IMG/VR virus record: IMGVR_UViG_3300020443_000115
Span: 1 to 43,017 of that record
Strand: one strand, 5' to 3'
Length of the DNA: 43,017 bases
Source of the DNA: a virus
Made by a program: the position numbers and the translations under genes. The notes beneath the pieces are model-generated. The model was given only the letters and a program-made list of their open reading frames with translations. It ran no database searches and was not told the DNA's origin. Of the stretch, positions 1 through 43,017 are shown piece after piece (the stretch's first letter is position 1; each line of letters begins with the position of its first letter).

Positions 1-1
1 G

Positions 2-193
2 GAAGTAACAGCAGAAAAGAGTGGTAGAGATAGAAGTAAAAATGATGAAAGAAGTACGAGTGAGGAAGCTGAAGATAGTAAGAAGCTCGCCGAAGGAATT
101 CGTAACGCTGTAATAAAGGAGATTATAACACAGCAAAGACCCGGAGGTTTATTGAGGGACGGAGCCTCCGCTTCCAGATTAAGACAGCCGTAA
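2..193 (+). CDS. C-terminal fragment of a phage structural protein, possibly tail tape measure
   Basis: The reading frame is open from the left edge to a TAA at 191-193, giving the last 63 residues of a larger protein. The segment is charged and Ser/Glu/Lys-rich, then forms an amphipathic stretch ending in a short tail that contains QQRPGGLL. Tails of the type 'IRxxVxxEIxxQxRPGGLL' are, from memory, frequent at the C-termini of lambda-type tape measure proteins, and a tape measure gene normally sits beside the tail-tip genes found next door. The identification is therefore an inference from a short motif and position. The gene is convergent with the minus-strand gene that follows, and the two stop codons are immediately adjacent with no intergenic base. 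Confidence 0.4.
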   Translation, partial: EVTAEKSGRDRSKNDERSTSEEAEDSKKLAEGIRNAVIKEIITQQRPGGLLRDGASASRLRQP

Positions 194-1045
194 TTAGATT
201 CGAGATTCAAGCTCTATAATTCTACCCTCGAGCTCAACCATTTTATCTTCTATTATCTGTGCTCCGTGATTATAAAGTTTGTACGCGTTTATTGTTCCCC
301 TCTCCGCGATTGGAATACCAAACTTTTCTGTATAGTCAGCTTTCTGAGCTATACATATAGCACTTTCAAGATCGTCCCCTTCGTATTTTTTGCCGAGTTT
401 TATTTCTGTCCTATAGATTTTTATCTCACCTTCGTTTATGAAATCGGGAAAGTTATATTCGAAATTAATATAATTTGCTCTTCTATCAAAGAGAGATTTT
501 CTTACGTATTTTTCGGTTATTGTTCTTTTCCCGTTATCTTTCATTTCGACAATTAGCTTGAGCCCTTTTCCGGATCCGCCGCTTGGAGTAACCTCCTTAT
601 ATCCGGGAGACAGGAAGCTCTTCTTCGTCTCAATATTCAGGTCTGTAATGCCTCCCTCTTCGTCTACTTCCTTTATAAGGAGGGTGAATACGCCCTCAAA
701 TCCTTCAAATAAGAGCTCTTCTCCCTTTAAATAGCCTTTCCCCTTGTCGACTATCCTAGGAACCCTCTCAGCGTCGTATTCCATGAGGATAATTTCTAAA
801 AAATCTTTTTTATAAATCTTCTTTTCGGTTAGGTTAGATATCATAAGGAAGGATTCCTCATCGTGTCTTCTCGCCATACTGAATTTGAATTGCCTCTCTT
901 CTTCTTTGATTTTTTCTATATCGTAGAACTCGTTATCTATTCTTAATGAGAAATCATCCCTCACGGTTAGGTAGTCTTTTTTTGATTCTGCTATTAGGAC
1001 ATCTGACCCGTTATTGATTGAGCCGAGGAAAGTAATTGGTTTCAT
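194..1045 (-). CDS. Hypothetical tail-associated protein with C-terminal coiled coil
   Basis: This 283-residue protein is the last gene of the minus-strand tail block, 9 nt after the preceding structural gene. I do not recognise a family. The body is rich in charged and beta-forming residues (alternating Lys/Glu and Ile/Phe), and there is no signal peptide or membrane segment. The last 25 residues form a short heptad-like stretch (Met-Val-Glu-Leu-Glu then Ile-Ile-Glu-Leu-Glu), which suggests oligomerisation. A C-terminal coiled coil is common in baseplate, fibre-base or chaperone proteins. Its place downstream of the J-like tip protein argues for a virion or assembly role, but the function is unknown. 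Confidence 0.7.
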   Translation of the reverse strand: MKPITFLGSINNGSDVLIAESKKDYLTVRDDFSLRIDNEFYDIEKIKEEERQFKFSMARRHDEESFLMISNLTEKKIYKKDFLEIILMEYDAERVPRIVDKGKGYLKGEELLFEGFEGVFTLLIKEVDEEGGITDLNIETKKSFLSPGYKEVTPSGGSGKGLKLIVEMKDNGKRTITEKYVRKSLFDRRANYINFEYNFPDFINEGEIKIYRTEIKLGKKYEGDDLESAICIAQKADYTEKFGIPIAERGTINAYKLYNHGAQIIEDKMVELEGRIIELESRI

Positions 1046-1054
1046 ATTACTATC

Positions 1055-3277
1055 TTATCCCTTAGTTAACTTATGTACAATTTTAATTTCAAAGTTATTA
1101 ACTTTTTTAATTGTTTTGTCTTTATTTTTTACTTGTATATATGGAGACTGCTTTTTAGTTGTTATATCGGCTACTATATTACCACAAGGATTACTTGATA
1201 TATTACATGGGAGCCATAATACTTCTTTGGATTCTGGATCTGTATATTCTTCCCAAGTAATAACATCTCCTTTTTCTTCAATAGGTTCACTGTTCAGTTT
1301 CAGGTGTATGTTTACGGACACTGTGTGAACATACGGTTCTTCTCTAACTACTTCGGGTTTGGCCATATTTTTGTAGGAGATAATGTTGACTGTTTCTCCA
1401 TTATCCGTTACTCTTATAAAACAAGATGCTTCGGATGCATCTTCGTCTATTAAAGATTGACCATAAATAGCAATAGACGCAGAGTTTAGAGTCAGGTCTT
1501 CTTCGGGATCAAAAGTATTCTTCGTCCCTCCAACTCTTGGCTTTCCAGAGAATATGTTTACTGGAACAGCTACTCTGCTAAAGTTTAAATTCTTTTCTCC
1601 GTATATAGTTTTAATATTTCCTTCTGAAGCTAATTGTCGAGCGGTGTCATTGACGTCGAAATGTTTTTGATGCAGTAAGGTATCGAAAAAACCCACAACT
1701 ATGTTGCTCTTTTTCGTGTTCATTTCTTTAGGAAGCGGCGCGGAAATTGTACCTAACACTTTATCTATTGTTAAATCTTTCAAGAGAAAAAAGAATCTAT
1801 TAACTTCTATTTTTGTTGTTTGGTCATCATAACTAAAAGGTTTTTTTTCTACTTCAAATATTTGTTTTGTGTCATCCCTGTTTGTGTCGCCGTCTTCTGG
1901 AACCTTGATTTGTTCATTAGCTAAAACGAATGGTTCGTCGGCGTAATATAAAACCAGCCCCTTTATGTCTCGAAAATAAGTATTGAATATGTCTGTGGCA
2001 TTTAAATATGTTCTTGATCTTTTAGTGCTTGTTTTAAATGTCACCATTAAGTGCTTGTCGTTTGTTATCTTAGGTTCAAGTAAATAAGGTATCTTTAAAT
2101 CATACGCTTCTTCTTGAGTGACGTCGTTGTCAGAGATGGTGTCATTGTATTCATCAAGCATGATTAAACTGCTCGGCGGCTCAAGTCTGACTTCGAGGAT
2201 GTCATACCCATGAGGCTCTCTTCTTGCGTTTGTCGTTCCTGCATCTTTAACGGTCTTGAAGTCTCCTTCGGAAATTCTGTTCGTGCCATTTACCGTATCC
2301 CAACCATCATATAATTTATTCCCGGCGCTGGTGAAACCGGTTAAGGGATCGTATGCTTCGACCACAATATCAAAATCTCTCAAAGGAATCATTTCTTCAG
2401 TTAAATGCTCCGTTGTAGCGTAGCCATAAGTCGGTATATTACTAATATCCCGAGGATCAAGAACGCTCCCGTTGACGAACTTACCCTTTACAGCATCAAG
2501 ACTATTTGCTTCCGAAGGAAACTCAAATGTTTTATAAGGAGCTATGTGCCCCTCTGGGAAAAGATAATAAATTGTTTTACTGGGCGTATTGTTAGGGCTT
2601 ACTTTTCTAATGGTAATTCTTGATTTCGCGGAGAAAGTACCTGAAGTGTTCGAAATATACTTTATAAAAGCCCGATAATTAAAATCTGGAGAATGTTCTC
2701 CTCGAAGTATAACCTTGGTTCCTCCTTCAACAACCTTACTGGGGTGAGTTTGGAAACCTGCCTTTACCCCTTCTGCCGTAAGACCGTAAATGCTTATGCT
2801 TTCATCGAGAGAAACGAAATCTTTTCGAACGCTTGAAACTGTGAAAGGTTGCTGCGGGAAAGGGTCATCACTGCTAAAATCCAAACCAAGGGTGTTCCCG
2901 GGATAATAAACAGGACCGCAGCGATCCCCTTCCAAGGTTCTTTGAGACCAGATACTAAAATAATAAGCGCCGTTTATCTCGGCATTGAAAGCTATTTTAT
3001 AGGTCTTATATTGCGTCATCTTTTCACCGTTTTCGTCAAGAGTTAGATACCCTCCTGTTCCCTTTCCTGCAAGAGTATACCCATCAATTTCGAATATTTG
3101 TCCATGAACAGATACGATAGATTCCGACTTCTGAAATTCAAAATCTGAGGAGATGAATGGGTGCCCGTATTTGACTAAGATTACGTATTGTTCATATGGG
3201 ATATGATCGCCATTCTCATTCTTTGGCGAATCCCAAAGAAAAATAATCTCTTGTCCTTTTATTGCGCTGTCTGGCAT
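1055..3277 (-). CDS. Large beta-rich virion protein of the tail-tip block, unknown function
   Basis: This is a protein of about 740 residues with no recognisable catalytic motif. It is Gly/Asn/Thr-rich with many short beta-type segments, as in phage fibre or tip decoration proteins. The open frame continues upstream to an ATG at 3346, but that would overlap the preceding gene by 65 nt. I prefer the ATG at 3277, four bases after the preceding TAA; neither start has a good Shine-Dalgarno. The protein follows the J-like and 768-residue genes in the same direction, so it is probably an outer tail-tip or fibre component. Two cysteines near the C-terminus (in LPCNISSNPCGN) are spaced to form a local disulfide or metal site. 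No homologue can be named from sequence reading alone. Confidence 0.75.
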   Translation of the reverse strand: MPDSAIKGQEIIFLWDSPKNENGDHIPYEQYVILVKYGHPFISSDFEFQKSESIVSVHGQIFEIDGYTLAGKGTGGYLTLDENGEKMTQYKTYKIAFNAEINGAYYFSIWSQRTLEGDRCGPVYYPGNTLGLDFSSDDPFPQQPFTVSSVRKDFVSLDESISIYGLTAEGVKAGFQTHPSKVVEGGTKVILRGEHSPDFNYRAFIKYISNTSGTFSAKSRITIRKVSPNNTPSKTIYYLFPEGHIAPYKTFEFPSEANSLDAVKGKFVNGSVLDPRDISNIPTYGYATTEHLTEEMIPLRDFDIVVEAYDPLTGFTSAGNKLYDGWDTVNGTNRISEGDFKTVKDAGTTNARREPHGYDILEVRLEPPSSLIMLDEYNDTISDNDVTQEEAYDLKIPYLLEPKITNDKHLMVTFKTSTKRSRTYLNATDIFNTYFRDIKGLVLYYADEPFVLANEQIKVPEDGDTNRDDTKQIFEVEKKPFSYDDQTTKIEVNRFFFLLKDLTIDKVLGTISAPLPKEMNTKKSNIVVGFFDTLLHQKHFDVNDTARQLASEGNIKTIYGEKNLNFSRVAVPVNIFSGKPRVGGTKNTFDPEEDLTLNSASIAIYGQSLIDEDASEASCFIRVTDNGETVNIISYKNMAKPEVVREEPYVHTVSVNIHLKLNSEPIEEKGDVITWEEYTDPESKEVLWLPCNISSNPCGNIVADITTKKQSPYIQVKNKDKTIKKVNNFEIKIVHKLTKG

Positions 3278-3281
3278 AATG

Positions 3282-5588
3282 TTATTTTTCTGGATTGTTT
3301 GGTCCGAAGTGACTCCATGCATGCCCCGCTCGTACATCTCCTGCATGAGAATTTTGAAATTTCATCTCTGAAAGTTTGAGGTGTAGGTTCACAATTGGCT
3401 CCAAAGTGGATTCATCCACCATATATGTCTTTTCCGGTCTAGATTCTAGTACTTCAGCTAATAGAGTTAATCCTCCTAGTTTGTCATGGACTCCAAATCC
3501 ATCCCTAGGACTAAGTAATAGATGTCCGTCTTCATCCTTCCCGATACCCCAAGGAGCTGTGCCTCCAAGCGGGTGATCAGGAAGACTTAAGCGATCAACT
3601 CCAGCAGGTTTCGGATACGGACCATGAGGTGGTTCGAGTGAAAATATTGAGCCGTTTAAGAAAATGCACTGTTTTTCTCCAACGTGAACTTTATCTCCGT
3701 TCAATACAAGAAGTTCTCCGGGATATTCAATTTCTGTACTAGCTGTTCGAGCTGTGTAATATAATTTTGGCAACGAAGAAAGCGCAGGTTGATTACTAAA
3801 CTTCGCCGGTGTTCCTGTATAGCATTTGGGATCTGGTTCGTCATATCCAGTCCAAAGTATATCTTTTAGATTCAATGCGAAAGCGAAATGGTAACTTACT
3901 TGATCGTGGCAACCGACGTTATGATCGTTGTTTGGGTGGTCATCATCAGCTGCATGAGTTAAGCTGACGTGAAATACAGAGTATTGTCCTTCTTTTATAT
4001 AGTCAACCCAGTATTTCCCATCTGATTCTTTGATCCAATCATCGTAATCTTGACCGTTAACCAAAAAAAGTGTTGTAGGAAGTATGGGATTGAATTCAAT
4101 AGTTCTATGATGCTCAAGAGGAGAGCAATATTCTAATTCTTTTACCTCTGACGAATTAATCGTAATTGATTTAGTATCTGTTGAGTTTCCTTTGATTCCT
4201 GCTAAATAACTAAGATTAATGTCTGCATATTCGTCATCGTTTATGCCATCGTCATTTCTATCTGAGCAGTGGCATCCTGCAACGTATGGTGCTTGTCCGT
4301 CTACCGCTAGATTGCCTTTTAGGTCAGCAAAAAAAACATCCCTGATGTCAGTGTGATCTATAGGATTACCATCCGCGTCAAAATACTCAGGAGTTCCTTT
4401 TATAATTTCGCCTTCATCGGTTCTGTAAAAATTTGGAAATTGATACAAGTCGTGCCGAACAGTAAGTTTATATTGTTCATTTGGAATAGCACTCCAGAAA
4501 ATTGCATGCTCGACTGGAACGTCAAAGCAGTCTTGACCAGTAACAATACCGTCCTCGTCTCTTATGGGAACGCAAACTGTACCCCCGGGACTATCCCCTT
4601 GGCCAGCTTTAATTAAATAATCAACATATCCGGGCCAGTCCATATACTGGCCGTAAGTTTTAGTATATCCTCCGCCGTGCCAGAATATCTGATAAGTTTT
4701 ACGTAAAGAGTAGACTTTTGTCCAGTTGTCTTCCGCTACAACAAGGTCCTCTCCGTTTTCGTCTTTTTCGTATTCATTCCTGCGCGGAGGCTGGCATTGA
4801 TTAGCTTCATCCGTTTGCCATGTTGGGACTTCAAAGTCAGTATCTTTAAAGTCAGGTAAACCGTAACAGGCAGGAACTGGCAGTTTTCCGTGTTTGGCCC
4901 AGTGAGTTTCTTCTACTTTCTCTTTACCTAAATTCGTAAAACATGCATCTAGATCACAAAAACCATATTGGTCCATCCGGTCAAAATCACCTTTATCATT
5001 TTCTTTTAGCCAGTATAAATCTTTACAAATTAGAAAAACGTCTCCATAACCATCTTTTTTCTCTTGCCAAGTATAGCCAACTTCAGGACTAATACAACAC
5101 AGTTCTCCGTAATAAGTGTCTAAGGCTTTTTCCATTTCACTTTCGTAATTCGGGTTAGGGCTGCCGTCTTCATTTACCTTTTGAGCGGGGTCTTCATTTA
5201 CGTTTGGAACTCCTGCTGCCATTTTACCAATACTTCTGTTTCCGTCAGTCCTGCTGTCGGAATCGCATGAAGCTAACATTTTTCCTAATATTCCAGCTTC
5301 ATATGCTTGCTCGTCGGTTATCTCCCTTAGCTTGTATCTAGAGGCCTTATGACCGCCCGGCGATCCCGCGAAGGTGTCAAAATTCATCGAGAGCTTGAAT
5401 TTTAATCTAATACGTTCTTCATCAGTTAGCGGAGGGGGAGGCGGTGGTAATGTAATTTCGGCATCACAACAGCAGTCATCAAGATTCGTTGTCCAATCTT
5501 TACATTTTGGACCGTTCTCTCTCCATTCGGCAATGCAAGGTTGTTTGATGTCTGCGTCAAATCTTTCTGGAAGTCCGTCGTATCCCAT
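3282..5588 (-). CDS. Cysteine-rich virion protein with polyproline linker and Ca-loop motif
   Basis: This 768-residue protein sits directly after the J-like gene (6 nt gap). The N-terminal 50 residues carry six cysteines, including a CCC triplet, followed by a run of seven prolines; this is a head plus flexible linker arrangement. Around residue 450 a loop DRNDDGINDDEY resembles the calcium loops of thrombospondin type 3 or dockerin-like repeats. The remainder is acidic, aromatic and rich in Asp/Gly/Tyr, consistent with an extracellular-type beta protein. The position between the tip protein and another large beta-rich protein suggests a tip-fibre or receptor-contacting role (inference). There is no enzymatic signature and no signal peptide. 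The ATG at 5588 is the only sensible start next to the upstream stop at 5595. Confidence 0.72.
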   Translation of the reverse strand: MGYDGLPERFDADIKQPCIAEWRENGPKCKDWTTNLDDCCCDAEITLPPPPPPLTDEERIRLKFKLSMNFDTFAGSPGGHKASRYKLREITDEQAYEAGILGKMLASCDSDSRTDGNRSIGKMAAGVPNVNEDPAQKVNEDGSPNPNYESEMEKALDTYYGELCCISPEVGYTWQEKKDGYGDVFLICKDLYWLKENDKGDFDRMDQYGFCDLDACFTNLGKEKVEETHWAKHGKLPVPACYGLPDFKDTDFEVPTWQTDEANQCQPPRRNEYEKDENGEDLVVAEDNWTKVYSLRKTYQIFWHGGGYTKTYGQYMDWPGYVDYLIKAGQGDSPGGTVCVPIRDEDGIVTGQDCFDVPVEHAIFWSAIPNEQYKLTVRHDLYQFPNFYRTDEGEIIKGTPEYFDADGNPIDHTDIRDVFFADLKGNLAVDGQAPYVAGCHCSDRNDDGINDDEYADINLSYLAGIKGNSTDTKSITINSSEVKELEYCSPLEHHRTIEFNPILPTTLFLVNGQDYDDWIKESDGKYWVDYIKEGQYSVFHVSLTHAADDDHPNNDHNVGCHDQVSYHFAFALNLKDILWTGYDEPDPKCYTGTPAKFSNQPALSSLPKLYYTARTASTEIEYPGELLVLNGDKVHVGEKQCIFLNGSIFSLEPPHGPYPKPAGVDRLSLPDHPLGGTAPWGIGKDEDGHLLLSPRDGFGVHDKLGGLTLLAEVLESRPEKTYMVDESTLEPIVNLHLKLSEMKFQNSHAGDVRAGHAWSHFGPNNPEK

Positions 5589-5594
5589 AATATT

Positions 5595-8500
5595 TTATCC
5601 TCCTATGCGCGTCCTTGCTATGACTGAATTATGTCTTTCCTCATGTCTCATACATTCAGCTTCCGTAACGTTCTCGAAACATGCAACTTCAAAGTCAGGC
5701 TGACCTTCCTCACCGCACCTGACACAACAAGATCCAAGCCGAGTTGGATTTTCTGGGTCTTCGTTACAGTTAGGGTCCGTTTCCCAACCCGCAGCCATAG
5801 TATCTTTACAGTCTTTATTAGGATCTTTTTCACTTCCATCACAACAATACTCAGGTGGTTCAGGATCACTTCCGCTAATTCTAACTTCATCGCCCGGAAC
5901 GGGGTCGCAAGGACCGTCTCCGGGACCGTTAACGACTATAACTTCTTCTTCGTATTTTATTGGTGTGTATTCTAAAGCTGAAATGTCATACTTCTTTTCA
6001 TTCTCTTGAATGTTTATAACTCTATATAATTCCAAATGTCCCGAAGCAAACTCTTCGTCCATGGTATAGTTCTGAGAAGAATCAATATCCGAATCCGCAG
6101 GTTCAATAGCCCAAATTAAATTAGCTCCGTCTGGGTTCTTATATCCGGTAGCATAATCGATTGGTTTTCCTGCCGCCAAGTCTCCCATTATGGATGCCGT
6201 ATTATAACCTGTTACTACATAGTTCTGAAAATCGAGTCCTGCTTCTGTTTGATTATCAAACCAAATCTGAGTCACTATCCCACTGCCGTTAATTGAGTAT
6301 TCGGAACTGTAATTTCCGGTGTGAGGAACAGCTTGATAACCGCTAAAGAGAATTGTTTGTATTTGATTTCTTCTTATTTCAGGAATATCTGCGGACGTTA
6401 AGGCTTCTCCGGTATTGGATGCGGTTACCGTTATACTTTCGGTTGTTTTCTCGTCAGTCGACGTTGTATAGCGGTGAGTCTTGTATAGGTTAAAGCCGAA
6501 GCCTGCTGTAGTGCCTCCTTCTCTACCTTCTGCGCTTGTGGGAGTGATGGGGGCAGTGAGTTCCAGCTTTAAGGTGGTTACATCTGCCGGTTTAACGAAC
6601 TCTTTCTTTTCCACGCGCCAAAGTCCATTTCTTACGACTCTTATTCTAGGAGTGCATCCTTTGGAAGCCCAACAACTGGCAGGAACACGAGATTCAGTAT
6701 TACCTAATTCCCTTATCTCTTCGGTCGCGCCGTTTATCTCGTACCAGTCCAAACACGCCTTAAGATCACCATATCGGTTACCGCCATCCGATAATATGGT
6801 TGCACCATGCTTCGCAGGTGGACTATAAGCTGTCCACGCAATAGGTTCTTCTTTATTTTGATCGTTTGTTATTTCGTGCGTCTCATTTTTGTCAAATTGA
6901 ATATATTTAGTATCATGTATTTCTACATCTACGTTATCTTTGGTATAATAGAGTCTAAACCTTACTGGTTTCCTGTCTGCAGGTTTGATATACATGTCAA
7001 ACTTAGCTTTAGCGCCATCCACGGTATAATTTCTTACAGTTCGAAAAGAATTGTTTGAGTTCCAAGGAGGATTGGGGGGATCAGCGGGACCGGCGCTCCT
7101 AAGTTCCCAGCCAGAATATGCTGTCGTAAATAGATATTCGTCTCCAAAAAGATTCTGAGCTTCAGGCAGCGGTATTTCTTGCTCACTTTGAGATGCGGTT
7201 ATTGTAGTAGTTCCGCTCTCTACACAGTCTGACGGAGTTATTTGAGTAGGTTCAAAGTAACTTGCAGGAGTTAAAAGGTTCAGTCTGTACTGTTTGTCCG
7301 GAGTGAAATGAAGAGGCTTGTCGATGATGATAGAGTTGCCTGTAACGCGGTAGTCTCCGCTAACATCAACCCTAGGAAAATAGGAAGAATTAACACCAGA
7401 AGGTATTATTCCGGATGCAGTCTCCTCAACTTTCAAGGTTCTTCCCGCTAAATTTCTATCATTCCTAAATTCATCATAAATACTAATAACATCTCCGGGT
7501 CGAATATACATTCCTTCTTGACCTGCAGTAAAAGAGACAGATTCTGTTTCAAGTATTTCGCTTCTTAATATCCAATTCCCGAATCTTTTTGCTTGCGCCT
7601 CACTGGTACAGCCGATAGATGCGGTTTCAATTTCTCTTATTCCGTATCTTTGTATTCCTATTTGGTCTTCAGAATAAGATATGGCTGGTTTATGCATGTT
7701 GTTTTTGTCTGCATATCTTACTATGGCCACGGTGTGTCTTGCCTTCTTCGCCGAAGAGCTATAGTTAAACATTCCCTCCGCAACATTGGACGTATTAAAG
7801 TGGTAAATAGGATCTCTGGGCCTGTCCTGAGAAACGTATACGTTACCGAAAGCGTAATATACTATAGCCCTAAAGGCCGAAGCCATGTCGTTTATTACTT
7901 TGTAGGCTTCCTCTCTGGAAGTGATGACATGGTTTAACGTAAACCTAGGTTCGACTCCCCCCTTACCATCAGAAACGAGAATGTCACAGTACTGAGCTAT
8001 TTCGTATAATGTCCATTTATCAACAAATTGTTTGTCGATATATTCTCCCAGTCCATACCTGTTGTTTGTTATTAGGTCGTAGAAACACCAAGCGGGATTA
8101 TTACTCCATTCTTTGTGAGCTTTAAAGCAACCATCCCAAACCTTAAGGGTGCCATCCTCTTCCTTTAAATATGTCCTCTTTATCGGATCATAATTGTTTG
8201 GAACTTTGATTTTGAGAAGTTCCGTATCGTAGGCTCTAGAGGGAATTCTAGAAAAGAATTCGGCGCTAAATTTAGAATAGGCCATTGCACAGTAGGGATA
8301 CCTTACTTTAGAATCATACATTTCTACTATGGAATCAACATAGCTTTCGTTTTGTAAATAAGTATGAACTGAATCGGGCGTAAGCCTTATTATTCTCACT
8401 TCCCAACCGTTAAAGTATTTGTACTTAGTGTCTGAACTTACATTGACCCCGACCTTGTGAGGGTTGTTTTCGTTTTTTGTAAAATCTATATCAACGCTTC

Positions 8501-9512
8501 TTATGTATGGCTGCTCTAGTCTACCAAATATTACATCATCAATATCAGGCACCTCGTTCCATGGAGGATTCATCAAGCCCTGAAGTGTTTTCCTTGTAGT
8601 AACGTCTCCTTCTGTAGCTCTAAAATGCCTAGTGTCGTATACGGGGCGAGTATATATTTGATAATGGATTTTTCTCGCTCGCATATCTCCCGCTCCGAAA
8701 GGATCTTGTTTTCCCCTCTTAGCTGTCTTTTCGGGTTGAGCGAAGAACCCTCGTTTCTCTTCGTTACCTTTCCACGAGTCACTATCGCCACCTATATCGT
8801 CTCCCCAATCGTCTTGGATCTGCTCCATTAGTCTGGGAATTTTAATATTTACTCTAATTGCAACACATTCTTTATTGTTTATGATGTATGTTTTAGAGTT
8901 TCTATCTATTTTACCTGACAAAATAGGAGCTTGTGCAGTTTTACTTCCTAGATAATACCCCGGTTCAGTGCTTTCTATTTCTATTTCCCCATCCGAATTC
9001 TTTATTTTTTTACTTTCCAAATGCAACGAAGGCCCAAATAATCTTTCCCCTATACTTCTAAAGACGCTTAATTCGAGAGGCGTCCCCCCTTTTAGGTTTT
9101 TATCGAATGCAAGATTAGAATTGAGAGCGGGTACTTGTCCTTGAGGCTTGCCATCTGTCCACTCGATATTAATTTCTTGAAAGTTATAAAATCCTTGCTT
9201 GTCTACCACTGGGGTTTCGTTCCAGTAAATAGAACGAAGGAAACCGAGTTCTTCAGTGCAAGCTCCTACTTTGTTTACGGCTTTATAGGGGGTAAAATTA
9301 TAGCCTAAGTATCCGAGATCCCCTATGTTTCCTTGGAACGAGTATTCCCCGGAGACTATTCCTTGTATTCCGCCCTCGCACAAAAGATCAACTACGTCAA
9401 TATGAGACAGAGAAGTGTAAAGGCCGGTGTCGAGCTCGCCGCCTACATATCTCGCTACGCCTAATTCATCGAATACGGCTTGTCTCGGTTCTGCTTGATC
9501 TTTTTTGCCCAT
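5595..9512 (-). CDS. J: Tail tip / host-specificity protein, lambda J-like
   Basis: This 1305-residue protein is a homologue of the lambda J central tail-tip protein, which forms the tip hub and contacts the receptor. Residues 472-491 carry the family hallmark of an Asn-Pro then aromatic start leading to DLITNNRYGLGEYI. A conserved region follows (to about residue 700) with FNYSSSAKKA, the ESVSFTAGQEGMYIRPGDVI segment and the RTLKVEE turn typical of the tip hub domain. The C-terminal half is more variable and beta-rich, as expected for fibronectin-like and receptor-proximal domains. The last 110 residues are very cysteine-rich, with CC pairs and a TEAEC motif, unlike lambda J. The start ATG overlaps the stop of the I-like gene (TAATG). 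The identity is secure from motif plus synteny M-L-K-I-J. Confidence 0.92.
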   Translation of the reverse strand: MGKKDQAEPRQAVFDELGVARYVGGELDTGLYTSLSHIDVVDLLCEGGIQGIVSGEYSFQGNIGDLGYLGYNFTPYKAVNKVGACTEELGFLRSIYWNETPVVDKQGFYNFQEINIEWTDGKPQGQVPALNSNLAFDKNLKGGTPLELSVFRSIGERLFGPSLHLESKKIKNSDGEIEIESTEPGYYLGSKTAQAPILSGKIDRNSKTYIINNKECVAIRVNIKIPRLMEQIQDDWGDDIGGDSDSWKGNEEKRGFFAQPEKTAKRGKQDPFGAGDMRARKIHYQIYTRPVYDTRHFRATEGDVTTRKTLQGLMNPPWNEVPDIDDVIFGRLEQPYIRSVDIDFTKNENNPHKVGVNVSSDTKYKYFNGWEVRIIRLTPDSVHTYLQNESYVDSIVEMYDSKVRYPYCAMAYSKFSAEFFSRIPSRAYDTELLKIKVPNNYDPIKRTYLKEEDGTLKVWDGCFKAHKEWSNNPAWCFYDLITNNRYGLGEYIDKQFVDKWTLYEIAQYCDILVSDGKGGVEPRFTLNHVITSREEAYKVINDMASAFRAIVYYAFGNVYVSQDRPRDPIYHFNTSNVAEGMFNYSSSAKKARHTVAIVRYADKNNMHKPAISYSEDQIGIQRYGIREIETASIGCTSEAQAKRFGNWILRSEILETESVSFTAGQEGMYIRPGDVISIYDEFRNDRNLAGRTLKVEETASGIIPSGVNSSYFPRVDVSGDYRVTGNSIIIDKPLHFTPDKQYRLNLLTPASYFEPTQITPSDCVESGTTTITASQSEQEIPLPEAQNLFGDEYLFTTAYSGWELRSAGPADPPNPPWNSNNSFRTVRNYTVDGAKAKFDMYIKPADRKPVRFRLYYTKDNVDVEIHDTKYIQFDKNETHEITNDQNKEEPIAWTAYSPPAKHGATILSDGGNRYGDLKACLDWYEINGATEEIRELGNTESRVPASCWASKGCTPRIRVVRNGLWRVEKKEFVKPADVTTLKLELTAPITPTSAEGREGGTTAGFGFNLYKTHRYTTSTDEKTTESITVTASNTGEALTSADIPEIRRNQIQTILFSGYQAVPHTGNYSSEYSINGSGIVTQIWFDNQTEAGLDFQNYVVTGYNTASIMGDLAAGKPIDYATGYKNPDGANLIWAIEPADSDIDSSQNYTMDEEFASGHLELYRVINIQENEKKYDISALEYTPIKYEEEVIVVNGPGDGPCDPVPGDEVRISGSDPEPPEYCCDGSEKDPNKDCKDTMAAGWETDPNCNEDPENPTRLGSCCVRCGEEGQPDFEVACFENVTEAECMRHEERHNSVIARTRIGG

Positions 9513-10732
9513 TATGGTTTTTGTGGATCTCCTTCTTTATTCTCTTCGAGCAGCCAATTATTTATGTTTTCCTTAACTGTATTAAAGCAATCTTTATCTA
9601 GATAACTCAACACTGAACCATTTGCGTCTCTTTTTATCTTGCCGTTTTCATCTGTTTCAGGGCTGCACTTTTCGAAATATATTTCTAAGGCCTGCTTTCG
9701 ATGGTTTGAAAGCTCATCATACGTTATTTGCGCTTTTGTTTTTCCGTCATCAGTGTAATCTGGCCATTCTCCTTCAAAATCGATTGACTCCTCTGGAACA
9801 GCAAATTCAGTTGTAATATAATCATCCCCGTCTCTTCTTAAAAAAGTTTGAGGTTTTGATACTCTGGTAACATCGTCTGCGCATTCATCCGAAGTTTTAG
9901 CTGTCCATGCGGAAATGCGATCACGCATTAAATTTTCGGACGCTGCTCTTGTTGTAGTGAAAACATCGTTCTTATCCTTGGTAATGAAACCGCCTTCACC
10001 GCTATCTCTATAATCTAAACCATAGTTTTCCAGACCCCAATGTTTTCCCTTTCCTACGTTTCTAACAAGATCACTAGTGTTCATTATGTTGTTGTTTTTA
10101 ACGTCGAACGTTTCGATACTGGATTGAATAACCTGACTTCCTACTAATAATCTTCCGTATCCTATGAATACTGGACCTCCCTCTCTTACGGTATTTTCTG
10201 GACCGGAAAATATATACGAAGCCCTTCCTCCGCCCTCTATTTCCCTAAAGTCCCCAAACTCCGGCATTGGAGTAAGTAGATTGGCGATACCAGCTGCCAT
10301 CAAGCCCAAGCCTCCGGCGATAAGCATCATTCCCATTTGGGTTGTAGCGCCAAAAGTGAAAACCCCTAGGACTATTAGGATTATTCCCGCTATTATCGCG
10401 AATATATCTTTCGCATCTGCACCCTCAACAACAGGTACTATGTCGATGCTTTTCAAATCTTGATATTCTCTAACTAACTCAGAGGAATTTATTCCCTCTT
10501 GAGTATTTATATCTTTTTCTTCGTCAAACAAAAAATCCTTTTCATTTATCAACACTCTATATTTTATATTTTTTTTGTCGTTTTTAATAAGGTTTTTGTA
10601 AAGCTTCTTGCTTTGTGATTCGAGTGCGCGCACAGCTTCGCCAACGGAGGACACGGCAAGATTCCAAACTTCTTTGCCGACCTGCTTCGCCAATACTCCG
10701 TGTAATTTAATTTCTACTAATTGATCATTCAT
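9512..10732 (-). CDS. I: Tail assembly protein, lambda I-like
   Basis: This 406-residue protein resembles lambda I, the tail-tip assembly factor encoded between K and J. Residues 1-100 form a ubiquitin-like region (KLHGVLAKQVGKEVW start and a VLINEKDF strand). Residues 109-152 are a Gly/Ala/Ile/Leu-rich hydrophobic segment, and residues 173-200 contain the family block YIFSGPENT, EGGPVFIGYG and LLVGS. Lambda I is about 220 residues, so roughly 200 C-terminal residues are extra here; they are charged and not recognised. The start codon overlaps the stop of the K-like gene (ATGA) and the stop overlaps the J-like start (TAATG), indicating translational coupling. The role is probably folding or loading of the tip complex during tail assembly, as in lambda. 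Confidence 0.85.
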   Translation of the reverse strand: MNDQLVEIKLHGVLAKQVGKEVWNLAVSSVGEAVRALESQSKKLYKNLIKNDKKNIKYRVLINEKDFLFDEEKDINTQEGINSSELVREYQDLKSIDIVPVVEGADAKDIFAIIAGIILIVLGVFTFGATTQMGMMLIAGGLGLMAAGIANLLTPMPEFGDFREIEGGGRASYIFSGPENTVREGGPVFIGYGRLLVGSQVIQSSIETFDVKNNNIMNTSDLVRNVGKGKHWGLENYGLDYRDSGEGGFITKDKNDVFTTTRAASENLMRDRISAWTAKTSDECADDVTRVSKPQTFLRRDGDDYITTEFAVPEESIDFEGEWPDYTDDGKTKAQITYDELSNHRKQALEIYFEKCSPETDENGKIKRDANGSVLSYLDKDCFNTVKENINNWLLEENKEGDPQKP

Positions 10733-11484
10733 TTTACATACCTGTATACATCCATGAGTTTAGAGGAATAAAAAGCTCCGAAATCCTCAGTTGTGGGGTA
10801 TCTGTTAGCTGGGTGATGGTATATTTGCCCGTTACCCAAGTAGACAGCCCAGTGGTCATAAGTTCTTACAAATTTAGATTTAAAGATAGAGAAACATAAT
10901 ATGTCATTTTTTAGAAATTCATTTCTACTATTAGGATAAACTTTTTTAAATTTATTATTCACTTGTAAGACTTCTTCTATTAAAGTAGGGTGTTTTTCAT
11001 TCCAGAGAGCGTCTCTTGCCTGAAATTTCTCCGGAATAAGAGTATCGATATTTAAATTTTCCTTTAGGTAATCCTTAACTAATACAATACAATCAGAAAC
11101 ACCCCACTTAAATTCTTTACTAAGGTTGCTCACTCCGTTTCTTTTGTGATCAAACAAATGAAAAGAGTCGAATTGAGTATTGTATAACACATAATTAAGC
11201 TCGTGCTTTTTGCTGTTTTCCTTATCGGCCTGACTGAAGTCCTGATTTTCGCTAGTATGAGAATGATAGGTAGCTTCTATCTTCCCGTATCGAGTCGCTC
11301 TTACATAATCTCTAGGGTCAATGGTAAAAAAACCTTCTTTACTTTCGGCTAAGTTTCTACATTTATATACTTTAAGATCGAACTTGCTTCTGTTGGAAGT
11401 TAAAAGCCCGCAACATTCGTTTGGAGCTTCTTCCAAAGCATGCGCTTTTATTTCCTCTCTGGTTTCTTTTGGGAGCCTTTTCAT
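10729..11484 (-). CDS. K: Tail tip peptidase, lambda K-like (JAMM + NlpC/P60)
   Basis: This 251-residue protein has two hydrolase modules. The N-terminal JAMM/MPN domain has E23 (PNECCGLL) and the zinc ligands H74 and H76 with S84 and D87, matching H-x-H-x7-S-x2-D exactly. The C-terminal NlpC/P60 domain has the nucleophile C132 in GVSDCIVLVKDYL and H211 in the YDHWAVYLGNGQIYHH segment. In lambda, gene K encodes the same pairing and is needed for tail assembly; the NlpC/P60 part is thought to cut peptidoglycan stem peptides. Both active sites look intact. Start and stop overlap the neighbouring genes by four bases each (ATGA), so it is coupled to the L-like gene upstream and the I-like gene downstream. 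Confidence 0.9.
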   Translation of the reverse strand: MKRLPKETREEIKAHALEEAPNECCGLLTSNRSKFDLKVYKCRNLAESKEGFFTIDPRDYVRATRYGKIEATYHSHTSENQDFSQADKENSKKHELNYVLYNTQFDSFHLFDHKRNGVSNLSKEFKWGVSDCIVLVKDYLKENLNIDTLIPEKFQARDALWNEKHPTLIEEVLQVNNKFKKVYPNSRNEFLKNDILCFSIFKSKFVRTYDHWAVYLGNGQIYHHPANRYPTTEDFGAFYSSKLMDVYRYVK

Positions 11485-12758
11485 CTTAACGTTTGGTCGA
11501 GTCTGGTGGCATTCGGAAAACCCCCGTACTGTAATTCTCCCTTCTTAAAATCCTTAGTCCCGTCTGTATTAACGCTTCCTTCAGCTCCCCATCTTTTTCT
11601 GCAACCTTGTAGGGTTTTTGAGCACATATCAGCTACCCAATAGGCAGAGTTAGGGGGCGCGTATTTCAAATGATGACTTGCCTTGTCGATCGTGCCGGGG
11701 ATTTTTTCTCTAGCCACAAAATAATATTTAATATTGTTTTTTACTACGAAAACGTAATCTCCTTTTAAATAACTTTTTCCAGAACTCCATTCACCCTCAT
11801 TCTTAAGGACGCTAACTCCCACTTTGCTTTTTATGCTTTCATCTGATAAAGTCGCTACCGGAGGAGCGTCGTCAGGTAGAGAAAGTTCGCTATCTCTTAT
11901 TTCGCATTTAGCTAAAAGCTTGCTTGTCGTGCCGGGACCGGGAGCATTCGGGTCCTTTATGCCGTTCGCAAGGAATTTAGAATCAAATGTTGCGCTCTCT
12001 TTTTGTTCGTAGAAACATCCACATCCTCTATAGGTAAAACCGCATTTGTTAGATAAAACAACCCTTCTTGGAAGTTTTATACCTTCAACATCTATCAATG
12101 CGCTTAGTTCATACTCTAAGTTTATCTTATTTTCGTTTGATTTTCTTTCTATATAGAAAATGTCTCTTGGGAATTCAGCGTAAGGGTCAGGCTCGTATTG
12201 ATCTGGAAAGTTAGATTCGTAAATACCTTGTTTTCCGTCTATTTGACTAATGCTAGAAAAATTAGCTTCATCTAAATATTTGGCAAAAGTTCTAATCCTT
12301 GTTACCTTAGCGCCAACAACATCTCCATATTTATGTATAGCTCTCCTTAAAATAGACAAAGCTTCTACTCCTTTTTCTTTCTGAGCTGTCATTCTTAATA
12401 CAGGAGTGGGTAGCGTTCCTCTGGAACTTATATCGAACCCTTCTGCTTGAATTGGAGCGGGAAAATAAGTTTTTCCTTGCCAGACTATAAATGAATTGAA
12501 TACTTTTATGTTGTTATGAAATCTTAGAATATTTGGGTCAGCTGATTTTTCGACTTTTAAGTCTTCTGACGAAAAATTTATTCCCACTTGAGCTCCGTCT
12601 GCTACTAAGCTAGACTGAATGCCTTTAGTAGCTGTGGTCATATCTATTTCAAATAGCTCCATTAAAGTAGACGGAGTGAGGTTCGTAGCCTCATACATAA
12701 GGGATTTAATGGACTTACGAGCTTGTTCTTTACTGAAAGTATGATAGTCGTCAGGCAT
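11481..12758 (-). CDS. L: Tail tip protein, lambda L-like, with Fe-S cysteines and CBM-like insert
   Basis: This 425-residue protein resembles lambda L, a tail-tip protein that binds an iron-sulfur cluster. The family core is visible from residue 85 (FNSFIVWQGKTYFPAPIQ) through the ELSALIDVEGIKLPRR segment. Cysteines at 239 and 246/248 (CGFTYRGCGC) and at 379 and 386 (DMCSKTLQGCRKRWG) match the conserved cluster-ligating positions of the family. Between the two cysteine pairs lies an insertion of about 130 residues. Its end (about 323-375) has a W-x5-Y-x2-GD-x-V pattern, then Y-Y-F, then PP and YW, as in small CBM5/12 carbohydrate-binding modules. Lambda L is only about 230 residues, so the insert explains the length. 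The TAATG overlap with the M-like gene shows coupling. Confidence 0.88.
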   Translation of the reverse strand: MPDDYHTFSKEQARKSIKSLMYEATNLTPSTLMELFEIDMTTATKGIQSSLVADGAQVGINFSSEDLKVEKSADPNILRFHNNIKVFNSFIVWQGKTYFPAPIQAEGFDISSRGTLPTPVLRMTAQKEKGVEALSILRRAIHKYGDVVGAKVTRIRTFAKYLDEANFSSISQIDGKQGIYESNFPDQYEPDPYAEFPRDIFYIERKSNENKINLEYELSALIDVEGIKLPRRVVLSNKCGFTYRGCGCFYEQKESATFDSKFLANGIKDPNAPGPGTTSKLLAKCEIRDSELSLPDDAPPVATLSDESIKSKVGVSVLKNEGEWSSGKSYLKGDYVFVVKNNIKYYFVAREKIPGTIDKASHHLKYAPPNSAYWVADMCSKTLQGCRKRWGAEGSVNTDGTKDFKKGELQYGGFPNATRLDQTLR

Positions 12759-13348
12759 TATGTATTAACTTGAACAAATTCCGTGGATATTGTATAGTTA
12801 TTATAGAACTTAAATTCGCTTCTCCAGCCTTTACATACAAAAAGTTTCTTATACCCTCCGATTTTAAGGTCATTGTGAGGTTCGGGCAGATCTTCGAAGA
12901 CGAACGACTCAACGCTTTTTCTGCTTTTTAAAAAATGATTTATAGCTTTGGCTTCTTTAATATCTCTTAGCTCAAAAGCTAAGGATATCGTAATTAGATC
13001 GTTAAATATACCGTCTTGGAATCTTTGTTCGTATCCGTTTCCAAAAACGATATTATTTGTCCTTGGTTCGTGGGCTATTCCTATATTATAAGAAGGTTTC
13101 CAAATGAATTTAGGTTTAATTTTTTCTCCAATTCTCGTGGTCCCACCCCATGCAACCGAATCTGGAGAAGGTTCTAGAGTGTTGTTATTGGATGTACTGT
13201 AGTAATAATCGGCTTTTTTGGGTATTTGAGAAGAGGCAAAACGCTCGAAAACGACAACTATATCATCTTTTGAGTATTTAGAAGTGTTATTTTCCTCATT
13301 TGGATCACTCCATTCCGAAATATTGTATATGCTATTTTCGTCAGCCAT
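12758..13348 (-). CDS. M: Minor tail protein, lambda M-like
   Basis: This 196-residue protein is the first gene of the minus-strand tail-tip block. Its second half carries the family pattern: FGNGYEQRFQDGI, a long helix leading to INHFLKSRKS, SFVFEDLPEP, then FVCKGWRSEF and a final beta strand. Lambda M (about 110 residues) forms part of the tip between tape measure and L. Here an N-terminal extension of about 85 residues precedes the core, containing SSQIPKKADYYYS; phage tip proteins often carry such small sugar-binding-like extensions, but I cannot assign it. The gene starts 24 nt after an AGTGTAA promoter-like motif, with an AAGGA Shine-Dalgarno-like sequence before the ATG. Confidence 0.85.
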   Translation of the reverse strand: MADENSIYNISEWSDPNEENNTSKYSKDDIVVVFERFASSQIPKKADYYYSTSNNNTLEPSPDSVAWGGTTRIGEKIKPKFIWKPSYNIGIAHEPRTNNIVFGNGYEQRFQDGIFNDLITISLAFELRDIKEAKAINHFLKSRKSVESFVFEDLPEPHNDLKIGGYKKLFVCKGWRSEFKFYNNYTISTEFVQVNT

Positions 13349-13372
13349 TTTTCCTTATACCTTTTCAAAATA

Positions 13373-13390
13373 TTACACTAAAAAGTGTAA
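13373..13390. promoter_or_regulatory. Divergent promoter-like inverted repeat (AGTGTAA both ways)
   Basis: TTACACT at 13373-13379 and AGTGTAA at 13384-13390 form a perfect 7-bp inverted repeat separated by AAAA. It sits in the 51-bp gap between the divergent M-like gene (start 13348) and the plus-strand structural gene (start 13400). Each arm points AGTGTAA towards one of the two genes. The same heptamer occurs before other minus-strand genes, so I read it as back-to-back promoter elements or an operator. The plus-strand ATG is only 9 nt beyond the motif, which would give a leaderless mRNA if the motif acts as a -10 element. Confidence 0.6.
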
Positions 13391-13399
13391 ATATATGTA

Positions 13400-14203
13400 A
13401 TGCTGTCAAGAATAAGGAGAGAAGGGCAAAGGTTAACGGTTAATGGGACTGGAGTAAACGCTATACAAAGTTTATCTTTTGGGTATCAATCTACCGCGCA
13501 ACCAATCACCCCTCTTGGTCTGTCTCAAGTCGTTTATGCTCCAAGTGCTCCACAAACAGCCACAATTAACACTAATTCGTTACTGGTATATGATGATTTT
13601 TTCATAAATTTCACTGGGGAAATGCCTTTTAGTGGGCAGGTCGACTATAAAGACCAGAACGTAAAGTTCACCGAAGCTTACCTTTCTTCGTATTCTTCCT
13701 CCTGCTCGATAGGGGAAATACCGTCCATAGGTATGCAAGCGGACATTTTCGGGGAACTGGGAACCGGAAGTTTCTTTGATTTCGGAGCTACAACTCCTCA
13801 TGATGAGGAATTAAAGATAGCTGGATATAACTCGATTGATATTAGTTTGGATGAGTTCTCTTCGAACAGGGTAAATAGTTACTCTTTGGATATTGGGGTT
13901 CCTAGGTCTCCCGTATACGCTTTTAACGACAGAACTCCCTCGGAGGTTGTATCCAATTCTCCGCTGTCCGTGTCTTTAAATTTTAATATTGAACCTGATG
14001 ATTATAAAATAAAGAATATGAGATTCGTGCCAGAAGAAACCGTTTTTAGGAACGTCAGGGTAAGGGTTAATAAGAATAATTCGACAGAAAAAATTCAAGA
14101 TTATCTTTTTAATAATCTTCTTTTAGTTTCAGAACAATACAGCGCAGACAATAATGGCAATGTAGGAATAGAAATGAGCCTACAAGGAACAATTTTGAGA
14201 TAG
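13400..14203 (+). CDS. Virion structural protein, first of three related tandem genes
   Basis: This 267-residue, beta-rich protein opens the rightward late operon. It shares an architecture with the next two genes: two similar halves, each beginning with a beta segment and a P-x-Y or V-Y-A turn. The first half has the YAPSAPQT region and an AYLSSYSSSCSIGEIPS strand; the second has SPVYAFNDRTPSEVV. No signal peptide, catalytic or metal motif is visible. Proteins of this size and composition next to tail genes are often tail tube or tube-decorating proteins, but that is inference. The ATG lies 9 nt from an AGTGTAA element with no Shine-Dalgarno. The gene ends 14 nt before the next. Confidence 0.75.
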   Translation: MLSRIRREGQRLTVNGTGVNAIQSLSFGYQSTAQPITPLGLSQVVYAPSAPQTATINTNSLLVYDDFFINFTGEMPFSGQVDYKDQNVKFTEAYLSSYSSSCSIGEIPSIGMQADIFGELGTGSFFDFGATTPHDEELKIAGYNSIDISLDEFSSNRVNSYSLDIGVPRSPVYAFNDRTPSEVVSNSPLSVSLNFNIEPDDYKIKNMRFVPEETVFRNVRVRVNKNNSTEKIQDYLFNNLLLVSEQYSADNNGNVGIEMSLQGTILR

Positions 14204-14217
14204 GTGTAATTTGTGAT

Positions 14218-15078
14218 ATGGCTTCGATTCGTTACGACAAAATTCCCTTAATTCTGGAATACGATGGTAGGACAGAAAAGGTCTTGGCGTATGACTGCTC
14301 GTTAAATGAACAGGCTGATCTTCAGCCCATTTACTCTTTAGGGAAACAGGGGATAGCTGAGCAGACTCCTGCGGGAGCCAGAAAAGCTAGTGTTTCTTTT
14401 TCTTACACTCCGGTATTAACGGGATATGCGACAGTAGGGAATGAATTCAACATAATAAACGAAGCCGCAAGCAAACAAAAAATACTGAAAGGAACTCAAG
14501 CAACGGAAGTTGCTATAAGGTTTGGAGGAATTAGTGGAGAAGGGTTGTTGGAGTCTTATTCTGTTTCTCTCGAGCCTTACGCTCCGGTTACCTGCAATGT
14601 TAATTTTCTATTACTTGGTTCAGGGGAGAATGTTCCCGTAAGCGGAGAATTAATATCGCAAGATCAAGCACATAAGCAGGCGGATTTAGCGTCAGACGTT
14701 GGCCATACGGCTTACTCTGATTTTATGGCGGGAGAATCTCCGGCCACTATAACTAGCGATAACCAAACGGGCGTTTTGACTTCCGTAAACTATTCTATAA
14801 ATTTTAATTACGAACCAGTTTACAAGCTTGGGCAGGAATTCCCGTCCACTTTTCTCTACCATTCAGCAAATGAACGAGCCGAGATAAGCGAAAATACTTT
14901 CGAAACAGGAATAGCGTTTACAGGTAAAGCAGGAAATTTTGATTTGGAAATAAAAAGCTTGGATAATAAAACAGCGATGAGGATAAGAATGACAAAACCG
15001 GTAGTAAAAGACTCCAAATTAAGCGTCTCCGCCGGAAACATAGCGAACACCTCTAAAACACTTAACAGTTTTTACTAA
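14218..15078 (+). CDS. Virion structural protein, second of three related tandem genes
   Basis: This 286-residue protein is related in layout to its neighbours. In half one, QPIYSLGKQGIAEQTPAG is followed by a beta strand and later LLESYSVSLEPYAPVTCNVNF. In half two, NYEPVYKLGQEFPSTF precedes two strands. The repeated elements P-x-Y-x-x-G and 'SYS...EP..PV..N' also occur in the third gene, so the group appears to have arisen by duplication. It is probably a tail tube or tube-associated protein (inference from context and fold-like composition). GGTGTAA, a variant of the recurring promoter-like heptamer, sits 8 nt before its ATG. The stop codon overlaps the next start (TAATG). Confidence 0.75.
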   Translation: MASIRYDKIPLILEYDGRTEKVLAYDCSLNEQADLQPIYSLGKQGIAEQTPAGARKASVSFSYTPVLTGYATVGNEFNIINEAASKQKILKGTQATEVAIRFGGISGEGLLESYSVSLEPYAPVTCNVNFLLLGSGENVPVSGELISQDQAHKQADLASDVGHTAYSDFMAGESPATITSDNQTGVLTSVNYSINFNYEPVYKLGQEFPSTFLYHSANERAEISENTFETGIAFTGKAGNFDLEIKSLDNKTAMRIRMTKPVVKDSKLSVSAGNIANTSKTLNSFY

Positions 15079-15935
15079 TGATTTTCGCCGCTAAAAATAC
15101 AAAATTAAAACTTAATGAAGTTGAGATTTTAGCTTCTCAATGTACGCTTGACGTTGCTACTTCTATTAATCCTAGGTACGATGCTGGAGATAGGCATACG
15201 AGGACGTATTTTGCAGATAACGGATTGGGTTCAAGCCTTACTTTTACTCATTACCTTACGGGAGATTTAGATAAGATAAAAACTTTCATTTCGGAGCAAG
15301 GGGAGTTGATCGGCCCTGATAATCGCAGCAATGAGGGCCAGATTATATCAGGTAGTTTCGGAGGCTTGACTTTCACAAGTGGATATCTTTCGAGTTACAC
15401 AATAAGGTTCGAGCCAAATAAACCTGTTACAGCTAATTCAACGGTAGTTTTTTATGATGATCTAGATGGCGAGTTCACCCAAAACATAGAAGATATTAAA
15501 GAGGAATCTATTCTCAACTGTAAAAACATCACTTTCGAAAATACATCAACAGAAGAAATAGGAGAGATTAATGATTTTATTTCAGCTTCTTATAATTATA
15601 CCTCTGATGTAAGGCCGGTATACTCTGCAGGAAATACTGTTCCTGACAGGATATCTTTCGGAAGAAAGAGTGTCGCGATGGGAATTCAGGTAGATAATCC
15701 CACGGGGTATCTGCATTACAACGGAATTACAGCTAACTTCAAGATAAACCTATTTGATCACGGGGGAGCCGAGAGCGTAGAAAGCTTTTCATGCTTCGGG
15801 ACATTACAATCTAGAGCGATACAAGCTAGAGTAGGAGATAAGGTAAATCATCAATTGGCCGTAGTTTCGCATAAACACACCTTTCTGGCAAAGGTTCTTG
15901 GCATTACTCCAACCGCGAGACCCGATATACCCTAA
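15078..15935 (+). CDS. Virion structural protein, third of three related tandem genes
   Basis: This 285-residue protein starts within the stop codon of the previous gene (TAATG), so its translation is coupled. It has the same two-half plan: INPRYDAGDRHTRTYFADNG followed by SGYLSSYTIRFEPNKPVTAN, then VRPVYSAGNTVPDRISFG with two strands. Compared with its sisters it has a longer C-terminal beta region ending in a Pro-rich tail. No enzymatic signature is seen. The three genes together suggest a ring or tube built of related subunits, as in tails with more than one tube-like protein; this is inference. The gene is followed after 6 nt by the giant TIG-repeat protein. Confidence 0.75.
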   Translation: MIFAAKNTKLKLNEVEILASQCTLDVATSINPRYDAGDRHTRTYFADNGLGSSLTFTHYLTGDLDKIKTFISEQGELIGPDNRSNEGQIISGSFGGLTFTSGYLSSYTIRFEPNKPVTANSTVVFYDDLDGEFTQNIEDIKEESILNCKNITFENTSTEEIGEINDFISASYNYTSDVRPVYSAGNTVPDRISFGRKSVAMGIQVDNPTGYLHYNGITANFKINLFDHGGAESVESFSCFGTLQSRAIQARVGDKVNHQLAVVSHKHTFLAKVLGITPTARPDIP

Positions 15936-15941
15936 ATTAAA

Positions 15942-18900
15942 ATGCCAATATTTTATCCAAATTCAGGTTTTTATATCAGCGGGGAAGATTTAGACTCTGT
16001 AAGTAAAGTTAGATGGGGAGATGTTGACATAGGAAGGGAGAAGATGCTGCTCGATGGAACTTCGGGGGTAAGTGGGGTGATGCCTCCGAACGCTAAAACG
16101 GATATCGTTTATTTTGTAGAGTCTGATGGTTCGGTTGCTTCATTGGGGGAGCAACAGGTAAGATTAAAAGAGGTGGATCAATTAACCGTAGGTTCTTTGA
16201 ATGTAACCTCTGGAAATGCGAACGATATAGTAACTGTAACTGGGAAAAACTTTTATAGGGTAACTAATGTGAAGTTCGGAAATACCGAAGCTAATTTCTT
16301 CTTAAATTCTCCCAGTGAAATAGAAGCGATTGTTCCTTTCAATGCTGAGTATGGTAGCATAACGGTTTATTCTTCTGTGAGGTCAGGAGAAGATGACGCT
16401 TCTGGAGAGAAGACATTCTATAATAGCGGAATATCTCCAAACAGTTTTATTACGCTGCCAGAAATAACTTCCATAAATCCAAATCAACAAATTTTTGGCG
16501 ACGACATAACCATTTCAGGGTATAGTCTAAGTTCTGTTACGGGAGTTAAGTTTCCTAATTCCAACATTATTAACCCCGCTTCTCAAGTCTCGAACAATTC
16601 CTTGGTTGTAGAGGTTCCTACCGGAAAAACAAGAGGTGCGTTGACGTTGCTATTAGAGGGAGACCTATCCAAGACTCCGTCTAGCGTGAGTAACGAGTTT
16701 AATCATTTAGCTCTTATAGACGACATTCCGTCGGTGGTAATTGGGGGTGAGCAAATACTCTTGCAGGGGAGAAATTTTCATACGGAGCTTCTTTTTGGTC
16801 AGGAAGACGGTTTTATAAAGGTGGATTTTAGCGGGGTAGCCGCTTCTGGCTTCAAAGTATTAAGTCCAACACTTATTGAAGGCAAGGTTCCTTCGAATTT
16901 AGAAACAGGCGAAACCTTAGTATCCCTTATAGACGAGATAGGAGGGATATATCCTTCTGGCAAAACAATAACAATAAGCGGTAGTCTGCCTGTTATAAAC
17001 AAAATAAGGCCAGACCACGGAATCACGGGAACTATTGTTAATATAGAAGGGAGAAATTTAATTGGAATAAAAAGCGTTACTTTAACTAGCGAAAAGGATT
17101 CAGGCAACTTTGTAAAAATAACAGGATCAGGCATTACGCATTCTTCATTGGGAGACTTTGCACAGGTTGTTATACCTACAGGATTGCAATCTGGCTATAG
17201 TTCCGGAGAGGGTCGTTTCGCTTTAAGCGCAGAGGTTAGTGGTTTATTTGGAGTTTCAAATGAACTAAGTAGCGGGTATTGGGTTGTGGGAAGACCCATA
17301 ATCGAACAAGTTTCCGGGGGAATTGTAGATGCTCGTCAGCCAAGAGAATCTGGGGCTCTGTCAGGAATCAATTTATTTCGAGAATCTAAAATAGAGTTGT
17401 TTGATTCTGTCGATGAAAGCAGTGCAGGGTTCGTTACAGTTAGGAATACTTTTATAAGCGCAAGCGGAGACTACGAAAAAGTTTCGTTTCTTTTTCCAGA
17501 GTCTTTCTCTTCGACTGGAGTAAAGTTAAAAGTATCAAACTTGGGAGGAATAAGTAATTTCTCCGACTCTATTCCCGTCTTTAAAGAGCCGGAGATTTCA
17601 GGTTTCGCTCCTGCTTCTGGAGTAGCGGGTACATCTGTTCTGGTAAGTGGATACTTTAGTGGATTGAAGGAAGATACGGTAAAGGTGGGCGCAGTAGGCG
17701 TAAACAATTTGATTTTCAATGAGAATACTGGTTTGTCATTCGATTTCCCTCCTAATGCCACATCTGATTTTATTAACATAGAAACAAGTGGAGGGACAGC
17801 GCAGTCTAAAACTAGATTTTCGTTACAGCCCGATATTCCTATAATAACAGGCTTTGATCCTGACGCGAATTCGCCTTTGGATTATTCTGTTTTCTCCAAG
17901 AATCAAAAAATAGATATACTAGGAAGCAATCTTGGTTTGGTTAGTCAGGTGCTCTTCTATGACAAAAACGGGTTTGACACTCTGTTGACCTCTGTAGATT
18001 TTTCGTTTCAATCTTCTAATAAAATTTCTGTGTTTCTAAAAGACACGGCAGCCAGCGAAGATGTTAACAATTTATATTTAAGTGGTAACGGTGGAAAGAT
18101 AAGGTTGCAGGATAGGTTTTCTAGGCGTGTCACGGGTAGTCAACAGTTCAGGATAGCTGAGTTCTCTGGGACTTCTAGCAGCTACGCTGCTTTCGGCGAG
18201 GAATTATCTTTTAGTGGAAAGTTTTTCTCAGGACTAAATGCAACATTTAAAGACGAAAGCGGGATTAACGTACCCGGAGAGTATCAATCAACCACAACGA
18301 TTTCGAATACTGGGTATACTTTCATCACAAAGGTACCGAGGGATATTGTTGGTTCGGAGATTTTAATTTCAGGAAACAATAACAAATCTATACATACGAC
18401 CACTGGTCAGTTTTTTCCTTTGCCTACTATCACTGGAGTTAGTGGAGTTAGCGATTTTTCTTTCGGGATTGGGGATAATTTTCAAGTCACGGGCGTAAAT
18501 TCTTTCGGTGGTTTTCAGTCGGGTGATGCAGTTGTTGGAATAACGGGAGACGGCAAGCACTCTTTCTTTGGTATTAATTCTTTTTCCAGAGCGATTGATT
18601 CTAGTGGGGAAAAAGTGTCAGTTTTTGATTTAAACGTGGGAGATAACTTCACTGGAAGCGGGCAGCTATTCATTATGAGCCCTTGGGAGGATTACAACTC
18701 AACGAACTTTAGTTTTCTTTCGTCCAAAACCAATGAAAATATCAATAAAATTTTAACCGATGATTTTTATACTGTTGTTTACCCTCAACCTATTATTACG
18801 GGTATAGCAACAGGAAATAAATTCAATGAAAGAATATCTGGTTTTATAAGTGGAAATAATCTTTCTCCTGTCACCGGCGTATTCTTTTCTGGTTCAGGAA

Positions 18901-19592
18901 GCGGGGTATTGCATCAGGCATCAAGTTTTAAAGCTACGTCTAATACTTTATTGCAGTTTGCTCCGCCTTTCGGGGCTTACGGAGCGATAGGAGACGGATC
19001 TACCGGTTCCGCTCTAACGGGTTCGGGGTATTTGATTGTTAAATCTCCGCAAGGAGATGTAACAAGTGAAGATTCTTTTGGGCAAATAGAACTTATTCAG
19101 CCAGTTTCTTTTGACAGCTTTAGCCCTCTGGAGGGTATAACCGGCTCAGATGTTTATTTAATTGATAATCTTACCGCAGGTCTTGGGGGGTCATTGCTGC
19201 ATACTTCTAAGGTTACTTTCGAAACTGTGGATCATGCTGGAGAGGCCGATTTTGTTATTGACTCACGAGCAAGAGTTACCGCTACCGTTCCTCAGTTTTC
19301 GATAGCAGAAGGCCAAGACGCTTTAATAACTATTCATGGGGTTCTTACTGATAAAGTAACGTCGGCAAACGTTCTGTCTTATTATCATCCCGATAACGAT
19401 AGGTTTGCGGTAGTTCATGATTCTCCGACAGTTCAGTTTAATGTTTTAAGCGGTAGGGTTGCTCCAGAGGTGGGGTCAAGTAGGTCGGCAATATTTACAA
19501 TAGTAGAGAGCATAGACGGAATTGATTATTACGTGACGAAGATGATTAATCCGGATGGCAAAGAGGTAATCATTAATACTGAAACAACATAA
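15942..19592 (+). CDS. Giant IPT/TIG-repeat protein, probable tail fibre or adhesin
   Basis: This 1216-residue protein is built mostly of immunoglobulin-like IPT/TIG units. Unit starts are recognisable as P-x-I-x-x-(I/F)-x-P followed by G-x-x-(V/I)-x-I-x-G-x-x-L: PEITSINPNQQIFGDD, PVINKIRPDHGITGT, PEISGFAPASGVAGTS, PIITGFDPDAN, PTITGVSGVS, PIITGIATGNK and SFDSFSPLEGITGSD. This gives at least seven units. Such repeats occur in phage fibre and surface-binding proteins and in bacterial adhesins. There is no signal peptide, as expected for a virion protein. The C-terminal 90 residues differ from the repeats and end in a small beta region (IVESIDGIDYYVTKM), a possible tip or trimerisation domain. 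The gene belongs to the rightward late operon and is followed by a hairpin. Confidence 0.85.
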   Translation: MPIFYPNSGFYISGEDLDSVSKVRWGDVDIGREKMLLDGTSGVSGVMPPNAKTDIVYFVESDGSVASLGEQQVRLKEVDQLTVGSLNVTSGNANDIVTVTGKNFYRVTNVKFGNTEANFFLNSPSEIEAIVPFNAEYGSITVYSSVRSGEDDASGEKTFYNSGISPNSFITLPEITSINPNQQIFGDDITISGYSLSSVTGVKFPNSNIINPASQVSNNSLVVEVPTGKTRGALTLLLEGDLSKTPSSVSNEFNHLALIDDIPSVVIGGEQILLQGRNFHTELLFGQEDGFIKVDFSGVAASGFKVLSPTLIEGKVPSNLETGETLVSLIDEIGGIYPSGKTITISGSLPVINKIRPDHGITGTIVNIEGRNLIGIKSVTLTSEKDSGNFVKITGSGITHSSLGDFAQVVIPTGLQSGYSSGEGRFALSAEVSGLFGVSNELSSGYWVVGRPIIEQVSGGIVDARQPRESGALSGINLFRESKIELFDSVDESSAGFVTVRNTFISASGDYEKVSFLFPESFSSTGVKLKVSNLGGISNFSDSIPVFKEPEISGFAPASGVAGTSVLVSGYFSGLKEDTVKVGAVGVNNLIFNENTGLSFDFPPNATSDFINIETSGGTAQSKTRFSLQPDIPIITGFDPDANSPLDYSVFSKNQKIDILGSNLGLVSQVLFYDKNGFDTLLTSVDFSFQSSNKISVFLKDTAASEDVNNLYLSGNGGKIRLQDRFSRRVTGSQQFRIAEFSGTSSSYAAFGEELSFSGKFFSGLNATFKDESGINVPGEYQSTTTISNTGYTFITKVPRDIVGSEILISGNNNKSIHTTTGQFFPLPTITGVSGVSDFSFGIGDNFQVTGVNSFGGFQSGDAVVGITGDGKHSFFGINSFSRAIDSSGEKVSVFDLNVGDNFTGSGQLFIMSPWEDYNSTNFSFLSSKTNENINKILTDDFYTVVYPQPIITGIATGNKFNERISGFISGNNLSPVTGVFFSGSGSGVLHQASSFKATSNTLLQFAPPFGAYGAIGDGSTGSALTGSGYLIVKSPQGDVTSEDSFGQIELIQPVSFDSFSPLEGITGSDVYLIDNLTAGLGGSLLHTSKVTFETVDHAGEADFVIDSRARVTATVPQFSIAEGQDALITIHGVLTDKVTSANVLSYYHPDNDRFAVVHDSPTVQFNVLSGRVAPEVGSSRSAIFTIVESIDGIDYYVTKMINPDGKEVIINTETT

Positions 19593-19596
19593 AAAT

Positions 19597-19620
19597 AACC
19601 ACCGACTTTCGCCGGTGGTT
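19597..19620. terminator. Hairpin between TIG gene and TnpB locus, possible bidirectional terminator
   Basis: Arms AACCACCG (19597-19604) and CGGTGGTT (19613-19620) form an 8-bp GC-rich stem with an 8-nt loop, starting 4 nt after the TIG gene stop. An A5 tract precedes it and AAAA follows it. A U-run is therefore present only for minus-strand transcripts (ATTTTTATG after the stem), which come from the TnpB side. It may stop leftward transcription and, less efficiently, rightward transcription. Confidence 0.6.
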
Positions 19621-19808
19621 AAAATGAGCTTTTGTTTCTACTACTCTCTCAGCTAGGAAGCCTGAAACCTACTGCATAATTAGAGATAGTGTTAGTTTTG
19701 TAACCACTTAATTCTAAGACGAAGTCATTTCGGACTTCTCTTTCCTTTTCGAATTAAGTATTTTATGTTATGCGGGGTTTGTACTTACTCTTTCTCGGGT
19801 TAGGACCC
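19621..19808 (-). ncRNA. Candidate omega-RNA / right end of the TnpB element
   Basis: This gene-free stretch lies immediately 3' of tnpB and is read on the minus strand, where TnpB guide (omega) RNAs are normally encoded. It contains nested pairing: ACTTAATTC (19706-19714) with GAATTAAGT (19751-19759), 9 bp. An inner hairpin pairs GAAGTC (19721-19726) with GACTTC (19733-19738). GGGGT (19774-19778) can also pair with ACCCC at 19805-19809, reaching into the tnpB stop codon. Towards its 3' end the RNA would read GTAGTAGAAAC. The exact scaffold end, and hence the guide, cannot be fixed from one copy. That it is an omega-RNA is inference from position and structure. Confidence 0.5.
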
Positions 19809-21167
19809 CTACCTACCGTTTATTTGAGAGGAGTGAAAAATGTTTTCGCTTTCTTTTATTTTAGCCCATTGTTTGCTTTTATCAAACGTCCAGAAATCGA
19901 TATCCGCTAAGTACTTTGCGTATACGACATGGTTCTTAGCTCCGGTTCGGTCGGCATTTTCGGCTTTATTACAATGTTCACAGGTAAAGGTGTTGGTTTT
20001 CTTATCTCTTGAACTGTTTGCCTTACTCAAGTCCAACCAGCCGCAATGTATGCATCTCCGAGAAGTATAATAACTCGGAGCGAGAATATAGGGAACCTTT
20101 CTTTCGATACATTTATCAACAAACAGTTGCTTCAGTTTGTCTTGACCGAAAGTACCGAGCTCCTCTCCCATAGCGACAGTGTCAATCGCCAAACCGTAAG
20201 ATTTTGATACTGCGTAATCTAGAATTGAATCTATAATTCCTCTTTCTTTACCGGGAAACCGAGAAGTTTCTATAAGATTCATATGTTTTTCGTGGAGTTT
20301 TTGAATCTCCAGCCTTACGGGTGTCCGTTGCTTGGATCGAACTTCTCTTTCTGAAATCTTTTTGTGAACCTTAACGATCTTGTTTAAAGATTCAATATGT
20401 TTTTCGAGAGCCGAGATAACTGGGTATGATTTTTTGGATATTTTTTCCTGCCCGAAGACATCTTCAGAAAAGTATATCCAATTTTCATTAGACTTATTAA
20501 AATCCAACCCGATAAAACCTTTTGGATAATAATCAAATTCAACCGGAACATCGACGCTTGCCACTATTCTGTCAGGTTTGCCTTCCTTACCGAATACAAT
20601 TGTCCCCCCAAACTTTTTTTCGACATTCACGTGTTCGATGTATTTTAAGGCGTTGTTTTGAATCCCTTTACACTTGGAGGATTTTCTGTACCTGACAATG
20701 GATTTGGTTCCATCTAGGTTTTTTACTTTCAGCTTTCCATTAATTTTATTTTTATAAAACTCGAAGAAACCATCTCCCATTACTAGATTATCACTTCTTA
20801 CGGCGATAAAATTGGGAAGTTTACCCTTGTTTCTTTTCTTGTAGCCTTTGTATTTTCTCAACTGTCCGGCAGTAAACATTCTTAACTGTGTCGTAACCTT
20901 AGATTTTTCATAAGGAGAAAAAATATCAGACATGAATTCTTTCATGAAATTAGACGTAGTTAACTTCTCTCCATCAGGGAGAGCTTCTCTGTGGATGTAG
21001 ACATCGTTAAATGATCCATTGATATTAATTAAAATATTGTCTCTTATTAGAGACGATATTCTTTCGTTGATCTGGATCATCAGGGGGTGGGTCTGCTTCC
21101 TGAGATTAGAAAGCCCGTTCTTGTCGGCGATAATTAGTTTTATCGCCTTTTTTACATTAATTGTCAT
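19809..21167 (-). CDS. tnpB: TnpB-family RNA-guided nuclease (IS200/IS605-type accessory protein)
   Basis: This 452-residue protein has the TnpB/Cas12-like RuvC layout. RuvC-I D222 lies in FIGLDFNKSNENW. A helical insert spans about residues 250-300. The RuvC-II region SYGLAIDTVAMGEEL (324-337) follows, then a zinc finger with C372, C375, C396 and C399, and RuvC-III D406 in NADRTGAKN. At the usual RuvC-II glutamate position I read Asp (D329), with E335/E336 nearby, so activity should not be assumed. TnpB cuts DNA guided by an RNA made from its own 3' end. No TnpA transposase is next to it, so the element is either mobilised in trans or kept as a domesticated or homing-like nuclease. It is flanked by structured non-coding DNA on both sides. 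Confidence 0.85.
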   Translation of the reverse strand: MTINVKKAIKLIIADKNGLSNLRKQTHPLMIQINERISSLIRDNILININGSFNDVYIHREALPDGEKLTTSNFMKEFMSDIFSPYEKSKVTTQLRMFTAGQLRKYKGYKKRNKGKLPNFIAVRSDNLVMGDGFFEFYKNKINGKLKVKNLDGTKSIVRYRKSSKCKGIQNNALKYIEHVNVEKKFGGTIVFGKEGKPDRIVASVDVPVEFDYYPKGFIGLDFNKSNENWIYFSEDVFGQEKISKKSYPVISALEKHIESLNKIVKVHKKISEREVRSKQRTPVRLEIQKLHEKHMNLIETSRFPGKERGIIDSILDYAVSKSYGLAIDTVAMGEELGTFGQDKLKQLFVDKCIERKVPYILAPSYYTSRRCIHCGWLDLSKANSSRDKKTNTFTCEHCNKAENADRTGAKNHVVYAKYLADIDFWTFDKSKQWAKIKESENIFHSSQINGR

Positions 21168-21270
21168 AATAATAGTGACTCTAAAACCCTTTCTCTATGC
21201 GAGAACCGTTCTCAATTGAAACGATTTCAAAGTTTCACTGGGGTTATTATGACCGAAGAAAAGATTTTGT
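21168..21270. other. Intergenic DNA 5' of tnpB with two hairpins, possible left end
   Basis: This 103-bp gap lies between tnpB and the cyclase gene. It contains the palindromes GAGAACCGTTCTC (21201-21213) and TTGAAACGATTTCAA (21216-21230). Closely spaced subterminal hairpins are typical of IS200/IS605 ends, where TnpA binds single-stranded DNA. No duplicated target or second copy is available in the window, so the boundary of the element is not defined. No AGTGTAA motif or clear -35/-10 pair is seen. Confidence 0.4.
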
Positions 21271-22812
21271 CTAATTTTTTTTAAATTCTGCTTTCTTTGT
21301 TCCTCTCCAATCGGGAAATTCAGTTCTTCCAAAGCCGGGACCATAAGCTGTGAGAAGGTGAACGGTGGAACCATGTTTGACAAATACTTGCCCCCAATCT
21401 TCAAATTTTAATCCGGGAATATCCATTTCGCTAACATTCATATACACGCCGTTAGAGATTAAAATGTGATCGTTGTCTCCGGCGTCCATACATCTTTGCG
21501 CCATATTGATGCCGTGACCACTGACGTTGGGGTTATTGTTTATGTCTCTTACGGGTACAACTGGACCCGTATAAAGACCATTCCTTAAGCCTATGTCTTT
21601 GCTTTTATAGCATTTCTTACCTACGTCAACAGCACATTTGAAGGCGGCGTGAACGCTGTTAAAAAATACGAGAGCCATTCCGTCTCCAGTCGGAAGAATA
21701 ATCAGCTTCCCTTGTCTTTGGGCTTGTTGGTAGCCTTGTGTTCCCTTGACGATGGCTATAAGGTCGTCCATCACTTTCTTCTGCATGGGCGTACTCTTCT
21801 TTGAGTATCCCACAATATCCATGAAGTATGTATAAGATTCACAAGGACTATCATATGTAATAGAGTCACCCTTGCAGGTAAATGGGTCTTCTCCCCACTT
21901 CCATTTAATGACTCTTGATCTTTTTAGGCGCTCTTCTTCTTTTTTAGCTTCATCAGCGGCTTCTTGTATACGAGAGTTTCTTTCTTCATGTTCTTTCTTT
22001 GATGCTTTTTCCCTTGCCTGCCTGTCGGATTTGGATTCCGTCATTTTGCCCCAGAGACTGGTGGGAGCCTTTTTAGAGTCTTGGAATTCCATGGACTTGT
22101 GTTCTTTAGGTTGATTGCTCCCTACTTGCACGGTAGACGTGATACTTGGTTGTTTTTTGTAGTTTCTGTTAAGATTCTTTTTACATCCTTTTAGTTTTAG
22201 ATAATCAAGAAATTCTTCGTTTCCATTATCCGAAGCGATCTCGTAGGGGTTCAACTGGCCATCATGACATGACCCGTTGGGATTAGCCTTGTGTTCGAAT
22301 AATATTTCGCAGATCTCTTTATTTCCTAATTCGACTGCGTAGTGGAGGGGCATCCACCCCCTATTATCTCTCCCATTTATTTTTACGCTCTCATCTTCCG
22401 CAAGGGATTCTATTTCGTCCACGTCTTCCATTTGGACAGCTTGATGAAGGGTCATTTCGTTTCCGTAAAACTTACCTCCTTTTTTCTTAAAATTTGCTAA
22501 TATCTTGATTCGGTTCGGTCCTTCGGCTACGTCCATAGGGTAGACTGCGGAGACTTTTTGGTCTCCGTTTTCCTCCAGAGCAAGGTTCCAGTCGTTTTGT
22601 TTTTTATTTTTTGGGGGTTGGCTTTTAATATTGGGCGAAATACCGCCTTCCAGTATAACTTGTACAGCTTTGGCCTTGCTTCGGTTAGAAGCGTAATGAA
22701 GAGGACTCCAGCCAAGGTCTTCGTCCAAGGATAAAAACGCTCTTTTGTTTTTAAGAGCGGCCTTGATCCCTTTTATATTACCGTTTCGCGCGAGTATGTG
22801 TAGATCCCCCAT
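21271..22812 (-). CDS. Ankyrin-repeat class III nucleotidyl cyclase
   Basis: This 513-residue protein joins ankyrin repeats (about 1-60 and 115-210, e.g. GWSPLHYAS and GWMPLHYAVELGNKEI), a charged coiled-coil linker (256-300) and a class III adenylate/guanylate cyclase domain (about 325-490). Metal-binding aspartates D332 (FMDIVGYS) and D377 (PTGDGMALVF) are present, as are the transition-state residues N436 and R440 (GINMAQR). The usual base-reading Lys before GD is replaced by Leu, as in a bacterial 'PTGDGMA' subgroup, so the cyclic nucleotide made cannot be predicted. There is no membrane segment, so it is cytosolic, with ankyrins probably binding a partner. The ATG lies 10 nt from an AGTGTAA motif. 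It follows the prepilin operon in the same direction. Confidence 0.87.
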   Translation of the reverse strand: MGDLHILARNGNIKGIKAALKNKRAFLSLDEDLGWSPLHYASNRSKAKAVQVILEGGISPNIKSQPPKNKKQNDWNLALEENGDQKVSAVYPMDVAEGPNRIKILANFKKKGGKFYGNEMTLHQAVQMEDVDEIESLAEDESVKINGRDNRGWMPLHYAVELGNKEICEILFEHKANPNGSCHDGQLNPYEIASDNGNEEFLDYLKLKGCKKNLNRNYKKQPSITSTVQVGSNQPKEHKSMEFQDSKKAPTSLWGKMTESKSDRQAREKASKKEHEERNSRIQEAADEAKKEEERLKRSRVIKWKWGEDPFTCKGDSITYDSPCESYTYFMDIVGYSKKSTPMQKKVMDDLIAIVKGTQGYQQAQRQGKLIILPTGDGMALVFFNSVHAAFKCAVDVGKKCYKSKDIGLRNGLYTGPVVPVRDINNNPNVSGHGINMAQRCMDAGDNDHILISNGVYMNVSEMDIPGLKFEDWGQVFVKHGSTVHLLTAYGPGFGRTEFPDWRGTKKAEFKKN

Positions 22813-22822
22813 ACTCTATTGG

Positions 22823-22829
22823 TTACACT
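22823..22829 (-). promoter_or_regulatory. AGTGTAA promoter-like motif before the cyclase gene
   Basis: On the minus strand AGTGTAA ends 10 nt before the cyclase ATG and overlaps the stop codon of the 53-residue protein. It has the same sequence and similar start-codon spacing as the motifs at 13384 and 28251. If used as a -10 element it would give a nearly leaderless transcript for the cyclase, separate from the pilin operon. Confidence 0.5.
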
Positions 22830-22990
22830 TAAGAATCTTCGCAATAAGCTATGTTTTCTTCTATTTCTTCATAACACCCACAACTGCTTTCACAGCAGTC
22901 ATCAAGTTTTTCGTTTTGTTTTTGGCATTCTCCGTGGCAATTATCGTCCACGCAGTCGGGGTTAGGGCAGTGCATGCGAGAGGTCGTCAT
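22829..22990 (-). CDS. 53-residue cysteine-rich miniprotein
   Basis: A small open frame with nine cysteines in 53 residues, at positions 8, 13, 18, 22, 32, 33, 37, 39 and 50, plus two His. The spacing CPNPDC, CHGEC and CC-x3-C-x-C suggests metal binding (Zn or Fe-S) or a disulfide-rich fold; no heme CxxCH is present. The C-terminal third is strongly acidic. It lies between the last small gene of the prepilin operon (24-nt gap) and the cyclase gene. TGTGTAA, a variant of the recurring motif, is 11 nt before its ATG. I do not recognise a family. The composition is far from random and supports a real gene. Confidence 0.65.
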   Translation of the reverse strand: MTTSRMHCPNPDCVDDNCHGECQKQNEKLDDCCESSCGCYEEIEENIAYCEDS

Positions 22991-23013
22991 CTCGTTATTG
23001 TTTACACATTTTT

Positions 23014-23190
23014 TTAATCGAATATTTGATAGGAATCTCCCTGTATCTCAACGGTTTTCCCTATTTTCCACAGGGCTCTCCTAAGAACTTCTACGAAAGC
23101 TTCATCTGAAAGATCATTAGGGCACAAATGTCGGGGCGCTTCCTCCATTTTTTGTCGCCATTTCAAAGCTGTTTTCTTTATATTTTTCAT
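23014..23190 (-). CDS. Small protein coupled to the last prepilin gene
   Basis: This 58-residue protein starts at the ATG that overlaps the TGA of the preceding prepilin gene (ATGA at 23187-23190). The frame is open further upstream to 23229, but that would overlap the prepilin gene by 40 nt. It is mainly helical and basic at the N-terminus ([16 protein letters not shown]), with one Cys (HLCPND) and a [17 protein letters not shown] helix. No known domain is recognised and there is no leader or membrane segment, so it is cytoplasmic. Coupling to the prepilins suggests a related job, perhaps a chaperone or regulator (speculative). Confidence 0.65.
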
Positions 23191-23474
23191 CTTACTGTAG
23201 TTAGTCTGCTCATATGACAATCGAAGCACGATTGTTTTATTCGTGGGTAAGAATCCATCAGCTCTTTTTTTGTATAAGAAGGGTGGTCTTCATACACATC
23301 TTCATCCCAATTATCAGCGTAATAAAAAATATATAATTGTCTTTGAAAATTAAGACATTCAACTCGCTGTGCGGATCTTTTAGCTTCTACTACAGACGTC
23401 AAAAGCATAGCTGTCAGTATCCCCATGATAGCAATTGTTACCAAAAGTTCGATAAGTGTAAATCCCTTTTTCAT
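23187..23474 (-). CDS. Short type IV prepilin-like protein ending in CxxCH (pilin 4)
   Basis: This 95-residue protein has a class III leader MKKG followed by [19 protein letters not shown], with the Glu at +5 needed for pilin assembly. A helical stretch with [17 protein letters not shown] follows, then an acidic, Tyr-rich segment and a C-terminal [16 protein letters not shown] is a CxxCH motif, the signature for covalent heme c attachment, though zinc binding is possible. It is clearly paralogous to the preceding short prepilin. Both resemble the start of the long pilins upstream, truncated shortly after the point where those carry a 'CPxD' motif. The start overlaps the previous stop (TAATG). 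It would be cleaved by a host prepilin peptidase and inserted in the inner membrane. Confidence 0.85.
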
Positions 23475-23776
23475 TAATGTGGCACGCTAGCATGACAATC
23501 ATAACACTTACTTTGTATAACACTGTAGTCAGGCATTAACTCGCGTTTGACGTTGAACATCGCGATGTCTCTGTAAGAGGGATCATAATAGTCTTGTTCG
23601 TCGTGCGCTGCGAAATAATAAATAGTCAACTGTCTGCGATAGTTGTGGCATTGAGCAATTGTTGCCGCTTCCTTAGCTTTGACTATAGAAGATAATAACA
23701 GACCTGTTAGAATTCCTATAATAACAAGTACAACTAACAGCTCAATAAGAGTAAACGCTTTCTTACCATTGATCAT
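23474..23776 (-). CDS. Short type IV prepilin-like protein ending in CxxCH (pilin 3)
   Basis: I start this protein at the ATG at 23776, giving 100 residues with the leader MINGKKA then [19 protein letters not shown]. The residue before the cleavage site is Ala rather than the near-invariant Gly, so processing may be less efficient. After the transmembrane helix comes [18 protein letters not shown], a Tyr/Asp-rich segment and a C-terminal [11 protein letters not shown] with a CxxCH heme-type motif. A longer start at 23833 would place 19 extra residues before the leader, overlapping pilin 2 by 71 nt, and is unlikely. The gene overlaps pilin 2 by 14 nt and pilin 4 by one base, so all are co-translated. 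Confidence 0.83.
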
Positions 23777-24743
23777 TCCAGTACCATCCCCATGAATCTC
23801 TTCTGCCATTCCGAATATAACCATCACGTGCACCTTCTGGTCCGGTATTCCATGCGCGCATTTGCCTCTTTAAATTAAAAATCCATGGAAACCATGTGTA
23901 TTTTTCTTTTCTAAAATCTTCTATTTTAGTGGTAGATCTATCTTTTAGCCATTTCACATCTACGCTACCATACGCTCTCCTTATTCCATATTTAAAATTA
24001 GAGCCATCAATATGAAATCTAACTTGAGCGTTTACTGTTCGTTGATCTAGCCATCTTTTAGTTTCAACATGACCATCTGTAAAAGCTAGGGCAGTTCCAT
24101 CGATGTGGTAATTTCCCGGAACATCCATATCGTATACCTTATGTGTAGGCGCACCGTTGTTCATTACGACCCTAAAAGAGCCAGCATTTATAAACTCAAA
24201 TGGCATTTCTATGAACGAGAAAATATTAGAAGGGTTTTCTATTTCGTTATATTTGTGGTATATCCTCCATTCTTCATCTTTCTGTACTGGCCATCCACTC
24301 CAGCCTCCAACGTGAATGTTTACGCTATAACTTCTGTGACGTGGGAAGATGTTTCGTACCTCGCCCTCTCTGTTTGTTATTTTGAGTAAATCTTTGTCAG
24401 CTGGGCATTTAAATACACCAATAGATTTACCTACATACGGAAACAAAGGAGTACCTTCTAGAAATCTTGCTTGGTTTATATATTTAGAAAGATTTAAGCT
24501 GCCAGACATCCACGCATATGGTGCGCTTTTTTCTTGCTTCCAAGCGCTTGAATATAGTATTTTGTCGCCATGGTCATCGCTAAATATTGAATGGCCCATT
24601 TGTAATTGTTTTTGATTATTAATACATGCTACTCTTTGACCTACTGATTTAGCCTTATTGATCGCAGGGAGAAGAAGGGCAACTAAGAGCGCAATAATAC
24701 CGATAACTACTAATAATTCTACAAGAGTAAACCCTTTCTTCAT
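23763..24743 (-). CDS. Long type IV prepilin-like protein, H/DG type (pilin 2)
   Basis: This 326-residue protein starts at the ATG that overlaps the stop of pilin 1 (TGATG). The leader MKKG is followed by [19 protein letters not shown]. The periplasmic domain has [25 protein letters not shown], a [16 protein letters not shown] segment and [20 protein letters not shown], which is the histidine / DG motif region of prepilins common in Planctomycetota, Verrucomicrobiota and Lentisphaerota. It is a close paralogue of pilin 1 and shares its GWYWND end. An alternative start at 24758 adds only five residues. Such proteins are pseudopilins of type II secretion or type IV pilus-like fibres; their occurrence on a phage is unexpected. 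Confidence 0.88.
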
Positions 24744-25717
24744 CAGTAAGGGTTCCAAGTAGGATGGCTTCCCCAGCTATCGTTCCAGTACCAGCCCCAT
24801 GAAGCATATACTTTGCCATCTATAGTGCGATGATTCCCGGGCCTATTGTATCGTCCTATCCCGCCTCCGCCGCCTGACCATCTGTGACTATTGGGATCTG
24901 ATACAATTGCTCTTTGTCTAAGCCAAGCTAAATCTCTATTGTTAGGGCTTACTATTTTATCCTGATTAGTCGTCGGGTTCATCGCCTCGGATGATATATT
25001 TATTGTATCCTCCTCTAGCCATCTTTTAAATTCTACATGTGCGTCAACGAAAGAAACGACAGAGCCGTTATTGTGATAAACTCCGGGCCAGTCTTGAGAG
25101 AAAAAACTTTCACCACCTTTAAGCGTTGGCGCTACTCTAAAGTTTCCAGCATTAATAGATTGAGGTGGCATTTCAATAAAAGTAAACAATTGACTAGAGT
25201 TATGTGCATCATCGTAAGTGTGATGAACTTTGTATTGGGTATCTGACAGCCAAGGCCATCCCGACCAACCGCCAACGAAAAGATTTATACTATAAGAACG
25301 AGGTCGGTTTATAATCTTAGAATTAACTGTAACAGTTGATTTGTCGCCCGGGCAATGATATATACCCATGCCCGCATAAGGCTTTAAGGGGGAAAAGAAG
25401 AGGGGTCTATCGGTTTGACCCCACGGACCGTTACCACTCATGCTGTCGGCAACCCATGCCCACATGCCCGTAGGTTCACCGGCCCAAGCTGATGCGTAAG
25501 GAAACCTGTTTTCGTGATCTCCCGCGAACTCTGCGTAAGCGAGGTTAAGTTGGCGTTGGTTATTTATGCAGGCTGCTTGCCAGCCCGTTTGCTTAGCCGA
25601 CGATAACGCCGGGAGCAAAAGAGCTGCCAGTATCGCAATAATGGCGATGACAACCAGCAGCTCTATCAAAGTGAACCCTCTGGTTGCTTTCGCCGCAGTC
25701 AGGGTTTTTACACACAC
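24743..25717 (-). CDS. Long type IV prepilin-like protein, H/DG type (pilin 1)
   Basis: This 324-residue protein is the first gene of the prepilin operon. A GTG start is the only start after an in-frame stop. The leader ends in ATRG, followed by [19 protein letters not shown] and the [17 protein letters not shown] helix. The globular part carries [42 protein letters not shown] and [20 protein letters not shown]. The usual DG of this last motif is DA here, while the His and following segment are kept. Family members occur in large numbers in Verrucomicrobiota and relatives. An AGTGTAA motif lies 17 nt upstream. A phage pseudopilin could join or block the host pilus or secretion fibre (inference). 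Confidence 0.88.
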
Positions 25718-25734
25718 AATTATTCACTATTGTA

Positions 25735-25741
25735 TTACACT
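25735..25741 (-). promoter_or_regulatory. AGTGTAA promoter-like motif before the prepilin operon
   Basis: AGTGTAA on the minus strand, followed by T, overlaps the HNH gene stop codon (the TAA is the end of the motif) and lies 17 nt before the GTG start of pilin 1. It is the only promoter-like element seen ahead of the operon, which otherwise has no gaps that could hold one until 23000. Confidence 0.5.
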
Positions 25742-26166
25742 ATTTCGATCAAAATGTTACTTATAAATTCGTCATGTAATCCTTCATGAACTTCCCCATG
25801 ACAGTTATTGCATACCAAGATAGTTTTATCAGCTTCTTTTACCAACTCCTCAAAAGGGGCAAATTTTCTATCCCCTATGCCGAAAGACTTTTTTTCTGGC
25901 TCCAAGTGGTGAAAAACGAGAGAAGCGTGACACTTGTTGTAGCCACATATGCAGCATTTTCCCCCTTTATATTTTATTAAACGGGCTTTTCTTTCTTGGC
26001 GGGTTTTTTTACACCTCTCGTTATGGAGTTTTTCTTGTAGAGGGTTAAGTCTTTTGAAGATGGTCATGCGCGAAACCCCATCAATACGTTTGGCTATCTC
26101 ACAATAAGACATCCCCTCATCACGGAGACGTTTAGCTTTTTCTTCATCGAAGACAACCCTTTTCAC
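25735..26166 (-). CDS. HNH endonuclease with N-terminal helix-turn-helix
   Basis: This 143-residue protein begins with a DNA-binding helix-turn-helix (residues about 7-40, RLRDEGMSYCEIAKRIDGVS then TIFKRL), like those of resolvases and homing-type nucleases. The C-terminal HNH part has two zinc pairs (CCICG and CNNCH), the catalytic FHHLEPEKKSF His and a CHGEVHEGL end. HNH proteins of this size in phages are often free-standing homing endonucleases. Translation starts at GTG 26166, directly after an in-frame TAG, with little Shine-Dalgarno. It ends within the promoter-like motif of the prepilin operon. Confidence 0.85.
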   Translation of the reverse strand: MKRVVFDEEKAKRLRDEGMSYCEIAKRIDGVSRMTIFKRLNPLQEKLHNERCKKTRQERKARLIKYKGGKCCICGYNKCHASLVFHHLEPEKKSFGIGDRKFAPFEELVKEADKTILVCNNCHGEVHEGLHDEFISNILIEIV

Positions 26167-26172
26167 CTAATT

Positions 26173-26244
26173 TTACCAAAACCAGACTATATAATCTTCC
26201 TCGCACTCCTCGGGAAGAATATCATAATTCCTTCTTTTAGTCAT
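26173..26244 (-). CDS. Possible 23-residue micro-ORF
   Basis: This very short frame starts at an ATG overlapping the end of the 65-residue gene by 8 nt and stops 6 nt before the HNH start, so it fills the gap exactly. The product is acidic in the middle (PEECEED) and ends in an aromatic VWFW. The position suggests translational coupling, but its size makes a chance frame possible. Confidence 0.35.
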   Translation of the reverse strand: MTKRRNYDILPEECEEDYIVWFW

Positions 26245-26434
26245 AATTGTCTAGCTCTTCCCCATCTTCTATCTCTTGTAAGGCTTTATTTAAGTCTAGT
26301 TTAACTTCGTCAAGCATTCTTTGGTAGTGCTCCCGAGTCCATCCGTCATTATGATGACTCGCAGCTTCTATTTTCCATGTTTGTATTTGGTCAAGAAGGG
26401 CGTCAAGCGGACGTTCTTTTTTAGAGAGTTTCAT
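26237..26434 (-). CDS. Hypothetical small helical protein
   Basis: This 65-residue, mostly helical and acidic protein starts with a basic MKLSKKERPL and contains EHYQRMLDEVKLDLNKALQEIE, a probable amphipathic helix. No family is recognised and there is no membrane segment. Its start lies inside the end of the nuclease-like gene upstream (14-nt overlap), as in a compact phage operon. Its function is unknown. Confidence 0.6.
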   Translation of the reverse strand: MKLSKKERPLDALLDQIQTWKIEAASHHNDGWTREHYQRMLDEVKLDLNKALQEIEDGEELDNYD

Positions 26435-26945
26435 TTTGAAAATTAAAATATGTAAAGTTTTCGTTTTTCATTATAGGTAAGAAAGCGTTCAACCGTACAG
26501 TATCTCCTTTATAATCATTACAACTATATCTTGTTAATGTTTCCTTTTTTTTAAAATTAAAAAGAAACTCACCTTTGGGATTGCAGATTTTAAAGCATAA
26601 GATTTTTCCATCAAGGGGTAAATTTACAAAAATATAAGAGGTTACTCCATGTTTTATGCTCTGTTCCTGTAGTATGTCGAGCTTCTCTGCCGTGATTAAG
26701 TACCCCTCTCTCTTGAGTAGGCCTAGCGTACAGGGCGTTTTTCTTTTTCTATTGAAGTACGGGCGGGTCTTTATCTCACACACGCCGATTAATTTATTAT
26801 TTTTATAAATATAAGCATCGAACTTTTCGGCATCATATTTTACATGTTCGACGTTAACGTTAAAGCGTGACTCTATTAGGGTCCCGGTTTCCTTCTGTTT
26901 GTTTATGAAGGTTTTTCCTTGTTCTGTATGGCAATCAAGGTTCAT
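26421..26945 (-). CDS. PD-(D/E)XK nuclease-like protein
   Basis: This 174-residue protein has a nuclease-like core: KFDAYIYKNNKLIGVCEIKTR supplies Asp on one beta strand and Glu-x-Lys on the next, the PD-(D/E)XK pattern. An upstream Glu/Ser helix (GTLIESRFNV) and a later YIFVNLPLDGKI strand fit the fold. Restriction-like, resolvase-like and VRR-type nucleases share this core, so the exact role (recombination, host DNA breakdown, defence) cannot be given. It lies 9 nt after the cupin gene and overlaps the next small gene by 14 nt. Confidence 0.65.
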   Translation of the reverse strand: MNLDCHTEQGKTFINKQKETGTLIESRFNVNVEHVKYDAEKFDAYIYKNNKLIGVCEIKTRPYFNRKRKTPCTLGLLKREGYLITAEKLDILQEQSIKHGVTSYIFVNLPLDGKILCFKICNPKGEFLFNFKKKETLTRYSCNDYKGDTVRLNAFLPIMKNENFTYFNFQNETL

Positions 26946-26954
26946 TTTTATAAA

Positions 26955-27302
26955 TTATCTCCAGACGCGATAACTATCGCTATCTTTATGAAAGGTGCTA
27001 ATCTCAATAAATTTCACTGGCTTGTCCATAGCGAAAAGTTGATGCGGTGTCAAGCGGTCTAACACAAAAGTTTCACCTTCTTCAAGCATGTGAGTAGTTT
27101 TTTCAGTGGTCTCGGTATTTAAAATGTCAACCCTCAGGGTTCCTTCAAGTATATAGAAGGTCTCATGTTTCTCTGCGTGAAAATGCATTGACCCTGCGTA
27201 GCCGGGGTTAATATAAAGGATTTTCCCGCAATAGTTTTCTTCCTTGTTATTCGCGAGCCAAAGTTCATAGCCCCAGCTCTTTTCTACTTTCTTAACGCTC
27301 AC
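26955..27302 (-). CDS. Single-domain cupin protein, sugar isomerase-like
   Basis: This 115-residue protein has both cupin motifs. The first is GSMHFHAEKHETFYILEG, giving the metal-binding H-x-H, Glu and the glycine. The second is FVLDRLTPHQLFA with the second-motif His, followed by the FIEISTFH strand. The start VEKSWGYELWLANN resembles the mannose-6-phosphate isomerase type II / phage cupins that act on sugar phosphates. A role in sugar nucleotide supply for the glycan genes at 37-43 kb is possible but unproven. It overlaps the preceding gene by 4 nt (ATGA). Confidence 0.8.
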   Translation of the reverse strand: MSVKKVEKSWGYELWLANNKEENYCGKILYINPGYAGSMHFHAEKHETFYILEGTLRVDILNTETTEKTTHMLEEGETFVLDRLTPHQLFAMDKPVKFIEISTFHKDSDSYRVWR

Positions 27303-27529
27303 AAATCAGCTTCACCTATATCTATAAAATAAAGTAAACGAAGTATTTTCTCTCTTCCCACTTCATCGTTTACGAGTTGGATGGGGGGCTCCATATTAAG
27401 ATCAGAGTTGGGAGTAGTTAACCACTCCGCTACATAGTCATCGTCCATAACCGCGCAACATTCGTTAACAAGGTTTACGAACTCAATAAGTTTTTCTTTT
27501 TCTATTTGGAAAACCAATCTGAATTTCAT
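27299..27529 (-). CDS. Small protein with MbcA/ParS/Xre toxin-binding-like domain
   Basis: This 76-residue protein is dominated by AEWLTTPNSDLNMEPPIQLV followed by GREKILRLLYFIDIGEA. This closely matches the antitoxin toxin-binding domain (DUF2384), whose signature is 'WL.tPn..L.g..P..ll....G...v..lL..i..G'. Classical partners are RES-domain toxins, and the antitoxin usually has an N-terminal Xre helix-turn-helix, missing here. No RES toxin is adjacent. It may neutralise a host RES toxin or act in another regulatory complex (inference). It overlaps both neighbours by 4 nt. Confidence 0.6.
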   Translation of the reverse strand: MKFRLVFQIEKEKLIEFVNLVNECCAVMDDDYVAEWLTTPNSDLNMEPPIQLVNDEVGREKILRLLYFIDIGEADL

Positions 27530-28242
27530 TTATCTCGACGCCGACGATATTCGTCATACTGACGGCGGCGTTCGTTCTGATCAATGTCCGTCTTAAGTTG
27601 GTGTTGTCCGGACTGAAGAGACTCCATTCTTTTCAAAAGATAATCTCTTTTTTCTCCTTCTTCCATCCTACTTAAATATTCTAGTCCCTTTTCAATGATT
27701 CGTGGGTCTACTTGGGATCTGCGGGAGGGAACGGTTACGACTTGCGCTTTAACAGAAGGGGGGGAGCTTTTCTTTTCTTCTTTTTTATCGCTGCCTTCTC
27801 TTCTGTCCCGTGAATAACGACTGGAGGAAGAAGCTTTTTTTGTGGGGGCCGCTTTGGTGACAATAGTCGGGAAACCGTTGTTTTCAAAGCTCAATAATTT
27901 ATCGTCTCCGTCAGACGAGACTAAGGCAGAGTCGTGAAGTATTTCCTTGAGCTCTACGTTGTATTGTTTTTCATTTGTTGTTAGAGAGACAAACTTGTCT
28001 GGTTCTCCAGTTTTCCTCAGAACAAGATGAACCTTTTGGATTCCTTTCCAGCGGGAAATGCCAGTGAGAAAAATACTTGGAGCTAGAATTTCTTTCACAG
28101 GAGGAAGAATAGGTGCGAATTCCTTATCTGTCAACTCAAAAGCATTTCTTTCCGTAATGCTCTGGTAGGGATTTCCTCCCGTTACAGTTTCGTTATTTGC
28201 GCAAAGAATAAGAATCAAAAAAGCCAGCGATACCTTGCTCAT
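27526..28242 (-). CDS. Exported GspC/PulC-like (HR domain) protein
   Basis: This 238-residue protein has an N-terminal hydrophobic signal (LAFLILILC) with no good lipobox. Residues about 27-120 look like the homology-region (HR) domain of type II secretion GspC and of related verrucomicrobial proteins: ERNAFELTD, a Pro-rich spacer, IFLTGISRWKG, VHLVLRKTGEPDKFVSL, YNVELKEIL and a final LLSFENNG strand. The second half is a low-complexity Ser/Arg/Lys linker and a charged helix (DPRIIEKGLEYLSRMEEGEK). GspC links the inner membrane platform to the outer secretin. With prepilins encoded nearby this suggests a phage-borne set of secretion or pilus parts. An AGTGTAA motif lies 8 nt before the ATG. 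Confidence 0.65.
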   Translation of the reverse strand: MSKVSLAFLILILCANNETVTGGNPYQSITERNAFELTDKEFAPILPPVKEILAPSIFLTGISRWKGIQKVHLVLRKTGEPDKFVSLTTNEKQYNVELKEILHDSALVSSDGDDKLLSFENNGFPTIVTKAAPTKKASSSSRYSRDRREGSDKKEEKKSSPPSVKAQVVTVPSRRSQVDPRIIEKGLEYLSRMEEGEKRDYLLKRMESLQSGQHQLKTDIDQNERRRQYDEYRRRRDK

Positions 28243-28250
28243 GTTGAAAA

Positions 28251-28257
28251 TTACACT
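28251..28257 (-). promoter_or_regulatory. AGTGTAA promoter-like motif before the GspC-like gene
   Basis: AGTGTAA, followed by T, ends 8 nt before the ATG at 28242. The motif sits in the 28-nt gap after the Pro/Ala-rich gene. There is no Shine-Dalgarno in between, so a leaderless transcript would follow if it works as a -10 element. Confidence 0.5.
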
Positions 28258-28270
28258 TTTAAAGCCCTGT

Positions 28271-28630
28271 TTATCCGCTCGGACCTGTTACCCCAACCTT
28301 TTCTCCGCTGGGATCAACTTCCGGATCAGGCGGCGTCAAGGGAGTATCCGTCACAGGTACAGCCGCTGGGTCGATTTGAGGCGCTCCATCTTGAGCCGCA
28401 TTGGCCTGAGCCTCTTCCTGCTTCTTAGCCGCTTCTGCCGCTTCGGCTTCAGCTTTTTCGAATTTCTCCTTCATCTCGGTAAGCTGCTCTTCAGTCGATT
28501 CCGAAATTATCTCCTTCGCTCTGCGTCGCGCTTCAGATGATACGATTTGAACCACTAATGAAAGCTGAATATTATTCAGAATATCATTCGAGAGCTTAAC
28601 TTCCAGTTCTTTTGCTTCTTCAATTGTCAT
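28271..28630 (-). CDS. Hypothetical helical protein with Pro-rich tail
   Basis: In this 119-residue protein, residues 1-75 are helical and charged, with an Ala/Glu-rich coiled coil (KFEKAEAEAAEAAKKQEEAQ). The last 40 residues are a Pro/Asp/Thr-rich, probably disordered tail. No family is recognised. It has its own AGTGTAA promoter-like motif 35 nt upstream. Helical plus disordered composition occurs in phage scaffolds and regulators, but nothing specific can be said. Confidence 0.65.
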   Translation of the reverse strand: MTIEEAKELEVKLSNDILNNIQLSLVVQIVSSEARRRAKEIISESTEEQLTEMKEKFEKAEAEAAEAAKKQEEAQANAAQDGAPQIDPAAVPVTDTPLTPPDPEVDPSGEKVGVTGPSG

Positions 28631-28665
28631 AATAACCTATCTATTTCTATATTATATACATGTAA

Positions 28666-28672
28666 TTACACT
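28666..28672 (-). promoter_or_regulatory. AGTGTAA promoter-like motif with 35-nt leader
   Basis: AGTGTAAT on the minus strand lies in the gap between the MGMFD-type gene (ends 28690) and the next gene (ATG 28630). It leaves a 35-nt AT-rich leader, one of the longer spacings for this motif. Confidence 0.5.
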
Positions 28673-28689
28673 TTACCAAAAAATATTAA

Positions 28690-29298
28690 CTATAAATCGC
28701 TGTAAAGTTTTAAGGCGTCAGGGTCTTTCTCCAGTCTTCCGGACTCTTCATATGCTTTTTTCCTTATTTCAAGGGGTAAAGTATGCTTTTTTCTAGCCCA
28801 GTTCGTCATTTTTTGAAACCGTTCTTCTATCCATGAGAAAAGCTTATAAGATAAATTTTTATTACGGTATTCGTTAAAAATCTCCTGTTCCTTGTCCCAC
28901 ATCGCATCTATAGATTCTCTTTCTTCTTCTGTGGATACGATCTTATTGGAGACAAGTTCCTTCTTGTCAATTTTGCCGCCCTTAAAAGCAAACTTAAATT
29001 CGAACCAATATTCGTTGTTTTTCTCATCTTTGACACCAGAGTAAAAGCTTATCTCTGTGCCGTTATTAAGTTTAATCCATTTATCTGTTAATTCTGTATG
29101 CTGAATCCCTTCTTTTAGGAGAAATTCTGAACGATCGAGCCTGTAAAGTTGTTGTCTATGAATTTTGTACAAATCCATTACGTTATCCAAACTTTTGGTT
29201 TGGAAAAGGTGTTTGGTGTTGAGGAGCTTCTCGTCCCCCTTAGGTAACAAGTTCTTTAGGTAAGACTTTGGAACTATTATCTCGTCGAACATTCCCAT
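28690..29298 (-). CDS. Hypothetical phage protein with MGMFDEI start
   Basis: This 202-residue protein starts MGMFDEIIVPKSYLK, an N-terminus shared by a common but uncharacterised group of small phage proteins. The middle is beta-rich (WIKLNNGTEISFYSG then YWFEFKFAFKGGKID) and the C-terminus is helical (WIEERFQKMTNWARKK). No catalytic motif or membrane segment is seen. The gene follows a coiled-coil gene after 9 nt in an operon running leftward. The start is chosen on the conserved first residues. Confidence 0.7.
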   Translation of the reverse strand: MGMFDEIIVPKSYLKNLLPKGDEKLLNTKHLFQTKSLDNVMDLYKIHRQQLYRLDRSEFLLKEGIQHTELTDKWIKLNNGTEISFYSGVKDEKNNEYWFEFKFAFKGGKIDKKELVSNKIVSTEEERESIDAMWDKEQEIFNEYRNKNLSYKLFSWIEERFQKMTNWARKKHTLPLEIRKKAYEESGRLEKDPDALKLYSDL

Positions 29299-29307
29299 AT
29301 GGTTTTT

Positions 29308-29520
29308 TTACTCACTTACAGCGGAGACTTTTTCCTCTAGCTCTTTTACTTTCTGTTCAGCTTCTACAACTCTAGCAGCTGCTTCTTTTGCCATTGTATC
29401 GAGCTCTATGGCTTGGACAGAAATTTGATCTGCTGCGGTTCGAGCGTTATTGGCAACTTCTTGAGTAGCGGCTACGCAGCGACGAGAGGATTCTAGTATT
29501 GTTTGATAATAATTAAACAT
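29308..29520 (-). CDS. Small coiled-coil protein
   Basis: This 70-residue protein is almost entirely helical. ANNARTAADQISVQAIELDT and ARVVEAEQKVKELEEKVSA form heptads with Ala/Val/Leu cores, so an oligomeric coiled coil is likely. No known family. It is flanked by other small genes in the same direction with gaps of 9 and 17 nt. Confidence 0.65.
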   Translation of the reverse strand: MFNYYQTILESSRRCVAATQEVANNARTAADQISVQAIELDTMAKEAAARVVEAEQKVKELEEKVSAVSE

Positions 29521-29537
29521 ACATTAATTATGTTGGA

Positions 29538-29732
29538 TTATTCTCCTTTTGTAAAACTTTTTTTTAAGCCTTCAAGTTCTTTAGCGAAATCGGCAGCCAT
29601 CTCTACTTTAATGGCGTCTTCGTCGTCCATGATGGGCATCTTCTCTACAATTTTTTTATATTTTTTGATTAAATTAATCAGGGTTTTGTGAGTTTTGTGA
29701 GGTTTGAGGCGTTCAAATTCTGAAATGTTCAT
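29538..29732 (-). CDS. Hypothetical small protein
   Basis: This 64-residue protein is basic at the N-terminus (RLKPHKTHKTLINLIKKYKK) and acidic in the middle (IMDDEDAIKVEM), predicted all-helical. It starts inside the end of the upstream small gene (20-nt overlap). No family is recognised. Confidence 0.55.
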   Translation of the reverse strand: MNISEFERLKPHKTHKTLINLIKKYKKIVEKMPIMDDEDAIKVEMAADFAKELEGLKKSFTKGE

Positions 29733-29910
29733 TTTTTCTTTTTATATTATCTCTGACTTTATTCATTAACTTTAAAAGATCGTCCATTTTTTCGAATTCT
29801 CCATTAAGGACGCTTCCGCGATTGTTTCCTAGCGCCAACGAGACTTCCATAAGTTTGCACACGGCCTGTTTTAACATAAAGGATTCTTCGCTGTAGGGCA
29901 ACTCTGGCAT
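29713..29910 (-). CDS. Hypothetical small helical protein
   Basis: This 65-residue protein contains a central helix (FMLKQAVCKLMEVSLALG) and a second one (DDLLKLMNKVRDNIKRKNE). Its start overlaps the stop of the preceding 88-residue gene by one base (TAATG), indicating coupled translation. Its function is unknown. Confidence 0.6.
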   Translation of the reverse strand: MPELPYSEESFMLKQAVCKLMEVSLALGNNRGSVLNGEFEKMDDLLKLMNKVRDNIKRKNEHFRI

Positions 29911-30176
29911 TAAGCAAGAAAGCTTTCGTCCGTTAACGGCCTTAATCCTGCGTCTACTTTTGTAAGCCCGTGCGGGGGCTCTATATAACTATCCAAGCCG
30001 TAATGATGTAATTTTTTATTATATTCTCTTGCTATATGGTCTTTAAGATAGGCCGTTTTTACTGGTTGTGGACTGTACCACCAAACTATATCGTCTTTAT
30101 ATGCAACAAGAGTGCCCGTGTTTGTTTCTTGGTGAATTAAGGATTTAAGAATTTCTGGTTTAGTCTCGTAGCTCAT
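29910..30176 (-). CDS. Hypothetical small phage protein
   Basis: This 88-residue protein is rich in Tyr, Trp and His (DIVWWYSPQPVKTAY and HHYGLDSYIEPPHGL) and probably mixed alpha/beta. No family is recognised. Its start overlaps the dCMP deaminase stop by 4 nt, so it is co-translated with the nucleotide metabolism genes; that may be only positional. Confidence 0.6.
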   Translation of the reverse strand: MSYETKPEILKSLIHQETNTGTLVAYKDDIVWWYSPQPVKTAYLKDHIAREYNKKLHHYGLDSYIEPPHGLTKVDAGLRPLTDESFLA

Positions 30177-30613
30177 CGAGAGATGTTACACATTTTATCT
30201 ATCTTTATTAACTCTATATTGTAAAAATCGAATATTTCTTTCGCCGTTTGATCAAGGTCATACTCTTCCGAGTACACTACTTGAGGTATTTTATACGCCG
30301 CTATCAACGTTGCACAATGTGAACACGGCAAAAGAGTCGCGGCCAGAAGGCTAGCTTGTCCTTTGTTGAAAAGAGACATGCAATTGGCTTCTGCATGTAT
30401 CATAAACCTCCTTCTTCCGTCTCTGTTTTCCCAGAATTTTGCATCAGCTTCCTTTTTAGAAGCAAGTCCATTATACCCAACGCCCAAAATCATGTTGTTT
30501 TTATCTAAGGCGCAAGCCCCAACTTTTCTATGTGGGTCTTCGCTTCTTTTCGAAGCGACTTTCGCTATGTCTAAAGCGTATTCTTGCCAGCTTGGTCTCA
30601 TCTTATTGGACAC
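30173..30613 (-). CDS. Deoxycytidylate deaminase (ComE-type)
   Basis: This 146-residue zinc-dependent deaminase converts dCMP to dUMP, the substrate for thymidylate synthesis. The zinc site is clear: H73-A-E75 (MIHAEANC) with the catalytic Glu, and C97-x2-C100 (PCSHC). GVGYNGL (44-50) and the SEDPHRKVGACAL start are family hallmarks. The length is usual for phage dCMP deaminases. It lies directly after the ribonucleotide reductase gene, overlapping it by 16 nt, and with the dUTPase further upstream it forms a pyrimidine supply route. T4-like allosteric insert residues cannot be judged. Confidence 0.92.
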   Translation of the reverse strand: MSNKMRPSWQEYALDIAKVASKRSEDPHRKVGACALDKNNMILGVGYNGLASKKEADAKFWENRDGRRRFMIHAEANCMSLFNKGQASLLAATLLPCSHCATLIAAYKIPQVVYSEEYDLDQTAKEIFDFYNIELIKIDKMCNISR

Positions 30614-32535
30614 GCCCCGCCTTCACATTCGAGATCTTGTAGAATATGACCGTTTCCGATTTTCGTTGAAGAAACTTTTTTAATGGCAGTTGAAAGTTTT
30701 TTATAAGCTTCAGCCTCTATTTCTTCATAGGGCGCTTGATCAAAGCCGTGGTCTTGGTGGAGCAAAAACGAAACACTTTTGATATTGTTTTTGTAATTTT
30801 TCCTTAACCACTCTTTTATCTCTTCTAGTTCTTCTTTTTTGTAATAGACGGTGCAGGATACTGCGTTGTCTGACCATTCCTTTTGAATTCTTTTAACGAG
30901 ATCTAATTGATCAACGGCTTTAACATCTTTCGCCAGTTGGGCATTTTTCCCCGACTCACAAGGAAATTCGACAATGACTGTATCCCGGTTTAAGGAACCA
31001 TCAAAGTTTTTAACATACTCAACATGATAACCCATATCGCGACAAGTTGAGACTAACGCATCTTCGCTAGACATCCTGACGCGGCGAATATAATATTGCG
31101 AGTAAGCTGGGTGGACCCCCGGCGTTGCTCCAGCCAACAGGCTTAATGTACCGCTAGGTTTGACGGTAGTAAGCTTGATGCTTTCGGGCCACCCTTGTTT
31201 CTTGCTCCATTCTTGGTCGTATTTTTTGAGCGCTTTATAGCAATCGTCTAGCCAATCTAGCTTGCCGTTATCGGTAGCTTGGCAAATTCCTGTGATACCT
31301 TGTCCTATGCGAAAGTTTTTGTGTACGATTTTATTCGTGTCTTCGTGAATAAAGGGGAGAGCGCAAATTGCCTTTTGGGTCTTGTAAAGAAGGGTCGAAC
31401 ACTCAATTAGTTCTTCCTTGGATTGTATATTATTTAAATATAATTCTGAAAGGTTGCAGCATTCCTTATCAGCAAGGGATATTTCGCCACAAGGATTTGT
31501 TCCTTCGCAATTTTCTTTGCTTTTTTCTCCCGTTCTTCCAAACTTGGAGCTCAAATTAAGATTGAAGAAGCCGTAGGGTTCTCCGTTGCCTCCGTATCCA
31601 TCCCAAATACCTTCAGCAATATGGTCATAACTGTCACAATAGATGGTGTTATTGCTCATCGCTCGCCAATTAGGAATATTTCCTAGATCCCATCTTTTAG
31701 CTTTAATGTAAAGATAATCATCAGGATCTCCCAAAGCTATTTCAGCGGAGCGGCGAACGTTTCCCGCTACAACAACTGATCCAATAATATTAGCGATATC
31801 TAAAACGTCTAAGCTTCGAAGCTTTTTACCCTCTCTTTCTTTTATCACTCCTCCTATCTTACTTATTCCCTCGATTAGAATTTCTGGGCCGCTGGCTGTT
31901 CCTCCGAAACCTTGAATAGGCTTTCCCGCGCTCCTTACGAGAACGGTGGAGTAAGAAAAAGATTTACCTGAAACAAAATAAGACTCCAGAACCTTAGACA
32001 ATAAGCGTACCCATCCCTCTCTGCTGTCAGGAACTATAAAATCTGCATCGTTAGTATTCTTAACGGTTATGTTGACGTCTCTTTTGATCCTTGGAAGTTC
32101 ATGAATATCCTCTCGTCGAATAGAATAGCCTACTCCCCCTCCAAGCATCAAGTTCTCAAAGATAAAACAAAAGTCGTCCGGCTTCTTAATGGCAGTGAAC
32201 CAACAATTCAAAAGACTGTTCCCCCCGAACCTGTCAACGGTTGAGGTTCCCAGTTGCCAAAGCCCTCGACCAGCGAAATTACATTTTAAATTAAAAACTA
32301 AATCAAATAATTTTTCCGCTTCTTTCTTTGTGTATTTAGCTCCTATTTTTTGAGCCCCATTGATGCAACGAGCTACTGTCTCGTGCCATTCTTCTAGATG
32401 CCCGTCCTCTTTAACGCGAGAGTATGTTCGTTTATAGACAATGTATCCGAGACCATTAAATCCCCACTTTGGTTGTTTATTTTTATATTTTTTAAGAAAA
32501 TCTACCGATAGTATTTCCTGCTTGCTGTCTGTCAT
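30598..32535 (-). CDS. nrdJ: Adenosylcobalamin-dependent (class II) ribonucleotide reductase
   Basis: This 645-residue protein makes deoxyribonucleotides using adenosylcobalamin. It belongs to the monomeric Lactobacillus-type triphosphate reductases. Key residues are present: C111 (LLNCWF) and C360 (CCNLSE) as the redox pair, the radical cysteine C349 with E351 in TNPCGE, and the C-terminal shuttle pair C637-x4-C642 (CEGGACPIR). It is about 90 residues shorter than the roughly 740-residue reference enzyme, mostly from the region between the first cysteine and the radical cysteine. The ATG is preceded by AAAGG about 14 nt away and a -35/-10 pair (32572-32600). Use of a B12 enzyme implies that the host makes or imports cobalamin. 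Confidence 0.93.
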   Translation of the reverse strand: MTDSKQEILSVDFLKKYKNKQPKWGFNGLGYIVYKRTYSRVKEDGHLEEWHETVARCINGAQKIGAKYTKKEAEKLFDLVFNLKCNFAGRGLWQLGTSTVDRFGGNSLLNCWFTAIKKPDDFCFIFENLMLGGGVGYSIRREDIHELPRIKRDVNITVKNTNDADFIVPDSREGWVRLLSKVLESYFVSGKSFSYSTVLVRSAGKPIQGFGGTASGPEILIEGISKIGGVIKEREGKKLRSLDVLDIANIIGSVVVAGNVRRSAEIALGDPDDYLYIKAKRWDLGNIPNWRAMSNNTIYCDSYDHIAEGIWDGYGGNGEPYGFFNLNLSSKFGRTGEKSKENCEGTNPCGEISLADKECCNLSELYLNNIQSKEELIECSTLLYKTQKAICALPFIHEDTNKIVHKNFRIGQGITGICQATDNGKLDWLDDCYKALKKYDQEWSKKQGWPESIKLTTVKPSGTLSLLAGATPGVHPAYSQYYIRRVRMSSEDALVSTCRDMGYHVEYVKNFDGSLNRDTVIVEFPCESGKNAQLAKDVKAVDQLDLVKRIQKEWSDNAVSCTVYYKKEELEEIKEWLRKNYKNNIKSVSFLLHQDHGFDQAPYEEIEAEAYKKLSTAIKKVSSTKIGNGHILQDLECEGGACPIR

Positions 32536-32571
32536 TTTAAATTTTGTTGCCTTTTCAGAGAAGACTTTTAA

Positions 32572-32600
32572 AGGATAAGGGAGTTCTGTTCGGGAGTCAA
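32572..32600 (-). promoter_or_regulatory. Sigma-70-type promoter before nrdJ
   Basis: On the minus strand TTGACT (32595-32600) and TATCCT (32572-32577) are separated by exactly 17 nt, in the 66-bp gap before nrdJ. The -35 matches consensus in five of six positions and the -10 in four of six. The leader to the ATG would be about 30 nt. Confidence 0.5.
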
Positions 32601-32601
32601 G

Positions 32602-32760
32602 CTATTTTTCAATGATCTCTAATTGATCATCGTTTTTTTTCTGAATAGTTCTTAAATATTTCTTCGCCTCTTTTAATCCTTCTTCTGTATGGGGGAATGC
32701 TCCGTATGACCACTTGTTTTTCTTTGCTATTATTAAATAATATTTTTTGGCTTTACTCAT
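32602..32760 (-). CDS. Small basic protein coupled to the gene upstream
   Basis: This 52-residue open frame has its ATG overlapping the TGA of the upstream gene (ATGA at 32757-32760). The product starts MSKAKKYYLIIAKKNKWSYG, a short beta strand with aromatic residues, then a helix (EEGLKEAKKYLRTIQKK). The beta-turn-helix outline resembles small phage nucleic-acid-associated proteins, but no family is recognised. It is followed by the promoter and start of nrdJ. Confidence 0.6.
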   Translation of the reverse strand: MSKAKKYYLIIAKKNKWSYGAFPHTEEGLKEAKKYLRTIQKKNDDQLEIIEK

Positions 32761-33059
32761 TTTTTAAAATCGGGAATGAATATTCTCTTGTGGACCTTTT
32801 GTATTTTTTCATCCAGTTCTTCCACGATTCGCTCTTCCGTACACATTCTTTTAAGTAGGGTCTCCATTTTGTGCATGAGAAGAGCTACTCTTTCGTTGAA
32901 GTCAGGTCTCCAAGGCTCCTCTTCAACCTCATCTATTTCTTCAAAAATATTTTCTATTCTATTTTCCCAGAAATAAATAGATTTATTGACTAATTCTATC
33001 TGTTCGTTAAGATCCTTAAGCTCCTCTATGGCTTTTTTAATATCAGGTTTCGGTTTCAT
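32757..33059 (-). CDS. Hypothetical coiled-coil protein
   Basis: This 100-residue protein is strongly helical and charged. The N-terminal helix (IKKAIEELKDLNEQIELVNK) and C-terminal helix (EERIVEELDEKIQKVHKR) have heptad spacing, with an acidic middle (EEIDEVEEEPWRPD). It is probably a helical hairpin or dimer. There is no known family. It overlaps the upstream small gene by 17 nt. Confidence 0.65.
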   Translation of the reverse strand: MKPKPDIKKAIEELKDLNEQIELVNKSIYFWENRIENIFEEIDEVEEEPWRPDFNERVALLMHKMETLLKRMCTEERIVEELDEKIQKVHKRIFIPDFKK

Positions 33060-33210
33060 TTGATTTTAAAAGATTTATGCAGGTTTTTAATTGGTGACAC
33101 CATATATCATCTCCAGTCTTGAGGGGATTCTCCATTTTATCTCTTGTCTCTGAAAGTTTAAGGAGGAACTCTAAAATATCTACGCAATGATCTAGTCGTT
33201 CTTTTTCCAT
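33043..33210 (-). CDS. Hypothetical small protein, first gene after a terminator
   Basis: I start this 55-residue protein at the ATG at 33210 (MEKERLDHCVDILEF). An in-frame GTG at 33228 would add six residues. It is helical with two cysteines (DHC and WCHQLKTC). It is the first gene of the leftward unit that includes nrdJ, placed 39 nt after an AGTGTAA motif, which itself follows a strong terminator. No family is recognised. Confidence 0.6.
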   Translation of the reverse strand: MEKERLDHCVDILEFLLKLSETRDKMENPLKTGDDIWCHQLKTCINLLKSNETET

Positions 33211-33249
33211 GAGTTTAATCTCGATCACAATGTGGCCTGTGCTATAAAA

Positions 33250-33256
33250 TTACACT
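33250..33256 (-). promoter_or_regulatory. AGTGTAA promoter-like motif right after a terminator
   Basis: AGTGTAA, followed by T, begins immediately after the U-run of the hairpin terminator at 33260-33283 (minus strand). Terminator then motif then gene is the order expected of a new transcription unit, and it is one of the better arguments that the motif is a promoter. Confidence 0.55.
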
Positions 33257-33259
33257 AAA

Positions 33260-33283
33260 AAAGCCGGAAATCAATCCGGCTTT
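33260..33283 (-). terminator. Rho-independent terminator of the Hsp20 unit
   Basis: Minus-strand arms AAAGCCGGA and TCCGGCTTT form a perfect 9-bp stem with a 6-nt loop. The run of T continues for three more bases after the stem. It lies 33 nt downstream of the Hsp20 stop codon. Confidence 0.85.
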
Positions 33284-33315
33284 GGTTTAGTGTCGATTTA
33301 AAAAAATGTCAACCT

Positions 33316-33690
33316 TTATTTTATTTCGATTGATAGTTTCTTTCTTTTTTCTTTTTTGGGAATGGTAATTGAAAGTATCCCGTTCTTCAGACAAGCCGAC
33401 ATTTTCGTTTTATCTACGTTTTCAGGCAGTTTATATTTCTTGTCGATGTCTCTTTTTCTGCCTCCGACATCAACTTTTCCTTTTACGTTTAAGAAATCTT
33501 CCTCAATAGTAACCCCTAGGTCCTTCTTGGAAAAACCCGGAGCGTCAATTTCTATCTGAAATTGATTATCCTTTTCCTTATAGCTAGTATTTTGGCCTTG
33601 TTCCAAATAAGACGAAGCTAATGAGGCCAAAGGAGTTAAGAATAGTTCGTCGTTTAATAGTTTTTCTATGTTATTTGCTATAAAATGCAT
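33316..33690 (-). CDS. Small heat shock protein, Hsp20/alpha-crystallin family
   Basis: This 124-residue protein has a short N-terminal arm and an alpha-crystallin domain (about 38-118). FQIEIDAPGFSKKDLGVTIE and FLNVKGKV start the sandwich, and the conserved KNGILSITIPK near the end matches the family A-x-x-x-n-G-v-L motif (here 'CLKNGIL'). The C-terminal extension is only a few residues and I see no I-x-I beyond LSIEIK, so the oligomer may be small. Phage Hsp20 proteins occur in marine phages and probably protect proteins during infection. The gene is followed by a strong terminator. Confidence 0.93.
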   Translation of the reverse strand: MHFIANNIEKLLNDELFLTPLASLASSYLEQGQNTSYKEKDNQFQIEIDAPGFSKKDLGVTIEEDFLNVKGKVDVGGRKRDIDKKYKLPENVDKTKMSACLKNGILSITIPKKEKRKKLSIEIK

Positions 33691-33778
33691 AATTAATAGC
33701 TAAAGCAGGAAGCATGCCAACTTAAAAAAGAGACTATTTGGCCCTAAAATAAAGGGATTTTTGTTTTTTAGTGATACA

Positions 33779-33994
33779 CTAAAGAGACAGGGGAGACATA
33801 TTGACAGAACGAACGTCAAATATATGAATATTTCTGTCTCTGCCTTCATCGTCTTTTATGAGAAAGCTATCGTTTTCCAAGGCCTCAACGACTTCTCCTT
33901 CCCAAATCGTTTGTGTTTCTTGGTCTTGAACAACCAAGACTCTTTTTCCTATCATTTTTTTATGGTACTCTAGTCTTGGGTTATTCATCTCCAA
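33779..33994 (-). CDS. Hypothetical small beta-barrel-like protein
   Basis: This 71-residue protein has consecutive beta strands (KRVLVVQDQETQTIWEGEVV, SFLIKDDEG and NIHIFDVRSV), suggesting an SH3- or Hfq-like barrel. No family is recognised. Its start overlaps the upstream gene end by 14 nt; a second ATG two codons in is possible. Between its stop and the Hsp20 gene there are 88 nt with a TAGTGATACACTA palindrome and a weak hairpin. Confidence 0.6.
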   Translation of the reverse strand: MEMNNPRLEYHKKMIGKRVLVVQDQETQTIWEGEVVEALENDSFLIKDDEGRDRNIHIFDVRSVNMSPLSL

Positions 33995-34265
33995 TTGTTT
34001 TGATTAGTTCGTTGTTGTGATAAAAAATTATTTTAATGTTTTCGTGTTTTTCTTGAATAGTTTCCTCAGAAGATTTAGACATGTTGTTTATTGATTGAAG
34101 TTTTCTTTCTTCTGTTGCTCTTATCCTCATTTTTCTTCTACAATTACATCCAACTCCTATTTGAGAATAAGCAAAAATAAAATTAGTCATGAAATTGTCC
34201 AATTTAGCAGAGGGAAGGCCGGACAAGAAGTTTTTGTATTCCGTAATCGTTCTTATCTCAATCAT
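33981..34265 (-). CDS. Hypothetical phage protein with GVGCNCRRK motif
   Basis: In this 94-residue protein, residues about 25-45 contain FAYSQIGVGCNCRRKMRI, a Cys-x-Cys plus basic cluster. I recall similar short motifs in uncharacterised marine phage proteins. The rest is helical and charged. It is coupled to both neighbours by overlaps (8 and 14 nt). The CNC motif may bind a metal or nucleic acid, but this is not established. Confidence 0.6.
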   Translation of the reverse strand: MIEIRTITEYKNFLSGLPSAKLDNFMTNFIFAYSQIGVGCNCRRKMRIRATEERKLQSINNMSKSSEETIQEKHENIKIIFYHNNELIKTIGDE

Positions 34266-34608
34266 TAGAAAGAAGAGTCTTCTCCATTAGTCTGAAAAGC
34301 AGAAGAGAAGATATGTAAAATAAACCAACATAATGAACGCTATAAAATAGACTTACACTTAAGCTTAACCAAAAACATAAGCAAAGCTCACAAGACAACA
34401 GTTTAAAAAGAAAAAATTTAAATTTATTGTCAATGTTTTTTACACATAAATACTCAAGAAATGACAAATCGGGGTTGTCGACAGAAATATCATCATATTC
34501 AGAAGAGTCAAAATTAAATAATTTTAAATAAGATATTAAAAAATCTGTCTTGAGCCAGACAAATAGAAAAAATGATATTAAACAAACTGAAGCTAAACTA
34601 TTAAGCAC
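34258..34608 (-). CDS. Small membrane protein with CxxC-xx-FWL motif
   Basis: This 116-residue protein has an N-terminal hydrophobic helix (ASVCLISFFLFVWL), a middle acidic loop and a C-terminal hydrophobic pair (CFWLSLSVSLFY and GLFYISSLLLF). The motif LLSCELCLCFWLS before the last helices resembles the C-P-x-C-x-G-F-W signature of DUF1360-like phage and bacterial membrane proteins, with Glu in place of Pro. Expected location is the inner membrane. The role is unknown; similar proteins are frequent in phage genomes next to nucleotide metabolism genes. Confidence 0.7.
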   Translation of the reverse strand: MLNSLASVCLISFFLFVWLKTDFLISYLKLFNFDSSEYDDISVDNPDLSFLEYLCVKNIDNKFKFFLFKLLSCELCLCFWLSLSVSLFYSVHYVGLFYISSLLLFRLMEKTLLSND

Positions 34609-35077
34609 CGCTACTACCGAACCCGCCTTCGTTTCTTTTTGATTCGTTCAATGATTCTGTCTCCTCCCAGTCTGCATCGTAACATTTCTCTATGATGAGC
34701 TGAGCTATTCTTTCTCCTTGAGATACACTAAACTTATCCGAGGGTCCAAAAAAGCTTTCGTACGAGCTGATTTCCCCTCTAGGATTTGAGGGCTGACAGA
34801 GGTTGATTAACAGGACTTTTAACTCCCCTCTGTATCCGGAGTCTATCACTCCAGCCATAACATCAATCCCTTTTTTGAAGGCCAATCCGCTTCTGGGGGC
34901 TATTCTACCGTAATAGCCGTCAGGGATCTGAATCTTGATCCCCGTGTTAACCAGCTTCCTTTCTAAGGGTTTAATAACACATGTTTCTATCGAGAAAAGA
35001 TCAAAGCCAGCATCCGTCGGAGTATTCCTCTGGGGGCAAATCGCGAAGTCCGAAGTTTTGGTGAAATTTATTTTCAT
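34601..35077 (-). CDS. dut: dUTP diphosphatase (trimeric dUTPase)
   Basis: This 158-residue protein hydrolyses dUTP to dUMP, keeping uracil out of phage DNA. All five trimeric dUTPase motifs are visible: DAGFDL, APRSGLA, GVIDSGYRGELKVLL, GERIAQLI and the C-terminal P-loop-like RNEGGFGSSG. An insertion of about 15 residues (NPRGEISSYESFFG) precedes motif 4, making it slightly longer than minimal enzymes. It is the first gene of a leftward unit with a clear sigma-70-type promoter 17 nt upstream and overlaps the next gene by 8 nt. Confidence 0.95.
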   Translation of the reverse strand: MKINFTKTSDFAICPQRNTPTDAGFDLFSIETCVIKPLERKLVNTGIKIQIPDGYYGRIAPRSGLAFKKGIDVMAGVIDSGYRGELKVLLINLCQPSNPRGEISSYESFFGPSDKFSVSQGERIAQLIIEKCYDADWEETESLNESKRNEGGFGSSGA

Positions 35078-35093
35078 TTCTCAGGCCGGAAAT

Positions 35094-35122
35094 ATTATTT
35101 CACTTTTCTTTGGTAATGTCAA
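35094..35122 (-). promoter_or_regulatory. Sigma-70-type promoter before the dUTPase gene
   Basis: On the minus strand TTGACA (35117-35122) and AATAAT (35094-35099) are separated by exactly 17 nt, an 11 of 12 match to consensus. The transcript would start about 10 nt before the ATG at 35077. The same hexamers and spacing recur at 37557-37585. Confidence 0.75.
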
Positions 35123-35138
35123 TTTTTTTATTTAGAAT
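35110..35138 (+). promoter_or_regulatory. Divergent promoter-like pair before the 133-residue gene
   Basis: TTGGTA (35110-35115) and TAGAAT (35133-35138) are separated by 17 nt on the plus strand, overlapping the leftward dUTPase promoter. The ATG at 35145 is only 6 nt after the -10, so the mRNA would be leaderless. Confidence 0.45.
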
Positions 35139-35144
35139 AGAAGC

Positions 35145-35546
35145 ATGACGATTTACGAAGTTTCCATGTCTGTTTTTAGATATTTTCAAAGTAACGATAA
35201 TTTTACTTTTGAAAAGGATCTGACGGAGTTAGGGTTGGTTTGCGAAAATGAAAGAGAGAAACGAGCTTTGGTGAAGGTGGCCTTGGATAATTTTGAGAAA
35301 AATGAATTTCTAAAACATGAGGACGGGTTCTGGTTTTTATGCAGGCCTTTTAATTCTGAGCCGAAAGAGGTGGAGATACCAAACGAACTGGCGTTAAAAA
35401 TCGCTGAAACGATAAATATTTTTTGTGACGTGATCGGAGACGACTCAGATAAATGCAATCCAAACGACATGAAACCTAAGGATATTTACAATTTAACTGT
35501 TATTTGTGATCATTTAATTAACTCTCAAAAAAGTGTTGACAACTGA
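35145..35546 (+). CDS. Hypothetical early phage protein
   Basis: This 133-residue protein is divergent from the dUTPase and is the first gene of the rightward region. It is largely helical. Its first 70 residues (VSMSVFRYFQSND, FEKDLTELGL, RALVKVALDNFEKNEFLKHE, then FWFLC) look like a winged-helix outline with a beta-wing, hinting at DNA binding or regulation. The C-terminal part is an amphipathic helical region with an acidic linker. I do not recognise a family. It has no obvious Shine-Dalgarno and its promoter overlaps that of dut. A TTGACA element occurs over its last codons. Confidence 0.65.
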   Translation: MTIYEVSMSVFRYFQSNDNFTFEKDLTELGLVCENEREKRALVKVALDNFEKNEFLKHEDGFWFLCRPFNSEPKEVEIPNELALKIAETINIFCDVIGDDSDKCNPNDMKPKDIYNLTVICDHLINSQKSVDN

Positions 35547-35564
35547 GAAGAAACAGTTTAGTTT
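35536..35564 (+). promoter_or_regulatory. Promoter-like pair before the candidate structured RNA
   Basis: A perfect TTGACA (35536-35541) overlaps the stop codon region of the preceding gene. After exactly 17 nt comes TAGTTT (35559-35564), a weak -10. The expected start is near 35571, at the GGACCGG that opens the structured stretch. Confidence 0.45.
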
Positions 35565-35570
35565 TCTTTT

Positions 35571-35860
35571 TGGACCGGAGAGCTCTATTGCCGCTCTCCC
35601 CCGTGTTCTAAAGCCCAGCTCTGCTGTTAGAGAGACTTGCAACTGGGGAAAGTTATCGCAGACCGAGCAGGAGAAGGAGTTATTTCTGAAGTACTTGCTA
35701 CAAAACGGATAACGGAGAGGGAAAGGATCGCAGCATGTGGGAGGTCGTCCTCCACCTAACCCAAAAAAGCTGCACCGGGAATTTTAAAGGGAAGTAAGAA
35801 CACTGGTCTTCCAGAGATAGGCGCTGGAGGGGAAAGTCTCTCTGTATCTATCGATACAGA
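35571..35860 (+). ncRNA. Candidate structured non-coding RNA
   Basis: This is the largest gene-free interval of the right half (35547-35925), richer in G and C than its surroundings, with no long open frame. Visible hairpins are GGAGAGC (35577-35583) with GCTCTCC (35593-35599), 7 bp; a stem at 35737-35755 (GTGG, bulged G, AGG with CCTCCAC) enclosed by GCAGC (35730-35734) and GCTGC (35769-35773); and TCTGTATC with GATACAGA (35841-35860), 8 bp. GTTATC and GATAAC (about 35652 and 35708) can also pair. It does not show RNase P, tmRNA, 6S, group I intron or tRNA signatures that I can recognise. Promoter-like hexamers precede it. The RNA class is unknown. Confidence 0.5.
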
Positions 35861-35898
35861 TCGACTTTTAAGGGAAGTTTTATTATATCTTTTTATCT

Positions 35899-35925
35899 TA
35901 ACGTATCGTAAGTAACGTATCGTAA
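35899..35925 (+). repeat. Tandem 13-bp repeat touching the dNMP kinase start
   Basis: TAACGTATCGTAA occurs at 35899-35911 and again at 35913-35925, separated by one G, with the ATG at 35926 following at once. The 14-bp period does not match a full helical turn pair. It may be an operator or a translation-level repressor site; no third copy was seen in the window. Confidence 0.7.
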
Positions 35926-36519
35926 ATGAAACCTAAACCAAACGTAATAGGAATATCGGGAGTAGCGGGAAGCGGAAAGGACACGTTCGCTAACCTTATC
36001 GGTTGTAAATTAAAGGAGCTCGATGCGAAAGTTAAATTTTTATCTTTTGCAGAACGACTTAAGTGGGAAGTGAAAGACGTATCCTTAAGATTATACGATA
36101 TCGATCCCACGAATTGTTCTCGGGACGAGAAAACCCTTATTAGACCTCTCTTATTGGCTCACGGAGCTATCATGAGAGACAAAACGAAGGGAAGATATTG
36201 GATAGATTCTATAAAACATAAGATAGATTCCAAAAAAATTAATATAATAACTGACGTTAGGTTCTGCGAATATTCTTGCGACGAAGTTTTTTGGATAAAA
36301 AATGAAATGAATGGGATTTTAATTCATATTTCTAGATTTTTCGAAGAAGATGGACAAAGAATATACATTCCTCCTGCAAATGAATATGAAAAACGCAACG
36401 ATAAAGCCTTGAAATCAAAAGCAGACTATTCTTTCGCTTGGCCGACCGACGAAACAAAACAAGATAAATATTCGAACGATTTCATGAAATGGCTGTTCAA
36501 AAACCACGTTGAACACTGA
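35926..36519 (+). CDS. Deoxynucleoside monophosphate kinase
   Basis: This 197-residue P-loop kinase resembles T4 gene 1 dNMP kinase. GISGVAGSGKDTFANLIG (9-26) is the Walker A motif, followed by the FLSFAERLKWEVKD region, which in this family contacts the nucleotide. A LLLAHGAIMRDKTKGRYWID segment is typical of phage dNMP kinases, and NIITDVRFCEY supplies the Walker B-like Asp. It phosphorylates dNMPs for DNA synthesis and completes the set with NrdJ, dCMP deaminase and dUTPase. The ATG abuts the tandem repeat and is preceded by an in-frame stop, fixing the start. Confidence 0.88.
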   Translation: MKPKPNVIGISGVAGSGKDTFANLIGCKLKELDAKVKFLSFAERLKWEVKDVSLRLYDIDPTNCSRDEKTLIRPLLLAHGAIMRDKTKGRYWIDSIKHKIDSKKINIITDVRFCEYSCDEVFWIKNEMNGILIHISRFFEEDGQRIYIPPANEYEKRNDKALKSKADYSFAWPTDETKQDKYSNDFMKWLFKNHVEH

Positions 36520-36946
36520 ACTAGAAGACGGTTACGAAGAATCTTTTTGTTATCCTATTGTTATTCACTGTGGTAGCCAAGCCAGAATAGACTTTAAAAA
36601 TCCGTCTATTCTTCATCATTTTACCAGTTCTGAGCACGAAGAATTTGATTATTTAGTAAAAATTTTTTGTAGCCATCGAGTGGGTGATCTTCTCAATGAA
36701 AAAAAAATGTTCTTTGTGTCAATTTATGTATATAATTATGTAGATTTTGATTTTCGGGCAGACATTATTCGGGATTTCGTTTTTTTTCCTGACGAAATAC
36801 AAGCCGCTAAGGCCGCCGCAGTTATTCCTTCTTTTTTCAAACCCCACATTCATCATGCCTTAGTATTCACAGGAGAAGATAAGTATGAATTTTCAGACTT
36901 TAGGGACTTAGCGGAAAAATGGAAAAAAGAAAACTTAGATTCTTAA
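36509..36946 (+). CDS. Hypothetical phage protein, probable TTG start
   Basis: This 145-residue protein has no ATG near its 5' end; a TTG at 36509 inside the end of the kinase gene is the best start. It has alternating aromatic strands (FFVSIYVYNYVDFDFRADI) and a helical end, with His-rich patches (SILHHFTSSEHEE and KPHIHHALVF). No family is recognised. It overlaps the sigma-like gene by 28 nt, so translation of the three genes is linked. Confidence 0.6.
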   Translation: MNTELEDGYEESFCYPIVIHCGSQARIDFKNPSILHHFTSSEHEEFDYLVKIFCSHRVGDLLNEKKMFFVSIYVYNYVDFDFRADIIRDFVFFPDEIQAAKAAAVIPSFFKPHIHHALVFTGEDKYEFSDFRDLAEKWKKENLDS

Positions 36947-37548
36947 CAGATCTTTATTTAATTGAAGATATTAAGTTTAATAAAAACCAAGACTGCTTAG
37001 TTGAGCTGCACGAAAGATATAAAAATATGTGCTATAAGCAGATTCATAAATTTCAAAATTACTTTAATATAAATAATATAAATAAGAACGACATGTTAGG
37101 ACAGTCTCTTTTTCTCATTTATGATTCCGCAGCTACCTTCGACCCAAATAGAAACATAAAATATATTACTTGGTTGGGTAATAAAGTTAAATTTTTCTGT
37201 ATGAACTACACGAAGAAGGAGTTTAAAAGCAAACATTTTTTAGAATATGGTTACACCGGAAACGGGGAAGGGCTCGATGATAAAAAAGATTTTTTAGGTT
37301 CTCGAACTGCTATTAATTTACAAGATGAGCCGTTAATTAACTTCGGCGAAGCTTTCGAGTTTCTAGTAAAACACCCTGACGAAAGAATCAAAAAGGTATT
37401 TGAAATTAGATACTCCGACCTTAAGGACAAGCCTTTAACGTGGAGAGACGTAGGAAAAAAACTTAATTTAAGCTCTCAAACCGCCATTAACCTACACACA
37501 AAAGGGCTAAAATTTCTAAGGAGAAAGATTAAATTGATTAATCGATGA
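36919..37548 (+). CDS. Sigma-70-like RNA polymerase sigma factor
   Basis: In this 209-residue protein, residues about 20-105 resemble sigma region 2: LVELHERYKNMCYKQIHKF, a middle NDMLGQSLFLIYDSA helix, FDPNRNIKYITWLGN and a basic helix. Residues about 155-205 resemble region 4, a helix-turn-helix with TWRDVGKKLNLSSQTA and a final helix LHTKGLKFLRRKI. The size fits small phage or group 4-type sigma factors without regions 1 and 3. It probably redirects host RNA polymerase to phage late promoters. The recurrent AGTGTAA motif in this genome is the obvious candidate target (inference). It follows the kinase and the hypothetical gene in an overlapping operon. Confidence 0.7.
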   Translation: MEKRKLRFLTDLYLIEDIKFNKNQDCLVELHERYKNMCYKQIHKFQNYFNINNINKNDMLGQSLFLIYDSAATFDPNRNIKYITWLGNKVKFFCMNYTKKEFKSKHFLEYGYTGNGEGLDDKKDFLGSRTAINLQDEPLINFGEAFEFLVKHPDERIKKVFEIRYSDLKDKPLTWRDVGKKLNLSSQTAINLHTKGLKFLRRKIKLINR

Positions 37549-37556
37549 AAAAAAGT

Positions 37557-37585
37557 TTGACATCCATCCAGAAACTTGCAATAAT
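37557..37585 (+). promoter_or_regulatory. Sigma-70-type promoter before the DUF736-like gene
   Basis: TTGACA (37557-37562) and AATAAT (37580-37585) are separated by 17 nt, the same elements and spacing as at 35094-35122. The ATG at 37595 lies only 9 nt beyond the -10, so the predicted transcript has almost no leader. Confidence 0.7.
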
Positions 37586-37594
37586 GATTTTGTC

Positions 37595-37921
37595 ATGTCT
37601 GATACTGACAGTAATGTAACACGTAATTGGAAAGAGCGCGAAGTTGGCGCTCTTTGGGTTCAGAAGAGTGCAAAAGGTCAAAAATATATGACCGGGCACA
37701 TTTCTATCGATGCGGCTTCCGACGAAAAACACAAGCTTGTGATTTTCGAGAATAGCGGCAAGAAAGATGAGAGTGGACAGGTTAAAAACGTTAAGGCTCC
37801 GGACTTTAGGGTTTACCTGTCTGAATCCCCTCAACAGGGGTCTTCTGATAATAAGGAATCAGCAGAAGCTTCGGCTGCTGCTACGTCTACTCCGGACACA
37901 AGCGAAGAAGTTATCTTCTAG
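37595..37921 (+). CDS. DUF736-like small phage protein
   Basis: In this 108-residue protein the core EREVGALWVQKSAKGQKYMTG, LVIFENSGKK and PDFRVYLSE matches the pattern of DUF736-type proteins ('iGaLW....kG.ky.sG.i' then 'i.vF.N..K' then 'PDyrvy.se'). The tail is Ser/Ala/Glu-rich and acidic, probably disordered, as in proteins that bind ssDNA-associated partners. Its own strong promoter suggests abundant early expression. The exact function of the family is unknown. Its stop overlaps the GTG start of the next gene (TAGTG). Confidence 0.75.
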   Translation: MSDTDSNVTRNWKEREVGALWVQKSAKGQKYMTGHISIDAASDEKHKLVIFENSGKKDESGQVKNVKAPDFRVYLSESPQQGSSDNKESAEASAAATSTPDTSEEVIF

Positions 37922-39015
37922 TGAGAGACTTCTCTCTTAATTTACCTGTCAATTCTGTAAGCTTTGGTCAGGTAAGCGTAGCCCTCTTGCGTGAGTTTCA
38001 CGCAAGGGGGTTGCAACCTTCTATTTTTCCCATCGGAGATTCGATAGATTTAGCTTCTCAAGATACCGTTGATGAGGATTTTCAAAAATGGATACAGTCT
38101 TGTATTACCAAAAGACTTGAAGAGCATAATAGATCTAATCCCATGTTTAAGCTTTGGCATCTGAACGGAAGTTTAGATTCCTACAGCAAAGAACAAATAC
38201 TTTTAACGTTTTACGAACTTGACAGTCCGACTAAAACAGAGCTTAATATTGCAAAAAACAACTCTAGGTTAGCTTTCTCCTCTTCAAGCGCCAAGACCCT
38301 GTTTGAAGACAACGGAGTAGAAAACGTAAAGCTTATCCCGCTGGGGTTTGATAAGGCTAATTTTCAAGTTAAAGATCAGGACTACCTTAAAGGTAAAATA
38401 GTTTTTAATCTGACCGGGAAACTAGAGAAAAGAAAAAACCACAAGCAGGCCATACAGTCTTGGATTAAAAAATACGGAAACAACAAAGACTATGTTCTTC
38501 AATGCGCTATAAGCAACCCATTCCTTAAAAACGAAGACTTCTCAAGGCTCGTTTCAGAAATTTTAGAAGGAAAAAGCTACTTTAATTTAAATTTTTTGGG
38601 GGCTATGCAGAAGAATAGCTTATACAACGACTACTTAAATTCTTCAAATATTATTATAGGTATGTCGGGAGGAGAAGGCTGGGGTCTTCCTGAATTTCAG
38701 TCTGTTGCGTTAGGAAAACATTCCGTTATATTAAACGCCTCCGGATATAAAGAGTGGGCCGATACAGATAACTCTATTTTGATCGAGCCTAACGGAAAAA
38801 CAGAAGTTTATGATGGTATCTTTTTCCACAAAGGGCAACCATTTAATCAGGGTAATTCTTTTACTTTTGACGAAGAAGAGTTTATAGACGGCTGCGAAAA
38901 AGCCATAGAGAGAGTTAACAGCAATCCGGTAAACGTTAAAGGTTTAGAGCTGCAGGACAAATTCCCTTATTCTAAAATGGTTGACTCTATTATCGAATCA
39001 ATTGAGGAGGTTTAA
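37921..39015 (+). CDS. Glycosyltransferase, group 1 (GT4-like)
   Basis: This 364-residue protein uses a GTG start overlapping the previous stop. It is a GT-B fold glycosyltransferase. An N-terminal domain lacks a signal; the C-terminal domain has KIVFNLTGKLEKRKNHKQAI, a strand with NFLGAMQKNSLY, and the donor-site motif MSGGEGWGLPEFQSVALGK, in which the E-x7-E-like segment is EGWGLPEFQ. It transfers an unknown sugar from a nucleotide donor. It is the first of a run of sugar genes and is followed by a small gene with a strong GAGGAGG site. It may decorate virion proteins or phage DNA, or remodel host surface glycans (inference). Confidence 0.85.
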   Translation: MRDFSLNLPVNSVSFGQVSVALLREFHARGLQPSIFPIGDSIDLASQDTVDEDFQKWIQSCITKRLEEHNRSNPMFKLWHLNGSLDSYSKEQILLTFYELDSPTKTELNIAKNNSRLAFSSSSAKTLFEDNGVENVKLIPLGFDKANFQVKDQDYLKGKIVFNLTGKLEKRKNHKQAIQSWIKKYGNNKDYVLQCAISNPFLKNEDFSRLVSEILEGKSYFNLNFLGAMQKNSLYNDYLNSSNIIIGMSGGEGWGLPEFQSVALGKHSVILNASGYKEWADTDNSILIEPNGKTEVYDGIFFHKGQPFNQGNSFTFDEEEFIDGCEKAIERVNSNPVNVKGLELQDKFPYSKMVDSIIESIEEV

Positions 39016-39353
39016 TGCCAGAATATATTTACGAACATCCTGATACGAAAGAAAAAATAACCGTCTGGCAGAGTGTTCACGAAGAACATTCTTATGAAAT
39101 AGAAGGAGTGAATTATGACAGAATTTATACAGTACCTAACGCTTCCATAGATTCAAAAATTAACCCTGAATCCGAATCAGACTTTACAAAAAAAACGAAA
39201 GCTAAGACCTATGGCGAATTATGGGACGCGTCCGCAGAAATGTCCGCTAAAAGAGCCGATACTCACGGAGGCAAAGACCCAGTCAAACAAGAACACTTTG
39301 AAGACTATTCTAAAAGAAGGAAAGGAAAAAAACACTTCAAGGACGGAGAATAG
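39015..39353 (+). CDS. FmdB-like small protein lacking zinc cysteines
   Basis: This 112-residue protein begins MPEYIYEHPDTKEKITVWQS, reminiscent of FmdB-type regulators (MPxYEY...), but the zinc-ribbon cysteines of that family are absent. The second half is lysine-rich and low complexity, ending KRRKGKKHFKDGE. Its start has a textbook Shine-Dalgarno (GAGGAGG, 5 nt before the ATG), unusual for this genome. Similar small proteins occur in glycan or virion regions of marine phages. Its function is unknown. The next frame overlaps its last part. Confidence 0.55.
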   Translation: MPEYIYEHPDTKEKITVWQSVHEEHSYEIEGVNYDRIYTVPNASIDSKINPESESDFTKKTKAKTYGELWDASAEMSAKRADTHGGKDPVKQEHFEDYSKRRKGKKHFKDGE

Positions 39354-39702
39354 GAAAATCCTATTTGTTATGCCGAAATCAGCCGGAGACGTACTTTGTA
39401 GTACGTCTCTTATGCGTAGTATAAAAGAGCTTTATCCGGATTTCGAACTGCATTTTGCGACGGAAAAAAAATACTTCGACCTTCTCAAAATGAATCCGTT
39501 TATAGATAAAACTATAGAATACAAGGCGGAAATGAATAACATATTCTATTCAGAAGGAGCCTTGGAGGACAAGGGAGAATATGAGATAGCGTTTTTGCCC
39601 TTCCTTAATTCCCAAGCCATTATGACGTATCAACATAACGACCACAGGAAGATAGCCTACGAGATAACAACCTTTAAGAACTCCGAATATGCATTTTCTT
39701 GA
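39298..39702 (+). CDS. GT9 (heptosyltransferase-like) N-terminal half of a split gene
   Basis: In this frame the motif RKILFVMPKSAGDVLCSTSL then MRSIKELYP (39352-39440) is the canonical N-terminal beta1-G-D motif of GT9 heptosyltransferases, followed by FELHFATEKKYF. The frame stops at 39702, after only about 115 residues of domain, while the C-terminal half continues in the next frame. The start is unclear: an ATG at 39370 would lose the first strand, so a TTG at 39298 is given, with a low-quality site. Together the two halves make a full-length enzyme of usual size, so this is probably a frameshifted or split gene, or a sequence error. Confidence 0.6.
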   Translation: MKTILKEGKEKNTSRTENRKILFVMPKSAGDVLCSTSLMRSIKELYPDFELHFATEKKYFDLLKMNPFIDKTIEYKAEMNNIFYSEGALEDKGEYEIAFLPFLNSQAIMTYQHNDHRKIAYEITTFKNSEYAFS

Positions 39703-40237
39703 GTGTTACGCTTTAAACTGTGGCCTAAAAATAGACAGACCCTTCATAGAGGAAGAGGAAACAACCCTCCCTGAAGGAGATTTTATTACATTTCACGGGG
39801 CTCACTCATTCCAATCTAAAACGTACGACAACTGGCAAGCAGTTATAGATTTAGTTGTTCAAGATTTTCCAAATTTAAAGATAGCGGAACTAGGAACAGA
39901 GAACGGTAACTTTAATAACGTTTTAGACTATTGCGGCAAGACGAACTTTAACCAGTCAGCTTATTTAATTAAACATTCTCAGCTTCATTTCGGCATAGAC
40001 AGCTTTCCTGCACACCTAGCTTCCTGTTTTGAAATTCCTAGCGTAGTGGTTTACTCTCACACATACAAAGAGCAATGTTATCCCTATTTCACTAAGCCTA
40101 AAAAGCTTAGACTTATACAGGCCCCTTTGAATACCCCCAGACCAAGCTATTCGAATCGCGAAAAAGCTCCCTGTATTAACAACGTAAGACCTTTCGAAAT
40201 TTTTAAGAACATAAATGAACTTCTCCGTCATTCTTAA
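39689..40237 (+). CDS. GT9 (heptosyltransferase-like) C-terminal half of a split gene
   Basis: This 182-residue protein begins MHFLECYALNCGLKID, the linker typical of the centre of GT9 enzymes. It has the donor-side Rossmann features FITFHGAHSFQSKTY, a helix, the NFNQSAYLIKHSQLHFG strand and GIDSFPAHLASCFEIPSVVVYS. In active heptosyltransferases this 'D-[ST]-g-x-x-H-l-A' site binds the nucleotide; here it reads D-S-F-P-A-H-L-A, so it is kept. It is in a different frame (+1) from the N-terminal half and overlaps it by 14 nt. Its own ATG could allow separate translation, though I see no Shine-Dalgarno. Confidence 0.65.
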   Translation: MHFLECYALNCGLKIDRPFIEEEETTLPEGDFITFHGAHSFQSKTYDNWQAVIDLVVQDFPNLKIAELGTENGNFNNVLDYCGKTNFNQSAYLIKHSQLHFGIDSFPAHLASCFEIPSVVVYSHTYKEQCYPYFTKPKKLRLIQAPLNTPRPSYSNREKAPCINNVRPFEIFKNINELLRHS

Positions 40238-40919
40238 TACTAGGAAAAGGCCGATGCACTTAGATTCGGCTATCGACTCTCTTTTTAACAAAGCTTTAGA
40301 CCCAGACAATGTTGACGTTTGGGTCAAGTACGACAATGACGACGAAACAACTGACGCTTATGTAAAATCAGTCCCTTTTGATATTAAAAAAGTTAAGTTT
40401 TTCGCTTCTCCCAAACCAACAAATCTACACACTGAGCTAAACAAGCTAGCTTCCATATCTTTTGGTAAATATATTTTTGTTTTTAATGACGATTGCATTA
40501 TGGAGACAAACGGTTGGGACGAAATAGCTTTCTCGAAACTAGAAAATTCCTTTGAAGACGGAATTGTTTATGGTCAAACTTCAGATTCAAGCGCTGATAA
40601 AAATAAAGATTTTGATTATTCTTCTTTCCCGATTATCTCAAGAGCAGCCTTTAACGCCTTGGGGTATTTCATGAAAGAAGAGTTTGTTGGTCTTGGCGGA
40701 GACAGCTCTATTTACAGAATCTACAAGGAGATTTCCAGAATCGTTGATCTAAAAGAGATTGTTATTGATCATATTTTTCACAACTCTGTAGAAAAGGTTT
40801 CTAATCCAGATGAAACAGCCCGACAAATGAGAGAAAACTCTTGGTCGGAAAACGTAGATCCATTTTCCATTGATATAACAAAAGATTTGGATAAAATTAA
40901 AAAATCCTTATATAATTAA
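40215..40919 (+). CDS. Glycosyltransferase family 2-like (GT-A fold)
   Basis: In this 234-residue protein MNFSVILNTRKRPMHLDSAI is the N-terminal GT2 strand and loop. A DDETTDAY acidic segment and a DxD-like site at FNDDCIMETNGWDEI (about 92-106) bind the metal-nucleotide. The later LGYFMKEEFVGLGGDSSIYRI segment fits the acceptor part. It is shorter than typical GT2 enzymes (about 280) but the catalytic region is present. It starts inside the end of the GT9 half (23-nt overlap). The acceptor is unknown. Confidence 0.8.
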   Translation: MNFSVILNTRKRPMHLDSAIDSLFNKALDPDNVDVWVKYDNDDETTDAYVKSVPFDIKKVKFFASPKPTNLHTELNKLASISFGKYIFVFNDDCIMETNGWDEIAFSKLENSFEDGIVYGQTSDSSADKNKDFDYSSFPIISRAAFNALGYFMKEEFVGLGGDSSIYRIYKEISRIVDLKEIVIDHIFHNSVEKVSNPDETARQMRENSWSENVDPFSIDITKDLDKIKKSLYN

Positions 40920-40926
40920 CACAGTA

Positions 40927-41346
40927 ATGGAAAGAAAGTATCTACCCACCTATTCAGAGCTTGCAGATAGATTTTCGATTTGTTTGCTAAAATCCATTTT
41001 TATTCCGAAAAATAAAAAAGCTTACGACAAAGAAATCGAAGACATTAAACATGATTTAGACCTGATCTCTTCCAAGAAAAAGCTTAAATTAAATTCTGAT
41101 ATTATAAAATCTCTTTTTATGATTATGCTTTCCAACAGGTATATCTGGGAAAACGAAAGCAAATGTAGAAACGGAGAAGAACAAGATCTATCAGCACTAA
41201 AACTTACCCATTCCATTAACGGAGTCAGAAACGTTGCTAAAAATTATCTTTCCCGTAGCCTAGGAGAAAGAGTTGATTTGAAAATTGACTGCTTAGCTGC
41301 GGAACTAAAGTCCGAGTTTCAAAATTGGGACGTATTTGAAAAATGA
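40927..41346 (+). CDS. Hypothetical glycan-island protein
   Basis: This 139-residue, all-helical protein has YSELADRFSICLLKSIFIP, a long KEIEDIKHDLDLISSKKKLK helix and MIMLSNRYIWENESKCRNGE. I have seen similar 'L.DrLsI..lK' starts in uncharacterised phage proteins near glycosyltransferases, but cannot name a family. It may be a partner of the sugar enzymes. Its stop overlaps the start of the epimerase gene by 4 nt (ATGA). Confidence 0.6.
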   Translation: MERKYLPTYSELADRFSICLLKSIFIPKNKKAYDKEIEDIKHDLDLISSKKKLKLNSDIIKSLFMIMLSNRYIWENESKCRNGEEQDLSALKLTHSINGVRNVAKNYLSRSLGERVDLKIDCLAAELKSEFQNWDVFEK

Positions 41347-42350
41347 AAGTTTTTATAACGGGGGGAGCGGGATACTTGGGGACAGTTTTAATTGAAGAAA
41401 TTCTAAATCGCTTTTCTAATGTTCAGGTTATTGTTTACGATAACCTCTTGTACAAGCAGGACGGATTGTTTTCTTTCTTTAAGCATCCGGGAGAAAGATT
41501 TAAATTTATACATGGAGACGTAAGAGACGTTTCTTTTCTGAGCGCTAAGCTGGAACAGTTAGACCCAAAGAACGATTATGTGATCCCCTTGGCTGCGATT
41601 GTGGGGTTTCCGGCTTGCGAGAAAGACAAAGCCCTTGCGAGGCAAATAAACTATGAGCATGTAAAGTTTGTAGTAGAGAAATTTAAAGGCAGAATCATTT
41701 ACCCCAATTCCAATAGCGGCTACGGGATAAACACTGGGGAAAATTTTTGCACAGAGAATACGCCTTTGTCTCCAATAACGACATACGGAAAAACTAAATG
41801 CGAGGCAGAAAAATGCGTTTTAGATGCAGGGCACACTTCTCTAAGGCTGGCTACGGTTTTTGGAACCTCTTATAGGTTCAGAAAAGATTTGCTAGTGAAC
41901 GATTTTGTTTTAAAAGCTATCACAGATAAATATATAGTATTATTTGAAAGTTCTTTTAAAAGGAATTTCATTCATATTAGAGACGTGGCTCGGGCTTTCA
42001 TTAAAATGTTTGGATTAAGAAGCCAGCCCAACAACGAGGGAGGAACCGTTTTTATAGATGATAGCAATAAGCCCTTCAATCCATACGGACAAGCCTATAA
42101 CGTCGGCCTGTCTAGTGCTAACTTTTCCAAGCTGGAACTTTGCGAAAGAATAAAGGAACATATTCCTGAATTTGTAATTGTTACCAGCGAAATGAATTCT
42201 GATCCAGACAAGAGAAACTATATTGTTAGCAATGAAAAGCTGGAGAAGACAGGCTGGAAAGCAAGAGTGGATATTGACGCAGGCATAAGAGAACTAATTA
42301 GAGCCTATCAAGTCTTCAACAGGGCAAACGTTCTACACACCAACCTTTAA
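41343..42350 (+). CDS. NAD-dependent epimerase/dehydratase (extended SDR)
   Basis: This 335-residue sugar-nucleotide-modifying enzyme has the NAD-binding Rossmann motif GGAGYLG (7-13), a HGDVRD acidic loop, a PNSNSGYG strand and the catalytic Y148-x3-K152 (TTYGKTKCEAE). The C-terminal half binds the sugar nucleotide (RNFIHIRDVARAF then NVGLSSANFSKLEL). It resembles UDP-glucose 4-epimerase and dTDP-glucose dehydratase relatives; substrate and reaction cannot be fixed. It presumably makes a precursor for the glycosyltransferases before it. The following gene starts 2 nt after its stop. Confidence 0.9.
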   Translation: MKVFITGGAGYLGTVLIEEILNRFSNVQVIVYDNLLYKQDGLFSFFKHPGERFKFIHGDVRDVSFLSAKLEQLDPKNDYVIPLAAIVGFPACEKDKALARQINYEHVKFVVEKFKGRIIYPNSNSGYGINTGENFCTENTPLSPITTYGKTKCEAEKCVLDAGHTSLRLATVFGTSYRFRKDLLVNDFVLKAITDKYIVLFESSFKRNFIHIRDVARAFIKMFGLRSQPNNEGGTVFIDDSNKPFNPYGQAYNVGLSSANFSKLELCERIKEHIPEFVIVTSEMNSDPDKRNYIVSNEKLEKTGWKARVDIDAGIRELIRAYQVFNRANVLHTNL

Positions 42351-42352
42351 GA

Positions 42353-43017
42353 ATGATTGACGTTCTTTTTGTTTCTCCCAGTAATTCGCAAACCGTATAC
42401 CAAGAGCTAGCGATTAACTATAGCGCTGTGGAGCCCCCAACTTGGGCTCTTCTGCTCGCTCAAGCAGCCAGAAACAAAGGTTACAAGGTTGGAATATTAG
42501 ATACCTGTGCCGAAAACCTTTCCAACGAAGAATCTTTAAGCAGGATAAACCAACTCAACCCCAAGCTTATATGCTTTGTCGTTTACGGACAGAACGTTAA
42601 TTCTGGAGCCGTAAGTATGAGTGGCGCAGTTAGACTTAGCGAACTCCTAAAAACCAAAACGAAAACCCCCATAGCTTATGCAGGCTCTTACGTTCAAGCC
42701 CTCCCCCTTAAAGCCCTAGAAGAAGAGCCCTCTATAGATTTTGTCTTTACGAACGAAGGAGTTAAGCCTTTATTAAATATTTTATCTCTCAATAAGATTA
42801 ACCAAGAATCCCTGCTTGGAATAAAAGGGATCGCCTTGAGAAAAGAAGGGGTTCCTTGCTTCAACGCTCCCGAATCTGTAGTGGCCAATTTAGACGAAGA
42901 CCTTCCGGGCTATGCTTGGGACCTTCTCCCAGATTTAAACTTGTACCGCAGCCCGATGTGGCACGCCGAATACGACGAAAAAGCTAGAACCCCTTACGCT
43001 GCTATACAAACCTCAAT
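42353..43017 (+). CDS. B12-binding radical SAM protein, N-terminal part (truncated by window)
   Basis: The open frame runs off the right edge with 221 complete codons. MIDVLFVSPSNSQ, LAINYSAVEPPTWALLLAQAA and VGILDTCAE then FVVYGQNV form the cobalamin-binding-like Rossmann region of B12-dependent radical SAM enzymes. The last visible residues (YAAIQTS) are those normally found just before the radical SAM cluster motif CxxxCxxC, which lies outside the window. It belongs to the glycan operon and may carry out a methylation or rearrangement on a sugar or lipid. The start ATG is 2 nt after the epimerase stop. Confidence 0.7.
   Translation, partial: MIDVLFVSPSNSQTVYQELAINYSAVEPPTWALLLAQAARNKGYKVGILDTCAENLSNEESLSRINQLNPKLICFVVYGQNVNSGAVSMSGAVRLSELLKTKTKTPIAYAGSYVQALPLKALEEEPSIDFVFTNEGVKPLLNILSLNKINQESLLGIKGIALRKEGVPCFNAPESVVANLDEDLPGYAWDLLPDLNLYRSPMWHAEYDEKARTPYAAIQTS

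Follow-up and report, generated by a model that had tools for sequence, protein, structure and literature searches.

What would a tailed phage do with a protein that couples ankyrin repeats, which bind proteins, to a nucleotidyl cyclase domain, the type of enzyme that produces messengers such as cAMP? Phages destroy or sequester host cyclic-nucleotide signals, and the family described here would, if active, be a case of viruses that write to bacterial second-messenger signaling instead of erasing it. The gene lies in a 43,017-base IMG/VR virus record, which may be a fragment; the whole of this record we call the window. The window also carries lambda-type tail genes, which together with the source of the record bear out the initial annotation of this DNA as phage, as well as genes for RNR, dUTPase, and dCMP deaminase. 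The gene and its parts are arranged as follows:

21271–22812, minus strand: ankyrin–coiled coil–class III cyclase gene, 513 aa (open reading frame with ATG start; Pfam; family alignments A3 and A4)
22168–22812, minus strand: ankyrin repeat region, residues 1–215, with a diverged insert at ~65–110 (Ank_2, E 5.7e-20, in two stretches)
21916–22056, minus strand: charged coiled-coil linker, residues 253–299 (a single long helix, 261–299, in the AlphaFold model)
21337–21840, minus strand: cyclase homology domain, ~residues 325–492 (profile matches to PDB class III cyclases; Foldseek)
21817–21819, minus strand: D332, predicted metal-binding Asp 1 (FMDIVGYS), invariant in A3/A4
21682–21684, minus strand: D377, predicted metal-binding Asp 2 (LPTGDGMALVF), invariant in A3/A4
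21493–21507, minus strand: N436-M-A-Q-R440, predicted transition-state Asn/Arg pair, invariant, with the spacing N+4=R

The fusion of ankyrin repeats to a cyclase, first read from the letters alone, is real: the 513-residue frame combines the Ank_2 match, at 72.1 bits against a curated Pfam cutoff of 27.3, with profile matches to cyclases. AlphaFold models the ankyrin region with a pLDDT of mostly 76–94, lower around residues 70–90 and 180–190. The coiled coil is likely a dimerization or signaling helix, the role in dimerization being argued from class III enzymes. Three scans of viral contigs place the same architecture in ~40 IMG/VR contigs, whose proteins, as read, are 53–97% identical to that of the window and nearly all contain ankyrin, linker, and cyclase; some are partial where the contig ends inside the gene, and in L038 the reading frame is broken. 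The dN/dS ratio of the cyclase is ~0.016–0.033 where dS is unsaturated, indicating strong purifying selection, which is strongest in the cyclase and looser in the linker and ankyrin insert. The conservation of the whole architecture and the low dN/dS rule out a chance reading frame. The carriers are tailed phages that form a large uncultured group. They appear to be marine, a view that comes from the type of contigs rather than from the result of a tool. The cyclase domain finds no match among 50,697 GenBank phages, and the locus has no DNA or protein match in GenBank phages; a cellular class III query retrieves from the same 50,697 a single record, an uncultured phage of 635 kb.

On its own, the window's protein matches Pfam PF00211 (Guanylate_cyc) below threshold, at 14.7 bits and E 0.023 over residues 402–481. 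Family profiles (A2, A3) match solved class III cyclases, namely, 1ybt/Rv1900c (E 3.6e-5) and 3mr7 (1.2e-4), with further matches to 5oyh, 6aoa, and Ma1120. Of 297 genomes sampled from one phylum, that of the MAG containing L044, 12 encode bacterial cyclases that the family profile also matches, the best at E 2.4e-10 in one genome; L044 is itself a contig with the cyclase gene and is counted separately. In alignment with the bacterial cyclases, D332 falls on the Asp of FADIVGYS, D377 on the aspartate of GDG, and N436/R440 on VNIASR. As the initial annotation had read, both metal-binding Asp residues and the Asn/Arg pair that mark class III are present, and D332, D377, N436, and R440 are invariant in 18–21 aligned sequences. 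Structure prediction, suggested there as a check, agrees in part: the cyclase-domain model has the strand and helix order of class III (compared with the fold motif in PMC4886424) and Foldseek fills ranks 1–17 with class III cyclases, but the model has a low-confidence pLDDT of 38 and no Foldseek E falls below 0.001. Both AlphaFold runs gave low confidence for this domain, probably because the alignment held only close relatives. Taken together, the profile matches to structures and bacterial cyclases, the fold topology, and the Foldseek ranks make homology to class III convincing, and the domain appears to be a divergent class III nucleotidyl cyclase that we infer to be catalytically active.

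Among cellular proteins, the profile best matches (E to 2.4e-10) Bacteroidota cyclases with an N-terminal catalytic domain (L080–L091). These share the metal-binding Asp residues, the Asn/Arg pair, and the class III core with the phage protein, but they lack ankyrin repeats, have the reversed domain order, and are separated by a long branch; several carry TPR-like C-terminal parts. A tree built from 41 domains groups the phage family in one clade with a stem length of 5.67, on the side of these N-terminal-domain cyclases and apart from a strong PycC match (L092). Since the two cellular sets were picked by two profiles and the branches are long, the tree says "not a close PycC" rather than giving an ancestry.

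The base pocket is less conventional than the catalytic center. In class III enzymes adenine is selected by Lys plus Asp, the pair being K101/D157 in Ma1120, and guanylyl cyclases have Glu at the first position (PMC4215837). By motif spacing, the phage cyclase has L373 at the Lys/Glu position and N429 at the Asp position, and thus neither the Lys/Asp for ATP nor the Glu for GTP. We keep the family in class III because base-selecting positions differ among class III enzymes and are not what defines the class; with this noncanonical pair, the product nucleotide is not predictable from sequence. The best solved-structure matches by profile and fold are two mycobacterial adenylyl cyclases, Rv1900c/LipJ (1ybt) and Ma1120 (4wp9, 5d0e), which carry other partner domains than the phage protein. 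In Ma1120, A164/R168 have the same spacing as N436/R440, whereas K101/D157 stand where the phage protein has L373/N429.

One cyclase gene lies outside the viral collection, on L044, a Flavobacteriales MAG contig that is the sole match in genome_contigs. A host cellular origin of that gene was rejected, as the contig encodes PhoH and a terminase, along with a lambda-type tail protein that shares 54% identity with that of the window; these genes identify it as a phage contig related to the window's phage. It provides a weak hint that Flavobacteriales are hosts. Shine–Dalgarno sequences precede 5 of 30 genes versus a 14% background, indicating no Shine–Dalgarno use, which is compatible with Bacteroidota or PVC-type hosts and not decisive. 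The pattern matches include 542 relatives of the L044 terminase family; 80 of them were kept, and 15 of these have loci that can be judged near the terminase. The cyclase gene lies 6–8 kb upstream of the terminase in 7 of these 15 and is absent from the other 8, several of which have the flanking genes c14 and c1 adjacent or nearly so. The cyclase gene is therefore an accessory gene at a preferred site, and its presence and absence at one site within one terminase lineage is new here.

Timing is suggested by a short motif upstream of the gene:

22823–22828, minus strand: promoter-like motif GTGTAA, 10 bp upstream of the cyclase start codon (enriched; kept before most cyclase genes)

GTGTAA(T) is found 8–10 bp before the start codons of the cyclase and several other genes, with further copies in the window at, for example, 13385–13390 (plus), 14204–14209 (plus), and 28251–28256 (minus). 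Counted within 40 bp, it precedes 8 of the 53 genes in the window against 0.50 expected, a 16-fold excess, and 11 of 42 on the L044 contig against 0.35 expected, where these include the cyclase, a portal-like gene, tail-fiber genes, and the PhoH gene. Most cyclase genes keep the motif though their flanks differ, and a 200 kb relative has a TAAATA-type motif in its place. GTGTAA(T) is probably a phage-specific short-leader promoter. That the cyclase gene shares it with portal-like and tail-fiber genes is also new here, and makes late expression likely; by this reasoning, transcription of the cyclase is probably phage-programmed, short-leader, and late.

From the architecture, catalytic residues, purifying selection, presence and absence in one lineage, and promoter motif, all read in sequence, we infer activity, dimerization, late timing, and host signaling as the target. 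The explanation we lean toward, at slightly better than even confidence, is that of a late, active, probably dimeric cyclase, steered by an ankyrin-bound partner, that alters host cyclic-nucleotide signaling. Two copies would pair through the coiled coil to form a head-to-tail catalytic dimer, and a phage or host protein, bound by the ankyrin repeats, would switch the enzyme or position it. The soluble cyclase, acting late in infection, would then raise the level of a cyclic mononucleotide, and this product would act on host receptors, as the phage has no recognizable receptor of its own. Against this explanation stand the subthreshold Pfam match, L373/N429, the pLDDT of 38, the Foldseek E values above 0.001, and the lack of the gene in about half of the relatives that could be judged. 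That these phages carry such a well-conserved fusion gene suggests that they rewire the internal signaling of the host during infection, and the family offers an expressible protein with defined catalytic residues for testing. Full-text searches of open-access papers turned up neither a phage ankyrin-cyclase nor a conserved phage class III cyclase, and nucleotidyl cyclases and ankyrins are both absent from the text of a survey covering 224 jumbo phages (PMC7824862). More tentatively, and in our view rather improbably, the family may be a lineage-level signaling enzyme of these phages: a class III cyclase whose base-selecting pocket is new, held by its ankyrin repeats to a virion or host partner, and used late in infection to mimic or seize a second-messenger circuit of the host; its product would possibly be a nonstandard cyclic nucleotide.

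The rival explanations follow, from the one for which the evidence leaves most room to the one for which it leaves least: a decoy, a defense role, and pilus control. The same noncanonical pocket could belong to a catalytically dead or dominant-negative protein, acting through its cyclase or ankyrin domain, that dimerizes with a host cyclase, for example one of a defense system, or soaks up substrate or partner. Ankyrin repeats are binding modules, and the stem of 5.67 sets the family far from every cellular cyclase compared, both of which would suit a decoy. However, all four catalytic residues are invariant, when a decoy would have no need of both metal-binding Asp residues, and conservation within the protein is highest in the cyclase; we consider a decoy unlikely.

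The initial annotation also raised a tie to Pycsar, whose PycC cyclases (clades A–E) resemble the phage cyclase in having a class III core without the canonical adenylyl/guanylyl base-selecting residues. The PADLOC PycC profile gives only E 0.02 with the phage cyclase. PycC enzymes are characterized by F60/K104/F109 in clade D and F100/R142/Q144 in clade E (PMC11224242). K104/F109 and R142/Q144 are unmatched in the phage cyclase. Where PycC has F60/F100, two residues ahead of the first Asp, the phage protein likewise has Phe (F330), a residue common there in class III cyclases. Pycsar has an adjacent receptor partner, PycTM or PycTIR; in 17 viral records, fragments among them, no cyclic-nucleotide receptor (PF00027) scored above cutoff, whether beside the cyclase or elsewhere. 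The one PF00027 signal across these records is subthreshold and comes from a cupin protein of the window (26955–27302, minus strand; Cupin_2, E 2.2e-10). With the profile at E 0.02, a branch separate from L092 (with the long-branch caveat), and no credible receptor in the 17 records, membership in Pycsar was rejected, and the tie is not supported.

A wider role in superinfection or defense would have the ankyrin part sense a competing phage and the product, a cyclic pyrimidine or other nucleotide, trigger a Pycsar-type or similar host receptor against it. The accessory pattern of presence and absence would suit such a role, as would a divergent cyclase that, like PycC enzymes, uses other residues at the base-selecting positions. 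Yet the profile score, the separate branch of L092, the agreement with PycC residues only at the common F330, and the lack of a receptor gene in the 17 viral records all argue the other way, and the cyclase is a single conserved gene without a fixed partner; we regard this role as quite unlikely.

Directly upstream of the cyclase is a small Cys-rich reading frame of 53 aa (22829–22990, minus strand), which has a conserved counterpart in L009 and a related stretch in L005. Beyond it, a cluster of prepilin-like genes (23187–25717, minus strand) includes two of 320–330 aa with an H-X9-DG-like motif. Pilins thus do adjoin the cyclase, as first annotated, and prepilin-like genes are upstream of it in the window and on five other cyclase contigs, which is what one would expect if the product regulated host pili or the phage's own pilin-like genes. 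This is not a specific association, however: prepilin-like genes occur in 56 viral loci, the cyclase is present at only 5 of the 22 with at least 4 kb downstream, and most cyclase loci have no pilins. A pilus operon was rejected on these counts, the earlier proposal of a link to pilus control is weak, and we consider control of pili highly improbable.

None of the neighbors is constant beside the cyclase: the prepilins are optional, and so are a TnpB-like gene and a small lipoprotein. The TnpB/Cas12f-like protein, with a zinc ribbon (PF07282, E 1.2e-10), is encoded directly downstream (19809–21167, minus strand), and its relatives are near the cyclase in L002, L015, and L009. It was rejected as a partner, since position and distance vary and identity is 28–42% outside L002. 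In this protein an Asp apparently replaces the usual RuvC-II Glu (AIDTVA). The small lipoprotein (c10; L044 6082–6522 and relatives) was likewise rejected as the second gene of a fixed two-gene cassette, as it is also on contigs without the cyclase. It is often directly downstream of the cyclase gene, has a lipobox and a DYPKHRTMSFKCP motif, and is possibly an outer-membrane spanin or an exclusion protein.
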